Program-made: the position numbers and the translations under genes | Notes under the pieces: generated by a model | Told to the model about the DNA's origin: nothing | What the model saw: only the letters and a program-made list of their open reading frames with translations | Database searches by the model: none | Shown: positions 1-64,000 of the stretch, one piece after another | Position numbering within the stretch: position 1 is the first letter of the stretch | Layout: every line of letters starts with the position of its first letter | From: Bdellovibrio sp. BCCA | GTDB lineage: Bacteria > Bdellovibrionota > Bdellovibrionia > Bdellovibrionales > Bdellovibrionaceae | Length of the DNA: 64,000 nt | Direction of reading: 5' to 3' | Assembly: GCF_037996825.1 (NCBI RefSeq) | Contig: NZ_JBBNAC010000001.1 | Span: forward strand, 496,001 to 560,000

Positions 1-1433
1 GTGACTTTTTTAACGTTCGACCAAAAATCCAAAGAGTGATGGCCTGTGATATCTCCGTGACCGAATTTAGAAGCATTCACGCCACCAAAAGAAAACGGTT
101 CACGAGGAACAGGAACACCGACGTTGACGCCGACCATTCCTGTGGAAGCCATGCGCACGACTTTTTCAGCTAAATTCCCACTGGAAGTGAACACAGAGCA
201 GGCATTGCCGTATTCAACGCTGTTTTCAATTTTCATGGCTTGAGAAATATCTTGGCAGCGGATGATGCTTAAGATGGGCCCAAAGAGTTCCACCTTCGCG
301 ACTTCGCTGTTAGGAGAAACGTTATCTAGAATTGTAGGACCAATCCAGTGTCCGCCTTCCATTCCCGCAGGGGCTTTGGCTTTACGGCCATCTAACAAAA
401 CCTTCGCACCTTCTTGTTCAGCTTTTGCGATGGCTGTATTTAAGAAATCCACTTGGGATTTTGTGATGATCGCACCCATGTCTTTTCCTAGAACCAAAGA
501 GCGTGCGCGCTCTGTGATTTTTTCGATGTGCTTATCGACGTTGCCAACAGCTAACAACACAGCCGCAGCCATACAACGTTGGCCTGCGCATCCTGTGAAC
601 GAGTCACTGATGCCGATGCCAGAAAGTTCTGGATTCGCATCTGGTAAAAGAACAATGTGATTTTTTGCGCCACCAAGGGCAAGAACACGTTTACCCAATT
701 GAGTTCCGCGCTCATAGACTGTCTTGGCAACTTTCGTTGACCCCACGAAGCCAACAGCTTTGACGTTTTTATTGTCGATAATAGCTTCGACAGTTTCTTT
801 TCCACCTTGCAGAACTTGGAAAAGTCCGTCAGGAAGTCCCGCTTCTTTGAGAGCGGCTGCAATTTTTAATGATGTGAGAGGTGTTTTTTCAGAAGGCTTC
901 CAGATGTAAGCATTTCCCAAAGTCAAAGCGATAGGAATCGTCCACATCGGAACCATGGCAGGGAAGTTGAACGGCGTGATATTCGCAACGACACCTAAAG
1001 GCTCGCGACGGTATTCGCAAGAAACTCCACGGGAGACTTCGCTTTTTCCACCGAGGTCCATGTTTTGAAGAGCGATCGCGAATTCCAGAACTTCAATGCC
1101 TTTTAAAAGACCGGCTTTTCCTTCAGCAAAACTTTTTCCAGATTCGGAACTTTTTAAGTGAGCGATTTCATCAAGGTCGCGCATCAGGATTTGACGGAAG
1201 TTGAACATCACTTTCGTGCGCTCTTTCATCGGAACTTCGGCCCACTCTTTTTGCGCAGTCACGGCATCAGAAATTGCGGCGTTCACGTCTTCCGGCGTGG
1301 AGTTAAAGAACTCACCAATTTTTTTTCCAGTGTAGGGGCTGATAACTTCGGTTTTTGTACCGGAGCCTTTTTTAAATTTTCCAGAGACAAAGTTCTGGCA
1401 TTCGATCGGTTGAACAGGGATCTGAACAGTCAT
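1..1433 (-). CDS. mmsA: Methylmalonate-semialdehyde dehydrogenase (CoA-acylating), 3' end cut by window
   Basis: Leftward gene whose start lies at 1433; its stop falls beyond the window edge, leaving about 477 codons. The translation is a full aldehyde dehydrogenase fold: the TPFNFPAMVP segment of the oxyanion Asn, the FVGST NAD-binding turn, the ALGGAKNH segment and the catalytic Cys in GCAGQRCMAAA. The ALGGAKNH form, which lacks the usual catalytic Glu, together with GQRCMA marks the CoA-acylating MmsA/IolA branch rather than ordinary ALDHs. In that family the enzyme turns (methyl)malonate semialdehyde into propionyl- or acetyl-CoA in valine or inositol breakdown. It stands alone here. The 130 bases to the next gene (1434-1563) show nothing clear. 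Confidence 0.9.
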   Translation of the reverse strand, partial: MTVQIPVQPIECQNFVSGKFKKGSGTKTEVISPYTGKKIGEFFNSTPEDVNAAISDAVTAQKEWAEVPMKERTKVMFNFRQILMRDLDEIAHLKSSESGKSFAEGKAGLLKGIEVLEFAIALQNMDLGGKSEVSRGVSCEYRREPLGVVANITPFNFPAMVPMWTIPIALTLGNAYIWKPSEKTPLTSLKIAAALKEAGLPDGLFQVLQGGKETVEAIIDNKNVKAVGFVGSTKVAKTVYERGTQLGKRVLALGGAKNHIVLLPDANPELSGIGISDSFTGCAGQRCMAAAVLLAVGNVDKHIEKITERARSLVLGKDMGAIITKSQVDFLNTAIAKAEQEGAKVLLDGRKAKAPAGMEGGHWIGPTILDNVSPNSEVAKVELFGPILSIIRCQDISQAMKIENSVEYGNACSVFTSSGNLAEKVVRMASTGMVGVNVGVPVPREPFSFGGVNASKFGHGDITGHHSLDFWSNVKKV

Positions 1434-1563
1434 AGTTTTCCTCTTGCCGAAGCAATAAAAACTAGAATGATTGCTCAGCCCCTTAGCTTTGCCAAACGAA
1501 AATGAGTTGCTGTCAGTTTCGTAATGTTGGGGACTTTTTTGATTTTACAAATTTGGACGCAAA

Positions 1564-3771
1564 CTAAAACTGCGTATTTAGCGACTCCAATCTCGCATCG
1601 AAATAATCCGTCACAAGTTCAGAGCTGCCAGTGGTTTTAAGATTCTCGATATCTTCTTGCACAGCCTTAATGACCTTATCGAAATCTAGTGAAATGACCT
1701 GTCCATAAAGCAGTTTCGCTTGCATGTTTTTTTCGAGGTTCGAAATTTTTAAAAGAACATCTCTTTCAAAAACATTTAAGCCACCTTTTTTAGACATGTA
1801 CGTTTCAAGATCCGTGCAGCGATAAGCGACTTCTTTAAGGTTGCAGTGTTCGCGGTCAATGCCGTTCATTTTGCAATTTTTAGATTCGCTGCTTTTGTAG
1901 AAATCAAAAATCTCAGTCGCATTTTGGATCTGATAAGGAGCTGTTTCCATCACCCCGTTTTTTGTAAATCCTTTGCCGTCTCCTAAGTAAGTGTAGCCGT
2001 GCACTTCAGAAAACATAGGAGCGGGAAGAAGTTTTCCGTTTTTGTTGAAACGGCGGAGAGCAACGATATCCCCTTTTTTCATTTCTTCCTTTGAAACCTG
2101 TTTGCATAAAGGCGAATCAATCACGAATGCAAACTCACTTCCTAAAGTGTGGTGAACAGCTTCAGAGATGTTCGCAAGGTACGTTGCTGAGTTCCAGCAA
2201 TTGGGTCCGCCTTTTTTTGCGTAGTTACCAAGAAGGTGGTCGATCTTTCCTTGTAAAAGAGCGGCGTTTAAATCGGCATAACCTTTTGAAAGAACCGGAG
2301 CGGGCGTTGGTAGAACTTGAGCGGTCTTAATGAACAGTTCGCGCACCTCGGAAGCTTTCAGATGAGGAAGCTCGCTCCAGAGTCGTGCAACAAGGTTCAC
2401 CATATAAGGTGTCGCCATGGAAGTTCCGGAGTGAGCGATCAGTCCTCCGCCAAGACTTGCCGCGCTCACTTTTACTCCGGGTGTAAGAATATCAACGCTG
2501 TTCTTTCCGTAATTCGAGAAGTAGGCCATTTTGGCATTTTGCGGAGTCACTTCGCTATAATCCGAAGCATCTAAAGCACCAACTTTAAGAACATTGGGTT
2601 GAGTGAAACTTGCGGGATACTGACGGTTTTTATAGTCGTCGAGATCTTGCTCAGAATTTCCGGAAGCTACAACGAATAACGTATCGGGATTGTTGTCGAT
2701 CATGCGGCTATAGGCTTTGATAGCATCGCGCAGACCTAAGAGGTCTTTGTTATCGCTTGGAAGTCCGATGCTCATGTTCACGACTTTCACTTGATGTTGT
2801 TTTAAGAAAGCGGAAATACGATCAACATAAGCTGCTTGCGTGTAGTCGCCAGCAAAACCAATGAGCGCAGCATTATCAAGACCACGAATGGCGATATGAG
2901 CCACGTGAGTTCCATGAGAAAGGGGGCGGTTGTCTTTTTGAAACCCCGTGGAGGATTCTGTTGGGAGGCCTATGTTGCGAACTTGCTCCCATCCAAAGTT
3001 ATCATCGACCCAACCGTTTTTATCGTTATCGATACCATCAATAGGATCGTTGGGATTATTCCACCACTTCGCCACCAAGGCCTCGTGGTTATAATCAAAA
3101 CCTGAATCAATAATGGCGATCAAAAATTTATTTGAGTTTTCTCTTTGGCGTTTTAAAATCTCGATTTCTTTTTCTGATTTGCCTTGGGCGCGCAGAGTTT
3201 TTACGAGGTCGTAGGGTTCATACATAGAGAATTGGGAGATGATTTTCCCTTGGGCATTTTTTTCGACGAAGGCATAAGGCTTTTCTTCATTGTCTTTGTA
3301 TGAAAAGAAGACTGAAGAAACCAATTGATTTTTGTCGTTCAGATAATCTTTTTTAAGAATGCGAAAAGGTTTTTTAGTTTCGTAGTTTTCGATGTACTCA
3401 AACTTGTAGGGGATTTCTTCCGTGTAAACCCAGCGGCGTAAGCGTACTGAATTTTCAGTCGTGTCGTTCTTCTCGTTAAGACCGGTCCACTCTTCTTGCC
3501 ATTTGATTTGTCCAAAAGATTCTTTTTCAACGGAGATATTGGCCTTGATCACATGGCCTGGTTCTGGATACTGATAGCGTTGCCATGACGTGAAAATTCC
3601 ATCCGTGCTATAGAAGCGTTGTTCAACAAGCTGACTGTCTTGATAGTAAGATTCGTTGGCGGTGTTGCCGTTGGCGAATTTTTCTTTTTTAACTTCGACG
3701 GCGGCGTAAAGATGTTCCTGTCCCAAAATGAGAAAACTTAGAAGAACTTGGAAAAAGATTTTCAAAGTCAC
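1564..3771 (-). CDS. Secreted subtilisin-like serine protease (S8 family)
   Basis: 735 residues with a GTG start preceded by a GAGGTG ribosome site. An N-terminal signal peptide (about residues 1-24) points to export. Residues 25-210 form a poorly conserved region with repeats of the type YxDSQLVEQRFY that recall MORN-like repeats. The S8 domain runs from about 215 to 490, with Asp222 in IDSGFDYNHE, His286 in SHGTHVA, the oxyanion Asn of VASGNS and Ser451 in SGTSMATP, so the triad is complete. A 240-residue C-terminal extension with several Cys has no family I recognise. A degradative or processing role during predation is plausible but inferred. Confidence 0.9.
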   Translation of the reverse strand: MTLKIFFQVLLSFLILGQEHLYAAVEVKKEKFANGNTANESYYQDSQLVEQRFYSTDGIFTSWQRYQYPEPGHVIKANISVEKESFGQIKWQEEWTGLNEKNDTTENSVRLRRWVYTEEIPYKFEYIENYETKKPFRILKKDYLNDKNQLVSSVFFSYKDNEEKPYAFVEKNAQGKIISQFSMYEPYDLVKTLRAQGKSEKEIEILKRQRENSNKFLIAIIDSGFDYNHEALVAKWWNNPNDPIDGIDNDKNGWVDDNFGWEQVRNIGLPTESSTGFQKDNRPLSHGTHVAHIAIRGLDNAALIGFAGDYTQAAYVDRISAFLKQHQVKVVNMSIGLPSDNKDLLGLRDAIKAYSRMIDNNPDTLFVVASGNSEQDLDDYKNRQYPASFTQPNVLKVGALDASDYSEVTPQNAKMAYFSNYGKNSVDILTPGVKVSAASLGGGLIAHSGTSMATPYMVNLVARLWSELPHLKASEVRELFIKTAQVLPTPAPVLSKGYADLNAALLQGKIDHLLGNYAKKGGPNCWNSATYLANISEAVHHTLGSEFAFVIDSPLCKQVSKEEMKKGDIVALRRFNKNGKLLPAPMFSEVHGYTYLGDGKGFTKNGVMETAPYQIQNATEIFDFYKSSESKNCKMNGIDREHCNLKEVAYRCTDLETYMSKKGGLNVFERDVLLKISNLEKNMQAKLLYGQVISLDFDKVIKAVQEDIENLKTTGSSELVTDYFDARLESLNTQF

Positions 3772-3796
3772 AGGACACCTCTTTCGTTAATGAAAA

Positions 3797-3808
3797 CGAT
3801 TGCAATCG
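3797..3808. promoter_or_regulatory. 12-base perfect palindrome upstream of the protease gene
   Basis: CGATTGCAATCG lies 26 bases upstream of the GTG start of the S8 protease. Its size and symmetry suit a dimeric repressor operator, but no matching regulator is in the window. Confidence 0.3.
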
Positions 3809-3843
3809 AGGTGCCCTTACAGAGGGAAATAAGGGGATTTGGA

Positions 3844-3883
3844 GGCCTGCTCCTGTCTAGGGATCAGACAGGGGACCAAGGCC
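3844..3883. repeat. Two-part hairpin between peroxidase and protease genes
   Basis: Outer arms GGCCT/AGGCC enclose an inner stem CCTGTCT/AGACAGG with a 7-base loop. It lies just past the stop of the leftward peroxidase gene. There is no T-run on either strand, so it is a weak terminator or an mRNA-stabilising hairpin. Confidence 0.5.
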
Positions 3884-3909
3884 GACACTTCGTTCTTGAA
3901 ACGAACTTG

Positions 3910-4395
3910 TTAAGCCAAAGCTTTTTGAATATCGTCAGCGATGTTTTTAGGCTCTTCTTGAGGAGCATAACGTTTCAAAACTTTCCCGTTACGTCCCACC
4001 AAAAACTTTGTGAAGTTCCACTTAATCATCTCAGTCCCAAGAAGTCCCGGAGCGGACTCTTTCAACCATTGATAAAGAGGATCGGCATTGTCGCCGTTCA
4101 CATCCACTTTCGCCATCACGGGAAATTTCACGCCATAGTTGAGTTGGCAGAACTCTTGGATCTCACTGTTGTTGCCGGGCTCTTGCGCTCCGAACTGGTT
4201 GCAAGGAAAACCAAGAACAGTGAAGCCTTGATCTTTGAATTTTTCATAAAGCTCTTCAAGGCCCTTGTACTGAGGAGTGAAACCGCACTTGCTCGCGACA
4301 TTCACGATAAGAACGGCTTGGTCTTTGTATTTATCGAGAGAAACCTGTGAACCGTCGGCACCTTTGACTGAAAATGATTGAAGAGTTTTTTCCAT
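3910..4395 (-). CDS. Glutathione peroxidase-family thiol peroxidase
   Basis: 161 residues from the ATG at 4395, chosen because AAAGGAG lies 8 bases upstream; an upstream in-frame ATG has no ribosome site. The peroxidatic residue is Cys37 ([10 protein letters not shown]), a Cys rather than selenocysteine. Gln71 lies in NQFGAQEPG and Trp126-Asn127 in KWNFTKF, completing the catalytic tetrad. Cys83 in EFCQLNYG is placed like the resolving Cys of thioredoxin-dependent GPx proteins, so thioredoxin rather than glutathione is the likely reductant (inference). No signal peptide is seen, so it probably detoxifies hydroperoxides in the cytoplasm. It is transcribed away from the Cys/Gly-rich gene at 4661. 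Confidence 0.9.
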
Positions 4396-4625
4396 GATGA
4401 GCTCCTTTACCCGAAACTTTTTAAAAACCTCAAAGTGATTCGACATCAACCTGCAAAAAATGAAAAGAGAAAATGCTTAGAGGCCGTCGAATTATTGTGA
4501 GGTTGTTTGCGGTACAAATTAATATTTGCATGGGAACGCAGTTTCAGAATGAGACATTGAGCTGAAAAAGAGGCGGTGAATACAAGATCGTCCTCACTAA
4601 ATCATGAGAAAGATTTGTGAGTCTG

Positions 4626-4653
4626 TTTAGGAAACTAGCCTTAGTGCCGATAA
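4626..4653 (+). promoter_or_regulatory. Sigma-28-like promoter abutting the start codon
   Basis: A perfect FliA-type -10 box GCCGATAA at 4646-4653 ends 7 bases before the ATG at 4661. The -35 region (TTTAGGAA, 12-base spacer) is only a partial match to TAAAGTTT. No ribosome site fits between the box and the ATG. Confidence 0.55.
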
Positions 4654-4660
4654 GCTTACC

Positions 4661-6211
4661 ATGGGGAAAAAGGTATTTTTGGCATTCACCCTCCTTAGCG
4701 TATCGCTTTGGTCCTTGCAGGAAGTGCAGGCGGCGGATCCTTTTTTGGGCTGCAAGTACTTCTGTGAAAGCCAGTACAACCCCACGCTGAACCCTAAAGG
4801 TTATGACAACTGTCTCGTGCAAACTCAGATGGAAGGCTATTGCGGAAGCAAGCCAAGCACTGGACGGACAACAACGCCAGCGGCTGATGCGCGAAATGTT
4901 CCTGCGACAAATCAACAACAACAACAGCAAACACAAAATCAAAATGCTCAAGCGTCACAATGCCAGACGCAGTTTGCTCAGCTTTATCAACAATGTGAAA
5001 CCAAACTTTCAGAAACGGACAGCACTTGTGATGAAAAAAACGATGCGGGGATGAACTCTGTTTCTGCGACGGCCTCGCAAGTGGCGTTGATGATGGGACA
5101 ACAGACGTCGGCCAGCATTCAAGCTGCGTGTTCAAAAATGGCTGATATTTCTCAGGCTGCGAATGGTGCGGTGGCTGCTTATCGCTTGATGTGCAGCGGG
5201 GCCATCAAAGACTGTCGCTCGGCGTGCGCGGATCTTGTGAACTTTTCTAAATCCAACTCGAATTGTTTTGTGAATTCTCCCTCGGGTAACATTGATTTAC
5301 CAAATGTCTCTGAGAGCGCGCGCCAAATCACTCTCCAACTTCGCAATCAAAACAGTCTTGCGATGGTTTCCTCGGCCGAAGCCATTGCGGGTCGTTGTAA
5401 CAATTACGATGCGAAGATGAATGAGGCGCAACAGGCCATTCAAAACTATGGCATGACAGCGGCCAACGCCAGTCAGTGCGCGCAACTTTCTAAAGGAACA
5501 ACGACCGCCGTTCCGGAATATTGCAAAGCAAATCCAACAGCGGTCGGCTGCAATCCAGCAGCACCTGTTGACTGTACAAATCCTAAAGAGGCCACTAGTA
5601 ATAAAGTCTGCGTTTGCTCCGTAAATCCTCATGATCCGATGTGTTCAAATTCGCAAAAGGCCATTTCAGATGGTGGCAATACAAGTCTGATTGATTCTTC
5701 TTCGCGCGTTGCAAGTGGTGGCTCGGAAGACTTCTCTGGAGATTTACCCAATCTTCCACCCGTGATGCCGGGAAAACCTTTTTCGGATGGTTCTGGTCAA
5801 GCGGTGGATGGCAGTCAAGGCGGCGGGACCCTTTCTGCTACAGGCACTGGTTCTGGTGCTGGAAATGCGGGAGCGAAGACAGGAACTTCAGCAGAAGGTG
5901 CCAGTGGTGCCGCGAATTCTCATGATGTGTTGAGTGGATATTATGGTGGTGGCGGCAGTGGTTACAAAGGCAGTTACGGAAGTGGTGATGGAAGTGCAGG
6001 CTCTCGCGGAGTTGCCGTGCAAAACACAGGAGCCACTGCAAACTCTGGAGGACCAGATCTTCGCCAATTTTTACCGGGAGGAAAATATGATCCTCGTGCG
6101 CGAGGACTTGCCGGAGCTGCAGGGCCTGATGGAATCACGGGACCACATTCAGATATTTGGCAGAAAATTCAGAACAGATATCAAGTGGTAAGGCCTTCAT
6201 TGGTGCCATAG
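4661..6211 (+). CDS. Secreted Cys-rich/Gly-rich protein, first of a tandem pair
   Basis: 516 residues of unknown function. A signal peptide (about 1-24, cut after VQA) is followed by a Cys-rich segment, a Gln/Asn-rich linker, a helical Cys-containing core (about 100-340, with MMGQQTSASIQAAC) and a Gly/Ser-rich tail from about 345. The C-terminus has a conserved block, GPDGITGPHS then IWQKIQNRYQV, nearly identical in the paralogue at 6279. The regular Cys spacing suggests disulfide bonds and an exported location. I know no named domain for it. A FliA-like box directly upstream and no ribosome site suggest a leaderless transcript. Confidence 0.8.
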   Translation: MGKKVFLAFTLLSVSLWSLQEVQAADPFLGCKYFCESQYNPTLNPKGYDNCLVQTQMEGYCGSKPSTGRTTTPAADARNVPATNQQQQQQTQNQNAQASQCQTQFAQLYQQCETKLSETDSTCDEKNDAGMNSVSATASQVALMMGQQTSASIQAACSKMADISQAANGAVAAYRLMCSGAIKDCRSACADLVNFSKSNSNCFVNSPSGNIDLPNVSESARQITLQLRNQNSLAMVSSAEAIAGRCNNYDAKMNEAQQAIQNYGMTAANASQCAQLSKGTTTAVPEYCKANPTAVGCNPAAPVDCTNPKEATSNKVCVCSVNPHDPMCSNSQKAISDGGNTSLIDSSSRVASGGSEDFSGDLPNLPPVMPGKPFSDGSGQAVDGSQGGGTLSATGTGSGAGNAGAKTGTSAEGASGAANSHDVLSGYYGGGGSGYKGSYGSGDGSAGSRGVAVQNTGATANSGGPDLRQFLPGGKYDPRARGLAGAAGPDGITGPHSDIWQKIQNRYQVVRPSLVP

Positions 6212-6242
6212 CGTCTCACCTTGAGACACGGTTATACTTTTG

Positions 6243-6270
6243 TAAAGTTGCGGACGGATCGATCCGATAT
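6243..6270 (+). promoter_or_regulatory. Sigma-28-like promoter for the second Cys/Gly-rich gene
   Basis: TAAAGTTG at 6243-6250 matches the FliA -35 consensus TAAAGTTT at 7 of 8 positions. After a 12-base spacer, TCCGATAT at 6263-6270 matches the -10 GCCGATAA at six positions. The box ends 8 bases before the ATG at 6279, and there is no Shine-Dalgarno sequence. Confidence 0.65.
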
Positions 6271-6278
6271 GTACAAAC

Positions 6279-7958
6279 ATGGGAATGATTCGTTCGCTAG
6301 CGATCCACTTCGTCTTTTTTTTCACTCTGATAATCAGCTTCGGAATGCAAGCGCATGCACAGCAGACTTGCGGTGCTCAGACTTGTGGAGAAGGGTATCA
6401 GTGTAACGTTAAGAACAATCCATTTTCAGCAACAGTTTATAGATGCGAACCCATTCCCGGTTTTGATCTTCAAGCCAGTCGAGCACTCAGCAGCTGTCAG
6501 GCTAGTTGTACTCAAGAAGGTTATACTTGCCACGCCGACAATTCAGAACGAACCAGTTATTCTTGCAGACCCGTTGCGGGTTCAGAGAATAGATGTTCTG
6601 GACCCTGCCGAGGCGGAGGCTCTCAAGTTTTAGTGAATGGTAAGTGTGAATGTCCAGGGGACAATAACAATCGCTGTCCTGGTGGATGTCAGTCTGGTTG
6701 GGAGTGCGCTGCGGATGACAATACTCAATCAGGATATGCGTGCCGACCCAGTCAAAGTCAGAACTCTGCATCTTGCGTTCAACAGTATCAACAGTTGAAA
6801 CAAAAATGTGACAGTGAATACAGTGACGCTTCTTATACTTGCGATGAAAAAAATGATTCCGGTATGGCTGATGTCACCAACACCGGTGCGCAGTTAGCTT
6901 TGATGATGGGTCAACAAACGTCTGCAAGTATTCAGGCGGCGTGTTCAAGAATGGCGGACTTCACTCAAGCGGCCAACGGAGCGCTTGCGGCTTACCGTAT
7001 GACTTGCAATGTCTCTATCAATAGTTGTAAGTCAGCTTGTTCCGATGCGAAATCTTATCTGACTCAAAACCTTCAATGTGTTTCTGAAAACAATCAAGCA
7101 ACAGCATCGAACTTATTGTCCGCTGCCGATGATTCCGTGAAAAAATGCGGTAACTTCGATTCAAAAATGAATCAAGCGCAACAGGCGATTCAAAACTATG
7201 GTGCGACTTCAGCAAATGCTTCTCAATGTGCTTCATTGACGTCGGGAACTTCAGGTCAGGTGACGGAGTTCTGTAAAGCAAATCCAACACACGTGAGTTG
7301 TAAAACAGCGGGCCCTGTCGACTGCTCGAATCCGACAGAAGCAACGACGAACAAAGTCTGCGTGTGTATTAAAAATCCGAACGATCCTATGTGTGGTGTT
7401 GCTCAAAAAGCGGGTGGCGACGCAGTGGGAACTCCGGGCACTATTGATTCTTCGTCTCGTCTAGCAAGTGGTAACAACAGCGCTCCAGATTTCGGTGGTG
7501 ATATTCCAGGTCTTCCATCAATCACTCCAGGAAAACCTTCATCAGGAAGTGATCATGGTGTTGATGGCAGTCAAGGCGGCGGCACTTTGAGTGGCGGTGG
7601 CTCGGGTGGTTCCGCCGGAGGTCCTTCTTCGGGCGGAGGCGGTGGCGCTGCAGCCTCTGAAGATAAATCTGTCTTAGGCGGATTCTACGGTGGCGGAAGC
7701 GGCGGCCGATTTGGTGGCGGCTCTTACGGCGGAGGAAGCGGCGGTGATGGTCGTGGTGTTGGCGTCGGCGGTGCTAATGGTGCAGCGGGAACTCCAGGTG
7801 GACCTGATCTTAGAAAGTTTTTGCCAGGTGGTCAGTTCGATCCAAAGCGTGGCATTTCCGGAATGGGTGGCCCTGATGGAATTACAGGACCGCATTCAAA
7901 TATTTGGCAGAAGATTCAAAACCGTTATCAGGTGATGAGTCCGACTCTGCTTCCTTAA
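6279..7958 (+). CDS. Secreted Cys-rich/Gly-rich protein, second of a tandem pair
   Basis: 559 residues, paralogous to the gene ending 67 bases upstream. It has a signal peptide (about 1-28, ending AHA). A longer N-terminal Cys-rich region (about 30-165) with repeated CxxxCxxxGYxC-type motifs is absent from its neighbour. The shared helical core contains TCDEKND and MMGQQTSASIQAAC, followed by a very Gly-rich tail and the shared C-terminal block IWQKIQNRYQV. Tandem duplication followed by divergence of the N-terminus is the simplest reading. Function unknown; an exported structural or surface role is likely. It has its own FliA-like promoter, so it need not be co-transcribed with the first copy. 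It ends 10 bases from the convergent lysC. Confidence 0.8.
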   Translation: MGMIRSLAIHFVFFFTLIISFGMQAHAQQTCGAQTCGEGYQCNVKNNPFSATVYRCEPIPGFDLQASRALSSCQASCTQEGYTCHADNSERTSYSCRPVAGSENRCSGPCRGGGSQVLVNGKCECPGDNNNRCPGGCQSGWECAADDNTQSGYACRPSQSQNSASCVQQYQQLKQKCDSEYSDASYTCDEKNDSGMADVTNTGAQLALMMGQQTSASIQAACSRMADFTQAANGALAAYRMTCNVSINSCKSACSDAKSYLTQNLQCVSENNQATASNLLSAADDSVKKCGNFDSKMNQAQQAIQNYGATSANASQCASLTSGTSGQVTEFCKANPTHVSCKTAGPVDCSNPTEATTNKVCVCIKNPNDPMCGVAQKAGGDAVGTPGTIDSSSRLASGNNSAPDFGGDIPGLPSITPGKPSSGSDHGVDGSQGGGTLSGGGSGGSAGGPSSGGGGGAAASEDKSVLGGFYGGGSGGRFGGGSYGGGSGGDGRGVGVGGANGAAGTPGGPDLRKFLPGGQFDPKRGISGMGGPDGITGPHSNIWQKIQNRYQVMSPTLLP

Positions 7959-7968
7959 TGTCTAATTC

Positions 7969-9156
7969 TTAAATCAATTGGTGCAGGCTTTCGATCACTT
8001 GTTTGCGGATCGGAGCCTCGACTAGAACAGTGACACTCATCGCACTCATCATCAATTTGTGACTGTGCAGCTGTCGATCTGCCAAGACATTTAAAACTTG
8101 TTGAGTGATTTCAGGTGACGTTGCGCCTGTGCAAGTCACTGTCACTGTGGAGAAATCTGTTGGTAAGAGAGAAAATTGCGGATGGTTCTGCAATTCTTTT
8201 TTAATCGCCTGAACGATTTCTTGAGGACCGGTGAGAAGCATTTCCAATTTATCCGCATTCATCTCGCAGTGAAGAAGCTGCGGGAAGGCGATTTGTTTTT
8301 GATCAAACAAAGTTTGTAGTTCTTTAAGAGCCTTCGCCGGATTTTTTTCTTTCGAAAGAATTCCTAAAACCATTTCATGAGAATTTAAAGAGAGTGCTTT
8401 GCAGGATTCAAACATATTCAATCCTTTTTTAACAAGAGTGCCGTCAGAAGTTTTATTAGAAGCCGGGCCGATGTACAAAGTGACATTGCGAAGTTTTGCA
8501 AGTTCTACAGAGCGGTAGTGCAAAACTTTGGCGCCCCAGAAAGTCATTTCCATCAATTGATCGTAATTCAATTCTTGCAGAGGTCTTGCTGTTTTGACGA
8601 TATTCGGATCAGCAGTAAATACAGCAGGAACGTCTTTCAAGATTTCACAGCGATCGGCATTAAAAGACGCCGCCATGGCAACCGCCGAAGTGTCGGAACC
8701 TCCGCGACCCAAAGTTGTGATTTCTTTTGTCGCCGGAGACACACCTTGAAAACCTGCAAGGATCACAACCTTGTCGGTCTTCAACGATTCTTCCACACGG
8801 AAAGGCTTTACGTCTTTGATGAAAGCATTAACGTGAGAGTCATCAGTAAAGATTCCAGCTTGGCTTCCTGTAAAACTGATGGCAGGGCAGCCAAGATCGT
8901 TCAGCGCCATGCTCATGAGCGACATACTGATTCGTTCGCCGACTGTAAGAAGCATATCCATTTCACGGCGTTGGGGATGAGAAGAAACTTGATTAGCTAA
9001 ATCAATCAGTGAGTTTGTGGTTTTACCCATGGCACTCACAACGACGATCAAAGAATTTTCTTTTGATTGATTCGCGACTCTGGCGGCAACAGATCTGATT
9101 TTTTCAGGATCTGCGAGAGTAGCGCCGCCATATTTTTGCACGATCAAGGGTTTCAT
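7969..9156 (-). CDS. lysC: Aspartate kinase
   Basis: 395 residues. It phosphorylates L-aspartate in the first step of lysine, threonine and methionine synthesis, and also feeds diaminopimelate for peptidoglycan. The kinase domain (about 1-230) shows KYGGATL at the N-terminus, TLGRGGSDTSAVA, and VFTADPNIV. The remaining 150 residues look like the paired ACT domains that carry feedback inhibition. Its ATG overlaps the TGA of the lytic transglycosylase gene (ATGA at 9153-9156), implying translational coupling. There is no sign of fusion to homoserine dehydrogenase. Confidence 0.93.
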   Translation of the reverse strand: MKPLIVQKYGGATLADPEKIRSVAARVANQSKENSLIVVVSAMGKTTNSLIDLANQVSSHPQRREMDMLLTVGERISMSLMSMALNDLGCPAISFTGSQAGIFTDDSHVNAFIKDVKPFRVEESLKTDKVVILAGFQGVSPATKEITTLGRGGSDTSAVAMAASFNADRCEILKDVPAVFTADPNIVKTARPLQELNYDQLMEMTFWGAKVLHYRSVELAKLRNVTLYIGPASNKTSDGTLVKKGLNMFESCKALSLNSHEMVLGILSKEKNPAKALKELQTLFDQKQIAFPQLLHCEMNADKLEMLLTGPQEIVQAIKKELQNHPQFSLLPTDFSTVTVTCTGATSPEITQQVLNVLADRQLHSHKLMMSAMSVTVLVEAPIRKQVIESLHQLI

Positions 9157-10130
9157 TCCAAAGCAACTTTCCTATGATTCTGATAGACGTAGGAAGAAAC
9201 AAGTCGACCTGCTCCTTTCGGAACGCGGATGAAGTGTTTTTCCACCTGACGAGGAATGTAACCTAAATAGAGTTCGGCATTCAAATCTTTTAATGACTTT
9301 CTTGTGACGCCAAGATGATCAGCAAGAGGTCCCAAATCCGTCCCACCGGGGACAACGACGACTTCGTATTCGAGCGGATCCATCTTTTCTAAGTCGCGGA
9401 ATCCATAAAGGTTCGGCGCTTTCGCAATCAGCATCGCGGCCAAGATTTTAGGAACGTACTCTTGCGTCTCTTGTGGAAGCGCATTGAGTTTTATGAGAGT
9501 CCAGTAATCTTTTGTGCCGTATTTTTTAATCTGACGACGCAATCCATTTTCACCCATGTTGTAACTCGCAGCGACCAAGTACCAAGAGCCAAACTCACTG
9601 TAGAGATCACGCAAGTAACGAGTTGCAGCGAGTGTGCTTTTCTTAAGGTCACGGCGCTCATCAAGCCACCATGTTTTGCTTAAGCCATAACGGCTGCCAG
9701 TCGCTTCGATAAACTGCCAAGGTCCGACAGCATCAGCGTGGCTGATCGCATTGGGAGCAAAACCGCTTTCAATCATCACCATGTAGGCAAGATCCAAAGG
9801 AAGATTTGCACCTTTCAATTCTTCTTGAATGAACGGCATGTACTTGTAAGAGCGCTGCAACCATTCGCGGAACCATTTATTGCCGCGAGGCCCTTGATAG
9901 TAAGCAATCCACTTGCTCACTTTTTTATTGTAAGTCACAGGCAAATCAAAAATCAGATTGTCGGAGTGAACATTGGTTGATCGCGCCGTTAATGATTTTA
10001 ATTTTTCTTTTAAAGTCTGTGCTTGGTTGACCGGCGTAACAGGAACTGCAGGAGCCGTTTTCGGAGTTTCAGCATGCGCTGAAAAAGACGTCATCAAAAT
10101 TGGAAAAAGCAATGCGGCCCACGTTCTCAT
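9153..10130 (-). CDS. MltD-like membrane-associated lytic murein transglycosylase
   Basis: Lytic transglycosylase, SLT family. MIESGFAPNAISHADAVGPW carries the catalytic Glu and the GPWQF motif, and AASYNMGENG completes the family signature. A C-terminal LysM-like segment (DLGPLADHLGVTRKSLKDLN) should bind peptidoglycan. The start is uncertain: MRTWAALLFPI at 10130 gives a clean signal peptide ending AHA, while an ATG at 10139 is possible. Neither has a ribosome site. TCGACA-N18-CATAAT just upstream would start transcription near 10130, so a leaderless message is possible. It cleaves glycan strands in the periplasm, for self-remodelling or prey wall digestion. Confidence 0.85.
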   Translation of the reverse strand: MRTWAALLFPILMTSFSAHAETPKTAPAVPVTPVNQAQTLKEKLKSLTARSTNVHSDNLIFDLPVTYNKKVSKWIAYYQGPRGNKWFREWLQRSYKYMPFIQEELKGANLPLDLAYMVMIESGFAPNAISHADAVGPWQFIEATGSRYGLSKTWWLDERRDLKKSTLAATRYLRDLYSEFGSWYLVAASYNMGENGLRRQIKKYGTKDYWTLIKLNALPQETQEYVPKILAAMLIAKAPNLYGFRDLEKMDPLEYEVVVVPGGTDLGPLADHLGVTRKSLKDLNAELYLGYIPRQVEKHFIRVPKGAGRLVSSYVYQNHRKVALE

Positions 10131-10311
10131 AAAGATCATTATGAAGCCGATTCTTTGACACTGTCGACAAAGAACTGACAATTCATTGGCTGCATCGACA
10201 AAGGTCAATGCCTCGGTCAAATGCAAAAAAACTGGAGGCCAGAAATTTTCTCCACGGCGAAAGTCGAGTTTGGAAGCTTTTTCCCAGACGAAGATCCGTC
10301 CTGTCAAAACG

Positions 10312-10327
10312 TGGCACATGCTTTGCT
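10312..10327 (+). promoter_or_regulatory. Sigma-54 (RpoN) promoter of the flgF operon
   Basis: TGGCAC-N5-TTGCT matches the RpoN -24/-12 consensus with correct spacing between GG (10313-10314) and GC (10325-10326). Transcription would start near 10338, 16 bases before the flgF ATG. RpoN control of rod and ring genes is well known in polar flagellates. Confidence 0.8.
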
Positions 10328-10353
10328 GTTACGCAAGTTGTGGAGGAGTATAC

Positions 10354-11169
10354 ATGTCAGTAAAAGGCGTCTACACAGCTCTTAGCGGAGCGATGGCACA
10401 AAGTACAAAGTTAGATACCATCGCCAATAACTTGGCCAACGTAAATACTCCTGCGTTCAAACGCGACCAACAACTTTTCCAAGAATATTTGACGGCCAAT
10501 GAGAAACCACCAACGACAACGCAAATTCCTCGCGACGTCGCTTCGATTGAAAGTTTCTATAATATGCAAGGTGGCGACAAGAGTTATGTCGACACAAAGG
10601 GAACCTTCACTGATTTCTCGCAAGGTGGTTTGAAACCCACGGGCAATGCTTTGGACGTGGCGATTGATGGCAAAGGTTTTTTTGAAGTGGCAACTCCTGG
10701 TGGAGTGAAACTCACTCGCGCGGGGAATTTTACATTGGATGGCAACGGTCAGCTTGTGACGAAAGAAGGTCATCCTGTTTTGCGTGCTGGTGAACCGGGT
10801 GCTGATCCTGCTTCGCGTGTGATTCGTTTGCAAGGTTCAGGTGCGATTACGATTGCCGACAATGGCGACGTGTTTGAAGGCACAGAGAACATTGGCAAGC
10901 TTTCTCTTGTGAATGTGAACAATCCCGACACTTTACAAAAAGTCGGTGGCTCTCTTTATACATTTAAAGCTAACAGCACTCCCGATATGACAAACATCAA
11001 CAATCCAAGCTTGAAGCAAGGATTCCTTGAAACTTCTAACGTCAATATCGTGCAAGAGATGACAGACATGATTTCCACGAATCGTGTTTTTGAGAGTACG
11101 CAAAAAGCCATCAGCGCCTACGACCAAATGGCGGATAAGATGGTTAACGTGGTTGGAAAGACTAATTAA
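10354..11169 (+). CDS. flgF: Flagellar proximal rod protein FlgF
   Basis: 271 residues from the ATG at 10354, placed behind TGGAGGAG and behind the sigma-54 promoter; a longer reading frame back to 10186 would run through that promoter. It shows the N-terminal rod/hook signature (LDTIANNLANVNTPAFKRD) and the C-terminal heptad region ETSNVNIVQEMTDMISTNRVFE shared by axial proteins. FlgF forms part of the rod spanning the periplasm. It is the first gene of the flgF-flgG-flgA-flgH-flgI run. Confidence 0.92.
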   Translation: MSVKGVYTALSGAMAQSTKLDTIANNLANVNTPAFKRDQQLFQEYLTANEKPPTTTQIPRDVASIESFYNMQGGDKSYVDTKGTFTDFSQGGLKPTGNALDVAIDGKGFFEVATPGGVKLTRAGNFTLDGNGQLVTKEGHPVLRAGEPGADPASRVIRLQGSGAITIADNGDVFEGTENIGKLSLVNVNNPDTLQKVGGSLYTFKANSTPDMTNINNPSLKQGFLETSNVNIVQEMTDMISTNRVFESTQKAISAYDQMADKMVNVVGKTN

Positions 11170-11184
11170 GGGAAGGATTCCTAG

Positions 11185-11970
11185 ATGCTTAAGAGTTTGA
11201 ATACAGCAGCGACAGGTATGGCGGCTCAACAGACGAACATGGATGTGATCGCCAATAATATCGCCAACGTTTCAACTAACGGATTTAAGAGATCTCGCGC
11301 GGAGTTTGAAGATCTCATGTATCAAACACAAAAAGAACCAGGCACGGCAACGGGAATGAATTCGTATTCTCCGAACGGTGTGCAAACAGGTCTGGGTGTT
11401 CGCACCGCTGCGATTCAAAAAGATTTCGCCGGTGGAAATGCGCAAGTCACAAAGAATCCTTTAGATATTCAAATTGAAGGTGCGGGATTTTTCCAAGTTC
11501 TCACTCCAGATGGCCAAGTGGCTTACACTCGTGATGGTGCCTTCAAAAAAGATCCTCAAGGTCGCATCGTGGATAAAAATGGAAACTCTTTGCAACCCGA
11601 GATCACTGTTCCACCGGATGTTTCTGGAATTGAAGTCGCTCCCAACGGTGAAGTGCGCGTGATTCAAGGTCTGAGTGACGCTCCAACAACTATTGGACAA
11701 ATTGACATTACAAATTTTGTGAATCCAGCGGGTCTTAAGGCACTAGGTAAAAACTTGTTTGCGCAAACTCCTTCCAGCGGTCAGGCGATTGCGTCTCGTC
11801 CGGGTTTGAATGGCACAGGCTATTTGGCACAAGGACAGTTGGAAGCAAGTAACGTGAATATCGTTGATGAGATGGTGAACATGATCACGTCTCAGCGTGC
11901 TTACGAAACAAATTCAAAAGTGATTCAAGCGTCAGATCAGATGCTTCAATCTATTAATAATATGAGATAA
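11185..11970 (+). CDS. flgG: Flagellar distal rod protein FlgG
   Basis: 261 residues, the usual FlgG length. The axial-protein motif MDVIANNIANVSTNGFKRSR is at the N-terminus, and EASNVNIVDEMVNMITSQRA is near the end. The FlgG-specific block GLGVRTAAIQKDFAGG is present. It builds the distal rod between the P and L rings. It follows flgF by 15 bases and carries its own ribosome site (GGAAGG). Confidence 0.95.
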   Translation: MLKSLNTAATGMAAQQTNMDVIANNIANVSTNGFKRSRAEFEDLMYQTQKEPGTATGMNSYSPNGVQTGLGVRTAAIQKDFAGGNAQVTKNPLDIQIEGAGFFQVLTPDGQVAYTRDGAFKKDPQGRIVDKNGNSLQPEITVPPDVSGIEVAPNGEVRVIQGLSDAPTTIGQIDITNFVNPAGLKALGKNLFAQTPSSGQAIASRPGLNGTGYLAQGQLEASNVNIVDEMVNMITSQRAYETNSKVIQASDQMLQSINNMR

Positions 11971-11973
11971 TTG

Positions 11974-12903
11974 ATGAAGAAGATTTTCGCGGTTCTTTTC
12001 TTATTCACTCTTCAAGCGCAGGCAAGACCTGAGATCTCTATTCCCGGCAGCGTGGAAATTTCTCAACGTCCGCTTTTGCGCTTAGGTGATATTGCGACAG
12101 TGACAAACGGAAACGAAGAGTTGCTTTCGTTGATGGACACGGTTGTGATCCGCGAAGATGCCCGTGAGCTTTTGCTTTCTCAACACTTGGACTCTAAAGA
12201 AATTTTAGAAAAAGTGCGTACGGCCATGAAAGATCAGGAGAACCTTAAAAAGCTCAATCCGTCTTTCAAAATTCCTTCAAAAGTGAAAGTGAGTTTTGCT
12301 TCGACTCCGATTTCTCGTGAAGAAGTGCAAAGAAAAATCGTGAATGCTTTGCAGGCGCGCTGCAATGAATGTGAATACAAAGTCACAATTCAAAGCACGC
12401 CGATTCCCGCGCAAAAACAGTGGGAGCTGGATTTTACGCAGCTTTCAGCCAAAGGTGGATTCCTTTTGCCACTGCGTGATGGCGATCAGCGCCAGTTAAA
12501 ATGGATCTCAGGAACAATTCGTGTGTCCCAATTAACCCCGGTGACGACTCGATTGATCTTACAAGGAGAGAGGGTGCAATCCCAGGATGTCCGTATGGTG
12601 ATGACGGATGTGACGTACGCTAAGGATGGCGCACTTCGCATTGAAGACATCCAAGGGCAATTGGCCGCTCGCTCTCTTCCCGTTGGAAGCCCGATTTGGA
12701 CTTCCGATCTCAAACGTGAACCGGCAGCTAAGAGGGGACAGATTGTTAAGGCCTTGCTAGGCGACGAAGACTTTGAAATCTCCGTCAACATGGTGGCTGA
12801 GGACAACGGCTTTGTCGGAGACATGATTAAAGTTAAAAACACAGAAACTCAAAAAGTACTCTCTGGCGTCGTGATTGAAAAAGGTGTGGTGAAGTTGCAA
12901 TGA
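11974..12903 (+). CDS. flgA: Flagellar P-ring assembly chaperone FlgA
   Basis: 309 residues from the ATG at 11974, directly after the flgG stop. A signal peptide (about 1-18, ending AQA) sends it to the periplasm. The C-terminal SAF-like half contains ARSLPVGSPIWTSDLKREPA and GDMIKVKNTETQKVLSG, typical of FlgA. The family helps FlgI polymerise into the P ring. The N-terminal half is weakly conserved. Its stop overlaps the flgH start (ATGA), so translation is probably coupled. Confidence 0.88.
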   Translation: MKKIFAVLFLFTLQAQARPEISIPGSVEISQRPLLRLGDIATVTNGNEELLSLMDTVVIREDARELLLSQHLDSKEILEKVRTAMKDQENLKKLNPSFKIPSKVKVSFASTPISREEVQRKIVNALQARCNECEYKVTIQSTPIPAQKQWELDFTQLSAKGGFLLPLRDGDQRQLKWISGTIRVSQLTPVTTRLILQGERVQSQDVRMVMTDVTYAKDGALRIEDIQGQLAARSLPVGSPIWTSDLKREPAAKRGQIVKALLGDEDFEISVNMVAEDNGFVGDMIKVKNTETQKVLSGVVIEKGVVKLQ

Positions 12904-13673
12904 GAAATGACAGCATGAAGTCTTTAGTAATCCAGTTTATTTCTTTGGCGGCCTTGGTTTTTGCCACGGCAGGCTGTGCAACGATGAAAGATTTGTGGGC
13001 TTCTTTGGATGGAAAAAATACGGAGGCTCCGGCTCTTGAGAGTATCAAATCGGCTCCTCGTTATTCGGACAATCAAAACATGGGTGTGCCGACAGATCGT
13101 CAGTACAAACGCATGACTCGCAATCGCATGGAAGAAGAATCTGATTTGGGTGCGACAGCGGGTTCCACTTGGGTGATGGAAGGCCAAGGCGCTTATCTTT
13201 TTGCACAAAACAAAATGCGCAAAGAGGGCGATCTTCTCAACGTGAAACTGGATGCCCCCGCGATGAAGCAAGTGGAAACAAAAGTTTCCGTGATCAAAAA
13301 ATTATTGAAACAATTGGAAGAGCAACAACAGCAGCAACAGCAACCTGAGTTGAACAACTCATTGGCTGCGAATGCAGAAGGCGCTCGTGCTCCGGCTTCT
13401 GAAGCAAAAAAACCAGAACCTGCTAAAGAGGAAAAAGAAGAAGGCGGGTTGGCTGAAGTGCAAAACATTCCAACGCGCTTGATTGAAAAATTAGCCGATG
13501 GAAATTACCGCGTGAAAGGCCAACAACCTTTCATGATCGGAAAACGTGAATACAAAGTGATCGTCACAGGACTTATTCGCCCTGAGGATTTCAACGATCA
13601 GGGAATTACTTCAGACAAACTTCTTGATCCTCAATATGATGTCGTGAGCATCAGAAAGACACGCAATGAATAG
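12900..13673 (+). CDS. flgH: Flagellar L-ring lipoprotein FlgH (divergent)
   Basis: 257 residues, somewhat longer than classical FlgH (about 230). A lipoprotein signal ends ATAGC, so the mature protein would be lipidated in the outer membrane, as expected for the L ring. The block MRKEGDLLNVKLD matches the VGDIVTV region of FlgH, and NYRVKGQQPFMIGKREYKV with VTGLIRPEDF matches the C-terminal core. A Gln-run and a charged Ala/Glu/Lys segment (about 140-185) form an insertion not normally found. Position between flgA and flgI supports the call. Confidence 0.85.
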   Translation: MRNDSMKSLVIQFISLAALVFATAGCATMKDLWASLDGKNTEAPALESIKSAPRYSDNQNMGVPTDRQYKRMTRNRMEEESDLGATAGSTWVMEGQGAYLFAQNKMRKEGDLLNVKLDAPAMKQVETKVSVIKKLLKQLEEQQQQQQQPELNNSLAANAEGARAPASEAKKPEPAKEEKEEGGLAEVQNIPTRLIEKLADGNYRVKGQQPFMIGKREYKVIVTGLIRPEDFNDQGITSDKLLDPQYDVVSIRKTRNE

Positions 13674-14673
13674 AATTTTTCAAATCCTCGCTATCATCGC
13701 ATTGTTCATTCTTGGTTACTATGAGGGTGCCAATGCGGCTCGTTTGAAAGATATCGCAAGCATTCGTGGTGTGCGCGAAAACCAATTGATTGGTTACGGG
13801 ATCGTTGTTGGTCTTAAAGGAACTGGCGACGGAAAAAATGAATTCATGAGTAAAAGTGTCGTGCGCATGTTCGACAAACTGGGAATGAAATTGGATTCTC
13901 CAGAGTTTGCCAGCAAAAATGCGGCAGCGGTTATTATCACAGCAACAATGCCTGCCTTTGGTAAAGCGGGAAATCCGATTGATATCACAGTGAGTGCAAT
14001 CGGTGATGCATCTTCTTTGCAAGGTGGTACTTTGTTGCAAGCCCCTCTTCGTGCGGCGAATGAACAAGTGTACGCTGTCGCACAAGGAAGCATCGTGATC
14101 GGTGGCGACGGAAAAGATTCACACACGACTGCAGGGCGCATTCCGAATGGCGCCATCATTGAGCGTGATATGACGGCGGATTTTTCTTCTCGCAAAATGT
14201 ATCGTTTGACGTTGATCAATCCTGATTTCACAACAGCGGCGCGCTCTGTTCTTACAATCAATAAAGAACTTGGCGGTCACTACGCAACAGCGAAAGATGC
14301 TGGAACGATTGATATCATCACTCCGTTTGCTTATGAAAACCGCGGTGTGGAGTTGCTTGCGACGATTGAATCTATCGAGATCAATCCCGACATGAAAGCC
14401 CGCGTGGTTGTGAATGAAAAAACAGGAACTATTGTAATTGGAGATAAAGTCAAAATTTCAAAAGTTGCCATTTCACACGGATCTATCGCAGTGAAAGTGG
14501 GCGACGGTAAAAAAGGCAGCGAAGAAAAAGTCGCTGTTCTCGACACAGGTGTGAGCGTTGGGGAACTTGTGCAGGCACTAAACAAACTGGGTGTCTCGCC
14601 AAAGGACCTGATTACTATACTTCAGTCCATCAAGTCAGCTGGAGCTTTGCACGGGGAACTCGAAGTATTATGA
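13666..14673 (+). CDS. flgI: Flagellar P-ring protein FlgI
   Basis: 335 residues, close to the normal mature size. Signal peptide about 1-24 (ending ANA). Diagnostic segments are LKDIASIRGVRENQLIGYG, VVGLKGTGDG, and the C-terminal VQALNKLGVSPKDLI with LQSIKSAGALHGELE. FlgI forms the periplasmic P ring around the rod. Its start overlaps the end of flgH by 8 bases. It ends the tight flgF-I run; 643 bases without a convincing gene follow. Confidence 0.95.
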   Translation: MNRIFQILAIIALFILGYYEGANAARLKDIASIRGVRENQLIGYGIVVGLKGTGDGKNEFMSKSVVRMFDKLGMKLDSPEFASKNAAAVIITATMPAFGKAGNPIDITVSAIGDASSLQGGTLLQAPLRAANEQVYAVAQGSIVIGGDGKDSHTTAGRIPNGAIIERDMTADFSSRKMYRLTLINPDFTTAARSVLTINKELGGHYATAKDAGTIDIITPFAYENRGVELLATIESIEINPDMKARVVVNEKTGTIVIGDKVKISKVAISHGSIAVKVGDGKKGSEEKVAVLDTGVSVGELVQALNKLGVSPKDLITILQSIKSAGALHGELEVL

Positions 14674-14957
14674 AATTTGTGTTTCGAAATGACACAGTAT
14701 TTAATAGAATTGAAGTATTAGTGTCTGACACATGGATGTGCCAGATACGCGGGGAGGGTGAGGAAGAGATCGCGAACCATGGAAGGTCAAGAGTCAAAAG
14801 TTTCTCGCAGGAAACAGGAGCAATAGGTCAGCACGCACCAAGGATTGGTGAACATGAGCCGAAGCTACACTCTCAGAGTCAAGCACAGGATGTGCATGAT
14901 TCTCCGACTCAACTCCCCTTTTTTTCTCTTCTTTCGACAGCGGACATTGCTACGTGT

Positions 14958-15123
14958 GAGGTAAGTGAAGGGTTGCAGCAGCCCTTCGCTTCGGACAGTC
15001 CTCGCGCTTCTTTGTCTTTCTTGGCATTGTTGGATTTTCGTTTTTTGTTTTCTGAGTACTGCTGCACCTCTTTCTTGGCGCTGCGGAACTTGCGCAGGGC
15101 TGCTGCAACCCTTCACTTACCTC
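14958..15123. repeat. 27-base perfect inverted repeat, arms 112 bases apart
   Basis: Left arm 14958-14984 begins GAGGTAAGTGAAGG. Right arm 15097-15123 is its exact reverse complement. The 112 bases between are T-rich on the + strand. Such arms could fold into one long cruciform or RNA stem, or be the ends of a tiny non-autonomous element. No flanking target duplication was identified by eye. Confidence 0.75.
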
Positions 15124-15233
15124 TCACGACAAAGTTCGTTGTAGAAGCGAAAAAGGGGTTGAGTGGGATTCAGGCGCTCGGTTTGACTCTGAAAGTGTTT
15201 ACTTCTGAACGCTTTGATATCTGGCCTTCGGCT

Positions 15234-15255
15234 AAAAGGTACCAACTACCTTTTT
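15234..15255 (+). terminator. Terminator-like hairpin before the flgJ-like gene
   Basis: AAAAGGTA and TACCTTTT pair around a 5-base loop, with T residues following. It suggests that transcription from upstream is reduced before the flgJ-like gene. Confidence 0.45.
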
Positions 15256-15316
15256 CTTGTTCACTAATTTCTAATTTTCGATTTTTTAGTTCTCAATTTT
15301 TTCTTGGGAGTCTTGT

Positions 15317-16054
15317 ATGAGCGACATTAATGGCGCATCTGGGGGCTCTGGAAATTTTAAGGCTTTTGATTCTAAGTTTATGGGTGCGCCTCATCAGCAG
15401 AAAACTCCTGATCAGAAGCTTCGGGAAGTTTCTGATATGTATGAGAAGCATTTTCTTCGGGAGATGATGAAGGCTATGCGGTCTACTGTGCATGAAGGTG
15501 GATTCGTGCAATCTAATCAGGCTGAGAAAATTTTTAAAGAGCAGCTTGATGATCACTATGTTGAAAAATGGGGCGAGCGTGGGGGCATTGGGCTTTCTGA
15601 TGTTATCTACAAGCAGCTTGTTGATAAATTTGGTGTGGCTATGGGAATTAAAGCTCCTGTTGCTAAACCTCAAGGGCCACTTCCTTTGGATAATAAAAGT
15701 GAGTATCGTGCTCAGCCGTTTCAGCATCCTGGTAAAAAACAATCTGTGTCTTATCGTATCGATCGCAATCTCAATGAAACAACTCTCGCTTCTGATGGAA
15801 AAAATCCTCAGGAACCTGTGAAAGCCCCATGGGATGGGGTTCTCCTTGGGAAACGTTCTCTTGTGGACAATCAAACTCTCGTTGAAATTGGGCACGACAA
15901 TGGTCTTAAAAGTCAGATGGTTTTTAAGGGAGCTGTGTCGAATGTTTCGACAGGACAAAAACTGCAAGCTGGCGACACCCTTGGGTTTTTAAGTTCAGAG
16001 GCAAAATCACTCTACTGGACTGTAGAACCTGGACCAGAAACTGTCTCAGAATGA
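15317..16054 (+). CDS. FlgJ-like rod-binding protein fused to a degenerate M23 domain
   Basis: 245 residues with a GGGAG ribosome site. Residues about 30-110 form the rod-binding domain of FlgJ (LREVSDMYEKHFLREMMKAM, FKEQLDDHYVEK, GGIGLSDVIYKQL). This part caps the growing rod. Instead of the hydrolase domain of enteric FlgJ, residues about 165-245 match the lysostaphin/M23 fold: WDGVLLG, LVEIGHDNGLKSQMVFKG, VSTGQKLQAGDTLGFL. The final HxH-type zinc motif (PHLHYEV in active enzymes) reads SLYWTVEP, and the YAHL His is also gone. The fold therefore remains but metal binding should be lost. A structural, wall-binding role is inferred. Confidence 0.82.
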   Translation: MSDINGASGGSGNFKAFDSKFMGAPHQQKTPDQKLREVSDMYEKHFLREMMKAMRSTVHEGGFVQSNQAEKIFKEQLDDHYVEKWGERGGIGLSDVIYKQLVDKFGVAMGIKAPVAKPQGPLPLDNKSEYRAQPFQHPGKKQSVSYRIDRNLNETTLASDGKNPQEPVKAPWDGVLLGKRSLVDNQTLVEIGHDNGLKSQMVFKGAVSNVSTGQKLQAGDTLGFLSSEAKSLYWTVEPGPETVSE

Positions 16055-16134
16055 TTTGGTGTAACTGTCTCAATGTGGTACTATGAAAAGAACAAAAGAG
16101 TGTCTTTTAGCACTCGAAAGCATGGAGGATCGCA

Positions 16135-16464
16135 ATGAAGATCACGCACAATAAAGTCGGACAAAATTTGAATCTTACTGATTCCGCTCGTTCCGACAAA
16201 GCCGACGGCGTAAAAAATAAAGCCACGGGTGCGGCAACGAACAAAGCGGATTTGTTGTCTTCATCTTCACTTGGCGAATCTTCTCGTGTTGAACTTTCTC
16301 CTCGCGCACAAGAAGCAAAACGCATCAAAGAACTTGCGATGTCTGCTCCTGACGTTGACGAAGCGAAAGTTGCTAAATTCAGAAAATTGATCGACGAAGG
16401 AAAATACCAAGTCGATGCAAAAGCTATCGCCGACAAAATGGTCGACGAGCATTTGGAGTTTTAA
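16135..16464 (+). CDS. flgM: Anti-sigma-28 factor FlgM
   Basis: 109 residues behind a GGAGG site. The C-terminal half (VELSPRAQEAKRIKELAMSA, then VAKFRKLIDEGKYQVD and IADKMVDEHL) is the FlgM sigma-binding region. The N-terminal half is polar and probably disordered, as usual for FlgM. It binds FliA until the hook is finished and is then exported, which releases FliA. This fits the FliA-like promoters seen elsewhere in the window. It sits 80 bases past the flgJ-like gene and 114 before flgN. Confidence 0.92.
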   Translation: MKITHNKVGQNLNLTDSARSDKADGVKNKATGAATNKADLLSSSSLGESSRVELSPRAQEAKRIKELAMSAPDVDEAKVAKFRKLIDEGKYQVDAKAIADKMVDEHLEF

Positions 16465-16465
16465 A

Positions 16466-16479
16466 CCGACGGCAGTCGG
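16466..16479 (+). terminator. Small stable hairpin after flgM
   Basis: CCGAC-GGCA-GTCGG starts 2 bases after the flgM stop. There is no T-run behind it, so it is more likely an mRNA 3' end stabiliser or attenuator than a full terminator. Confidence 0.35.
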
Positions 16480-16578
16480 CAGAGCCGCAGCGCTGGGGCG
16501 CGGAGGCTGAAGCAGCTTCAAGTTCGAAGTTGAAAAATAAAATCTAAACCGCAGTAAGCGGCATCAAGGATGATGAAG

Positions 16579-17097
16579 ATGGACGCAACAGTAGAAAGAG
16601 CGTTTCACAAGTTAGAAGCCAATCTCGAAGAACTTACAAAGGTCTATCGTTCTCTTCTCGATATCGTACGCAAAGAAAAAGAAATTCTTCTCAAAGCAGA
16701 TCGTGAAGCCTTGGATGAAAGCAACAAACTCAAAGAAGAGTTGCTATTCAAACTTCGCGCTCAAGATTCTTTGCGTTCACGCTATGCCATGGATCTCGCA
16801 ACAATGGTCGGCGCTGACGTTGAAAATCCACGTTTGTTGGAGCTAGCACAAAAACTTGCAGGCACACCCGCCGCAGACCGTTTGCGCACACAACACGCAG
16901 CTCTCGATATCCTGATCAAAAGAATCACAGAAATTAACAAAGAAAACGAAGAATTCACAAAGTCCGCTCTGAACACATTGAACGGCGCTTTGAATGATAT
17001 CAAAGACACTCTCTCTGGCAAAAAAACCTACGGAGGCAAAGGCCAATACAAACAAGGCCCCCAAGTGTCCGGTAACTTCGTAAGTAAAGAGGCTTAA
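16579..17097 (+). CDS. flgN: FlgN-type flagellar export chaperone
   Basis: 172 residues from the third of three close in-frame ATGs; AAGGA lies 8 bases before 16579, whereas the ATGs at 16570 and 16573 overlap or crowd it. The protein is almost all helical: LEANLEELTKVYRSLLDIVR, KEKEILLKADREALDE, then a second coiled region to about 140 and a short polar Gly-rich tail. FlgN proteins bind the hook-filament junction proteins FlgK and FlgL before export. The genes for those clients follow directly, which supports the call. Confidence 0.85.
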   Translation: MDATVERAFHKLEANLEELTKVYRSLLDIVRKEKEILLKADREALDESNKLKEELLFKLRAQDSLRSRYAMDLATMVGADVENPRLLELAQKLAGTPAADRLRTQHAALDILIKRITEINKENEEFTKSALNTLNGALNDIKDTLSGKKTYGGKGQYKQGPQVSGNFVSKEA

Positions 17098-17103
17098 AAA
17101 AAC

Positions 17104-17118
17104 GGCGCAGAATGCGCC
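17104..17118 (+). terminator. Hairpin after flgN
   Basis: GGCGCA-GAA-TGCGCC lies 7 bases after the flgN stop and is followed by CAGAAAAAAG rather than T residues. It is a possible attenuator between flgN and flgK. Confidence 0.35.
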
Positions 17119-17183
17119 CAGAAAAAAGCGCCCTCAAGAAGTCCATCTTCCCAAAGGCGCTACGAGTGGAAGGATGTACACCA

Positions 17184-17214
17184 GAAGTTTCTTTATTTAA
17201 AATAAAGAAACTTC
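17184..17214. repeat. 31-base perfect palindrome upstream of flgK
   Basis: Arms of 15 bases (17184-17198 and 17200-17214) are exact reverse complements around one central base. The core is AT-rich (CTTTATTT/AAATAAAG) with GAAG/CTTC ends. It lies 28 bases upstream of the flgK ATG, just before its ribosome site (AGGAGA), so it could be an operator or an mRNA hairpin affecting flgK translation. Confidence 0.6.
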
Positions 17215-17241
17215 GGGTCGCACCACCGAGCAGGAGACAGG

Positions 17242-18648
17242 ATGTCTAAAATCTCGGCTATGATGGATACGGGTAAACGCTCTCTGATGAACTCTCAGAC
17301 GGCGTTGCAAACGGTCGGTCATAACATCGCCAACAAGTCGACAGAGGGCTTCTCTCGCCAGAGAGTCGAACTCATGACGAACCAACCGATCACTGAGGGA
17401 AATCTTCAGATCGGGATGGGTGCGCGTGCGGGAGTTGTGACTCGTGTTAACAATCCTTGGTTAGAAAAACAAATCCAAAAAGAAGGCACAAGCATGGGAT
17501 ATCAAGATTCCCGTACAAATGCTTTGAGCCGCGTTGAACAGATTTACAACGAACAAGCGAACAAAGGGTTGAATCAGTACATGACTGATTTCTTCAACTC
17601 GTTCCGTGAACTTTCCAACAATCCTGAAAGTTTGGCGTCACGTACAATGGTGCGTGAATCCGCAGCGGCATTGACCAAAGATTTCGGTCGCGTTGTCGGT
17701 CAGTTGAAAGACGTTCAGGAAGACATCGACGGTCAAATCAAAACGACCGTGGATGAAATCAATCAAATCACAAAAGAAATTGCCTCTCTGAATGAAAAAG
17801 TTCAGATGGTGGAAATTCAAAATACTCCGGCCAACGATGAAAGAGACCGTCGTGATCTCTTGCTTAAAAAATTAGGCGAAAAAATCGATATCTCGTGGGC
17901 GGAAGGTAAAGACGGCATGGTCACAGTGACGGCCGGTCGCACGGGGATCTTGGTTTCAGGAAGTGGATCTTCTGAATTGAAGGCCCAAGAAACGGGAGAT
18001 CGTGATCGTTTGGAAATTTTCTTCGTGGGCACAGGGGCTCCGGCAAATATCACAAAGCAAATCACGGGTGGTCGTATCGGTGGTGCTTTGGATGTGCGTG
18101 ACCATATCATCGAAGACATGCTCGCTCACGTCGACAATATGGCTTACACTTTGGCGAAAGAAGTCAATGCGGCTCACATCGAGGGTTTTGATAAATCAGG
18201 TCGCCCGGGCGTTTTATTCTTCGATATGCCAGAAGATGTGAAGGGTGCCGCTGCGACAATTAACTTAAATAAAACAATCTTTAACGATGTCGGCAGAATC
18301 GCGGCAGGTGCTCAACCGGGAGCTGCGGGTGATAACACCGTTGCCAACGTGATTTCTTCTTTGCAAAACCGCCAAGTGATGGACGGTGGCTCTTCCACTT
18401 TGGATGACTACTACAACACGCAAGTCGGTCAGATTGGTGCGATTGCACAAAGAGCGGCGAAAGCTCAAGAATCGCAAAAAAACGTTCTGGGCCAACTGAC
18501 GAACATTCGTGAAAGCATCAGCGGAGTTTCTTTGGATGAAGAAACAACAAAGATGATTGAGTTCCAAAAAACTTACGATGCTTCCGCAAGACTTATTAAA
18601 ACAGCGGATGAAATGTTTGATACGGTACTGAACCTTAAACGCCTCTAA
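17242..18648 (+). CDS. flgK: Flagellar hook-associated protein 1 (FlgK)
   Basis: 468 residues. The N-terminal axial motif is TALQTVGHNIANKSTEGFSR, and the C-terminal region SISGVSLDEETTKMIEFQKT with YDASARLIKTADEMFDTVL matches the family. FlgK joins hook to filament. It is shorter than the enteric protein (547), mainly in the surface-exposed middle domains. It is followed 23 bases later by flgL. Confidence 0.94.
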   Translation: MSKISAMMDTGKRSLMNSQTALQTVGHNIANKSTEGFSRQRVELMTNQPITEGNLQIGMGARAGVVTRVNNPWLEKQIQKEGTSMGYQDSRTNALSRVEQIYNEQANKGLNQYMTDFFNSFRELSNNPESLASRTMVRESAAALTKDFGRVVGQLKDVQEDIDGQIKTTVDEINQITKEIASLNEKVQMVEIQNTPANDERDRRDLLLKKLGEKIDISWAEGKDGMVTVTAGRTGILVSGSGSSELKAQETGDRDRLEIFFVGTGAPANITKQITGGRIGGALDVRDHIIEDMLAHVDNMAYTLAKEVNAAHIEGFDKSGRPGVLFFDMPEDVKGAAATINLNKTIFNDVGRIAAGAQPGAAGDNTVANVISSLQNRQVMDGGSSTLDDYYNTQVGQIGAIAQRAAKAQESQKNVLGQLTNIRESISGVSLDEETTKMIEFQKTYDASARLIKTADEMFDTVLNLKRL

Positions 18649-18671
18649 TTAGGATAGGGAATACGACGTAG

Positions 18672-19754
18672 ATGAGAATCGCAGATAAAATGGCTTTCAA
18701 TCAGGTGAATCAGAATCTGTCGAAGAATCGATCAGATATGGCTGATTTGCAGAATCAAGCTGCGACTCAAAAGCGTATTACCAAACCTTCCGATGATCCT
18801 TTAGCATCAGCTCGCGTTCTTGCCGCTCGCACGGAAGAACGAGGCAACACGCAGTTTATTAAAAACATCAACAACGCGCGCTCCTTCCTTGAGTTCTCGG
18901 ATCAATCTCTTGGGGAACTCTCAGAAATCTTGGTGCGTGCGAAAGAACTTGCGATCAGCCAATCCAACGATGCCAGCGGAAATGCAGAAAGCCGCATGGT
19001 CACGGCGTCTGAGGTTGAACAAATCTACAATCAAGCTGTACAGATCGGAAACCGCAAACTCGGTGAGCGATACATTTTCGGCGGATATAAAACTCAGACA
19101 ATGCCATTCAGTCAGGCGGGGGAATACTTCGGTGACGATGGCGATATGAAGATCCAAACTCACAAAGATTCTTTTGTTGCGATGAACATTCCTGGCAACA
19201 AAGTGTTTTTGGGAAAAGGTTTGGGTGGTGACGGCATTGTGCGCGCTCGTTATGAAGCGCCGACAAATGTTGAGCAGTTGAAAGAGTTCCAACAAGAAGA
19301 ACTTCAGCGTAAAGAGCAAAACCAAGAGTTAGAACAGAACTATTTGGAGACTCGCGGTCCGGCTTCTGAGCGCCGCAACAGCCGCATGGATAAGCAAGAT
19401 CCAGTGACGGGTGGAGCAGGAATCAACTTGTTTACGACCTTGCGCAATTTGGAAGTTTCCTTGCGCACCAATGATAAAGACGGCATTCAAGAGACCTTGG
19501 ATACTTTGGATCAGGCTATCTCCCAAGTGGTTTTGGCGCGTTCTGAGGTTGGGTCCAGAATCATGTCCGTCAATAACACCATGGATTCCCTGCAAAAGGC
19601 CGTGGTGGACAATAAGGTGACGGCGTCAGAGCTTGAGGATGCCGATGCATTCCAGGTGATTTCAGATATTAATAAGACCGATAGCACCCTAAAAGCGACC
19701 CTCGAAACGTCTGGAAAGCTTATTCAGCCAAGCCTTCTTGACTTTCTCAGATAA
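18672..19754 (+). CDS. flgL: Flagellar hook-associated protein 3 (FlgL)
   Basis: 360 residues. The flagellin-like N-terminus (NLSKNRSDMADLQNQAATQK, RITKPSDDPLASARVLAART) and the segment RYIFGGYKTQTMPFS identify FlgL. The C-terminal helix pair around VVLARSEVGSRIMSVNNTMD and ELEDADAFQVISDINKT packs with the first. It forms the last junction layer below the filament. A polar, Glu/Gln-rich insertion lies around residues 200-245. Confidence 0.94.
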   Translation: MRIADKMAFNQVNQNLSKNRSDMADLQNQAATQKRITKPSDDPLASARVLAARTEERGNTQFIKNINNARSFLEFSDQSLGELSEILVRAKELAISQSNDASGNAESRMVTASEVEQIYNQAVQIGNRKLGERYIFGGYKTQTMPFSQAGEYFGDDGDMKIQTHKDSFVAMNIPGNKVFLGKGLGGDGIVRARYEAPTNVEQLKEFQQEELQRKEQNQELEQNYLETRGPASERRNSRMDKQDPVTGGAGINLFTTLRNLEVSLRTNDKDGIQETLDTLDQAISQVVLARSEVGSRIMSVNNTMDSLQKAVVDNKVTASELEDADAFQVISDINKTDSTLKATLETSGKLIQPSLLDFLR

Positions 19755-19764
19755 AAATAATACC

Positions 19765-19791
19765 TACAGTTCCGCTTAAAACTACCGATAA
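19765..19791 (+). promoter_or_regulatory. Sigma-28-type promoter of csrA
   Basis: TACAGTTC-N11-ACCGATAA matches the FliA consensus TAAAGTTT-N11-GCCGATAA at 6 of 8 and 7 of 8 positions with exact spacing. Transcription would start near 19798, leaving a 17-base leader with the AAAGGAG ribosome site of csrA. Confidence 0.65.
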
Positions 19792-19814
19792 CGACTGCAG
19801 CAAAAGGAGTTGTC

Positions 19815-20042
19815 ATGCTGGTTCTCACACGGAAGTTGGGTGAAAGCATCGCTATCGATGACCACATCAAAATTAGAGTAGTTCAAATCAAGGGTAAACA
19901 GGTCCGCCTAGGTATCGAAGCGCCCAAAGACACGAAAATCCACCGTGAAGAAGTTTACGTTGCGATCCAAGAACAGAACCAACAGTCTGCCAGTGTCCCT
20001 GCTGATAAAACGCGCAGCGTTGCAAAGCTATTGAAGCCTTAA
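19815..20042 (+). CDS. csrA: RNA-binding translational regulator CsrA
   Basis: 75 residues. The N-terminal RNA-binding strand MLVLTRKLGESI and Arg44 in KIHREEVYVA, both essential for binding GGA motifs, are present. In species that also have FliW, CsrA represses flagellin translation and FliW binds flagellin and CsrA in a feedback loop. The fliW gene follows 199 bases later, so the same circuit is expected here. AAAGGAG provides a good ribosome site. Confidence 0.95.
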   Translation: MLVLTRKLGESIAIDDHIKIRVVQIKGKQVRLGIEAPKDTKIHREEVYVAIQEQNQQSASVPADKTRSVAKLLKP

Positions 20043-20068
20043 TTTCCAATTTTTGACATCTAACTTCT

Positions 20069-20092
20069 AAAGGGGTCCCATCGGCCCCTTTT
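20069..20092 (+). terminator. Terminator after csrA
   Basis: AAAGGGG and CCCCTTTT arms pair around a short loop and end in a T-run, 27 bases after the csrA stop. It separates csrA from fliW transcription at least partly. Confidence 0.65.
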
Positions 20093-20241
20093 CCGCTTCC
20101 AGAGCCTGAAGCGTCTCGTCATGCCATCTAGATTTTAATTGTGTCTCCCTAGATTTAGGTCCAGATTTATAGATGTATTCACCATCAGAGTGCCTTCGTG
20201 TGTCTAAACTATGGGTGAATCCTGAATCTTTGGGAGGATGA

Positions 20242-20769
20242 ATGATCATTTCGACATCGCGCTTCGGCCAAGTTGAGCTGAAACAAGAAGATGTTTTGAC
20301 GTTTCCGGAAGGCCTTCTGGGTTTTGCGGATTTGCGCAAGTTCGTTCTTCTCGATGATCCAAATGACGAGATCTTTGCATGGTTGCAAAGCTGTGAAGCG
20401 CCTCAAATAGCGTTTCCAGTTTTAGAGCCGGAACTTTTCGCTCCTCAATACAAAGCCACTCTCACAAAAAGCGATTTGGAAGCGTTGAAACTAACGGCTC
20501 AAGATAAAGCTCGTTACTTCTCTATCGTAACTATTCCTGATGATCCGACTTTGATGACAGCAAACTTGAAAGCTCCGGTTGTTGTGAATGTGGCGGCGAG
20601 AATGGCTCGTCAATGTGTTCTTCAAGACAATAACTTGGCGATCCGCGAGCCGATCTTCACGAAGTTGCAACAACGTGTGGTGCAAAACCCTGCGGTGGCG
20701 ATCAAGAATCAATCTTCTGGTATCGACGTTGCGACGAAGTTGCACGTCGTGAAAGACGCTGAACTTTAA
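20242..20769 (+). CDS. fliW: Flagellar assembly factor FliW
   Basis: 175 residues. Diagnostic segments are FGQVELKQEDVLTFPEGLLG, FAWLQSCEAPQIAFPVLEPE, FSIVTIPDDPTLMTANLKAP and VVNVAARMARQCVLQD. FliW is an allosteric antagonist of CsrA that also binds flagellin. The ribosome site GGGAGG lies just before the ATG. The length is slightly above the usual 145-160 because of a 25-residue polar tail. Confidence 0.94.
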   Translation: MIISTSRFGQVELKQEDVLTFPEGLLGFADLRKFVLLDDPNDEIFAWLQSCEAPQIAFPVLEPELFAPQYKATLTKSDLEALKLTAQDKARYFSIVTIPDDPTLMTANLKAPVVVNVAARMARQCVLQDNNLAIREPIFTKLQQRVVQNPAVAIKNQSSGIDVATKLHVVKDAEL

Positions 20770-20792
20770 AATATAAAAATTCAAAACTAAGA

Positions 20793-20820
20793 AAAGGCTC
20801 GGTAAAACCGGGCCTTTTTA
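20793..20820 (+). terminator. Intrinsic terminator of fliW
   Basis: GGCTCGGT pairs with ACCGGGCC (one G-T pair) around a 2-4 base loop, followed by TTTTTA. This is the clear end of the flagellar gene run. Confidence 0.85.
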
Positions 20821-20902
20821 TTTTGTGTCCGAATATCAGTTGCCGTTTAAGTTTTAAGAAAATCTCTTGCTGTTAAGTCGAGCCGTAATTCTTGCAAAAA
20901 AG

Positions 20903-21179
20903 AAAAGCGGCCTCAAAGACCGCCTTCTTATGGACGAGAGACCCCTCTAAACAAGGAGGCTCTCTATGAAAAGCAAACCCTCACAGGAGGCTTTTCGGCA
21001 GTTTAAGAAATTTCTAAAGCTGCTCGTGCTGATTTTGTTTCTTTTAGTCAGCTCATGCAGTTAAGACGGTAAACTATCCATAGGGCTTAGGGCTACTTCG
21101 ATAGGCTTCCGGCTCGTGGGCGAGTCGAGCTTAAAACTCGGGACTTATCACGGACGAAGCGGTTTTTGAGGCCGCTTTT
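20903..21179 (+). ncRNA. Candidate structured RNA locus with small peptide (type I toxin-like layout)
   Basis: This interval sits in a 496-base stretch without a normal gene. Its two ends are near-perfect reverse complements: 20903-20917 (AAAAGCGGCCTCAAA) pairs exactly with 21165-21179, and about 20 of 22 pairs hold when extended. Each end also folds locally (GCGG/CCGC) and has a T-run pointing outward, so the left copy reads as a terminator on the - strand and the right copy on the + strand. Inside are a hairpin GAGAG...CTCTC (20935-20965) that holds the ribosome site of the small ORF, and two hairpins around 21113-21140. Overlapping sense and antisense transcripts are the inference. No promoter is obvious. 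Confidence 0.45.
20966..21064 (+). CDS. 32-residue lipoprotein-signal-like peptide
   Basis: ATG at 20966 with a perfect AAGGAGG ribosome site 6 bases upstream. The peptide has a basic polar start (MKSKPSQEAFRQFKKF), a strongly hydrophobic stretch (LKLLVLILFLLV) and ends in the lipobox-like VSSC followed by one Ser. If processed, almost nothing would remain but a lipidated Cys-Ser. Alternatively it is a membrane-active peptide like type I toxins, or a leader peptide. The ribosome site is partly buried in a GAGAG/CTCTC hairpin. Function unknown. Confidence 0.55.
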   Translation: MKSKPSQEAFRQFKKFLKLLVLILFLLVSSCS

Positions 21180-21229
21180 TTACTCCACTGTGCAGAAGTA
21201 TGGTTTCTTACTTTCGTGGTCCGCGAAAT

Positions 21230-21258
21230 TTGCTCCATCACTCTAGTTAACATAAAAT
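21230..21258 (+). promoter_or_regulatory. Promoter placing the transcript start at the protease ATG
   Basis: TTGCTC-N17-TAAAAT: the -10 matches 5 of 6, the -35 only 3 of 6. The -10 ends 7 bases before the ATG at 21266 and no Shine-Dalgarno sequence is present, so the message is probably leaderless. Confidence 0.45.
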
Positions 21259-21265
21259 TATATAC

Positions 21266-22174
21266 ATGAGAGTGGTCTGGAGCGTTCTGATTTTATTCTT
21301 AAGTTATTCCGCACATGCTGCAACAGCAGAGTCGTGCACAACCGTGGATCTTCGTAAAGATTTCGGACCGATTCGCAATCAAGACGGTGTGGGTTGGTGT
21401 TATGCTTTTTCTGCGGCGGATATGATTACTTTTAAAAACAAAGGCCGCGCTTACGTTTCTGCTTCTGACATGGCAACTCAGTATATCAGTCAGCAAAACG
21501 TTTCTCTTACAAGCGGACCCATTGTTACTTTCGGCGGTGGAGTCCCAGTGCAGGCAATGAAAATGGCCGCCAAAAAAGGTGTGTGCACAGAGGCGTCCGT
21601 TCCTTCTGAGGTCAATCAAGGAAGTGATATCTACGAAGCTTATTACAATCTTTTCCGCATCTCGAAATCTATTCAGACAACGGGGCGAGGAAAAGAATAT
21701 TGCGCCGGTGCCGCTCAAGCTTATCAAAAGTTTTTCCCGAGTAGTTCTCCGCAAGAGATCGCAAAGACAATTGCGACGGAGCCTCCATGGCAAGTTGTCG
21801 CAAAACTGCAGAGTAAAAACTGTCCTACTCGCTACAGTGCAGGCTTTAATGAAAACGATGTGACGGCAGAAACGAACAAAGCCAAGATACCGCAAGTTAT
21901 TAAAAATCAATTCGATCAAAAAAAACCCGTGATGATTTCTTATCCTATAAAGCTCATCATGAAAAAACATCCTACGGCTGAGGGCATGCACGCGAGTGTT
22001 TTGGTGGGAAGAAAGTTTAATGCGAAAACAAAAAAATGCGAATATCTGATTCGCAATTCTTTTGGACGTAGCTGTGACGGCTACAACAAATCTTTAAAGT
22101 GTGAATCAGGAAATATCTGGGTTGCCGAAAATGACTTATTTGAATCCGTTGCTGATATTACTTATTTTAAGTAG
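21266..22174 (+). CDS. Secreted papain-like cysteine protease (C1 family)
   Basis: 302 residues with a signal peptide (about 1-19, ending AHA). The catalytic Cys45 lies in NQDGVGWCYAFSA with the usual upstream Gln replaced by the NQD context. The catalytic His is near residue 242 (EGMHASVLVG), and the Asn is in LIRNSFGRSCDGY near 263. This is the order and spacing of C1A peptidases. There is no obvious inhibitory propeptide: the mature domain starts almost at once. Its end overlaps the next small secreted protein gene by 44 bases. It probably digests protein outside the cytoplasm; a role in prey digestion is inference. Confidence 0.87.
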   Translation: MRVVWSVLILFLSYSAHAATAESCTTVDLRKDFGPIRNQDGVGWCYAFSAADMITFKNKGRAYVSASDMATQYISQQNVSLTSGPIVTFGGGVPVQAMKMAAKKGVCTEASVPSEVNQGSDIYEAYYNLFRISKSIQTTGRGKEYCAGAAQAYQKFFPSSSPQEIAKTIATEPPWQVVAKLQSKNCPTRYSAGFNENDVTAETNKAKIPQVIKNQFDQKKPVMISYPIKLIMKKHPTAEGMHASVLVGRKFNAKTKKCEYLIRNSFGRSCDGYNKSLKCESGNIWVAENDLFESVADITYFK

Positions 22175-22544
22175 TTTTTTAAACTTCGCCCACGCTGAGG
22201 AGTCCGACTTCACCTGCATGGCTAGTGAAATAAAAATTCCCTATGCCGATGGCAAAACAAAAACAGAGAAAGTCGAAATCTGCACAAACAAAGATCGAAA
22301 TTCCTTGCGGTCCAAAGGCTGCTTAAAACTCGAATGTCTTCCGAAAGAAAAATTAAAGAGAATCAAGTTTTCAGATGTGGTGGCCGATTCAGGCTCTCCC
22401 GGATTTAAAATCTGCCACGCAATTGGCGGAAAAGCGGAGTTGATTGAATTTAAAGCCGACGATCAATGGTACAGTTTAGACCGCTGCAGGCTAGGCAAAG
22501 AATTCGTGAATCCCGGTGTGCTTATTGACGAAGTGAGCGAGTAG
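22131..22544 (+). CDS. Small secreted Cys-containing protein
   Basis: 137 residues from the ATG at 22131, chosen because it begins a clean signal peptide (MTYLNPLLILLILSSFLNFAHA). The start lies inside the end of the protease gene in another frame, so the two are likely co-translated. The mature part has six Cys, and its end (FKICHAIGGKAELIEFKADD) is loosely like small DUF333-type secreted proteins. Function unknown; an inhibitor or chaperone for the neighbouring protease is possible. Its last 23 bases overlap the convergent membrane protein gene. Confidence 0.65.
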   Translation: MTYLNPLLILLILSSFLNFAHAEESDFTCMASEIKIPYADGKTKTEKVEICTNKDRNSLRSKGCLKLECLPKEKLKRIKFSDVVADSGSPGFKICHAIGGKAELIEFKADDQWYSLDRCRLGKEFVNPGVLIDEVSE

Positions 22545-22977
22545 TTTTTTTGCTTTCCACTTTGGTGAGCATATGAATCACATAAGACAAAGTTAACAAC
22601 GTCCCGATAGAGAAATGCACGACGCTGGCGTAAGTGGAAAGTTTCTCGTCGCCTAAATAAAGAATTCCCATTCCCGTCATTCCTAGGCCCACGATAAAAC
22701 TCATCAGTGCCACGCCACTCACACGTTTTGCTTTTTTGCGAAAGCCTAAGCGCACGTGCACACTCGATAAAGCGCCTAGAACGGTGAAGACTGTAAATCC
22801 CAAAACCACGTGCAGGATCACGATCCAATCACGCTGCTCGGTGGGAAGTCTCCACGGGAAATTCCACTCTAATTTCAAAACGAGGATTGTCGGAAAAAGC
22901 AAAGCGCCTGTCACAAATGACAGGAAAAAAATCGAATGAATCAGATTTTTAGAAAACCACTTTGGATAACCGATCAT
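22522..22977 (-). CDS. Four-helix membrane protein, likely b-type heme protein
   Basis: 151 residues with four predicted membrane helices. His residues sit within or next to the helices (LIHSIFF, ILHVVLGF, ASVVHFSIG, YVIHML), the pattern of small di-heme cytochrome b domains. It starts at the end of apbE (ATGA overlap at 22974-22977). In a flavinylation operon such a protein would pass electrons from the quinone pool to the exported flavoprotein. The heme assignment is inferred from His placement, not from a clear family match. Confidence 0.6.
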   Translation of the reverse strand: MIGYPKWFSKNLIHSIFFLSFVTGALLFPTILVLKLEWNFPWRLPTEQRDWIVILHVVLGFTVFTVLGALSSVHVRLGFRKKAKRVSGVALMSFIVGLGMTGMGILYLGDEKLSTYASVVHFSIGTLLTLSYVIHMLTKVESKKTTRSLRQ

Positions 22978-23786
22978 AAACAGCGTCCACCTAAACGAGC
23001 CATAATCTCTGCTCTTTCTTCAGGAAAAGCAAGGCTTGCGACCTTTGTTAAAGCATCTGCGCGCCAGGCTTTTTTAGCCAGAACCGTCCAAACACCCAAA
23101 GCGGGCTTGCGGTCCCCTAAAACCACCCAGCCGGGAAAGCTTTGATCGTAGACGTCTTTCACCCAGGTTGTGGCGACAGACATATTTTGCAAGCCACCCA
23201 GGGTTTCACCAAGGCCCTCAGGTCCGCGGATTTGCAATGGTAAGACCACGTCTCCGTAAACGCGAATGTCGCCGCCAGCGTTGACCCAACCGTTGGAAAG
23301 GCCTGCTTGCTTTAACGCTTTGATCGCGAGATCCACGGCATACCCTTTGGCAATGCCGTCTAAGACGACGCGCACAGGGCGAGCGAGAAATACTTTTTTT
23401 CTGCGCATCTGAATATCGAAAGCTTCACCGATCGGCAAAGGAATCTCAGAGCTTTGAAAATAAGAAGAATGATCCGGTAAATAACCTAAAGACTGAAGCT
23501 TTCCGCCCACAGTGGGGTTAAAAAGACCATCGCTGGCGCAAGACATGGCTTTGGCTAGACGAAGCACGCGCAGACTGTGCGGATGTAACTCTACTTCATT
23601 TCCGAATGAATAATTTAAACGACTTAAATCACTCTGAGGATTGTGAAAGCTCAAAAGATTATGAATTTGTTCGATCGCGGAAAACGCAGCATCAAAAGCG
23701 GGGGAATCTTGAGCCGAAGGGCAGGCAGAGCCCACCTCGACAAATGTTCCCAAGAGAGGCTTCATTCTGCGCGTAGCATGTTTCAT
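22974..23786 (-). CDS. apbE: FAD:protein FMN transferase (ApbE family)
   Basis: 270 residues. Family blocks: MKPLLGTFVEVGS, LSFHNPQSDLSRLNYSFG, LVLDGIAKGYAVDLAIKAL-type segment (here VVLDGIAKGYAVDLAIKAL) and VNAGGDIRVYG. ApbE attaches FMN from FAD to a Thr of exported FMN-binding domains. Its substrate is almost certainly the neighbouring FMN-binding protein, whose stop overlaps this ATG. There is no strong signal peptide at the chosen start, so export to the periplasm, normal for the family, is uncertain. Confidence 0.92.
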   Translation of the reverse strand: MKHATRRMKPLLGTFVEVGSACPSAQDSPAFDAAFSAIEQIHNLLSFHNPQSDLSRLNYSFGNEVELHPHSLRVLRLAKAMSCASDGLFNPTVGGKLQSLGYLPDHSSYFQSSEIPLPIGEAFDIQMRRKKVFLARPVRVVLDGIAKGYAVDLAIKALKQAGLSNGWVNAGGDIRVYGDVVLPLQIRGPEGLGETLGGLQNMSVATTWVKDVYDQSFPGWVVLGDRKPALGVWTVLAKKAWRADALTKVASLAFPEERAEIMARLGGRCL

Positions 23787-24325
23787 TTTTGTAAAACGAT
23801 TTTATGGAAGGAAAGAAGTCTTTTCACGCCGTCAGTGATATTGCGGCTGGAAAGGGTTGCCCCGCTGATATTTGGAATATCGACGTCGAGCTTAAACGGA
23901 TCGGAAATCGTTTTTCCTGCAAAGTGTTTTCTCCAGCTTGAATCTCGAACTTGGCCGCCTTTGGTTTCGCGGTAGCTCATGATCTCAAGGCCCAAAACTT
24001 TTCCCTCCGGAGAAATCGCCACGCTGTAAGTGATGAACTCGTGTTTTCCGATCACTTCATCAATGATGAACCAACCTAAAAGCTTTCCTTTTTTTTCAGC
24101 GCGCCAAGCTGGGACTTCTTTTTTGCGCTGACGAACTTTGGCGATCTCTTCGATCTTTTCTTTTTGCTCGTCTGTCAAAGTCACAGGGTTTGCGACAAAA
24201 GTATCAGCTTCAGGGAAAAGAACTTTTTGAGCCTGCTCCGTCGTGAAGTAGTCCGTGGCATACGCCATAGACGTGATCATCGTGACGGGGAGAAGAGTAA
24301 GATATTCTTTTCTAAACAGGCTCAT
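23783..24325 (-). CDS. Exported FMN-binding domain protein
   Basis: 180 residues with an N-terminal hydrophobic export signal (about 8-23). The FMN-binding domain ends in NISGATLSS, where Thr157 is the expected site of covalent FMN attachment by ApbE. KLLGWFIIDEVIGKHE and AISPEGKVLGLEI are typical of the domain. It would act as a periplasmic flavin electron carrier. It is the second gene of a four-gene leftward operon that starts at 25233 under a Fur-box-like site. Confidence 0.88.
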   Translation of the reverse strand: MSLFRKEYLTLLPVTMITSMAYATDYFTTEQAQKVLFPEADTFVANPVTLTDEQKEKIEEIAKVRQRKKEVPAWRAEKKGKLLGWFIIDEVIGKHEFITYSVAISPEGKVLGLEIMSYRETKGGQVRDSSWRKHFAGKTISDPFKLDVDIPNISGATLSSRNITDGVKRLLSFHKIVLQK

Positions 24326-24342
24326 GCAAGTTCCTTACGGGC

Positions 24343-25233
24343 TTAGAAGTTAAAGCCCACTTTTAAACGAGTTTCGTATTTCGTTTTTTCGATCAAGTGA
24401 AGGTTGTTGTCGTCTTGCGCATCAAACTTTTCACCGCCACCGCTGACTTGTTGAATCCAAGTCAAAGTCGCCCACCATTTTTCACTTCCGTAGTGTAAGC
24501 TTGGGCCTGTGAAAACAGTCCAGCGCTCTGTGCCCACTTCAGTTTCATATTCACTCTCAAAAAGAGCTTCCGCACCGATGAACCAGTTTGGCATGAAACG
24601 GTAAGCAACGCCCGTATCAGCAGTGAAACCGATTTCAACTTCCGGTTCTACAGGCCAGTCAAATCCAGGAGGAAGATCGTTCAAATCTCCGCGACGCGCG
24701 TAAGTCGTTTCAAAGCCCAAGTTTGAAGACCAAACAACCTCACCTTCAAGGAAGTATTTTTGAGCGATGAAAAGAAGTTCCATCGAGTAGCTGTCTTTGT
24801 TTTGACCCGAATGTCTGTCCAACCAATTGTACGAAAAAGAAAGGTAAGAAGAAAGACCGATGATGTCTTTTGCCGGGCTTAAGAAATTGTATTTAAGACC
24901 TGCTTCAACACCAGAGGGACGAAGTGAAAGGTTGTTGTCTTTCGGCAAGTAACCATCGACAGACAAACCGGACATCTCTACTTGCAACATCTGCAAGCTG
25001 CCAGAAAGTGACAAGCTGTCAGTAGCACCGTACTCAACTTCTGTTTTTGAATCCAAAGCGTGGTATTTGCCTGCACCTTTGTTATCACGAGAAGTTAGGA
25101 TCTGATAAAGCTCCCAGCTTCCTTTTGGAAGAGTCTCAGCACCTTTTACGTAACCAAGAAGGTTTTCATCGGCGCGTGCAAAAGACGCCTGAACCAGAAC
25201 TGTCACAAGTAAACAAAATCCTAATTTTTTCAT
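24343..25233 (-). CDS. Predicted outer-membrane beta-barrel protein
   Basis: 296 residues with a signal peptide ending ARA. The mature sequence is a run of alternating amphipathic strands (KYHALDSKTEVEYGATDSLS, GLKYNF, LSFSYNW) and ends in the aromatic KVGFNF expected for barrel insertion. No catalytic motif is visible. As first gene of the flavinylation operon, behind a Fur-box-like site, it may serve as a metal or substrate channel, but that rests only on context. An AAGGA ribosome site lies 11 bases upstream. Confidence 0.72.
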   Translation of the reverse strand: MKKLGFCLLVTVLVQASFARADENLLGYVKGAETLPKGSWELYQILTSRDNKGAGKYHALDSKTEVEYGATDSLSLSGSLQMLQVEMSGLSVDGYLPKDNNLSLRPSGVEAGLKYNFLSPAKDIIGLSSYLSFSYNWLDRHSGQNKDSYSMELLFIAQKYFLEGEVVWSSNLGFETTYARRGDLNDLPPGFDWPVEPEVEIGFTADTGVAYRFMPNWFIGAEALFESEYETEVGTERWTVFTGPSLHYGSEKWWATLTWIQQVSGGGEKFDAQDDNNLHLIEKTKYETRLKVGFNF

Positions 25234-25314
25234 GTATTTCGCGTATCCTTAAGTAGGCTTAATGTTGAACGCTAGCAAGTACGCCAACGCTTTCGCGATG
25301 TCATGAAGACTTTT

Positions 25315-25333
25315 GATATTGATAATCAGTTGA
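25315..25333 (-). promoter_or_regulatory. Fur-box-like site upstream of the flavinylation operon
   Basis: The 19 bases match the classical Fur consensus (GATAATGATAATCATTATC) at 14 of 19 positions, with an intact TGATAATCA core. It lies 82 bases upstream of the beta-barrel gene start. Iron repression of the operon is the inference. Confidence 0.5.
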
Positions 25334-25376
25334 AAACGCCTTTTGATGCGTCAGATCATAGTGTCTATTACAAGAC

Positions 25377-26600
25377 TTAGGCGTTTTCCAATTGAGGTAA
25401 GGATTTCTCTGTCTTTGCGCCCAAGCGCTTAAGATCTTCCACTTGGTCGATCAAGTTTCCACGGCCTTCCGAAACCTTCTTGATAACCTCTTCATGAGCT
25501 TTTTGAGCCGCTCCCAGTTTTTCACCTAAGTTTTGGAGATCTTTAAGAAGACCCGCGAATTTTTCGTAAAGAAGGCCACCACGTTTCGCGATCTCCAGCG
25601 CATTTTTTTCCTGACGGTCTTGTTTCCACAAAGCCGCTACCGTTCGCAATGTCGCCAAAAGTGTTGTCGGGCTCACAATCGCCACGTTTCTTTCCCACGC
25701 ATATTGGAAAAGTTCAGGCTTTAATTTAAACGCCAACGCAAACGCCGGCTCCAAAGGCATAAAAAGAATCACAAAATCAGGAGAGATCAGCTTATCAGCC
25801 GCGTGATATTTTTTCTCTGACAAACCGTCGATGTGTTTTTTCAAAGACTCCACATGAAGTTTTCCTGCGCGCTCTTGATCTTCCGGAATTTCCGCGGATG
25901 TGTATTGTTCGTAAGCGATCAAAGTCATTTTCGAGTCGACGATCAAATGTTTTTCGTCAGGCAAATTCACGATCACGTCAGGACGAAGAATCTGTCCGTC
26001 TTCACCGCGCAAATCCATGTCTGTGCCTTGAATGATGTACTCATCACCTTTGCGAAGGCCTGAACGCTCTAAGATATTTTCAAGAATCAACTCGCCCCAA
26101 TTGCCTTGGGTTTTCACTTCGCCCTTTAAAGCTTTCGTAAGGTTTTGAGTTTCTGCTGACATCACTTTGTTCAATTCCATCAGTTTTGTCAGCTCACCAC
26201 GAAGAACGCCGCGCTCGGAACGCTCGGTGGAGTACGTCTCTTCCACTTTTTTCTCGAAGTCTTTGATGCGCTCTTTGAGAGGTTCTAAAACAGAGGCGAT
26301 GTTTTTGTGGTTTTGATCCGTGAACTTCGCTGATTTTTCTTCAAAGATTTTTTGTGCAACGACTTCAAACTGCACGTTCATGCGGTTTGCCAGTTCTTCT
26401 TGTTGCTTGCGTGCTTCGGTCATCAAAGATTTTTGCTCTTGAATGCTTTGTGAGAGGAGGTCGTTTTTCATCTGCAAAGCTTGAACTTCGGCCTGTAATT
26501 GCGCTTTTTCTGCCGCAGCCTGGGCTTTATTTTTAAAATAAACCACGAGACCTGAAATAATGGCTCCTGCAATAAAAGCGGCAATGGCGATGAAATTCAT
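25377..26600 (-). CDS. rmuC: RmuC-family DNA recombination/limiting protein
   Basis: 407 residues from the ATG at 26600, chosen for its GAGGAGG ribosome site and because it begins directly with a membrane anchor (MNFIAIAAFIAGAIISGLVV). A long coiled coil (about 25-160) follows. The RmuC nuclease-like domain has GNWGELILENILERSGL, RPDVIVNLPDEKHLIVDSK and VSPTTLLATLRTVAALW, which are hallmark blocks. RmuC limits recombination at inverted repeats in E. coli and has recently been tied to defence. It stands alone and divergent from menA. Confidence 0.92.
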   Translation of the reverse strand: MNFIAIAAFIAGAIISGLVVYFKNKAQAAAEKAQLQAEVQALQMKNDLLSQSIQEQKSLMTEARKQQEELANRMNVQFEVVAQKIFEEKSAKFTDQNHKNIASVLEPLKERIKDFEKKVEETYSTERSERGVLRGELTKLMELNKVMSAETQNLTKALKGEVKTQGNWGELILENILERSGLRKGDEYIIQGTDMDLRGEDGQILRPDVIVNLPDEKHLIVDSKMTLIAYEQYTSAEIPEDQERAGKLHVESLKKHIDGLSEKKYHAADKLISPDFVILFMPLEPAFALAFKLKPELFQYAWERNVAIVSPTTLLATLRTVAALWKQDRQEKNALEIAKRGGLLYEKFAGLLKDLQNLGEKLGAAQKAHEEVIKKVSEGRGNLIDQVEDLKRLGAKTEKSLPQLENA

Positions 26601-26709
26601 AATGGCCTCCTCGGACTTCCTCTTTCTGCCCTCAGAATTTCCTTTGGTCACGGAAAAAAGAATCTGATACAACAGCCTTTTACTGAACTCTTAACAATGC
26701 GATGCAAAA

Positions 26710-27597
26710 ATGACTTCTGCGACTCAAATTAAAAGTATTATTCTCGCTTTCCGTCCTAAAACTTTAACAGCCGCTCTGGTTCCATGCTTGGCAGGAACAG
26801 CGCTGGTCAAAGCCGTCGGTCTTTCTTGGGACGGATGGGTTTTGTTTTACGCTTTGATGGCGTCCTTTCTTATTCAAATCGGCACAAACCTTGTGAATGA
26901 TGCCGTGGATTTCAAAAAAGGTGCGGATACTGAAAAACGCATCGGTCCTCAACGCATTACTCAAGCTGGAATTTTAACGGCGAATCAAGTGATGGCTTTG
27001 GGTTCTTTGTGTTTCCTTTTGGCGGTTTTGTGTGGAGTGCCTCTCGTGATGAAAGGCGGCTGGGTCATTGTCGCTATCGGGGTTGCTTCCGTTTTGATGG
27101 GATACTCTTACACAGCGGGACCTTTTCCTTTAGCTTACTTGGGGCTTGGTGATCTTTTTGTGATCTTGTTCTTTGGTCTTCTTGCGGTGACGGGAATTGT
27201 TTTCCTGAACACAGGTAAATGGCTCACGGAAGCTTTGGTGCTTGGATTGCAAATCGGCTTTCACGCGACAGTGCTTATTGCCATCAACAATCTTCGCGAT
27301 CACAGCGGGGATGCTTTGGTGAATAAGAAAACTTTGGCCGTGCGTTTTGGTGTGCAGTTTTCACGCTGGGAAATTGCGACCCTGTGCTTTTTGCCATTTG
27401 TACTCAATATCTACTGGTGGACAGAAGGATATAAGATCCCTGCAATCTTCTCTTTGTTTGCTTTGCCATTGGCTGTGAAAATCACAAAAAATGTTTTCTC
27501 TACCGAACCAAGTCCGGCCTATAATCGTTTCTTGGGACAAGCGGCAGGATTGCATCTTGTCTTTGGATTACTTCTCGCGATTGGATTTGCGTTTTGA
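26710..27597 (+). CDS. menA: 1,4-dihydroxy-2-naphthoate prenyltransferase (MenA)
   Basis: 295 residues, UbiA superfamily with eight to nine membrane helices. The first Asp-rich motif is TNLVNDAVDFKKGADTEKR, and INNLRDHSGDALVNKKTLAV is the second. ALVPCLAGTAL and RIGPQRITQAGILT are typical of MenA. It joins the polyprenyl chain to DHNA, giving demethylmenaquinone. It heads a run menA-menC-menE-ferredoxin with overlapping ends, so these genes form one operon. The ribosome site is weak. Confidence 0.9.
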   Translation: MTSATQIKSIILAFRPKTLTAALVPCLAGTALVKAVGLSWDGWVLFYALMASFLIQIGTNLVNDAVDFKKGADTEKRIGPQRITQAGILTANQVMALGSLCFLLAVLCGVPLVMKGGWVIVAIGVASVLMGYSYTAGPFPLAYLGLGDLFVILFFGLLAVTGIVFLNTGKWLTEALVLGLQIGFHATVLIAINNLRDHSGDALVNKKTLAVRFGVQFSRWEIATLCFLPFVLNIYWWTEGYKIPAIFSLFALPLAVKITKNVFSTEPSPAYNRFLGQAAGLHLVFGLLLAIGFAF

Positions 27598-28586
27598 TTA
27601 AAATCTCCTACAGCCCTTACACTCTAAAGCCTGTTCAATCTTTGAATGCTGTTTCATCAGCCGCCCCTCGCGAGGGAGTGCTTCTCAAAGTAGAATGGTC
27701 TGACGGGTTGACGGGCTATGCGGATCTTCACCCGTGGCCTGAGTTGGGAGATTTGTCTTTAGAGGATCAACTTTCTGAACTTCGCCGCGGTCGTATGTCC
27801 GTGCAAATCGAACAGAGCATTTGGCTTGCGCGCAGGGACGCCCAACTTCGTAAAGACAAGAAGAGCGTTTATGAAGGCGGCGAGAAAATCAAAAACAATT
27901 ATCTGCTCTCTGATTTTAAATTGATCAAGCCGGGCTTTTTGGATGAGTTAAAGACTCAAGGTTTTACGACTCTCAAAATGAAAGTCGGAAGAGACCTTCA
28001 GGAAGAAGCTGATATTCTGACACACGTCGCGGCTGCGGGACTTAAGATTCGTTTGGATTTTAATGCCGTTGGAAGCTGGCAAACTTTTGAAAGATTCATT
28101 GGCAATCTGCCTCCGACCGTACGTCCTTTGATTGAGTATGTGGAAGATCCGTTTCCTTTTGACGTGAATGCGTGGAAGGAAGCAAAAAAACTTGTGAAAA
28201 TTGCCATCGACAATCAATACGACCGCGTTCCTTGGGATCGCTTGGTTGCTGCGCCTTTTGATGTGATCGTGATGAAGCCTGCAAAAACGGACATCGATAA
28301 AGCCATCGAACGTTGTAAGAAGTGGAATTTAAAAGCCACAGTGACAAGTTATATGGATCATCCCGTCGGTGTCGCACACGCCATTGGTGTTGCGATGGAG
28401 CTTAAGAAAAAATACGGCGAGATGATTCTGGAGTCCGGATGTCTGACTCACAGACTTTATCAAATGGATCCGTTTGCGGCAGAGCTTTCCACGCAAGGTC
28501 CGTATTTGTTGAAAGTGAAAGGCACAGGAGTTGGTTTTGACCGACTTCTAGAGGCGACATCGTGGTTTCAAGTCAAAATGAATTAG
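27594..28586 (+). CDS. menC: o-succinylbenzoate synthase (MenC)
   Basis: 330 residues. The start is a TTG that overlaps the menA stop (TTGA), the only start that keeps the N-terminal barrel strand. Enolase-superfamily features: the catalytic Lys in LKMKVG, metal ligands in LDFNAVGS, YVEDPFP and AIDNQYD, and a second Lys in VIVMKPAK. The enzyme dehydrates SHCHC to o-succinylbenzoate in menaquinone synthesis. A charged insertion (about 80-100) is unusual. Confidence 0.9.
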   Translation: MIKISYSPYTLKPVQSLNAVSSAAPREGVLLKVEWSDGLTGYADLHPWPELGDLSLEDQLSELRRGRMSVQIEQSIWLARRDAQLRKDKKSVYEGGEKIKNNYLLSDFKLIKPGFLDELKTQGFTTLKMKVGRDLQEEADILTHVAAAGLKIRLDFNAVGSWQTFERFIGNLPPTVRPLIEYVEDPFPFDVNAWKEAKKLVKIAIDNQYDRVPWDRLVAAPFDVIVMKPAKTDIDKAIERCKKWNLKATVTSYMDHPVGVAHAIGVAMELKKKYGEMILESGCLTHRLYQMDPFAAELSTQGPYLLKVKGTGVGFDRLLEATSWFQVKMN

Positions 28587-29722
28587 ATCTTTATTCTGAG
28601 AAGAACGAAATTCTTCTTAATCCGCGCTGGCCTAAAGAGGACTACGAAAAACTTTGGGCTTTGGCATCTCACGTTCAAGAAGAAAGAAAATTGCAAGGAC
28701 ATGTTTGGATCGCGACTTCGGGTTCCACGGCAGATTCAGTCGCGGGAACGAAACTTGTCGCTCTTTCAAAAAAAGCGCTCTTAAATTCTGCACAGTCCGT
28801 GAATAAACATTTAAACTCCACCGCTCAAGATGTGTGGACTCAAGTCCTTCCTCATTTCCATGTGGGCGGTCTCGGTATTGAAGTGCGTGCTTCCCTTGTT
28901 GGTGCGCGAGTGGTTCCCTCTTTGAAGGAACAAAAGTGGGATGTACACCACTTTTATGAAACTCTAAAGTCAGAAAAGTGCACTCTGTCAGCCTTAGTTC
29001 CAACGCAAGTCTATGACCTGGTCACACATTCGTACAAAGCGCCTTCTTCGATGCGCGCGATTGTTGTTGGTGGCGGTGTTTTTGAAGCCGAGCTTTACAA
29101 AAAAGCCCGTGTCTTAGGATGGCCAGTTCTTCCAAGTTACGGGATGACAGAGACCGCTTCACAGATTGCCACGGCGACCTTACAGTCGTTGGAGCAATCG
29201 GAATATCCATCAGTGCGTTTGTTGTCGCACGCCCGAGCGCAGAAAAACGCTGACGGTTTTTTACAAGTTCAGGCGACGTCGTTATTTACCTGTTACGCCC
29301 AAAACACGACTGAAGGAATGAAGTCGTGGGACCCTAAGGTCGATGGTTGGTTCACGACGGAAGATCGTGGCGAAATTATCGATGGGGCCTTGCATGTTCA
29401 AGGGCGCAACAAAGACTACATTAAAATCGGAGGCGAAGGCACCAATGTCGCTCGCTTGCGATCGCTTTTGGAAAACGCCGCCTTGCAAATGAATCCGAGC
29501 TGGCCTGCAAAGTTAGTTCTGCTGGATATGCCTTCTGACAGATTGGGAAGTGAAATTCATTTGGTGAGTTTGCTCTCGGCGGACGACACTGAAAAAGTAG
29601 TACAGGTCTATTCAGAAAAAGTGCTTCCCTTCGAAAAAGTTCGTAAAATTTATTATATCAATGAAATTCCCCGTAGTGATCTAGGTAAAGTGTTGTGGGG
29701 AGAGTTAAGGAAACGGTTATGA
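28562..29722 (+). CDS. menE: o-succinylbenzoate-CoA ligase (MenE)
   Basis: 386 residues from a GTG at 28562, overlapping menC by 25 bases. ANL-superfamily motifs: the P-loop ATSGSTADSVAGTKLVALS, SYGMTETASQIA, DGWFTTEDRGEI and GRNKDYIKIGGEGTN. The last motif keeps the hinge Lys and Gly residues, but no obvious catalytic Lys near the C-terminus stands out beyond SDLGKVLWG. It activates OSB with ATP and CoA. The protein is short for the family (about 450-490), mainly in the N-terminal part. Confidence 0.9.
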   Translation: MVSSQNELDLYSEKNEILLNPRWPKEDYEKLWALASHVQEERKLQGHVWIATSGSTADSVAGTKLVALSKKALLNSAQSVNKHLNSTAQDVWTQVLPHFHVGGLGIEVRASLVGARVVPSLKEQKWDVHHFYETLKSEKCTLSALVPTQVYDLVTHSYKAPSSMRAIVVGGGVFEAELYKKARVLGWPVLPSYGMTETASQIATATLQSLEQSEYPSVRLLSHARAQKNADGFLQVQATSLFTCYAQNTTEGMKSWDPKVDGWFTTEDRGEIIDGALHVQGRNKDYIKIGGEGTNVARLRSLLENAALQMNPSWPAKLVLLDMPSDRLGSEIHLVSLLSADDTEKVVQVYSEKVLPFEKVRKIYYINEIPRSDLGKVLWGELRKRL

Positions 29723-30036
29723 AACAAGAAGAAAATCCGTGGTCAAAAGGTGTCGTTCTAGTTTGCACAAAGTGCGGAAAGTCGATCAGCCCTAAGTCTT
29801 TGCATGAAGAAGGCAATGCCGGAGAAAATCTTAAAACATTTTTAAAAAAATCATTTAAAGAAACCGGTGATCTTTCAAAAATCCGCATCGTGACTTCAAG
29901 CTGTCTGGATGTGTGTATTGATGAATACCAAGCCGTGACGTACGCGCCTGTGCAAGGTCCTACAGAAACTTTCATCGTTCATCCTGAAGAGGATCGCGAA
30001 AAGCTTCTGCAACACCTGCGTGAAAAAATTAAATAG
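29719..30036 (+). CDS. Thioredoxin-like [2Fe-2S] ferredoxin
   Basis: 105 residues from the ATG at 29719, which overlaps the menE stop (ATGA). Four Cys occur in two pairs, Cys16/Cys19 (VLVCTKCGKS) and Cys62/Cys66 (TSSCLDVCIDEY), the pattern of thioredoxin-like 2Fe-2S proteins such as those in NuoE and stand-alone Shethna-type ferredoxins. It probably acts as a cytoplasmic electron carrier. The tight linkage to menaquinone genes is noteworthy, as none of the known Men steps needs a ferredoxin. Confidence 0.8.
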   Translation: MKQEENPWSKGVVLVCTKCGKSISPKSLHEEGNAGENLKTFLKKSFKETGDLSKIRIVTSSCLDVCIDEYQAVTYAPVQGPTETFIVHPEEDREKLLQHLREKIK

Positions 30037-30052
30037 ATCTTATTGGCACCGT

Positions 30053-31639
30053 CTAAGGCTGCACATTGAGTTCACGTGCTTTCGATGAAAGACCGGATGA
30101 ACTTAAATTGAAGTGATAAATGCCGCTAGCGGTGCTGGATGACTTGAAATAGACGGTCATCGAAGTCGACTGAGCGGCAATCGACACATTGGAAATTGTT
30201 GTGCCTGCGCACGTCGAGTCAGAATAGAAACTTCCTACGTTAGACTCTTGGGTGCCCAGAATAATATTTGTCGGCGCACTCACAGGAATTAAGGTTCCGT
30301 TGTCATTGACTGAAACTATACGGAAAGCAAAACAGGTATTGCGAGTCACGTCGCGAGGTCCCCAGATATCCACAGAGCTTACTGTTGCTTTCGATGTCAG
30401 ATCCGCTCGCATAGCAATTGGACTTGCATCATAAATCAGAGAACCCGCCGTGCCTGTGCCAACCATGGTGATTGCAAAGTCTGTCATAGTTCCAGAGTCC
30501 GTCGGTGAAGGGTTGTATTTTACATAGGCCGTGATTTCGGAACTGTAAGACGCAAATGCAAAGTTGGAAACTTCCGTTGCACACGAAGAGTTTCCGTAAA
30601 ACTTCACCTGAGTATCGGCGGATGTCAAAGTCACGCTTCCCGGAAATTGATCATAAGCCGGAGTGCGATTGTAGTTATATGCACGTATTTTGATTGGATA
30701 ACAAAGACCTTTATAAATTTGGTGAATGTATTCTTCCGCCGCAAGCCAACGGTAAGATGACGCTGCCGAAGAGTCGCGCAAGATAACATCGGTATAGCCG
30801 GTATCGGGAGTTAACGCTGACGACTGAACCACGCGGAATTCAAAGATTTGATTCAAAGGTGTTTCTGGGAATTTATAAATGACATCTGTTCCATCTGTGT
30901 TAGCCGGAATAGTAAAGGTGCTTTGAGTCGCCGGAGTTCCACTGGCGCAATCTTGCCAGCTCGTATAAGCTTGCACCTTGCTTGTGGCAGAGCCACTGAT
31001 GCGTCCCTCCAAACTAAAACTAATCGCTGTCGGAGTGGCTACTCGGTAACCGCCGGCACTGAGCACAGACACGCGGAAGGAATCGCACATTCCCGCTCCC
31101 GCAAAACCTCGCGGCCATGTTTTTTCCAAAATAATTTTTGCAGGAGAATTGTTGGAGCCCGGTGAAGTCCCTGAATTATTGTCAACCAAAGTCAAAGTTT
31201 CGGTATCACCAATTAAAGACTCACCCTTGATATAGAGATAGTCAACGTGGCTGCCGTTGGAACCAGTTTGAATGCCCCAGATATTCTGTAAATCGTTTTT
31301 CGTCAGATAAATATCAAATGATCCGTCCGAACAATCGCGGTCATTTGTCGTTCCTACGGGCAGCGCTGTGCCTGTGAGGTCAGGATTTACAGGCGGTTGA
31401 TGCCATAGCTGTTTGTCGAAACTAATAAAAACATTGCCGACGCGACTGTCGCAACTTCCTTGCACGCGAGCATAACCTTGCAACTCGAAATCTTGATTAA
31501 ATGGACTTGTGCCTTTAAGCGAAGGCGCCGGAAGTTTTTTACCTAACGAGGATACGTCCAAGTCAGGATCTTTGCAGCCCGCTAAAAAGACAGCAGATAA
31601 AATAAGAGTAATAAGATATCGGCCAGACACGTTCAACAT
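30053..31639 (-). CDS. Large secreted lipoprotein with repeated Cys-containing beta domains
   Basis: 528 residues. The signal ends in LAGC (Cys22), marking a lipoprotein. The mature protein is rich in Ser, Thr and Gly. It holds about four imperfect repeats of some 90-100 residues with the pattern of a strand, a Tyr-rich turn, a Cys and a closing YFKSS or YVKYN strand (for example FYGNSSCATEVSNFAFASYS and FYSDSTCAGTTISNVSIAAQ). The repeats look immunoglobulin-like. No enzyme motif is seen. It is divergent from the fibre gene at 31806 and has a weak FliA-like box at 31647-31654. A surface role, perhaps linked to the fibre, is a guess. Confidence 0.75.
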   Translation of the reverse strand: MLNVSGRYLITLILSAVFLAGCKDPDLDVSSLGKKLPAPSLKGTSPFNQDFELQGYARVQGSCDSRVGNVFISFDKQLWHQPPVNPDLTGTALPVGTTNDRDCSDGSFDIYLTKNDLQNIWGIQTGSNGSHVDYLYIKGESLIGDTETLTLVDNNSGTSPGSNNSPAKIILEKTWPRGFAGAGMCDSFRVSVLSAGGYRVATPTAISFSLEGRISGSATSKVQAYTSWQDCASGTPATQSTFTIPANTDGTDVIYKFPETPLNQIFEFRVVQSSALTPDTGYTDVILRDSSAASSYRWLAAEEYIHQIYKGLCYPIKIRAYNYNRTPAYDQFPGSVTLTSADTQVKFYGNSSCATEVSNFAFASYSSEITAYVKYNPSPTDSGTMTDFAITMVGTGTAGSLIYDASPIAMRADLTSKATVSSVDIWGPRDVTRNTCFAFRIVSVNDNGTLIPVSAPTNIILGTQESNVGSFYSDSTCAGTTISNVSIAAQSTSMTVYFKSSSTASGIYHFNLSSSGLSSKARELNVQP

Positions 31640-31646
31640 GCTCTAC

Positions 31647-31674
31647 TCATCGACAAAGGACGAGAGCATCTAAA
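31647..31674 (-). promoter_or_regulatory. Weak sigma-28-like promoter of the lipoprotein gene
   Basis: On the - strand TTTAGATG-N12-GTCGATGA. The -10 matches GCCGATAA at 6 of 8 and ends 7 bases before the ATG, the same geometry as the other abutting boxes in this window. The -35 matches 4 of 8. Confidence 0.35.
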
Positions 31675-31770
31675 GATTCAGAATGAGATTATTAATAGAA
31701 CTAAGGAATTGTAAGAGTTCTGTCTCAAATAGAAGCGAATAAAAAAAGTATTAAGAGTGAGTAAACATAT

Positions 31771-31798
31771 TCATATTTTTACCTGAAATTGCCGAATA
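31771..31798 (+). promoter_or_regulatory. Sigma-28-like promoter of the first fibre gene
   Basis: TCATATTT-N12-GCCGAATA. The -10 matches 6 of 8 and ends 7 bases before the ATG at 31806; the -35 matches 5 of 8. There is no ribosome site in between. Confidence 0.45.
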
Positions 31799-31805
31799 AT
31801 TAAGC

Positions 31806-33569
31806 ATGAAGTTCGGAGCGTTTCTTGTTTTCATGAGCTCGCTGTTTCTTTTTGAGATAGCAGCGACCGGGGCGCCTGCGACCTTAACTTATCAAGGCAG
31901 GATTGTTCGGTCGGATGGGACTCCTTTGGAGTACTCCAACGTCAGTTTTATTTTTCAGCTCACAGACCCTTCTGGTCAATGCGTGATCTACCAGGAAAAA
32001 GTTACGGGTATTAATATGACAAACTCTAAAGGGGTTTTTGATGTGCCTCTTGGAAACGGCGTCGTCAATTATCCTTTGAGCGGAACTTTTTCTATTCTGG
32101 ATGCCTTCAATAACTCGGCGAGTTTCACTTGCGGCGCGTGCGTAGGATACAACTGTGTAGACAGCACGAGCACGTATTCATCATTAAGCGCAGACGGGCG
32201 CGTGTTGCGCGTGCAATTTCATGATGGTGCGGGATGGAAGACGATTTCTCCTGACAGTTTGATTCGCAGTGTTCCTTATGCGGGCTATGCTTTGTCGGCG
32301 CAAAAAATCGGAACCAATGTGGCATCGGATTTTTTACTCAAAGCCGGTCTTCCTACCTGCGGAGCCAATCAATTTCTTTCGTGGAATGGTTCGGCTTTGG
32401 CGTGTTCTTCGGCGATGACGTCGTTACCAAACACGACAGTGAGTGCGGGATCTTATGGCTCTAGCACACAGATTCCGACTTTCACAGTCGACGCCCAGGG
32501 ACGATTGACTGCCGCCGCAAATGCTTCAATTCCCACAGCGAGTGGATCATCTTCGGGTCTTCTTACTGCCACGGATTGGAATGCGTTTAATAATAAACTC
32601 GATGCCTCTGCGATCACGGGATTCTTTTCTAAGGATGGAAATAGTTTTGGAGCCGCTGCCACTCTGGGAACGAACGATGCCTTTGCTTTGAATTTAGAAA
32701 CTAATGGAGCTAACAGAGTGACCGTCACAAGTGGAGGTAGTGTTGGTATCGGTACGACTTCGCCCGGAGCCAAATTTCATATCGCACAAGCAGCCTCCGA
32801 AAATCCCTTCCGCGTTTCGCATTCCAATGGATCAGCAATCATCGATGTCGATTGGGCGGGACGAGTGAGCATGGATACGAATATCAATTCTACTGTGCCG
32901 CTTTTGAAAGTGGGAAATGGAAATTTCGGTGGAACTCTATTAGAAGTGAATGGAAAAAGTTCGACAAGCGGTGTTCTTCTTTCTGTCAATCAGACAGGCT
33001 CTCCGCTTTTTGCTGTCACAACTTCGGGAGTTGGAGTGGGAACAACATCACCGTCCTCGGCATTCACCGTGCAAGGGACGATTGAGTCAAAAACGGGAGG
33101 CATTAAATTTCCAGATGGTTCTGTGCAAACGACAGCGGCGGCTGCTTCCACCTTACCGAGTGTCGTGACGTTTTCTACATCAAATACGACTGTGACAACG
33201 TCTTCAGCTCCTTCGTTTGTAACTCTGTATAGTGCGACGTGGACAGCGCCTGAGAGTGGAAAAGTGCTGATGACGATGTATAAAATTGCGCCTTATTTGT
33301 TTTCATGTACGAGCGGAAATTTTGGTTTCAGATTTACCGTTAATGGTGTAACTGGAGCTATAAATAATCATAACTTCATTTCAAACATTGCTCGCTACCA
33401 AAACGGCGAAGCTGTTTTTGCTCCCACTGTTGACACTTTTAACGTGATAGCAGGAGCAACCTACACTCTCGCGATTCAATATTTTTCACAGAGTTTTAGT
33501 TCTTGCACGATCAATACGCGCGGAAACTCCAGTGGCAGTGACACCATTGTCATCCAATATGTAAACTAG
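31806..33569 (+). CDS. Fibre-like surface adhesin with exchangeable tip (shorter copy)
   Basis: 587 residues with a signal peptide (about 1-22). Residues 23-200 form a domain shared with the protein at 40448: LTYQGRIVRSDGTPLEYSNV, GVFDVPLGNG, FHDGAGWKTISPDSLIRSVP. A repetitive shaft follows with the phage tail-fibre hallmark GGSVGIGTTSPGAKFHI (about 320) and GVGVGTTSPSSAFTVQG. FPDGSVQTTAAA leads into a C-terminal domain (about 449-587) of jelly-roll type unrelated in sequence to the tip of the other copy. This architecture fits the mosaic adhesive trimer fibres reported for Bdellovibrio, which recognise prey surfaces; assignment to that family is inference. Confidence 0.78.
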   Translation: MKFGAFLVFMSSLFLFEIAATGAPATLTYQGRIVRSDGTPLEYSNVSFIFQLTDPSGQCVIYQEKVTGINMTNSKGVFDVPLGNGVVNYPLSGTFSILDAFNNSASFTCGACVGYNCVDSTSTYSSLSADGRVLRVQFHDGAGWKTISPDSLIRSVPYAGYALSAQKIGTNVASDFLLKAGLPTCGANQFLSWNGSALACSSAMTSLPNTTVSAGSYGSSTQIPTFTVDAQGRLTAAANASIPTASGSSSGLLTATDWNAFNNKLDASAITGFFSKDGNSFGAAATLGTNDAFALNLETNGANRVTVTSGGSVGIGTTSPGAKFHIAQAASENPFRVSHSNGSAIIDVDWAGRVSMDTNINSTVPLLKVGNGNFGGTLLEVNGKSSTSGVLLSVNQTGSPLFAVTTSGVGVGTTSPSSAFTVQGTIESKTGGIKFPDGSVQTTAAAASTLPSVVTFSTSNTTVTTSSAPSFVTLYSATWTAPESGKVLMTMYKIAPYLFSCTSGNFGFRFTVNGVTGAINNHNFISNIARYQNGEAVFAPTVDTFNVIAGATYTLAIQYFSQSFSSCTINTRGNSSGSDTIVIQYVN

Positions 33570-33575
33570 GGCAGA

Positions 33576-34031
33576 TTACTTACCCCAGCCTTTTTCACTT
33601 TCAATTTGTTCACGCAATTGTGCTTCGATTTTTTCAGCAGGAATCACCGGACCGCGACCCACTCCAGGACAAAATGCTTTCACGTCTTTTGCCCATGACT
33701 TTGCGTTCATCACTTCAGGCCAGAACGGCCAAGTACGACATTGTGTTGGACGGGCTTCGTAAACGCCGCAAGCTTTTCCTTTAAGGAACATGCAATCCGG
33801 ATTTTTGGGATCTTCTTTCAGATGCCAGATGCCGCCGGTTTTTTCGCAATAACGGCGCGTGAAAGTGGAAGTGCTGATTTTCAAATACTTCGCAAAACGT
33901 TGGCGGTCTTCTAGGCTTAAATACACAAAACCGTATTCGCCGTGAGACGTGCAGCATTTGCCTGAACCCGTGCATTCAAAACGAACGCCTTCTCGCCACC
34001 ATTCTTTTCCCGTGAATTTGAACTCTTCCAT
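33576..34031 (-). CDS. YkgJ-type Cys-cluster protein (putative Zn/Fe chelating)
   Basis: 151 residues. Cys residues occur in FECTGSGKCCTSHG, NPDCMFLKGKACGVYEARP and TQCRTWPFWP, the CxxxxxxCC...C...C...C pattern of the YkgJ/UPF0153 family. A metal ion or Fe-S cluster is thought to be bound, but the reaction is unknown. Cytoplasmic, with no signal peptide. It ends 6 bases from the convergent fibre gene without an obvious terminator between them. Confidence 0.82.
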   Translation of the reverse strand: MEEFKFTGKEWWREGVRFECTGSGKCCTSHGEYGFVYLSLEDRQRFAKYLKISTSTFTRRYCEKTGGIWHLKEDPKNPDCMFLKGKACGVYEARPTQCRTWPFWPEVMNAKSWAKDVKAFCPGVGRGPVIPAEKIEAQLREQIESEKGWGK

Positions 34032-34124
34032 TATTTTCCTTGTATTGAGAGCTCAAAATAAGGCCGAAGAGTCTTGACAGCAAGCAGATAAATCGCGAAG
34101 TTAGGGCCTCTCCAGGAGACAAAA

Positions 34125-35081
34125 TTGCAGCGAAGTGTCATTGATCTTAAAGTCTATGATCCAAAGGATTTTCCGGCCTATTTGCCCAAGCTGAATAAGC
34201 TTTATGACGACCTCTTTGCGGGTGGCAAAGGCTTTCGCGCAAAATTGATCCGTATGATGGGAGCAAATCTCTCATTAGATCCCAAAGCCGAGCTTCTTTT
34301 GGGGCAGACAATTGAGTTTATTCACAATGCTTCTTTGCTTCACGATGATTTGATCGACCGTTCACACTTACGTCGTGGAAAAACGGCGGCGTGGTTAAAA
34401 TACACTCCCGAGTACGCTGTGTTGGCAGGTGACTACTTGCTTGCACGCGTGATGGTGAATCTTTCTGGGCACGGCAATATCAAACTTGTTCAGTACACAG
34501 CCGAAGTGATTTCCGATTTGCTTGAAGGGGAGTGGTTGCAGGACTCTGTCGTCGGCGACTTCTTTGTGACTTTGGAGCAGCTAGATCGCATTCACAATTT
34601 GAAAACGGCGAGCTTGTTTAAGTGGTGCATTCGCGCTCCCTTCATCGCGCAAGAAAGATATGATGAAGAACTTCATCGCATTTTGGAAGAGATGGGCACG
34701 CTTCTAGGGCAACTTTTCCAACGCAGTGATGACCTTCTTGATTACGATATTCGTAACGACGAAGGCAAAGCGATCTTGGGTGATTTGAAATCCGGCTATT
34801 TAAATTCTTTCGGTGCTTACGTTTGTAAAAATCGCTCTCGCCAAGAGATCGACAGCATCGTGAAAAGCAAAAACTTGGAAGAGTACTACGCCAACATCGG
34901 TGGCAAAGCGCAGTTCGACCAAAAACTTCTTGAGTTTGATGAAATGAACAAAGGCCTTATCCAAATGTACAATCATCATTTGGACCGTCTTAAAACATTC
35001 CTCAAGCCTGGAGAAGAAAAACTCATCGATCAGCTTCGTCCTTTGACCGAGATTCTTTACTGGAGAAGGAAGCCTTCGTGA
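34125..35081 (+). CDS. Trans-polyprenyl diphosphate synthase
   Basis: 318 residues from a TTG start with CCAGGAG 8 bases upstream. Both Asp-rich motifs are intact: DDLID (residues 74-78, in LLHDDLIDRSHLRRGK) and DDLLD (202-206, in QRSDDLLDYDIRNDEGKA). It builds the long isoprenoid chain for menaquinone, of the IspB/HepT type; chain length cannot be read from the sequence by eye. Its stop overlaps the GTG of the following UbiA prenyltransferase, so the chain maker and a chain-attaching enzyme are coupled. A perfect TTGACA lies about 45 bases upstream, without a clear -10. Confidence 0.9.
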   Translation: MQRSVIDLKVYDPKDFPAYLPKLNKLYDDLFAGGKGFRAKLIRMMGANLSLDPKAELLLGQTIEFIHNASLLHDDLIDRSHLRRGKTAAWLKYTPEYAVLAGDYLLARVMVNLSGHGNIKLVQYTAEVISDLLEGEWLQDSVVGDFFVTLEQLDRIHNLKTASLFKWCIRAPFIAQERYDEELHRILEEMGTLLGQLFQRSDDLLDYDIRNDEGKAILGDLKSGYLNSFGAYVCKNRSRQEIDSIVKSKNLEEYYANIGGKAQFDQKLLEFDEMNKGLIQMYNHHLDRLKTFLKPGEEKLIDQLRPLTEILYWRRKPS

Positions 35082-36145
35082 GTGAATTGATCACGCTTTC
35101 TAAAAACTCTCCGGAGTTTGAATCTTACTTGATGGGAACTTTTGCCAAAGACAAAAGAGCTTTGCCATTGCAAACGCTCAATGTGAATTCGGCATCGGAG
35201 ACCGTCACGTTTCGCGTGGTTCCTGTCGAAAGTATTTCTCGTCCTTCTTCACTGGTTGTTTTTTTAAGAACCTTCAAGGCGCGCAGTTTTTTATTAATTC
35301 TTGTGCCACTTTTTTTAATTCTCACTAAAAACATTGTCGATCAAACGATCCTTGATCCGATCACGACTGGTATTGCGACTTTGGGAGTTCTATTGGCGTT
35401 TGCCGCTGTGAACTTGCGCAACGACTATATGGATCACCTTAAAGGTGTGGATCGCGTTTTAGAAAAAAGCGGAAGTCGTGCCATTCAAAACGGTTGGGTG
35501 ACGGCAGCTCAAGTGAAGTCGTCTTCCACAATTCTATTGGTTCTCGCGATTCTTTGTGCGCTTCCCATTGTTTTTGCATTTCCTGTGGTCGCCATCGTAA
35601 TTGCGTTGGGATTGGCTGTTGGGTTGTGGGCGCAGTTTAAAAAACAAAATTCATTCAAGTATCAAATCGGTGGCGAGTTCGCGCTGTTTTTGATGTTGGG
35701 TCCTTTGCTCACAGTGGGTTATCAACTTTCCATGGGTGCGCGCTTTGATCAGGAAAGTTTCTGGCTGGGCTGTGTGTGGGGTTGGCTGGTTCTTTTCATC
35801 GTGCACTTAAGAAACTTCATCAGCATTCTTCCCAGTGTTCAAGCAGGTTTCACAAACACGGTGAACTGGTTGGGCTTTGATAAATCTCGTCGCTTGCTTG
35901 CGGCTTGGTGGGGCCTCTTTGTTGGTTTCAATTTGGTTTATCATCTGTTGTTTGCAGGTATTTACTGGGGAGTTTATCTTTCCATCGTCTTGTTCTTCTT
36001 ATCTGTGACTTTCGTTTACAAACTTAAGAATCTTTCAAGCCCCATCGGGAGCGAGCTTCGCGGTGTCTTCCGTTCTGGCTTTCAACTTTTTTTACTCACC
36101 ATAGGCCTATGGGTATTTGAATGTCTATGGTATCTGCTTCACTAA
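35078..36145 (+). CDS. UbiA-family prenyltransferase (second copy)
   Basis: 355 residues from a GTG that overlaps the polyprenyl synthase stop. About 75 polar N-terminal residues precede eight to nine membrane helices. The first Asp motif VNLRNDYMDHLKGVDRV resembles MenA-type enzymes (VNDxxDxxKG). The second Asp motif is not obvious: the matching loop reads VHLRNFISILPSVQ, without DxxxD. It may be a prenyltransferase with altered specificity or reduced activity. A clear menA lies 8 kb upstream, so this copy may act on another aromatic acceptor. Confidence 0.72.
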   Translation: MSELITLSKNSPEFESYLMGTFAKDKRALPLQTLNVNSASETVTFRVVPVESISRPSSLVVFLRTFKARSFLLILVPLFLILTKNIVDQTILDPITTGIATLGVLLAFAAVNLRNDYMDHLKGVDRVLEKSGSRAIQNGWVTAAQVKSSSTILLVLAILCALPIVFAFPVVAIVIALGLAVGLWAQFKKQNSFKYQIGGEFALFLMLGPLLTVGYQLSMGARFDQESFWLGCVWGWLVLFIVHLRNFISILPSVQAGFTNTVNWLGFDKSRRLLAAWWGLFVGFNLVYHLLFAGIYWGVYLSIVLFFLSVTFVYKLKNLSSPIGSELRGVFRSGFQLFLLTIGLWVFECLWYLLH

Positions 36146-36876
36146 GTTCTAAGATTTGTGTTGTGGCTTCGGTTGAAGCTCTTTTGAAGGCGCAGGCTTG
36201 GGCTGATTTTTTTAACTGTCCTTTAAATCCCGCGAATCCTTCTGATTTCTTTTTTCATTTTCATGTCGAAAACGATCGTGTTTACGTTCGTGATCTGGAG
36301 AACCGTCTGCTTGAAATTGATTTTGATAAGAATCATCTCGATTACGAACGCAAAGGCCATCGTGGGAAAAATGAATTGATCGCAAAAGCTTTGGGTGTGG
36401 CGAAAGGCTATCGCAAAGTTTTAGATCTTTCTGTGGGGCTTGCGGTGGACAGTATTTTCCTGACTCAGTTGGGATTTGCAGTCACCGGTGTTGAAAGATC
36501 TCCGGTCTTGTATGCTCTTCTTAAAGAAGCCTTTGCCAAAACTGAAAAAGACTATTTGAAATCGTATCAATTGTTTTTCGCCGACAGCCTTCAGTTTTTA
36601 AAAGAAAACAAAGGCAAGCTCGATGTTGAATGCATTTATTTTGATCCGATGTATCCGCACAAGAAAAAGTCAGCGCTTCCTAAGCAAGAGATGGTGGTTT
36701 TCCGTGATCTTGTCGGTCACGATGACGACGCAGCGGAAGTTTTAAAAGAGGCTTTGACATGGCCTGTACAACGAGTGGTGGTGAAGCGTCCCATGCACGC
36801 CGAAGAACTCTTGCCAGGAGTTCGCCACTCTTATGAAGGAAAGGTGGTTCGCTATGATACTTATGTGGTTGGGTAG
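36121..36876 (+). CDS. rsmJ: RsmJ-like 16S rRNA guanine-N2 methyltransferase
   Basis: 251 residues; the start overlaps the end of the previous gene by 25 bases. RsmJ blocks: YERKGHRGKNELIAKALG, KVLDLSVGLAVDSIFLTQLG (SAM site), VTGVERSPVLYALL, YFDPMYPHKKKSALPKQEM (catalytic DPMYP) and VVVKRPMHAEEL. In E. coli the enzyme methylates G1516 of 16S rRNA. The first 60 residues diverge from the enteric protein. Confidence 0.88.
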   Translation: MSMVSASLSSKICVVASVEALLKAQAWADFFNCPLNPANPSDFFFHFHVENDRVYVRDLENRLLEIDFDKNHLDYERKGHRGKNELIAKALGVAKGYRKVLDLSVGLAVDSIFLTQLGFAVTGVERSPVLYALLKEAFAKTEKDYLKSYQLFFADSLQFLKENKGKLDVECIYFDPMYPHKKKSALPKQEMVVFRDLVGHDDDAAEVLKEALTWPVQRVVVKRPMHAEELLPGVRHSYEGKVVRYDTYVVG

Positions 36877-38026
36877 TTTTGTCCTGATGATGTTTGGTCT
36901 GACCGAATCACAAAAACATGCAGCAGCTTTCTTTGCAAAACTTCAAAAGTCTTTCTTTGAAAAAGGTTTTGAAACAACGACAGCGAAAATCTTTGTGCGT
37001 GCTTTAGATGTCGTTGTTTTAGAGGCGTCTCCGCAAAAATCTCTTTATTCGGGATTGGCGTTGTATAATTTGCGCATTTTAAATCTGCGCGCGAGCAATT
37101 TGATTATGTGCTTGAACACTCTGGGTGCGTGGTGGGTTTTGATTCTGGGTTTGTTGTTTTTAAGCTTTAATGGTTTTTTTCTTTTAGGAATTTGTGCACT
37201 GGGATTGATCGGCGTGTGGCAAGCTCCGAAAGCTAAATTACTTTTAAAGTGGATTTTCGCCGTCGGTGTTTTTCTTGTCGGCGGCGAAACAATGCTCAGG
37301 AACTCAAGCGTCGTGCAAACAGTCTTAGGCCAAAGTGATTTGGCCTTTTTCCTGGCGGACGGTCGCTTCGGTGCTGTGATTGGAATTTTATTAGCGAGCG
37401 TCGTGATCAGCTTTATCGTGCAAGTGGAGTTTTGGTCTTTGGCCTTAGCATTGTCTTTACTTCTAACAAATACGATTTCTTTTAACGGAGCCTTAGCTCT
37501 CGTTGCCGGGGAAAGAGTCGGCCGCATGATTTTATTCTGGTGGCGCAGCCGAGGACTGAACCAAGATTGCCGTCGTATCGGGTGGCAACTTTCCACCGTT
37601 TCAATTGCCGGAGTTTTGATTGGATTTCTTATTGCCGGGGAAGCACGCAGTTATTTTGATTTCGGGTTTGGTTCTGATCTCTCTGCATTTCAGGATAAGA
37701 GTCTACAATTTGTTTTATTATTCGGCGTGATTCTATTTGTTCAATTCTTCGCACAAATGATCTGGGGACATTTCGGAAGTCTTGCTAAAGTTGATGAACT
37801 GCAAGATGCAAAATACTTCCCTCCAAAATGGGGAGAGTTTGAACTTTTGTCTCCAACTGCAATGAGTTGGGCTAAAGAAAAAGTGCACAAAAGACTTAGC
37901 GAAATTCGCTACCACTTGCAGGGCTTGGGAACCTTAAAAGAAGGCCAAGTGCCGGAGCACATTCAAGCTCGATTGAAATTAGAGGAGCAGCAACTGTCCT
38001 TGCTAGACCAAAGTCTCAAGGTCTGA
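36854..38026 (+). CDS. Multi-pass membrane protein with cytoplasmic coiled tail
   Basis: 390 residues from the ATG at 36854 (AAGGTGG upstream), overlapping rsmJ by 23 bases. Eight to ten membrane helices run from residue 1 to about 310. A soluble, helical C-terminal part (AMSWAKEKVHKRLSEIRYHL onwards) completes the protein. The two membrane halves, each opening with a Gly-rich helix, and the helical tail loosely recall Na/phosphate cotransporters of the NptA/PhoU-tail type, but the QSSSATT signature is missing. I treat the function as unknown. Confidence 0.6.
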   Translation: MILMWLGSFVLMMFGLTESQKHAAAFFAKLQKSFFEKGFETTTAKIFVRALDVVVLEASPQKSLYSGLALYNLRILNLRASNLIMCLNTLGAWWVLILGLLFLSFNGFFLLGICALGLIGVWQAPKAKLLLKWIFAVGVFLVGGETMLRNSSVVQTVLGQSDLAFFLADGRFGAVIGILLASVVISFIVQVEFWSLALALSLLLTNTISFNGALALVAGERVGRMILFWWRSRGLNQDCRRIGWQLSTVSIAGVLIGFLIAGEARSYFDFGFGSDLSAFQDKSLQFVLLFGVILFVQFFAQMIWGHFGSLAKVDELQDAKYFPPKWGEFELLSPTAMSWAKEKVHKRLSEIRYHLQGLGTLKEGQVPEHIQARLKLEEQQLSLLDQSLKV

Positions 38027-38068
38027 AAAGGGTGACACGTTTTCAGGAGGCCTCTACAATAGAAGGCC

Positions 38069-38959
38069 ATGGCAAACGAAAATGATTTGAAAGAACGTAT
38101 TTCAGAACTTGAACACGAACTTGCGGTGAAAGAGGCAGAACTTCATCGCTATCGTTTGGAACTTTCCAAAGCCAACACGGCTTTAGAAAAAATGATCTCT
38201 CAAGTCAGCCAGGAGTTGAAACTCGCCCAAACTCTGCAAAAGTTTTTATCTCCGACAGAGCTTCCCAACGTTCAAGGTTTTGAATTTAGCACCAAGTTTT
38301 TGCCAGGTACGCGTTCCGGCGGTGATTACTTCGATATTTTTGAACACGAAGATAAACTGAAATTCGGAATCTTGATTTCTAGTGCCAGTGGCTATTCGCT
38401 TTCATCGATGCTTCTATCAGTGATTATTAAAATCTCTTCGCAAATGGAAGCACGTCGCGGGCTTGAGGCTCACAAAGTTGTTGCTCTCTTGGCGAAAGAA
38501 GTTGTCCCGAGTATTCAGAACGACGACAAGGCCAGCGTTTTTTATGGCGTTGTCGATCGCCGCAGTTACGAAATGCAATATTGTTCTGTGGGAACCATCG
38601 ATGGATTCTTGCAGGTTTATGGCCAGGATTCTTTGGTGGAGCTTCTGCCAACGGGCCCAAGCTTGGGCAAAGATTATAACACGGAGCCTCAAAGTCGCAC
38701 GATCCAGCTCAATCCACGAGACCGCGTGGTGTTAACAACCGAAGGCGTGAAGAACTCGCAGAATTCCCTGGGTGTTAACTGGGGAGGCCACGGTCTTTCC
38801 GAAGCTATTTCCCGAGCGGCGAAACAGGGCGTGCACGAACTCCGTAACGAAATCCTTTTCGCGAACGAAAAATACTCCGGCAAAACCGATCCCGTCAGAG
38901 ATCAAACCGTGATCGTCACTGAAGTAAAAGATCGAGTCATCAAACTAGCTAAAAACTAA
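38069..38959 (+). CDS. SpoIIE/RsbU-type phosphatase domain with altered metal ligands
   Basis: 296 residues. A coiled coil (1-55) leads into a PP2C/SpoIIE domain. LAQTLQKFLSP and RSGGDYFDIF (Asp86) are canonical. Other acidic metal ligands are changed: the DVSGHG motif reads SSASGYS (Asp to Ser105), the TDG motif reads TTEGV (Glu225), and the final DDxT reads RDQT (277-280). Such domains normally dephosphorylate anti-anti-sigma factors. Here activity may be weak or absent, giving a regulatory pseudo-phosphatase. It stands alone; a ribosome site is not evident. Confidence 0.78.
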   Translation: MANENDLKERISELEHELAVKEAELHRYRLELSKANTALEKMISQVSQELKLAQTLQKFLSPTELPNVQGFEFSTKFLPGTRSGGDYFDIFEHEDKLKFGILISSASGYSLSSMLLSVIIKISSQMEARRGLEAHKVVALLAKEVVPSIQNDDKASVFYGVVDRRSYEMQYCSVGTIDGFLQVYGQDSLVELLPTGPSLGKDYNTEPQSRTIQLNPRDRVVLTTEGVKNSQNSLGVNWGGHGLSEAISRAAKQGVHELRNEILFANEKYSGKTDPVRDQTVIVTEVKDRVIKLAKN

Positions 38960-39046
38960 GACCGCCGAATAAGTTACTCTTTTGAGTTTCGATCAGGTTT
39001 TCATCTTGTTTGCCTTGCGGCTTTTGTAGGGTTTGAGGGTGACTTG

Positions 39047-39074
39047 TTGTTCAAAATGTTGATATGAGTACAAT
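39047..39074 (+). promoter_or_regulatory. Probable housekeeping promoter of citrate synthase
   Basis: TTGTTC-N16-TACAAT (3 of 6 and 5 of 6). Transcription would start about 25 bases before the citrate synthase ATG. Confidence 0.4.
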
Positions 39075-39104
39075 GTTATATTGAAAGTCAGAAAGGACAC
39101 TACA

Positions 39105-40244
39105 ATGGCTGAAGTAAATATTTACGAAGGCGCCTTGGACAAGGGTTTGGAAGGCGTTGTTGCGTGTACGACGAAAGTTTCTTTTATCGTCGGTGATTCT
39201 CTTAATTTCCGTGGTTACACAATTGAAGATCTAGCTGCGAATTCAACTTTTGAAGAGGTGACATACCTTCTTTGGAACGACAAGCTTCCAACAGCGGCAG
39301 AGTTGCAAACTTTCTCTGCGGAACTTCACAAAGAAATGGCTTTGAGCCCTGAATTTATCAAAGTTCTTAAAGGAATTCCTACAAACGTTCACCCGATGGG
39401 TTGGTTGCGCACGGCTGTTTCTTTGATGGCGCACTGGGATTCTGATGCAAACGATAATTCTCCTGCAGCGAACTTGAAAAAATCTGTTCGTTTGACGGCG
39501 AAAATGGGAACTCTTCTTTGCGCGTTCGATGCGATCCGCAAAGGTCAAGAGCCCGTCGCTCCTAAAACTGATAAGTCTATCGCTTGGAACATGATGTACA
39601 TGTTGGGCGGTGGTAAAGAGCCTAATGCTGAACACGTAAAAGTGATGGACACTTGCTTGATCCTTCACGCCGACCATGAGTTGAACTGCTCTGCATTTGC
39701 AACTCGCGTGACAGCATCTTCTTTGTCTGATCTTCACTCTGCAATCGTTTCTGCGATTGGTGCTTTGAAAGGCCCTCTTCACGGTGGCGCGAATGAGCAA
39801 GTGATCTTGATGCTGCAAAAAATCGGCACAATGGAAAAAGCTCAGCAATTCGTGAAAGACGCTTTGGCTGCGAAAGAAAAAGTAATGGGTATCGGTCACC
39901 GCGTTTACAAAAACGGCGACCCTCGCGCTCGTATTTTGCGTAGCATGTCTGACAAGTTGACTCAAGCTGCTGGTATCCACCACATGTATGAAATGTCGAC
40001 TTTGATTGACGATACAATGTTCAACGAAAAAGGCTTGATGCCGAATGTGGACTTCTACTCTGCAACGGTTTACTTCTCTATGGGTATCCCAACAGATTTG
40101 TTCACACCAATCTTCGCAGCATCTCGTATCTCTGGATGGTGTGCACATGCGTTTGAGCAATACGCTAACAACCGCATCTACCGTCCTCGCGGAAAATGGG
40201 CTGGCAAAGAAGGCCTTAAATGGGTCCCTGCTAACCAAAGATAA
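39105..40244 (+). CDS. gltA: Citrate synthase (short type)
   Basis: 379 residues from the ATG at 39105, which has AAAGGA upstream; an in-frame start 24 bases earlier lacks a site. Catalytic motifs: HADHELNCSAFATRV, the GPLHGGANEQV His, GIGHRVYKNGDPRARIL and the Asp in VDFYSATVYFSMGIP. The length and motifs fit the dimeric, non-enteric class that also includes 2-methylcitrate synthases. It condenses oxaloacetate and acetyl-CoA. A strong terminator follows. Confidence 0.92.
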   Translation: MAEVNIYEGALDKGLEGVVACTTKVSFIVGDSLNFRGYTIEDLAANSTFEEVTYLLWNDKLPTAAELQTFSAELHKEMALSPEFIKVLKGIPTNVHPMGWLRTAVSLMAHWDSDANDNSPAANLKKSVRLTAKMGTLLCAFDAIRKGQEPVAPKTDKSIAWNMMYMLGGGKEPNAEHVKVMDTCLILHADHELNCSAFATRVTASSLSDLHSAIVSAIGALKGPLHGGANEQVILMLQKIGTMEKAQQFVKDALAAKEKVMGIGHRVYKNGDPRARILRSMSDKLTQAAGIHHMYEMSTLIDDTMFNEKGLMPNVDFYSATVYFSMGIPTDLFTPIFAASRISGWCAHAFEQYANNRIYRPRGKWAGKEGLKWVPANQR

Positions 40245-40278
40245 AAAGTGCCAGGGGATTTTTTACGTCTACGGCGCA

Positions 40279-40311
40279 CAAAAAAGGCTGACTGAAAAGT
40301 CGGCCTTTTTT
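40279..40311 (+). terminator. Intrinsic terminator of citrate synthase
   Basis: AAAAAAGGCTGAC pairs with GTCGGCCTTTTTT around TGAAAA, ending in a T-run 35 bases after the stop. Confidence 0.88.
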
Positions 40312-40413
40312 CATTTGAGTCACTCTATTTTATTAAGTTTGAATCAGATTTAGAGACAATCTCTTATTGAGCTCAATACTAAGTCCAGTATCTCAATTTG
40401 AAGCGAAAAACTT

Positions 40414-40441
40414 TAAAGAGAGTCTGTTAAAAAGCCGATAA
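40414..40441 (+). promoter_or_regulatory. Sigma-28-like promoter of the long fibre gene
   Basis: TAAAGAGA-N12-GCCGATAA: a perfect -10 and 5 of 8 in the -35 (TAAAG intact). The -10 ends 6 bases before the ATG at 40448, so the transcript should begin at or near the start codon. Confidence 0.65.
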
Positions 40442-40447
40442 AGAGGT

Positions 40448-43400
40448 ATGTCTAATCTTGCACGTCTCTGGACATTCTTTCTTCCGTTTTTCTTTGCGGT
40501 AGCAGGTTATACGTCTCCGAGTTCATTAACGTATCAGGGGCGTATTCTAAAATCGGACGGAACTCCACTCGAGTACAACAACGTCAGCTTTCAATTTGAA
40601 ATCACCAGCCCCGATGGTCTTTGTGTCCTTTATCGTGAACAAGTCAACGGTATCAATATGGTAAATTCCGGAGGTGTATTCGATGTACCGATCGGTGCGC
40701 TCGGAACGCAAAGCTATCCTGGTAATGGAACGTTTACGTTATTGGATGCATTTAAAAATACCGGCTCACTGACCTGTGACGGAAATTCTCCCTACAGTCC
40801 ACAGGTGGACGACGTTCGTAAGTTGCGCGTGAAATTTCATGACGGCAGCGGATGGAAAACAATTTCTCCAGACTCAACCGTGCGCTCTGTTCCTTATGCA
40901 GGATTTTCGTATTCGGCGGCAAAACTGGGTAACAACACGGCTTCAGATTTTATTCTTAAAACCGGAATACCTACGTGTGCGCCGAGCACTTTCTTAAGCT
41001 GGGATGGATCGGCGCTGACTTGTGCCGCCGTCGCAGGTGCTAGTGGTGGAACTGTGACAAATGTCACTTCTGCAAATTCATATCTTACGATCATCAACAA
41101 TACTTCCACGCCGACTTTGACATTGAATGTGGGAACATCGGCAAATACAGTGGCAGCGGGGAATGATCCGCGTCTAGTAAATGCACTGCAAACAGGATCG
41201 ACAGCAAGTGGAGATCTCAGTGGCACATATCCAGGTCCCACGGTCGCAGCTCTGCAAGGTGTTGGCGTAAGCTCGACGACACCTACGAATGGACAGTTTT
41301 TAAAATTCGGTGGCGCAACCTGGGGACCTGCAACGATCGGGACATCCGACGTGAATGGCCTTAGCACGACACTGAGTTCTTATCTGACTCAATCGGCGTT
41401 CAATAGTTACGTAACTTCTGCAGGATGTACTGTGAGCCAAACAATGTATTGGAATTCCGTTTCTGGAAACTTCCAATGTCAGGCGATCAACGTGGGACTT
41501 GCGGGAGATATTACAGGATCTATTGGAGCGGCAAAAGTGGTCGCTCTGCAAAATCGTCCGGTGGATACAACGGCGCCGACAACCAATCAAATTTTGAAAT
41601 GGGACGGAGCCAAGTGGGCGCCAGCAAGCGCTCCTGCGATCACTTCGGGAACTGATGCGAGTAAACCTGGAACTCCTTCGACAGGAGATCTTTTTGTCGC
41701 CACAGATACACAAAAAATTTATCGCTATAATGGGACGACTTGGGACGTTGTGAGTTCGGCAGCAGGAACTGGCGGAACGATCACGGGAGTTACGGCGGGC
41801 GCAGGTTTGACGGGCGGTGGAACTTCGGGCTCTGTCACCTTGAGTGTGAATGCGGGAACAATCGCTTCGGGAGTTTTAGCAGTAGCACAAGGAGGAACTG
41901 GGCAGAGTTCTTTCACGGATGGACAACTTCTTATTGGTAATTCCTCTGGAAATACTCTGACAAAGGCGACACTCACGGCCGGTAGTGGTGTGAATATTAC
42001 AAATGGAAATGGCACGATCACAATTGCTGCGACAGGAGCGGCACCGACAGGCTCAGCCAGTGGAGATCTTTCTGGTTCTTATCCAGGCCCTACTGTTGCA
42101 AAGCTCAGTGGCACGGCACTTTCGATTTCGTCTTTAACGACATCGGACTATTTAAAATACAACGGTACAAACTGGGTGAATAGTGCGATTGCCGTTGCCG
42201 ATGTCACGGGTCTTTCAACATCTCTCAGTGGAAAACCGGATTACACCCAATTTCCGATTTGTACGGCTGCACAAACTTTAACTTTTGTTTCTCCTGCGGG
42301 AGGCTTTGTTTGTACATCTATTGCCATTGGTGATGCGGCAATCACTTACGCTTCAAAATCAGCAAATACGTTCTTAGCCGCGCCAAGCGGAGGAGCGGGA
42401 ACTCCGACATTCCGTACTCTTGTCGCAGCCGATTTGCCAGCAGCTCCTTACGATACGACTTATTTTAAACAAGGCGGAAATTCATTCGGAGCTGTTGCGA
42501 CGTTAGGAACAATTGACAACCGCAACCTGGTTTTGAAAACAAACAACACCACACGAATGACGATTCTCAATGGCGGCAGTGTAGGTTTCGGAACGCAAGC
42601 TTTGTCTTGGTATGATGTGAGTCTGTATAAAGCGGACGCCGATGCGAATATGTCCGTCGTCTCCGAAAATACTTCCACAACAAACGCGCGATATCCGGCT
42701 CTTAACGTTGTGAACTATGCAGGTTCGCCGGCCGTGGGCGCAGTGGGAAATCCTTCTATCAATCTCGTGAACATGCGTGGCACAACAGGCACCAGTGCTG
42801 TCATGAAATCGGGTGAATCTCTTGGAGCGATCGCATTTAACGGAAGTTCCAATGCGGCTGGTGGATATAAAATGGGAGCCTCCATCTGGGCGCAAGCAGC
42901 ACAAGATTTTTCGGGATCTGCCGCAGGAACGGACTTGTATTTCCAAACAACCCCGTTGAACTCAACAAGCAACTTGGAACGCATGCGTTTAACAGCGGCA
43001 GGAAACCTGGGAATTGGCACGACAGCGCCTTCTTATCGCATCGATGTGCAAGGCAATAACTACTCGACAAGTTCCATCAAATTGCGTCGCACGGAAGTTT
43101 CCGGCATCGGTCCTGGAGTCGATTTCTATACTTCGGCAGACAGCACAGATACGGCAACATCACAAACAGTCAGCGCCAAAGGATTAGGACAGATTAATTT
43201 CTACGGCACGAATGAAACGGGAGTTGCAGCTTCGAATCCGTCAGCACGTATTTCGGTTGTGACTTCCGAAGATACAACAACAACGGCGACGGGTGGTTAT
43301 ATGCGTTTTCAAACCACCACGACGGGAGCTAACACTTTGACAGAAGTCATGCGTTTAAGTGATGGCAAAGTAGGTATCGGTACTGCGTCTCCAGGACAGA

Positions 43401-43915
43401 AACTCACTGTTGCCGGAACTATCGAATCTACTTCAGGTGGTGTGAAATATCCTGATACGACAACACAAACGACCGCTTATCCTGGAGCTGCGAAAAGAGC
43501 ACTGTTGGCGTTAAATGCAGGAACATCTGCAACAGCCGTCAGTCCTGTGTCTTGGAATGTTGCGACCTATGATACTGGCGGATTCTGGAGTGCGGGATCT
43601 CCTACACGACTTACAATTCCTGCGGGAGTTACGTTGGTCCGTTTATGCGGAAATGCCTATGGATATTTCGCTCCCGGAAGCAGCGGGATGATTGGTTCAG
43701 GTATTCATAAAAATGGAGCCTTCGCAGCAGGGCTTCCGCATACGCTCACAGAAGGACACACAGCTACGACTCCTTATATTACGAACTTCTGCTCAAGTCC
43801 CGTGGCGGTTACAGCAGGCGACTACTTCGAAATGACCTTTGGGCCTAACGGTGCTGGTACAGTCACAATTCCAAATGATGTCAGAACTTGGTTTTCTATC
43901 GAAGAAGTGAGATAG
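40448..43915 (+). CDS. Long fibre-like surface adhesin (1155 residues)
   Basis: Signal peptide about 1-21. The N-terminal 180 residues are paralogous to the protein at 31806 (LTYQGRILKSDGTPLEYNNV, HDGSGWKTISPDSTVRSVPY). A long shaft holds three imperfect repeats of GDLSGTYPGPTVAAL-type units followed by QFLKFGGATWGPA-like strands (about 255, 355 and 540). There is a Gly/Thr-rich tail-fibre segment (AGAGLTGGGTSGSVTLSV) and two NLGIGTTAPS/VGIGTASPGQ knobs. The C-terminal tip (about 1014-1155, ITNFCSSPVAVTAGDYFEMT) looks like a jelly roll and differs from the shorter copy. Probably a trimeric prey-recognition or attachment fibre; inference from architecture. Confidence 0.78.
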   Translation: MSNLARLWTFFLPFFFAVAGYTSPSSLTYQGRILKSDGTPLEYNNVSFQFEITSPDGLCVLYREQVNGINMVNSGGVFDVPIGALGTQSYPGNGTFTLLDAFKNTGSLTCDGNSPYSPQVDDVRKLRVKFHDGSGWKTISPDSTVRSVPYAGFSYSAAKLGNNTASDFILKTGIPTCAPSTFLSWDGSALTCAAVAGASGGTVTNVTSANSYLTIINNTSTPTLTLNVGTSANTVAAGNDPRLVNALQTGSTASGDLSGTYPGPTVAALQGVGVSSTTPTNGQFLKFGGATWGPATIGTSDVNGLSTTLSSYLTQSAFNSYVTSAGCTVSQTMYWNSVSGNFQCQAINVGLAGDITGSIGAAKVVALQNRPVDTTAPTTNQILKWDGAKWAPASAPAITSGTDASKPGTPSTGDLFVATDTQKIYRYNGTTWDVVSSAAGTGGTITGVTAGAGLTGGGTSGSVTLSVNAGTIASGVLAVAQGGTGQSSFTDGQLLIGNSSGNTLTKATLTAGSGVNITNGNGTITIAATGAAPTGSASGDLSGSYPGPTVAKLSGTALSISSLTTSDYLKYNGTNWVNSAIAVADVTGLSTSLSGKPDYTQFPICTAAQTLTFVSPAGGFVCTSIAIGDAAITYASKSANTFLAAPSGGAGTPTFRTLVAADLPAAPYDTTYFKQGGNSFGAVATLGTIDNRNLVLKTNNTTRMTILNGGSVGFGTQALSWYDVSLYKADADANMSVVSENTSTTNARYPALNVVNYAGSPAVGAVGNPSINLVNMRGTTGTSAVMKSGESLGAIAFNGSSNAAGGYKMGASIWAQAAQDFSGSAAGTDLYFQTTPLNSTSNLERMRLTAAGNLGIGTTAPSYRIDVQGNNYSTSSIKLRRTEVSGIGPGVDFYTSADSTDTATSQTVSAKGLGQINFYGTNETGVAASNPSARISVVTSEDTTTTATGGYMRFQTTTTGANTLTEVMRLSDGKVGIGTASPGQKLTVAGTIESTSGGVKYPDTTTQTTAYPGAAKRALLALNAGTSATAVSPVSWNVATYDTGGFWSAGSPTRLTIPAGVTLVRLCGNAYGYFAPGSSGMIGSGIHKNGAFAAGLPHTLTEGHTATTPYITNFCSSPVAVTAGDYFEMTFGPNGAGTVTIPNDVRTWFSIEEVR

Positions 43916-44051
43916 AACATCTTGCTGTCTGCAATTAGACAAGCGATTCATTTTCTTTTCGAAATATACAAGTCTGCGGCCCAGAGCAGGCCTCCTCAAT
44001 AACTCGTCGCCGGGACAAGATTAATATAGCGACAAAACATGAGGAGGAGCC

Positions 44052-45569
44052 ATGAATACGTTTCGAATCATTGTTGTGGGTGTGATTTTATTTTTTTCAA
44101 GTTTGGGAAATACACAGTCAAAACAAGCTGATTATCTGGAAGTGATCGACGCTTTAAGTTTGCCGGACATTCGAGCGGCCATGCTTTCCTCTGCAAGTCA
44201 TGGATTGAATTACAAAGCCTATTGGACAGACGCCATGGAGCAGTCCTTTCAACAAGGTGGGAATCCTCTTTTAAAAACTCAGGCCAATGAAAATTTTCTG
44301 AACTTGCTTAAAGATATTTCCTTGGGTGTTGTGAATCCAGAATCTATGGGCGTTGATGTTAAGTTAAAACAAAAAGTATTCCTCACGGCACCGCAACTCA
44401 AAGTTCTTCTCTTAGCAAGCGGCACAAGTGCGAACCCTTTCATGGAGAGCCTTGTACCAAAAACAGCGCAATACATTGCGCTGAAAGAAGCGCTTCATAA
44501 GCTGATTTCTTATTGCTCACAAGGGCAGTGGCCGGAATTGCCGCCATTGAAAAAAGATTTAAAGCCGGGCGTGTACAGTCCTGCTATTCCGGCTCTTAAG
44601 GAACGCATGCGCCAACTTGGCTATAATATTCCTTCGAACGATGACATCTTTGATGAAGACATGGTTGACGCCGCGGTTGATATTCAATGGATGTCTCGCG
44701 TAAAGCCTGACGGCGTTATTTCCGCGAATGGAAGGACATTTAAGTATCTTAATACGTCGTGTGAGAGCCGCATACAGCAAGTGCGACTTGATATGGAGAA
44801 ATTGCGCTGGTTCCCGCAAACTTTTGAAGATCGATATATTTTTATCAATCTTGCGATGTCACAGTTTACTTTGATTGATAAAACAGGTCCTTCTCTTTTT
44901 TCAATGAACTTTAGGACTATCAATGGACGTGTTGCACGCAAGTCTCCCACTTTGAAAGACAAAATAGTTTATGTCGTAATCAACCCATTTTGGGTCGTGC
45001 CTCCCACCATTTTCAAGGAAGACAAGGTTGAGGAAATTCGTAAGTTACAACCTTGGGAAGTTGAGGCTTATTTCCAAACACGAAACTATGAAGTGTGGAA
45101 TCGTGATTTCACGCAACGAATTGATCCGACAACCATCGATTGGCACGCGCAGGACCCAAACCTGGATTCAGAAATATTTATTCGTCAGAAACCTAATTAT
45201 AACAACGCTCTGGGAGTGTTGAAATTTATGTTAACCAATTCCTTTGCGATTTACCTGCATGACACAAATCAAAGAGAGATTTTTTCTGATCCTTTCCGTT
45301 TGATCAGCTCGGGTTGCGTGCGCTTAGAACGTCCTATGGATTTGGCGGAATATCTTTTGCACGGAACTCCCTGGACGCGTGAAATGATCGAACGATACGC
45401 AGCGAAGCCCGGTGAGGTTCTTGATATGGATACGCGCGTGGCTTTAAAAAAAGTCATGCCGGTCTATATGGTTTTCATGACGTCACAATTAAGTTCCGAC
45501 GGTGTCATTCGATTTGCGGAAGACACCTACGATCAAGGATCTCGCTTGTTGAAGCTCGGAGCCTGGTAA
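44052..45569 (+). CDS. Secreted L,D-transpeptidase (YkuD/YcbB-like)
   Basis: 505 residues behind a strong GAGGAGG site. Signal peptide about 1-21. A peptidoglycan-binding domain (PALKERMRQLGYNIPSNDDI, near 180-240) precedes the YkuD catalytic domain. The catalytic His lies in YLHDTNQREIF (near 403) and the Cys in SSGCVRLERPMDLAEY (near 422). RWFPQTFEDRYIFINLA is typical of the large YcbB class. These enzymes make 3-3 crosslinks or attach ligands to meso-Dap in the periplasm. Bdellovibrio is known to modify prey wall with such enzymes; whether this one does is open. Confidence 0.9.
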   Translation: MNTFRIIVVGVILFFSSLGNTQSKQADYLEVIDALSLPDIRAAMLSSASHGLNYKAYWTDAMEQSFQQGGNPLLKTQANENFLNLLKDISLGVVNPESMGVDVKLKQKVFLTAPQLKVLLLASGTSANPFMESLVPKTAQYIALKEALHKLISYCSQGQWPELPPLKKDLKPGVYSPAIPALKERMRQLGYNIPSNDDIFDEDMVDAAVDIQWMSRVKPDGVISANGRTFKYLNTSCESRIQQVRLDMEKLRWFPQTFEDRYIFINLAMSQFTLIDKTGPSLFSMNFRTINGRVARKSPTLKDKIVYVVINPFWVVPPTIFKEDKVEEIRKLQPWEVEAYFQTRNYEVWNRDFTQRIDPTTIDWHAQDPNLDSEIFIRQKPNYNNALGVLKFMLTNSFAIYLHDTNQREIFSDPFRLISSGCVRLERPMDLAEYLLHGTPWTREMIERYAAKPGEVLDMDTRVALKKVMPVYMVFMTSQLSSDGVIRFAEDTYDQGSRLLKLGAW

Positions 45570-45579
45570 ACTCCAGGCT
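45560..45579 (+). terminator. Hairpin spanning the L,D-transpeptidase stop codon
   Basis: AGCCTGG and CCAGGCT enclose TAAACT, with the stop codon in the loop and only a short T-run behind it. A weak terminator or a 3' end stabiliser. Confidence 0.4.
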
Positions 45580-45652
45580 TTACAAGACACGTCATCGCTT
45601 GCTCGCCTTTACACACCTTTGGATAATACCAAAGGATTAAAGGAGTTAAGAA

Positions 45653-46054
45653 ATGGCCTCTATTTTTACCAAGATCATCAACGGTGAACTTCCTAGCTAT
45701 AAAATTTATGAAGATGATCGGGTCTTATCATTCTTGGCTTTGGATCAAGTGAACCTGGGACATACCTTGGTTATCTGCAAAGAAGAGATCAATCATTGGA
45801 CGGAAGTACCATCTGAAACTTATGCTCATTTGCACAAGATCTCTCAAAAAATCGGCAAAGCGATTTTGAAAGCGTCGGGCTCGCCGCGTGTTGGACAAAT
45901 GGTTGCTGGTTTTGAAGTTCCTCACTATCACTTGCACTTGATTCCAGCGTGGTCGATTCCTGATTTGGATTTCAAGAGAGCGAAACGTCGTTCTGATGAA
46001 GAGATGAAACAAATCCAAGCGGAAATCATCAAACACTTGGATAATTTGAAGTAA
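45653..46054 (+). CDS. HIT-family nucleotide hydrolase
   Basis: 133 residues with AAAGGAG upstream. The histidine triad is His91-Tyr-His93-Leu-His95 in FEVPHYHLHLIPAW, and IINGELPSYKIYEDD at the N-terminus is typical of the HinT/Fhit-like superfamily. Members hydrolyse nucleoside phosphoramidates or dinucleotides. Cytoplasmic. It is followed 7 bases later by a DUF1653 gene. Confidence 0.9.
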   Translation: MASIFTKIINGELPSYKIYEDDRVLSFLALDQVNLGHTLVICKEEINHWTEVPSETYAHLHKISQKIGKAILKASGSPRVGQMVAGFEVPHYHLHLIPAWSIPDLDFKRAKRRSDEEMKQIQAEIIKHLDNLK

Positions 46055-46061
46055 GGTTGTT

Positions 46062-46301
46062 ATGGCAAAAAATCCGGAAAACGAAATCATTCCTGGAGCC
46101 ATCTATCAGCACTACAAGGGAAAACAGTACCGCGTGATCGGGCTTGGGAAACACAGCGAAACCTTGGAAGACGTTGTCTTGTACGAAGCTCTGTATCCAA
46201 ATTCGCTGGGAAGGCTCTGGTGTCGTCCGGCTTATATGTGGTCTGAACTTGTGGAAGTTCAAGGCGAGAAGGTTCCTCGCTTTAAATTTTTATTCAAATG
46301 A
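46062..46301 (+). CDS. DUF1653-family small protein
   Basis: 79 residues. GAIYQHYKGKQYRVIGLGKH, DVVLYEALYPNSLGRLWCRP and FKFLFK match the DUF1653 domain, a small beta fold of unknown function often near nucleotide or stress genes. Its stop overlaps the next start (ATGA at 46298-46301). Confidence 0.85.
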   Translation: MAKNPENEIIPGAIYQHYKGKQYRVIGLGKHSETLEDVVLYEALYPNSLGRLWCRPAYMWSELVEVQGEKVPRFKFLFK

Positions 46302-47332
46302 AAAACCTAATCCAAGAGCGCTTTCAACTTCCTACCTTTCCCATCATTCAAGCTCCGATGGCGGGAACTTTTACTCCGCCTTCGTTTATTGCGACTGTTT
46401 GTGAAGCAGGGGCATTGGGCACTCTTGGTGCTGGTTACCTAAATCCCGAAGACTTGCGCGCGCAAATTCAGGAAATAAAGAAACTCACTCAGAAACCTTT
46501 TGCGGTGAATTTATTTATTCCGACACCTGTGCACTTAGATCAGAAGAAGATTGAAGAGAGCAAAAAAATTCTCGCGCGCTATCATGCTGAACTCGGTATC
46601 ACGGCGGAGCCCAAACTCAATTGGGATGAAAAACTTTTTGAAAAACAATTCCAGGTGGTCTTGGAAGAAAAAGTGCCTGTTTTTAGTTTTGCATTTGGCT
46701 CTCTCTCTGCGGATAAAATGCAGACTTTGCAAGCTCAAGGTGTTTTTATCATTGGAACAGCCACGAGCCTTGAAGAAGGATTATTCCTGGAAAAGATCGG
46801 GTGTGATGCGATCGCAGCTCAAGGAGCTGAAGCAGGTGGGCATCGTGGATCTTTCCTTGATGGAAAATTTCCTCTGATCCCAGTTCAAGAGCTTGTTGAG
46901 CAAATCGTGGACAATGTGCAGATTCCTGTGCTGGCGGCCGGCGGAATTGTCGACGGCAACGATGTCCGCGAAGCGAAAAAGTGGGGAGCACAGGGTGTGC
47001 AAGTGGGAACCGCTTTTTTAGTCTGTAAAGAAAGCACAGCGGCTCCTGAGTTTAAGAAAAGACTTCTTACAAATTCATCAGGCTCCACCATTTTAACAAA
47101 AGCTTTCTCTGGTCGCTGGGCGCGCGGAGTTTCCAACCGCTTTATGCAGGAAATGAAGTCTTTTGAAGAGGACCTTCCTGATTATCCTTTGCAAAATTCT
47201 CTGACACAGGTCTTACGCAAATACGCCACAGAAAAAGGTCTTTCCGATTTTATGTCATTGTGGGCAGGCACTGGTGTTGGACGTTTGAAAGAGCTCTCGA
47301 TTCGTGAGTTGATAAAACAACTGACAGCGTAG
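46298..47332 (+). CDS. Nitronate monooxygenase (2-nitropropane dioxygenase family)
   Basis: 344 residues. FMN-dependent TIM barrel with QAPMAGTFTPPSFIATVCEA at the N-terminus, the family motif GCDAIAAQGAEAGGHRGSF, and VLAAGGIVDG followed by GVQVGTAFLVCKES for phosphate binding. It oxidises alkyl nitronates such as propionate-3-nitronate. Class I features are present by motif, but the exact substrate is not shown. It is third in a HIT-DUF1653-NMO run with overlapping ends. An inverted repeat TTGTGG/CCACAA follows at 47347-47362. Confidence 0.88.
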   Translation: MKNLIQERFQLPTFPIIQAPMAGTFTPPSFIATVCEAGALGTLGAGYLNPEDLRAQIQEIKKLTQKPFAVNLFIPTPVHLDQKKIEESKKILARYHAELGITAEPKLNWDEKLFEKQFQVVLEEKVPVFSFAFGSLSADKMQTLQAQGVFIIGTATSLEEGLFLEKIGCDAIAAQGAEAGGHRGSFLDGKFPLIPVQELVEQIVDNVQIPVLAAGGIVDGNDVREAKKWGAQGVQVGTAFLVCKESTAAPEFKKRLLTNSSGSTILTKAFSGRWARGVSNRFMQEMKSFEEDLPDYPLQNSLTQVLRKYATEKGLSDFMSLWAGTGVGRLKELSIRELIKQLTA

Positions 47333-47439
47333 TTTTTTCATGGAAATTGTGGTGTTCCACAAAGGTCTCTCAATTTTATCAACTCGCTTTCAATTGGCAT
47401 TCAGGTCTTTATCACTTGTTTAAAAAACAGGCGGTGATT

Positions 47440-47468
47440 TTGACCTTTATATAGTGCTTCTCTAAAAG
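47440..47468 (+). promoter_or_regulatory. Sigma-70-type promoter of the imelysin operon
   Basis: TTGACC-N17-TAAAAG (5 of 6 and 4 of 6). The start would be near 47475, 18 bases before the first gene. No convincing Fur box was found nearby by eye. Confidence 0.55.
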
Positions 47469-47492
47469 GGCCCTCACGGAGAAGCATGTTCA

Positions 47493-48845
47493 ATGAAATC
47501 AGTATTTCTAGTTCTCATCTTTTTTTCTACTTTTGTTCACGCTCAAGAAAGTGAAACAACAACGACGACAACAACCACAACGACGGTTGAAACCGTTGTA
47601 CCAGAGGAAGTTAAGCCCTCCGTAGTTTCGGACGACGATGATGATGAAAAACCAGTAGCGACTTCTACGGCTTCTGTTGAAAAGCCGCGTGGTGAATTCC
47701 CGAAATTTGAATTTAAGTCTTATGGTTATATTTCATTTAGCCAACATGAAACTTTTAAAACAGTTCAGAATCTAGAACCGATTGTCCGTCGTCAAATGGA
47801 CTTGGCAGAGTTCGCTTTTGAAGGTGAATACATCCTCACTGAAAATTCAAAAATCGAATTCGAAGTGGAAATTGAACACGGCGGTGTTGGGACAGCCGTT
47901 GAGTTTGATCCATTTGAAGAGTTCGGTGAGTTCGAGCAAGAAATCGAGAAGGGCGGGGAAGTTGTTCTTCACGAAGTTTACTACAAAAAATCTTTCAAAT
48001 ACGGCACGACTTTGAAAGTCGGAAAATTTCCTTTATTTATTTCTCTAGGCTCTGTTCTTACAAAACCACACCGCTATCCTTCAATTCTTCCTTCTGATGT
48101 GGAAGCACGCATGATTCCGCTAGGATGGACAGAGACAGGCGTACAAGTTGAGCAAAAGTACGGTCTTTTCACGGGACGTTTGGGAGTTGTCACGGGTTTA
48201 AACTCTGAATTCTTTAGAACATACAACTGGGTTGGTGGTGGTTATCAACGCCACTTTGAAACCATGAACGCCGATGATTTGGCGACAGTGGGCAGTCTAG
48301 AGTTTGGTAACGTGGGAAAAGGCCAAGGCATTGCCATTGCCGCTTACAAAGGTGACACAACAAAAAACAGATATAAAGTCGACAAGCTGAAAGACACGGC
48401 GACTGTGACTCTTTGGTCTTTGCTGGGATCTTACAAATTGGGCAAGTTCGGAATTCAAGGACAAATGATTCTGGGGGAACTTGATAATGCGGATAAAGTT
48501 TCTCAGGCCAATGCTACATTGGGCGGACTTGCAAAACCAAAAGCCTTTGCGCCGCTGGGAAGCAAAGCTCGTCTTGAAAGCGTGCAGGTTTCTTACGACG
48601 CTTTGGAAGATTTGACGTTCTATCTAAAACAGGAACATGTCGACACGTTTGCGGATGTTGCCGGAAACATCAACAAAAATCCTCGTTACAACATGACAAA
48701 AAAATCGGCGGGTTTGATGTGGATGTGGGACACAGCCGCTTTCATGAAAGTTCAGTACTCTCGTGAAAAAACAGAATTGGAAGGCTTGCCGGAAACTTAC
48801 CAAGCCAACATTGCATTTGGATTTGATTTAGATCGTTTTAATTAA
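47493..48845 (+). CDS. Predicted outer-membrane porin-like protein
   Basis: 450 residues. Signal peptide ending HAQ, then a low-complexity linker with ten Thr in a row and an Asp run (about 20-65). The rest reads as a beta barrel of about 16 strands (FEFKSYGYISFSQHE, KIEFEVEIEHG, LKVGKFPLFISLGSVLTKP) and ends in aromatic FGFDLDRFN. Acidic loops (VEFDPFEEFGEFEQEIEKG) could bind cations. It precedes imelysin and a di-heme protein, so a metal-uptake channel is likely but inferred. Confidence 0.75.
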   Translation: MKSVFLVLIFFSTFVHAQESETTTTTTTTTTVETVVPEEVKPSVVSDDDDDEKPVATSTASVEKPRGEFPKFEFKSYGYISFSQHETFKTVQNLEPIVRRQMDLAEFAFEGEYILTENSKIEFEVEIEHGGVGTAVEFDPFEEFGEFEQEIEKGGEVVLHEVYYKKSFKYGTTLKVGKFPLFISLGSVLTKPHRYPSILPSDVEARMIPLGWTETGVQVEQKYGLFTGRLGVVTGLNSEFFRTYNWVGGGYQRHFETMNADDLATVGSLEFGNVGKGQGIAIAAYKGDTTKNRYKVDKLKDTATVTLWSLLGSYKLGKFGIQGQMILGELDNADKVSQANATLGGLAKPKAFAPLGSKARLESVQVSYDALEDLTFYLKQEHVDTFADVAGNINKNPRYNMTKKSAGLMWMWDTAAFMKVQYSREKTELEGLPETYQANIAFGFDLDRFN

Positions 48846-48865
48846 TTTATTAAAGGAGACAAAAA

Positions 48866-49951
48866 ATGAAAGCTCTTAAAATGATGTTCGCAGCTTTCGC
48901 ATTTGCGGGAGCAACGGCTCAAGCAGCGACGAACCAAGAGATCATCAATCACGTTTCTTACAATGTGATTCTTGCAACTTACAATGACCTTGCGGCGCAA
49001 ACTGCAAACCTAAAAACGGCTGTAGACACATTGGCCGCAAATCCTACTCAAGAAAATTTGAACAACGCTCAAACTGCATGGCGCGCGGCTCGCGTTCCTT
49101 GGGAAAGTTCTGAGTCCTTCTTGTTTGGACCAGTTGATTCACTGGGTATTGATCCGATGTTGGACACTTGGCCTTTGAACAAATTGGATCTTGATAACGT
49201 TCTTAAATCCAATCGCGCGATCACGACTGATTTCGTGCGGGCACTGGGAACAAATCTTCAAGGTTTCCACACGATCGAATATCTTTTGTTCGGTGACGGA
49301 ACTTCAGCAAATACAAAACCAGTGACTGCATTGACTGGTAAACAGTTTGAATATTTGAAAGCGACTTCGGCTTTGTTGGCTGAACATGCAGCGACTTTGG
49401 CTTACACATGGTCCACAAACTATGACCCAGAAGATCCGTCAGCTCCTGGCTATGTAAAGGTGATCAGCAAACCCGGTTTTGACAACCAATTCTATACGTC
49501 TGACAGAGCCGTGATGGAAGAATTTGTTCAAGGCATGATGGGTATCGTTGATGAAGTAGCCAACGGTAAGATGTCTGACCCAATGGGTGCTGACATCGGT
49601 TCTGCAAACATGGCTCTTGTCGAGTCACCATTTGCATGGAACTCTTTGAACGACTTCACAAACAACATTCGTTCCGTCTACAGCATCTACACAGGTCACT
49701 ATAGAACAACAAAAGGTCCGGGCGTGAAAGCTCTTGTTGAAAGAGTAAACCCTGCTTTGGCATCTCAAGTAGAGCAAGACATTTTGAACTGCATGCAGTT
49801 GATTCAAGCAATCCGCCCAGCCAACGGTGGCGATTTCGGTCAAGCGATCTTCACGCCAGATGGTCGTGCACGCACACAAAAAGCCATCGACGCCTTGAAT
49901 GCTCTTCACGGTGTTCTAGAGTCTGAAGTTCTTCCGACCTTGGATATGTAA
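48866..49951 (+). CDS. Imelysin-family periplasmic protein
   Basis: 361 residues with a signal peptide (about 1-21) and a strong AAAGGAG site. The GxHxxE motif occurs as GFHTIE (133-138), and WRAARVPWESSESFLFGPVD plus DSLGIDPMLDTWPLN are family hallmarks. Imelysin-like proteins (M75/IrpA/EfeO relatives) are helical bundles tied to iron uptake rather than proven peptidases. It sits between an outer-membrane barrel and a di-heme oxidoreductase, as in iron-regulated imelysin operons of other bacteria. Confidence 0.9.
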   Translation: MKALKMMFAAFAFAGATAQAATNQEIINHVSYNVILATYNDLAAQTANLKTAVDTLAANPTQENLNNAQTAWRAARVPWESSESFLFGPVDSLGIDPMLDTWPLNKLDLDNVLKSNRAITTDFVRALGTNLQGFHTIEYLLFGDGTSANTKPVTALTGKQFEYLKATSALLAEHAATLAYTWSTNYDPEDPSAPGYVKVISKPGFDNQFYTSDRAVMEEFVQGMMGIVDEVANGKMSDPMGADIGSANMALVESPFAWNSLNDFTNNIRSVYSIYTGHYRTTKGPGVKALVERVNPALASQVEQDILNCMQLIQAIRPANGGDFGQAIFTPDGRARTQKAIDALNALHGVLESEVLPTLDM

Positions 49952-49962
49952 TAGGGGAACAT

Positions 49963-51477
49963 GTGAAAGCTTGGATTGTTCTAACTGCTTTAAGTGGAAT
50001 GATTATGGGAGCGGCGGCAAACGCGGCTCCTTCAATTGATATGGACTACGTGCGCGCTATTAAGTCAGGCGGTGACACGACGGTTTTTTTTAGAGGAGAA
50101 TCGGTTCAGGCTTTCAGGAATCCCGCTGCAAACTTAACGGAAGATCAAATTCGTCAGCATTTAACTGGCGATGCTCTTTTTGAAAGAAATTTTTCTGATG
50201 ATGCCAGTCGTTTTGACTACGGTTTGGGACCTGTTTTCAACAATACAAGCTGCAATGCTTGTCACTCTAAAGACGGTCGCGGTGCTTTGCCGGTAATTCC
50301 GTTTGGTCAAGAGTGGGTTCCGCTCAGACAAAACGAAGCGGTCTTTTTGCGCATCAGTATTGAAGACGGCGTCCAACATCCAAAGAGTGCTCAAAATAAT
50401 TGGGGTGCTCCTGTTGCTGTTCCTGGTTTTTCAGATCAACTCTTTCATTTAGGTTCCATGGGAGTGCGCGAAGACCTTCCCGGCGTAGGCCAAGCGCAGG
50501 TTTGGATGAAGTACGAAAAAAGCACCTTCACTTATTCCGACGGAGAAGTGGTGCAGTTGCGTAAGCCGATCTTCAAGATCACAGATGCTTACGATGAATA
50601 TTTTGATTCCGTTACGGGACAAACGCGCAGTCGTCTTTACGAAAAAGATGTAAAGATGGGCGCACGTATCGGAACGCCTATGATTGGTCTTGGACTTCTT
50701 GAGGCGATCAAGGAATCCGACATTCTCGCGTTGGCCGCTCGCGATCTTTCAAGCGAAGGTGTCAGCGGAAAACCGAACTACGTTTTTGATATTCAAAAGA
50801 GCATGGTTCACGATCCTTATCCTGTTTCGATGGGACGATTTGGTTTAAAAAACAATACGCCGTCTGTTTTCCATCAATCACTCGGAGCCCTTCGCGGTGA
50901 CATCGGCGTGACAAACTATGCTTTCCCTCAAGAGAGCATTGTCGGTACAGCCCTCTATGATCTTTTCATGCAAGGAAAGACTCGTCCCACAGTGGTTGAA
51001 GCTTCGCGCGAAGTGGCGGACGATCTTGTGTTTTACTCACAAACTCTCGCAGTTCCAGCTCGTCGCAATGTTGATGAAGCAGAAATCATTCGCGGCGCCA
51101 ACTTATTTCATCAGGTCAGTTGCACAAGCTGCCATCAACCCAGTTTTGTAACGGGCGATCACGCAAATCCCGCTTTCCGTAATCAAAAAATTTATCCTTT
51201 CACGGATATGCTTTTACACGACATGGGAGAGGGACTTGCTGATGGACGCCAAGATTTCGATGCCACCGGAAGTGAGTGGAAGACGCGTCCGCTTTGGGGT
51301 TTGGGGCATACTCAAACAATCAATCCGCGCGCTGGGTTCCTGCACGACGGTCGGGCTCGCACTATTGAAGAGGCGATTTTGTGGCATGGTGGGGAAGCAG
51401 AATTTTCAAAATCTAATTTTGCGAAACTTCCAAAGGCAGACCGTACTGCTTTGATCCAGTTCATCAGGTCTTTGTAG
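49963..51477 (+). CDS. Di-heme oxidoreductase-family protein (DUF1111)
   Basis: 504 residues from a GTG 11 bases after the imelysin stop, with AGGGGAA upstream. Signal peptide about 1-21. Two c-type heme sites, CNACH (97-101) and CTSCH (387-391). Family blocks include FNNTSCNACHSKDGRG, TPMIGLGLLEAI, and the end segment AGFLHDGRARTIEEAILWHG. Members occur with imelysin and are thought to change metal redox state in the periplasm, resembling MauG-like peroxidases. Function by context only. Confidence 0.9.
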   Translation: MKAWIVLTALSGMIMGAAANAAPSIDMDYVRAIKSGGDTTVFFRGESVQAFRNPAANLTEDQIRQHLTGDALFERNFSDDASRFDYGLGPVFNNTSCNACHSKDGRGALPVIPFGQEWVPLRQNEAVFLRISIEDGVQHPKSAQNNWGAPVAVPGFSDQLFHLGSMGVREDLPGVGQAQVWMKYEKSTFTYSDGEVVQLRKPIFKITDAYDEYFDSVTGQTRSRLYEKDVKMGARIGTPMIGLGLLEAIKESDILALAARDLSSEGVSGKPNYVFDIQKSMVHDPYPVSMGRFGLKNNTPSVFHQSLGALRGDIGVTNYAFPQESIVGTALYDLFMQGKTRPTVVEASREVADDLVFYSQTLAVPARRNVDEAEIIRGANLFHQVSCTSCHQPSFVTGDHANPAFRNQKIYPFTDMLLHDMGEGLADGRQDFDATGSEWKTRPLWGLGHTQTINPRAGFLHDGRARTIEEAILWHGGEAEFSKSNFAKLPKADRTALIQFIRSL

Positions 51478-51572
51478 TTTGACTGTTTCAATCTGAATGG
51501 TTCAGAAAAAAACTGGACCATGAAACTATGGCGCATTTTGTTAAGACCATTGTACTATCATCTAAAGCTTCT

Positions 51573-51717
51573 ATTGGGGCTGGAGAGGAGGTGGTGCTTA
51601 TGGTTAAAACATCTGACATAACCAAGGCGGAGGTGACGGCTTCTTAGCCGGCTAGTCCTTCGCCTGGATTCTAAAAGAATCATAATCAAGAGCGACCGCA
51701 AGGTCGCTCTTCCATTT
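51573..51717 (+). ncRNA. Candidate small RNA with strong terminator
   Basis: The 352 bases between the di-heme gene and cheA hold no convincing gene. TTGTTA-N17-TCTAAA (51538-51566) could start a transcript near 51573. It would fold into successive hairpins: TGGTTA/TAACCA (51601-51624), a stem CCAAGGCG/CGCCTGG (51622-51667) enclosing CGGCT-TCTT-AGCCG (51637-51650), GATTC/GAATC, and a final terminator. A 15-codon frame at 51600 is possible but unlikely. It does not match a riboswitch I recognise. Confidence 0.45.
51688..51717 (+). terminator. Strong intrinsic terminator with GNRA loop
   Basis: AAGAGCGACC-GCAA-GGTCGCTCTT: a perfect 10-base-pair stem with a GCAA tetraloop, followed by CCATTTTTT. 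Confidence 0.9.
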
Positions 51718-51755
51718 TTTAACAAAAATCTGGTCTCATAAGTCTCCGAAGTATC

Positions 51756-51783
51756 TAACTTAAATCTTTGAAAATGCCGATAA
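51756..51783 (+). promoter_or_regulatory. Sigma-28-like promoter of the chemotaxis operon
   Basis: TAACTTAA-N12-GCCGATAA: a perfect -10, with the -35 matching about 4 of 8. The start would be near 51790, giving a 40-base leader with a normal ribosome site (AAGAG) before cheA. Confidence 0.6.
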
Positions 51784-51829
51784 ATTCTTGGAACTTTACA
51801 CTGATTGAAAGCGGGATCTTCCAAGAGTT

Positions 51830-53566
51830 ATGTCTGACGAAAAATCTGAACTTGAAAATACACAACAGGAAGCCGCCGTTTTCATTGATTTCGAACAAGT
51901 CGAAGAAGTCTCACGCGTTTTTTTTGAAGAATCCAAAGAGATTCTTGAAGATCTCGACGGTCTGATTCTTAAACTTGAAGCCGATCCTACAAACGCGGAC
52001 CAAATCAATTTACTTTTCCGTAAAGTTCATACCATTAAAGGCAGTGTCGGTTCCGTTCCTGGTGGACAGTTGATGGGTTCTCTTGCTCATGAGTTTGAGG
52101 CGCTTCTTACCCGTATTAAGCGCGAATCGCGTCCGGTTCCCAAAGAGTGCATCGATTTGTTTTTAAAGAGTTCCCGCATTCTCAAAGTTCTAGCTCAAAG
52201 TTTACGAGACAAGCGCGAACTTTTTCCGGAAGAACTCAGCGAAGCCATCGAACTAATTTCTGCATATGGCGGTTTCGAGTTTTCTGATGAAGGCCACGTC
52301 GTCCACCGTTCTGTCGTAAGAACGGTGCAAGCTTCTTCCGCGGAAGATGAAGGTGTTTGGCTTTCGGTGAAGCAGCTTAATGAGTTCCTTAGAATTTCTG
52401 GCGAGCTTCTCGTGTTAAAAAACTTCTTTCAAATGATGAACCAGACAGTGAACTTTCGTTCACAACCGGAACTTTTTGAAAGACGCCAGACGGATTTTTC
52501 ACAAAATCTTTCTAAGATTTGCGATCAGTTTCAGAATCAGGTTCAATCTGTTCGTAAAGAAAAAGCCAGTGAAAGTTTCCAAGGCTTGCATGTTCTTGTT
52601 CGCCAAGCTTCAACGGAGCTGAACAAAAACGTCCACTTTGAAATTCATGGTGGAGAGCTTCTTATTGATAAAGGCTTGGGAAGAGATCTCTATGAAGCGT
52701 TGGTGCATGTTGCGCGCAACTCTATTGACCATGGTATCGAAGATCAATTTGAAAGAGCCCTCCAGGGGAAATCCCCGATTGGTTCTTTGTCTCTCGAAGT
52801 TTTTGAAAAGAACAACACCGTTCACGTGGTTTTTAAAGATGACGGAAAAGGTTTGGACAAAGAACGTATCTTGCAGCGAGCTTTAAAGCTGGCACTGGTA
52901 ACAGAAGAGACTGCGGCAAAGCTTTCCGACGATGAAGTCTATCGCTTTATTTTCAACGCGGGTTTTTCAACGAAGGAAAAAGTCACGACGATTTCCGGGC
53001 GTGGCGTGGGTATGGACATCGTTCTTGCCACAGTTGAAAAGTATCAAGGAAAAATATTTATCGAAAACAACCCCGGGCAAGGCGCTTGTTTTAGACTCGA
53101 AATGCCCATTCCTCAGCACATTATGGTGGAAAGTGCTTTGCTCTGTGCATGGCAGGATTTCCAATTTGCTGTGCCGTTAACATCCGTGGCTCATATCAGT
53201 TCTTGCGCAGAAATGCAGATCACAACAGTTGATCACCTTCGTTATTGTCAGTTCAGTGGATTCACAGTTCCTTTAATGAATTACGGTGAAATGCTCTGCT
53301 TAAGAACTACCGCAAGTGAGGAACAAGTTCGTTCTTCATCTGCTGTCTTTGTTAAGATCAAAGATGCTATCTTTGCACTCTTGGTGGATAAAATCGAAGC
53401 TCAGACGGATCTTGTAGTGAAATCATTTGGAAAGATCGTCGGTGAACAAAAAGGCTTCAAGGGAATTTCAATCCTGGCGGACGAAAAAGTAACGTACATC
53501 GTAGATCCTGAAAAGTTGATTGCGTTAATGGTTAGACAGCCCGGCTCAGTGGAGGAAGCAGCATGA
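51830..53566 (+). CDS. cheA: Chemotaxis histidine kinase CheA
   Basis: 578 residues, short for CheA (about 650). The P1 domain has phospho-acceptor His67 in FRKVHTIKGSVGS. A classical P2 (CheY-docking) domain seems absent; a short linker leads to the P3 dimerisation helices (LNEFLRISGELLVLKNFF). The P4 ATP site shows HVARNSIDHGIE, FKDDGKGLD and SGRGVGMDIV. P5 is a CheW-like regulatory domain from about 445. It is first in a tight cheA-cheW-cheDB-ALDH run. No cheY, cheR or receptor gene is nearby. Confidence 0.9.
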   Translation: MSDEKSELENTQQEAAVFIDFEQVEEVSRVFFEESKEILEDLDGLILKLEADPTNADQINLLFRKVHTIKGSVGSVPGGQLMGSLAHEFEALLTRIKRESRPVPKECIDLFLKSSRILKVLAQSLRDKRELFPEELSEAIELISAYGGFEFSDEGHVVHRSVVRTVQASSAEDEGVWLSVKQLNEFLRISGELLVLKNFFQMMNQTVNFRSQPELFERRQTDFSQNLSKICDQFQNQVQSVRKEKASESFQGLHVLVRQASTELNKNVHFEIHGGELLIDKGLGRDLYEALVHVARNSIDHGIEDQFERALQGKSPIGSLSLEVFEKNNTVHVVFKDDGKGLDKERILQRALKLALVTEETAAKLSDDEVYRFIFNAGFSTKEKVTTISGRGVGMDIVLATVEKYQGKIFIENNPGQGACFRLEMPIPQHIMVESALLCAWQDFQFAVPLTSVAHISSCAEMQITTVDHLRYCQFSGFTVPLMNYGEMLCLRTTASEEQVRSSSAVFVKIKDAIFALLVDKIEAQTDLVVKSFGKIVGEQKGFKGISILADEKVTYIVDPEKLIALMVRQPGSVEEAA

Positions 53567-54327
53567 GTGACTTCTTTGGTGATGACTTTACAGCCGAGTT
53601 AAAAACCTACTTTCTCGATAACCTGGCGAAAGAAGCAGACAAGTTTATAGATCTTGTGGACGATTCTTTGTGGAAGCGTATCCGGAATGAAGTTTCTGAG
53701 CAAACAAGAGCCTGGGCTGTCGACGCGAAAACCAACGAATTTAATTTCTTCGCAGAATGGTTAGACGGCTTTGAAAAAAGGACGGAAGCTCAAAAAGAAG
53801 CGGCCGAGTTCATAAAATCTCTAAAAGCGGTTAAAGCTTATGCTGAAGCTTTGATCGTTGAAAAAACAGATTCTACAGAGCTTGCCGCAAAATTTTCTTT
53901 GGTGGCCGAGAGCCGCCATGAAACTTTGTTCTTGCACTGCCGTTGGGGCGCGCAAGATTTTGCGATTCCCTTGCTCAACGTCGTGGAAATCAGCAGCCAT
54001 TTACCTCTTTACTCATTACCTCAAAAAAAGCCGGGACTTCTTGGTGTGATTCCCTTTCGAGGCGAAGCCGTTCCTGTCGTGAATTTTCAAGATCATGGCT
54101 TTGCAACAGTGGACGCTAAAAATTCTTATTACATTATCTGCGAACATGAAGGCGTGCGTTTTTCTTTGCAGGTCACTGAAACCGACGACCTTTTAAGCCT
54201 ACGCGATTCAGAACTTCAAAATATAGAAAACCATTCAGCTATGATCCAAGTTTCCTTTGTGAAGCAATTCTTTATTAGAGAAAATAAAAGTGTCATGGTG
54301 CTGGATTTAGAAAAACTGGTGGCATAA
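53563..54327 (+). CDS. CheW-domain protein with helical N-terminal extension
   Basis: 254 residues; the start overlaps the cheA stop (ATGA). The CheW fold occupies about 123-254 (HETLFLHCRWGAQDFAIPLL, VVEISSHLPLYSLP, GLLGVIPFRGEAVPVVNF). The first 120 residues are helical and charged, with no family I recognise; they could be an added interaction or localisation module. CheW couples receptors to CheA at the membrane. It is longer than typical CheW (about 160). Confidence 0.85.
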   Translation: MSDFFGDDFTAELKTYFLDNLAKEADKFIDLVDDSLWKRIRNEVSEQTRAWAVDAKTNEFNFFAEWLDGFEKRTEAQKEAAEFIKSLKAVKAYAEALIVEKTDSTELAAKFSLVAESRHETLFLHCRWGAQDFAIPLLNVVEISSHLPLYSLPQKKPGLLGVIPFRGEAVPVVNFQDHGFATVDAKNSYYIICEHEGVRFSLQVTETDDLLSLRDSELQNIENHSAMIQVSFVKQFFIRENKSVMVLDLEKLVA

Positions 54328-55886
54328 TGAACACACACTATTTATTTCCCGGAAAAGTGGCGGCCTTTAAAGAAGAAACGATCATTTCGACTCTCTTGGG
54401 TTCTTGTGTGGCGGTAGCCATTTATGATCCGACAACTAGAATCGGCGGCTTGAACCATTATCTTTTATCAGACGGTCTTCCTGAAGAAAGAGCCAATACC
54501 CGTTATGGAAGTCACGCGATTCCCATTCTTATTGAAGAGTGTGTGCGCTTAGGAGCGAATCGCAATAAGTTGCAAGCCAAGATTTACGGCGGTGCTAACG
54601 TTATCAGTGTGGCACAGCTAGGTGATGGTATCGGAAAACGCAATATCGATTTGGCTGAAAAAATGCTTAAGGAGTTGGGCATTCCTATTTTAGAAAAAAA
54701 TGTCGCAGGTGAGTCTGCCAGAACCATTAAGTTGAACACGGCGACTTTTGACGTGCTTCACAACTCTTCAAAAGACGGCACTGTGGAAAGACCTGTGGAT
54801 GTCTCGGGCTTCAAACCCTTGTCTGTAGCGAAAAACGTGAAAGTTCTGGTTGTCGATGACTCGGCGACGGTAAGAACTCTTTTCACAAATATTTTTACCA
54901 AGAACGGTTTGGAAGTGGTCGGAGCTGCGGCGGATGCCTATCAAGCTCGCGAGCTTATTCTGAATAAAAAACCAGATGTAATTACTTTGGACATCGAGAT
55001 GCCGAAAATGTCTGGTGTGATGTTCTTAGAAAAAATCATGAAGCATCATCCAATACCTGTCGTGATGGTGTCATCTCTTGCAAGCACCGGGGAAGCCGCA
55101 TTGAAATCGTTAGAGCTAGGTGCAATTGAATTCGTTCATAAGCCTTCGCAATTTGACCCGGCAGTTTTAAAGGACCTTGCAGGAATGCTCGTCGATAAAG
55201 TTCGTGCGGCGGCTTCAGTCAATGTCCTTAAAAAATTAAAAGAAGCTCCGCCAGTGATGGAAATGAAAAGCGCAAACAACGCGACCTCTACACTTAGAAA
55301 AGCTGCGGAGCTAAAAGTCGTTGTTCTTGGGGGGAATGCCGGAAGTGCCGACGCCTTGGAAAAATTCGTAAAAGGATTGGCTGCGGATACGCCTCCTGTG
55401 GTGGTGTCATGCAGTACGGTAGCGAATTTTATCACAGCCTTTATCAGTAAACTGAAGGTCGGTTCAAAAGTGACATCCGTTGTTGCAAAGGACGGAGATT
55501 TCTTAAGAATGGGACATGTATATTTTATCCCTTCTGAACATCACGGAAAAATTCAAGCGGGTCCGCATGGTCCTATGTTGAACATCGTAAAAGGGGCACC
55601 TGTTTGTTCGCAGCTGCCATCAAGCAACGTTTTGTTTCAGTCAGCAGCCCAAAGTTATTCCAAAGGTGTCTACGCTGTGTTGTTAGGTGGATTCGGAACG
55701 GACGGCGTCGACGGTCTTATTGAAGTGCAGAAAAAGGGTGGCGCTAGCGTCGTGCAGCACCCTGAAGAAGCGCAATTTCCCTATGCTCCACAGAAAGCCA
55801 TTGAACTTGGAGTTGCGGATGAGGTACTTAAATCAGATATGTTGGCGCATCATTTGATGCAGTATCGAAACCAAAACTTGTACTAG
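54327..55886 (+). CDS. CheD-receiver-CheB fusion with inactive-looking CheB domain
   Basis: 519 residues starting on the last base of the previous stop. Residues 1-160 are CheD: Cys27 in LLGSCVAVAIYD and His44 in GGLNHYLLSD, the catalytic pair, are intact. Residues 170-295 are a receiver with Asp177-Asp178, phospho-site Asp222 (VITLDIEMPKMSG), Ser249-Ser250 and Lys272. Residues 328-515 match the CheB methylesterase, but the catalytic Ser (GASTGG) is Asn337 in LGGNAGSADAL and the His (QHMPPGF) is Ser363 in SCSTVANF; Asp459 (GFGTDG) remains. The fusion therefore probably deamidates receptors but does not demethylate them. Confidence 0.88.
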   Translation: MNTHYLFPGKVAAFKEETIISTLLGSCVAVAIYDPTTRIGGLNHYLLSDGLPEERANTRYGSHAIPILIEECVRLGANRNKLQAKIYGGANVISVAQLGDGIGKRNIDLAEKMLKELGIPILEKNVAGESARTIKLNTATFDVLHNSSKDGTVERPVDVSGFKPLSVAKNVKVLVVDDSATVRTLFTNIFTKNGLEVVGAAADAYQARELILNKKPDVITLDIEMPKMSGVMFLEKIMKHHPIPVVMVSSLASTGEAALKSLELGAIEFVHKPSQFDPAVLKDLAGMLVDKVRAAASVNVLKKLKEAPPVMEMKSANNATSTLRKAAELKVVVLGGNAGSADALEKFVKGLAADTPPVVVSCSTVANFITAFISKLKVGSKVTSVVAKDGDFLRMGHVYFIPSEHHGKIQAGPHGPMLNIVKGAPVCSQLPSSNVLFQSAAQSYSKGVYAVLLGGFGTDGVDGLIEVQKKGGASVVQHPEEAQFPYAPQKAIELGVADEVLKSDMLAHHLMQYRNQNLY

Positions 55887-55894
55887 GATGTTCT

Positions 55895-57280
55895 TTGGAC
55901 CTCTCAAATTTTATAGGCGGGGAATTTGTTCCTGCCGAAAGCAAGGCAACCTTCACAAAATATTCTCCTTTTGATGGAAGTGTTTTAGCGCAAGTGGCGT
56001 CAAGCGATGCCATGGACGTCATTAAAACTTTGCAGATCGCAAAAAAAGCGGCACCTCTTTTTAAAGAGCTTTCAAAAGAAAATAGATCTGAGTTGTTAGC
56101 TAAAATGGCCGCTTACCTAGAGCAAAATGCCGATGTGATTGCTTATGAAGAAGCCCTTCACCAAGGTCTTTCGCATTCATTCGTTCTAGAAAACAGTGTG
56201 AAACCCGCGATTCAAATTTTGAAAAACAATGCGCAAAGTCTTTTGCTAGGAAATTCGATACATATTGTACAACAACCTAACGGTGTGATGGGTCTTATCA
56301 CATCATGGTGCTTGTCCTTAAAACTCGTGATCGAAAGATTGGCTCCGGCCTTGGCTGCTGGAAATGTTGTGATCATAAAAATTTCCGAGCAGTCTCCGAT
56401 CACGGCGAAAATTCTGGGTGAGGTCGCCAAAGCGGCGCAAGTTCCAGCGGGTGTCATCAATGTTTTGCAAGGCAGAAGTGATATTGCTCAAGTGATTGCA
56501 GGTCACCCCAGCATTCACGCGGTCACGGCCGTTGGCAAAACTTCAACCATGGAAAGCATTGCAAAGGCAGGTCTTTCACAGTTCAAAAAAATGCAACTCA
56601 ATGGGAGTGCAAAGAATCCCGCGATTGTTTTGGCAGATACAGATTATAAAAATTTGATGCCCGAAATCCTTCGTCCATTTTTGATGGGGCAAGGTCAACT
56701 TTGTTGGAATATTTCACGCATCTTTGTTCTTGAATCCTTTGCGCAGGATTTTTTGAATGTCGCTAAAGAATATCTCTCAACATTAACACCTCTTAAAGAT
56801 CCGCGCGGTTCTGAAGTGTGGACGCCCTTGATTTCAGAGGAAGCGATCCAAAGCATTGATGCAAAAATTCATAGCGGTGTAGAAGAGCACGGAAAAGTGT
56901 TTGTCGGCGGCGCCCGTTTCGACGGTCCCGGTTATTTTTATAAGCCCACTGTGATGCTTGATCTTCCGAACTGTAGCGTTCTTCAACAAGATGAATTGCA
57001 AGGACCGTTGTTGTTAATAACTCCGGTAAAGTATCAACACGAAAGCTTAAAGTGGGCGAATACAAGTTATCTTGCTCATTCAGGTATTGTGTGGGGACCT
57101 TCGGAAAAAGTGATGAAGGTGATTTCGCAATTAGAGTGCGCTTACGTGTGGGTGAACTCTTGGACAAAAGGCGAGACAGAAATCATCTTTGGACATAAGC
57201 AATCCAGCTTTGGAAATCCTGAGATGTCTTGGTCTGGAAGCTTTTATTCGGATGTAAAAAAATTGGCGGGGACCTTATAA
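55895..57280 (+). CDS. Degenerate aldehyde dehydrogenase-fold protein
   Basis: 461 residues from a TTG start 8 bases after the CheDB stop, with TAGGATG upstream. The whole ALDH fold can be followed, and catalytic Cys270 survives (GQGQLCWNISRIF). Other key residues do not: the oxyanion Asn of PWNFP is Cys139 (TSWCLSLKL), the general base Glu of ELGGK is Gln234 with a two-residue insertion (MQLNGSAKNP), and the NAD-binding FTGS turn reads AVGKTS. It may bind an aldehyde or nucleotide without ordinary turnover. Its tight placement at the end of a chemotaxis operon suggests a sensory or metabolic-taxis role (inference). Confidence 0.82.
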   Translation: MDLSNFIGGEFVPAESKATFTKYSPFDGSVLAQVASSDAMDVIKTLQIAKKAAPLFKELSKENRSELLAKMAAYLEQNADVIAYEEALHQGLSHSFVLENSVKPAIQILKNNAQSLLLGNSIHIVQQPNGVMGLITSWCLSLKLVIERLAPALAAGNVVIIKISEQSPITAKILGEVAKAAQVPAGVINVLQGRSDIAQVIAGHPSIHAVTAVGKTSTMESIAKAGLSQFKKMQLNGSAKNPAIVLADTDYKNLMPEILRPFLMGQGQLCWNISRIFVLESFAQDFLNVAKEYLSTLTPLKDPRGSEVWTPLISEEAIQSIDAKIHSGVEEHGKVFVGGARFDGPGYFYKPTVMLDLPNCSVLQQDELQGPLLLITPVKYQHESLKWANTSYLAHSGIVWGPSEKVMKVISQLECAYVWVNSWTKGETEIIFGHKQSSFGNPEMSWSGSFYSDVKKLAGTL

Positions 57281-57324
57281 CGTCAACCTTCTGACGAAAT
57301 CCCCTGTCGAATTCTTGACGAAGC

Positions 57325-57531
57325 TCAATTCAAATTATGCGTTTTCGCCCGAGTTTTGACTTCACAATGAGGGCAGAATGCTTCTTCTTTGATTTCAGAA
57401 ATTCCGCGATCAGCAATGTGTTTTAGCTCCAGCACTGTGCCGCAAAGTATGCAATTGTTTTGAGAAATTATAAACTCGCGGTGCTTTTTCGAGTCGGCTT
57501 TTTCAAAGTAGTTGATCTTGCTGTATTCCAT
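57325..57531 (-). CDS. Small zinc-ribbon protein
   Basis: 68 residues from the ATG at 57531, preferred because AAGGA lies upstream; an in-frame ATG at 57555 has its only purine tract too close. Two CxxC knuckles (NNCILCGTVLELKHI and EAFCPHCEVKTRAK), 25-30 residues apart, form a probable zinc ribbon. Function unknown; cytoplasmic. It faces the degenerate ALDH gene convergently, with a hairpin CGTCA/TGACG (57281-57296) between. Confidence 0.7.
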   Translation of the reverse strand: MEYSKINYFEKADSKKHREFIISQNNCILCGTVLELKHIADRGISEIKEEAFCPHCEVKTRAKTHNLN

Positions 57532-57715
57532 TTTGTCTCGTTCCTTCGAGTTCATCGACCTTTACGGCCAAGGCTCCATCCTGGAGCATTAAGGAGCCAC
57601 TGCAAAAGCTGTTCACAGGCCAACGTCCGGTGTCCGGAACCCTGGCGTCGTCTCTTTGGATTTTCTGAAGGTGTCTTTTTTGGATAGGCCTCGAAGCGAT
57701 GAAAAGGAGATAACA

Positions 57716-58639
57716 ATGAAAACAATCTTAAAGCTAACAACCGGTCTTGCTGCTTTAGCAATGCTCGCAGGCTGCGTAGAATTTAAAGACGCTGACGACG
57801 AAACACCCCATGCCCCAGAACCTATGGTCGAAGTTCAAAGCATGGGAAATCTTGTGGTCGATAAAAACCTCTACATCTGGAACGGTAAAATTGTTACTGA
57901 AGAAGAAATGCTTTCGATAGAATCTGGCAAAAACAAAGATTTCGAATTTCAGTTTGATGAACTCCGCTTTGAGGAAAACGGTGTTCTTTATACCATGGGA
58001 AACAATGTTCGAATCCACGCCAATCGTTTTGTTTCTGCTAAAGGAAGAATTGCGACCTTTCCCAAAAATATGAAAGCGCAATTAGGTGAAGAAGGAAGAT
58101 CTGGAGGACATATTCTTTTAAATCTTGGTGTCGCGGTTGGAGGTCTTACTATTGAAATGCGTGGCGAATCAGGCGGAGATGGAATCCCGGCGAAATATCC
58201 TGATTTTGCGCTTAAGGGACCGAAAGGCAAAGACGGACGTAGTGAAAGGTTCTGCCAACGCCGTCGTCCTGAAGCTCTTTTGCCATTTGCCTATAGCGGT
58301 GCTGAAGGCCTTAAAGGTCTTCCGGGCTATCCCGGTGGAGACGGCAAAAAAGGCGGGGCCACGGGTACTTTAGAAATCTCTATCGAAGACTCAAGTCGCT
58401 TTGTTCACAATGTCGAAAAAGTTCCAGGCGTGGGAGGAATGGGCAAACCCGGAGGTGTCGGTGGCGACGGCGGCGACGGAGGCAATCCCACGGTCGATAG
58501 CCGAGGGCAAAATTGTGGAGGAATCCGGGGATTGATGGGGCCACGAGGAGACAAAGGACCCGATGGGAAAAATGGTGCAAATGGTGAAGTACAAACTTCC
58601 TGCATCACAAAGAATAAAATAATGAATTGCTCAAACTAA
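57716..58639 (+). CDS. Collagen-like lipoprotein
   Basis: 307 residues from the ATG at 57716, preceded by AAGGAG. The lipoprotein signal ends LAGC (Cys19). A beta-rich region (about 25-160) precedes a Gly-X-Y-rich tail with collagen-type triplets ([52 protein letters not shown]) broken by a short non-repeat segment (about 222-245). A Cys pair at the very end may crosslink chains. Surface-anchored trimer likely; function unknown. Its stop overlaps the convergent kinase stop. Confidence 0.8.
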
Positions 58640-60636
58640 GTCATTTCTTCCATCGAATGCGTTAATATCGTTTGAATCAATGCTTCGACTTGCACGGGTT
58701 TGGTTAAATAATCCGTGCAACCGGCTTCTATGCAACGTTCCCGATCATCCTTCATAGCGTGAGCAGTCAGCGCAATGATCGGTTTTTTATATCCGGCTTG
58801 ACGTAATTTTCGTGTGGCCGTGTAGCCATCCATCACCGGCATTTGAATATCCATTAAAATAATATCGTAATTATTTTCCAAAGCTTTGTTGAGACCCTCT
58901 TCGCCATTTGTCGCTAAGGTCAGTTTGGCGCCCCTTTTACTTAGCATTCTCTGAATCAAAAGACGGTTGTCTTCGACGTCATCGACCAAAAGTATATTTG
59001 TACTGGCAAGTTGTTTTCCAAGATGAATTTCTCCGCGGTGAGTGGAAGCTTTGGCTATGGTTGGTGCCACCGTTTGCAAGGCAATTCGCACGGTGAATGT
59101 GCAACCTTTACCGATCTGGCTGTCATCCAACGTCACATCTCCACCCATCATTTGCGCTAACTTTTTAGACAGCACCAAACCCAATCCCGTGCCTTCATAT
59201 TTTCTTGAAACAGAATTGTCGATCTGACTGAATGCCTGAAACAGCAAGGTGCGTTTGTCTTGCGCTATACCGACACCGGTGTCTTGAATTGTAAAAACAA
59301 GACTATCGCCAGAGACTTCGTAGGTCATGCGCACGTAGCCTTTTTCCGTGAACTTAATCGCGTTACCCAAAACATTTGTCAGAACCTGGCGTAACCTAAG
59401 AGGATCCGTATATATCATGTCGGGAACGATGCCGCGACGGTTGAATTCAATATGAAGAGGTTTGTCTTGGCTCTTTGCCACCATCACGACGTGAATGTCA
59501 TCCAGAAGTGAAGATAAAGAGAACTGACTTTTTTCAATCTCTAAGTGACCGGCTTCGACTTTAGATAAATCTAGAATGTCATTGATAATGCGAGTGAGAT
59601 TTTCTCCCGTGCGATGGATGACATTCAAATATTGCAGGCGCTCTTCTTCGGGTAGATTTTTATCTTTAAGCAAGTCCGAGAATCCGATAATCGCAGCCAA
59701 AGGTGTGCGGATCTCGTGACTCATATTTGCAAGGAATAAACTTTTTAACTGGCTTGCTTGTTCGGCTTGCTGTCGTTCGCCGATACTGTGCCGTAAGTCG
59801 AAAGCCATTTTGTTTAAAGACTCTGCGAGTTGTCCCAACTCATCACCTGAGCGCACGGGGACATGAACATCGAACTCGCCGTGGCCTACTTTGTGAGCGG
59901 CGACATTGAGCTCTTTAAGTCCTTTTGAAAGATTGCGGCTGAAGGTAACGGTAAGAAACAAGCCAGTGCCTTCTACAATCAACACTGCTAGAAGAAGAGT
60001 GATCATCAAAAGACCTTCGAGCCAGCGTGAACCTTCACCCAAGGTGTAAGAAAAACTTCCTTCTAAAATTGTTAAACGATCATTGAGTTCGTCAATTTTA
60101 TCCAGTGTCGTGATGATTTCTTTTTCCGGGGCCCGAGTGGAAATCAAATGGTGAAGGTTTTCTCCGTAAGAGATCATCTCGTTGGTCAGATCGTCACCTT
60201 CTTGCCAGATGCTGATGGCCCTGGCGACGTAAGAGACATTATTGAATTTCAAAATCAAATGCACAACGCCGGGAACGTCGTCGGGATGAATTCGCCCTTG
60301 CGCAAAACCTTCGTGAGCCTCGCGAATATTGGGCGGCGTTTTTTCTAAAGCTCGACGTGCTTTACTATCGCCCAAAGGAATTTCCAGATTTTCACGGAAA
60401 GAGCGATAAAATTCTGGATCACGAGTGCGCGCATATTTGTGCAGGCTGATCACAGCGTCCTTTTGCGCTTTCGACCACAGGCTTTCGCCTGTAACGAAGC
60501 CGCGCAAGGAAGACAGCGTATTCATCGCGAAATACAGAGAGAAAAGCTCTAAAGCAATAAGTAAGGCCATCACGCCAATAACAGCGTAAAGTTTGTTTGA
60601 AACTGAAAGGTGTCGCCAAAATCGTCGTGGTCCCAT
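58636..60636 (-). CDS. Hybrid sensor histidine kinase
   Basis: 666 residues from the ATG at 60636, chosen because a FliA-like -10 box sits just upstream; a longer frame from 60675 would include that box. Two membrane helices (about 19-37 and 205-232) flank a helical periplasmic sensor. HAMP follows (about 233-285), then HisKA with His307 in [13 protein letters not shown], an ATPase domain ([33 protein letters not shown]) and a receiver with phospho-site Asp near 594 ([13 protein letters not shown]). All catalytic motifs are intact. No partner regulator is adjacent. Confidence 0.9.
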
Positions 60637-60643
60637 ACTCTCT

Positions 60644-60670
60644 TTATCGGACAGATGTGGGATTATTATA
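60644..60670 (-). promoter_or_regulatory. Sigma-28-like promoter of the hybrid kinase
   Basis: On the - strand TATAATAA-N11-TCCGATAA. The -10 matches 7 of 8 and ends 7 bases before the ATG at 60636; the -35 matches 4 of 8. Confidence 0.5.
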
Positions 60671-60712
60671 AACAAATTCCATTTTGTAAATATCCAGACG
60701 TAGGACAGAAAA

Positions 60713-60739
60713 AAAAGGCCTTCACAAGGAAGGCCTTTT
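60713..60739 (-). terminator. Intrinsic terminator of ddl
   Basis: AAAAGGCCTTC and GAAGGCCTTTT pair around a 5-base loop. On the - strand a long T-run follows. It lies 22 bases after the ddl stop. Confidence 0.88.
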
Positions 60740-60760
60740 GATGACTTTCATTGCAGATCG

Positions 60761-61849
60761 TTAATCTAAGTAGCTGGTTTTGAGCTTCTGCTCTTCTTGA
60801 TATTTCTCAAGACCGAAATGAATCAGCTTCGTGATCAAGTCCTTATAGGAAACGCCAGCGGCTTCCCACATTTTTGGATACATCGATATTTTTGTAAAAC
60901 CTGGGATCGTGTTGATTTCATTTACGAAAATATCACCGTTCGCCTTCATGAAGAAATCCACACGAGTTAAACCGTCACAACCCATCACTTGATATGTTTT
61001 TTTTGCCAAGGTTTGCAGGTTTTGGACTTGTTCAGCCGTCATCTCTGCCGGGATTTTTAGAAGGGCGCCATTGTCATCAACGTACTTAGCCTCATAAGAA
61101 TAAAATTCATGCTGGGGGATGATTTCACCCGGTAAAGAAGCTTGCGGAGCATGATTATGTCCCATTACGGAGCATTCAATCTCGCGACCTTGAACAAATT
61201 CTTCCGCTAAAACTTTATTATCGAATTGGAAAGAGTCCTTCAATTTCGTCACAAACTCATCTGCATTTTTGATTTTATGAACGCCCACAGAGGAACCTGC
61301 ATTGGCAGGTTTAATAAAGAACGGGGAGCCCAATTGTGTTGTGATCTCCGCATAAGAAATGTTTTTAAACGGAGTCAAAAGCATATAACGAGCATTCGGG
61401 ATTTTCGCTTCGACAAGAAGACGTTTCATCACTTCTTTATCCATGCCGGCGGCGGAAGACCAAACTCCACAACCGACAAAAGGCAATTGAACCATTTTAA
61501 AAAGACCTTGAATGGTTCCGTCTTCTCCCATAGTTCCGTGCAGAATTGGAAATGCCACATCCACAGATGTTTTCGATTGGTCTTTCAAAGAGTAAAGGAC
61601 CGGTTTCCCTTGGAGAGAAATAAGGGCCACGGGTTCCGCATTCGGAGGTAAGGCAGAATCAACAACTTTTGTTGATTGGAAAACGTTCATATCTGGAAAA
61701 CGATACCAACTGCCTTCCTTACTAATTCCGATAAGCACGGGAACAAAACTTTCTTTATCCAAAGCATCGGCAATGTTTTTGGCAGAGCGCAAGGAAACCT
61801 CGTGCTCCGCTGACTTTCCACCGAAAATAAGTGCGACAACTGTTTTCAT
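60761..61849 (-). CDS. ddl: D-alanine--D-alanine ligase
   Basis: 362 residues. ATP-grasp ligase with [15 protein letters not shown] at the N-terminus, [50 protein letters not shown] and [20 protein letters not shown] near the end. It joins two D-alanines for the peptidoglycan pentapeptide. The VanA-type Tyr/Lys specificity changes were not seen. It begins 1 base after elbB ends and closes the operon with a strong terminator. Confidence 0.95.
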
Positions 61850-61850
61850 A

Positions 61851-62504
61851 TTATGCCCACTCTACAAGTTCATGCGCCAAACCAAAGATGCCTTTAAAGA
61901 CTTCATTCGGTTTTGCGTCGTCATACATATATGCTGGAGTCGTGACGATTTTTCCTTCACGGTCCGTAATGTAATCATCAACAGGACAATCTTCATGTTG
62001 TGCACCTGTCTTTTTGATTTCGGCCGCTGTTTCAGGATCTTCACCAATGGTCACCGTGACTTTTTTATCACCCAGAACGCGCGCCAACAAAACAGGGGCA
62101 ATACAACATGCGCCAATCGGTTTGCTTGCGCTGTGGAATTCTAAAATCACGCGTTTGACGTCGGGGTTCACGTCGCACTTGGCACCTTTTTCGGCCCAGT
62201 TTGAAAGATTTTTTGCGGCTCCGTAGCCGCCGGGGAATGCCAAGGCATCAAAGTCTTTCACTTGAAGCTGATCTAGGCTTTGAATATTTCCGCGAGCAAT
62301 ACGCGCAGCTTCGACAAGCAGGCGACGCTTTTCTGTTTGAGGTTTTCCCTCGATATGATTCATCACTGGAATTTCAATGTCGGGAGCAAAACAAGAAACG
62401 TCTGCTCCGGCTTGGTGAAGAGCAATCAGCAAACTGACGGACTCCGTGATTTCACTGCCATCAAGATGCCCACAACCAGATAAAACAACGGCAATCTTTT
62501 TCAT
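61851..62504 (-). CDS. elbB: ElbB/GatD-like DJ-1 superfamily protein (glyoxalase)
   Basis: 217 residues, DJ-1/PfpI fold. [17 protein letters not shown] opens the protein, [15 protein letters not shown] and the nucleophile Cys in [16 protein letters not shown] follow; [10 protein letters not shown] is typical of ElbB. E. coli ElbB (YhbL) has glyoxalase III-type activity and was linked to isoprenoid synthesis. The ribosome site GGGAGG is inside a hairpin (62505-62526). It sits between a lipoprotein gene and ddl. Confidence 0.92.
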
Positions 62505-62526
62505 AAAACCTCCCGAAAGAGGTTTT
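62505..62526 (-). promoter_or_regulatory. Hairpin covering the elbB ribosome binding site
   Basis: On the - strand AAAACCTC-TTTCGG-GAGGTTTT folds with an 8-base-pair stem directly against the elbB ATG. The GGGAGG ribosome site lies in the loop edge and 3' arm. The T-rich end also makes it a possible terminator of the upstream lipoprotein gene. Confidence 0.55.
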
Positions 62527-62534
62527 AGATTACT

Positions 62535-63410
62535 CTAGGTTCCGCCCTTTTTAAAGTTCTTTAACTTAGTGCACGTCGTGACGAGAACTTTCTGATCTTG
62601 CACTGTGTACAGTTGACGATAGCAATATTCGTTCATGCGCGAGAAGAACGGCATGTCAGGACTCAAAGCGATAGAGTAATTCACTTTTTGTGTCTCTACC
62701 GATTCACCTTTTTTTAGAGAAATCGTCCAATTGAATTGAACCGTCTTCACATGATAAGTGCAGTCGGCAAAACCACCGCAATTAGGTTGCGCTTTGATCA
62801 TGTCGGGAAGGGGACGCACTTCATCCGCTGTCTTAAGATTCGAGCATTGAATTTCACAGCTATCCATTCCCAAATCTTCTTTGCAGTATTTATCAAGAGC
62901 GTCGCTCTTAACACAAGAACCTGCTAAACCATAAATGCGCTCAAAGCCCAAAGACATTTGATTGTCTTCAGCTAAAGTTTTTAACGAAGCGTAAGGCTTG
63001 GCCGCTCGTAAAGCATTCTGCGCCATTGTCACAGCTGCATTGGCTTTTCCAACAGTGCGATGATCTTCGCGAGTGGACTGCGCACCTTCTTGATCCTGCT
63101 TATAGACTTTTGTTTGATAAAGAAAAGTATAAAGCCAAGAGTCCGTCTGCTCTTCTTTTTTAGAAATCGTGATGCCTTCTTGTAGAACATAGAAAGGCTT
63201 TGGATTGTTTTCTATTGTTTGTTCTGTTTCTTGAAAAAGAAAATCATTCGGCGCCATCGTGAGGGGATCGGTATTGCCCCAACCTTGAGCCACGGCAGAA
63301 TAAACTTCTTGAGCTGTCGCGGGCGTTTCCGTTTCTTCAACCGGCTCCTTAATACAAGAAACCATACTGGCTGTGAGCGCCAGTAGCACGATGATTTTAT
63401 TTAAACTCAT
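62535..63410 (-). CDS. Lipoprotein of unknown function
   Basis: 291 residues from the ATG at 63410, which overlaps the upstream GNAT stop (ATGA) and begins a lipoprotein signal (MSLNKIIVLLALTASMVSC). The mature protein has about nine Cys, including CVKSDALDKYCKEDLGMDSC and CGGFADCTYHVKT, and a mixed alpha/beta look. No family recognised. It is translated with the GNAT gene upstream and precedes elbB. Confidence 0.75.
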   Translation of the reverse strand: MSLNKIIVLLALTASMVSCIKEPVEETETPATAQEVYSAVAQGWGNTDPLTMAPNDFLFQETEQTIENNPKPFYVLQEGITISKKEEQTDSWLYTFLYQTKVYKQDQEGAQSTREDHRTVGKANAAVTMAQNALRAAKPYASLKTLAEDNQMSLGFERIYGLAGSCVKSDALDKYCKEDLGMDSCEIQCSNLKTADEVRPLPDMIKAQPNCGGFADCTYHVKTVQFNWTISLKKGESVETQKVNYSIALSPDMPFFSRMNEYCYRQLYTVQDQKVLVTTCTKLKNFKKGGT

Positions 63411-64000
63411 ATAGAGTCCCATCCCCAGATCCACAGATTCAGTGGCAATACTTTTTCAAGTTTTTGAATGGTCTCTTCCTTGAACATTCCTAAAGCGCGG
63501 TAGTCCACCGGGCCAAAAAGAAGACGAACCATGTCGGTTTCATTATTGATAGTGAAAAGATCCTGGCCCACACCAAACACAAAATGTTGCGGGTGTTTTT
63601 CCAAGACGATATCCGCGACACCTTCCGCACGGAAAGCGCGTTTGATTTTCGCAGACAGTTGATCGAAGTTCACAAGTTTGATCATGCCCAAGAAACCTTG
63701 ATTCATCGTCACAGGTTTTTGCTGCAACTGTTGAATTAAGTTCTGCGCATGACGAGGGCAAATAATCGTATAAGGTTGGTTCTTATGAGCACGAATGAAA
63801 CTAAAAAGCGCCATCAATTTCGAAATAGAGCCACCCCATTCATGGATGTAACCACCAAGATCAACCCCCTTGCCTTCAATGGCATAAGCCGCAAGTTGAC
63901 CATTGGACTCCCAAGCCGTATAAACTTTCGTTTGCGGAATCGAGAGAAACTTTCGAGTTTCCTCAATAGTGCGAACCGAATTTACAGAGTGAGAAGAGTA
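63407..64000 (-). CDS. GNAT-like acetyltransferase, 5' end cut by window
   Basis: The frame is open from the right window edge, so at least 197 residues are present and the true start is outside. TKVYTAWESNGQLAAYAIEG followed by GGYIHEWGGSISKLMALF resembles the acetyl-CoA-binding half of a GNAT domain, and a second block (VVNFDQLSAKIKRAF-like, here KLVNFDQLSAKIKRAF) suggests a tandem or extended GNAT protein with an added C-terminal domain. Substrate unknown. Its stop overlaps the lipoprotein start. Confidence 0.6.
   Translation of the reverse strand, partial: YSSHSVNSVRTIEETRKFLSIPQTKVYTAWESNGQLAAYAIEGKGVDLGGYIHEWGGSISKLMALFSFIRAHKNQPYTIICPRHAQNLIQQLQQKPVTMNQGFLGMIKLVNFDQLSAKIKRAFRAEGVADIVLEKHPQHFVFGVGQDLFTINNETDMVRLLFGPVDYRALGMFKEETIQKLEKVLPLNLWIWGWDSI

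Follow-up and report, generated by a model that had tools for sequence, protein, structure and literature searches.

The hok/Sok modules are known for the pairing of the 5' and 3' ends of the mRNA, for an antisense RNA that lies over the leader and has its terminator at the mRNA 5' end, and for inactivated chromosomal copies. The entericidins and the colicin lysis proteins are small lipoprotein toxins that carry a lipobox and keep tens of residues in the mature chain. The aapA/IsoA modules of Helicobacter pylori, described in a study in which hok/Sok is also discussed (PMC6733600), encode very short toxin peptides and have several members per genome. Their full-length mRNA is locked by a 5'-3' long-distance interaction, hairpins are formed over the ribosome site, one of them with bases of the ORF, a synonymous position of the ORF is fixed for reasons of RNA, and an antisense RNA is present (PMC6733600).

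In the current analysis a locus sharing the features listed for aapA/IsoA has been identified in a window of 64,000 nucleotides of a Bdellovibrio genome comprising a chromosome of 3.80 Mb and a second contig. The antisense RNA and the toxicity of the peptide are predicted ones here, and by analogy the regulation would be close to that of aapA3/IsoA3 in Helicobacter (PMC6733600). The locus differs from aapA/IsoA in belonging to another phylum, in having no similarity in the family libraries, in a sigma28-looking antisense promoter and, in a sister form, a sigma54-looking mRNA promoter, and in the lipobox end of one subgroup. With hok/Sok it shares the end pairing, a predicted leader antisense RNA ending at the mRNA 5' end and the inactivated copies; it differs in that no conserved mok-like overlapping activator frame has been noticed, the peptide is shorter and unrelated, and the conserved 3' hairpin is a different one. 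No peptide or RNA similarity indicative of descent from aapA/IsoA or hok/Sok has been found in Pfam, NCBIfam, Rfam or PDB sequences. A very short lipobox peptide is common to this locus and to the entericidins and colicin lysis proteins, but the chain here stops one residue past the Cys. We consider it probable that the locus belongs to a new family of modules resembling type I toxin-antitoxin systems. No report of such modules in Bdellovibrionota was found in the open literature searched, and a multi-copy family spanning an order of predatory bacteria would carry them into that phylum.

Organisation of the block at 20903-21179

The block is situated between the fliW terminator and the gene of a papain-like protease. 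The original prediction of inverted, near-identical ends around a 32-residue hydrophobic peptide with a hairpin-buried AAGGAGG is borne out. The two arms are 95% complementary over 21 nt, lie 235 nt apart and form 23 pairs when G-U pairs are included, and AAGGAGG (20953-20959) is placed within a stem. Folded as plus RNA, the whole block reaches -108.1 kcal/mol as against -81 +/- 5.1 in shuffles (z = -5.3). The layout is not a product of chance; it recurs in three copies of the same form in the host genome and in 89 loci overall. The features recognised are as follows.

20892-20895, plus strand: TTGC, a conserved -12-like element upstream of the mRNA, without GG in the window copy; its geometry would place the mRNA start at about 20907
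20903-20927, minus strand: putative Rho-independent terminator of the predicted antisense RNA, a hairpin whose T-rich tail reaches about 20895, identified in the scan; minus-strand G-U pairs are kept in the conserved hairpin
20903-20923, plus strand: left arm of the pairing between the two mRNA ends, from the fold, the complementarity of the arms and covariation
20936-20964, plus strand: hairpin enclosing the ribosome site AAGGAGG; as minus RNA, a stem-loop of the predicted antisense RNA
20966-21064, plus strand: ORF of the 32-residue hydrophobic peptide MKSKPSQEAFRQFKKFLKLLVLILFLLVSSCS (then stop), ending in the lipobox V-S-S-C and one Ser; the frame is conserved in all full-length relatives
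20968-20996, plus strand: hairpin within the first codons of the ORF, whose own partner fits better than the arms of other loci
20993-21018, minus strand: predicted antisense promoter TTTAG-N15-CCGAAA, with one mismatch to TTAAG-N15-CCGAWA; its nucleotides are conserved independently of the frame
about 20985 down to about 20895, minus strand: predicted antisense RNA of about 90 nt from that promoter, directed toward the start codon and the terminator
21126-21140, plus strand: conserved 3' hairpin CGAG/CTCG with loop CTTAAAA, both stem sides of which change in relatives
21159-21179, plus strand: right arm of the 5'-3' pairing, supported by covariation, also a terminator-like hairpin followed by a T-run

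Outward-facing terminators at both ends had been predicted as well. This holds for the window copy, where the minus-strand terminator (20927-20903) has been found by the terminator scan and the plus-strand one, GCGG-N9-CCGC-TTTTTT, is visible by eye at the right end, being uncalled because its loop is longer than the limit of the scan. It does not hold as a conserved feature. An A-rich flank at the left arm, corresponding to the U-tract of the minus-strand terminator, occurs in 14 of 58 relatives as against 4 of 58 with a T-rich flank at the right arm, so that the symmetry of twin terminators is a non-conserved property. No sigma70 promoters were found in the block by the promoter scan.

The position of the block directly downstream of csrA-fliW and its GGA motifs, several of them ANGGA, would suit a CsrA-binding RNA tied to these neighbours, and the copies of two further genomes (G001 and G019) also adjoin fliW. 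The other two host copies of the same form (L044, L045) and the sister copies listed lie among unrelated genes, and such a function is exceedingly improbable; the specific idea of a CsrA sponge was dropped as other copies lie elsewhere.

The papain-like protease gene (21266-22174, plus strand) directly 3' of the element has no close orthologue in the genus, the best identity being 36%; the region following fliW therefore varies between strains. A protease-like ORF of similar kind adjoins the copies in L119.

The attack-phase sRNAs and merRNA are structured RNAs of B. bacteriovorus HD100, a related strain, and some are served by FliA promoters (PMC3627812); none of the sRNAs with a printed sequence is the present element. 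Identity with a published attack-phase sRNA was thus rejected, the printed sRNAs being unrelated and the genome taken as HD100, the strain with published RNA-seq, having yielded no family member. Elsewhere in the window, 14719-14921 (plus strand) is 88% identical to APsRNA1 and 51565-51695 (plus strand) is 84% identical to APsRNA2 of HD100 (PMC3627812).

Copies, forms and distribution of the family

A DNA search has revealed two further copies in the host genome, 74-75% identical to the window copy, which bring the lipobox-ended form to three copies there; several copies of a sister form, in which the peptide tail is charged, are encoded in the same genome. Copies of the window form have been identified in six other Bdellovibrio genomes among the 60 relatives searched, and two additional ones in another genus. 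The sister form, uncovered by a profile built from weak matches and filtered for 5'-3' complementarity, is larger in number, has no lipobox and ends in a charged C-terminus, for example ...IIKELL. The iterative search yielded a total of 89 loci. The sister-form profile matched in 51 of the 141 Bdellovibrionales genomes, representing 26 of 66 genera; no further genome matched among the 369 sampled in the phylum, and none sampled outside Bdellovibrionales.

Conservation of the peptide frame in relatives, on which the original prediction depended, has been found. Full copies of the window form keep a frame of 32-34 residues, and a short hydrophobic peptide in a conserved frame occurs across the full-length loci. 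The peptide sequence itself is very variable; only hydrophobicity, one Arg and length are conserved. In decayed copies the Cys or the 3' domain is missing, and a remnant with the 3' domain only is seen in G003 (L055, contig 395, about 2945-3006). Copies stand alone or in tandem, with unrelated genes around them. For the sister form, arrays of two to four tandem copies, spaced closely or by unrelated genes, have been observed in G004 (L118 and L136), G017 (L117), G034 (L119) and G082 (L120).

A known RNA family without an ORF, another of the contrary outcomes named with the original prediction, was not seen. No match was found in Rfam at gathering or relaxed thresholds, nor in Pfam, NCBIfam or PDB sequences; PHROGs gave two stray single-member matches, and plasmid and phage collections queried with one sister peptide gave none. 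The family appears to be undescribed and, as judged from the genomes searched, is apparently confined to predatory bacteria and their relatives in the order Bdellovibrionales.

The dispersed copies, the inverted ends and the sites beside fliW, which hold a copy in some relatives and none in others, could also be those of a mobile palindromic element, or the block could be a non-coding RNA, with the ORF incidental in either case. Frame, start codon and ribosome site are however kept across two diverged forms of the peptide, and copies within one genome are about 25% diverged and hence not recently transposed, which makes an incidental ORF extremely unlikely.

The lipobox with Cys at +1, as read from the sequence, is confined to the window subgroup and absent in the sister form. 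A mature chain beyond the Cys is lacking, the stop codon standing one residue past it in every intact copy of the subgroup. The peptide could accordingly be regarded as the precursor of a pheromone, with signal peptidase II setting free a message, either the signal peptide itself or a lipidated Cys-Ser, and the common ending [ST][SC]C[SG]-stop of all full window-form copies would agree with this. The Cys is nevertheless absent from most of the family, where charged ends are found instead, and no gene recurs beside the copies in the neighbourhoods listed, so that a pheromone is very unlikely. The peptide-signal lipoprotein of the original prediction is compatible with the window subgroup but not as the core function, since the C-terminus is charged and the lipobox absent in most relatives that share the RNA layout. 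An ordinary lipoprotein was dropped for the same sister forms. The conserved core is predicted to be an antisense-regulated hydrophobic peptide, the lipobox ending marking one subgroup.

Covariation and the strand that folds

A first covariance model comprised just 11 pairs and acted mostly as a sequence profile. Helix arms were compared by scoring each arm with its own partner and with the arms of other loci. The pairing of the 5' and 3' ends scored 30.7 with its own partner against 20.1 with others, the 5' hairpin 21.5 against 13.7 and the hairpin within the ORF 14.5 against 11.3; a control region gave 12.4 and 12.3. The gain of the ribosome-site hairpin is small (16.4 against 14.5) because its ribosome-site arm is nearly invariant. 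The end pairing of a full-length mRNA is thus supported by covariation.

The strand that folds can be recognised from the interruptions of a helix. A folding plus RNA allows plus-strand G-U, and a folding minus RNA allows plus-strand A-C, the counterpart of G-U on the minus strand. On the plus strand, 22 G-U and 7 A-C were counted in the end pairing and 3 G-U and 16 A-C in the 5' hairpin; the ribosome-site hairpin has 3 G-U and 11 A-C, and pairs formed by chance are nearly balanced. When 18 close sister loci are aligned, the 5' hairpin has the same bias, with 8 A-C to 1 G-U. The ribosome-site hairpin is even there (6 A-C to 7 G-U) with no clear strand preference, which renders the claim of minus-strand folding weak for this hairpin. 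The G-U to A-C counts of the 5' hairpin and the end pairing differ with a Fisher p of 8e-5, the leader folds better as minus RNA in 53 of 68 loci (p = 1.4e-6; 4.4e-5 after shuffle correction) and the whole element better as plus RNA in 52 of 58 (p = 2.5e-9), values that are optimistic and indicative only because the loci are related to one another.

The plus-strand G-U pairs kept in the end pairing are as expected of an mRNA, and the minus-strand G-U pairs of the 5' hairpin support an antisense RNA that would end at the left-end terminator. Comparison of G-U with A-C also offers a cheap, sequence-only way of telling which strand of a palindromic locus folds as RNA.

Candidate promoters and predicted regulation

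T stands at the wobble position preceding the invariant Arg codon in 86 of 86 cases, and the Arg is always encoded by CGN. In one copy (L002) the nucleotide block around this position is kept despite a shifted reading frame, and comparison of the loci indicates that its conservation does not depend on the protein. The minus-strand sequence of the block is TTAAG-N15-CCGA(A/T)A. The attack-phase promoter consensus of B. bacteriovorus is TTAAG-N16-CCGATA and has been assigned to FliA (PMC3627812). A score of at least 9 of 11 to minus-strand TTAAG-N15-CCGATA is reached by 46% of the loci as against 17% of synonymous shuffles; the spacing is N15 in the loci and N16 in the published motif, and the window copy has one mismatch. 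The block is hence a good candidate, not a proof, for a FliA (sigma28) promoter of the antisense RNA.

Upstream of the sister loci, (A/T)TGCA is preceded by GG exactly 10 nt before the GC in 31 of 47, in the -24/-12 layout of sigma54 promoters; GG at any one other spacing occurs in at most 4 of the 47. The end pairing of these loci begins most often at the +1 predicted from such a promoter, and RpoN is encoded in the host genome. A sigma54 activator site was not found upstream of the sister loci, where only A/T-rich words are seen. In the window subgroup TTGCA is kept, with GG at N10 in 0 of 11. The mRNA promoter of the sister loci may be sigma54-like.

We infer transcription, the promoters, silencing, toxicity and lipidation. 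A plus-strand mRNA of about 275 nt would encode the short hydrophobic membrane peptide and be locked at full length by the end pairing and the hairpin over the ribosome site. From the minus strand an RNA of about 90 nt, probably driven by the candidate FliA promoter, would start within the ORF, cover the start codon and the ribosome site and stop at the hairpin where the mRNA begins, and could keep the mRNA from being translated or hasten its decay. Once this RNA is exhausted, the peptide would be made, insert in the inner membrane and harm or arrest the cell; in the window subgroup lipidation and cleavage by signal peptidase II may occur as well, with a lipidated Cys-Ser as the remainder. The original prediction is upheld in part. 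Between its two readings the type I locus is the better supported, and comparison backs it well through the conserved frame, the pairing of the mRNA ends kept in relatives and separate signs of an RNA from the minus strand over the ribosome site. Multiple copies, patchy presence, decay and empty sites resemble known type I families and are only compatible with toxicity.

Many small membrane proteins regulate partners. An antisense-regulated, non-toxic peptide acting on a membrane protein or on the predatory cycle would fit the developmental role that the suspected FliA and sigma54 link suggests. The very variable peptide, its scattered occurrence and the duplication in tandem and decay of its copies are more in keeping with a toxin than with a regulator that has one fixed partner, and we regard a non-toxic regulator as unlikely.

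The preferred type I-like module extends to a family that spans the order, with an unusual predicted arrangement of promoters. If the promoters are read correctly, alternative sigma factors on both strands would tie a suicide-type module to the alternation of attack and growth. The full proposal is put forward tentatively and with some doubt: a predation-linked family with the antitoxin RNA made by attack-phase FliA, the toxin mRNA by sigma54, and in one branch a toxin that is a lipoprotein signal peptide leaving a lipidated dipeptide.

In two sister copies of the host genome (L108 at C1:672580 and L123 at C1:2575732) similar palindromes are inserted after the conserved TGCA and ahead of the 5' hairpin, and the predicted mRNA promoter should thereby be split from the peptide gene.
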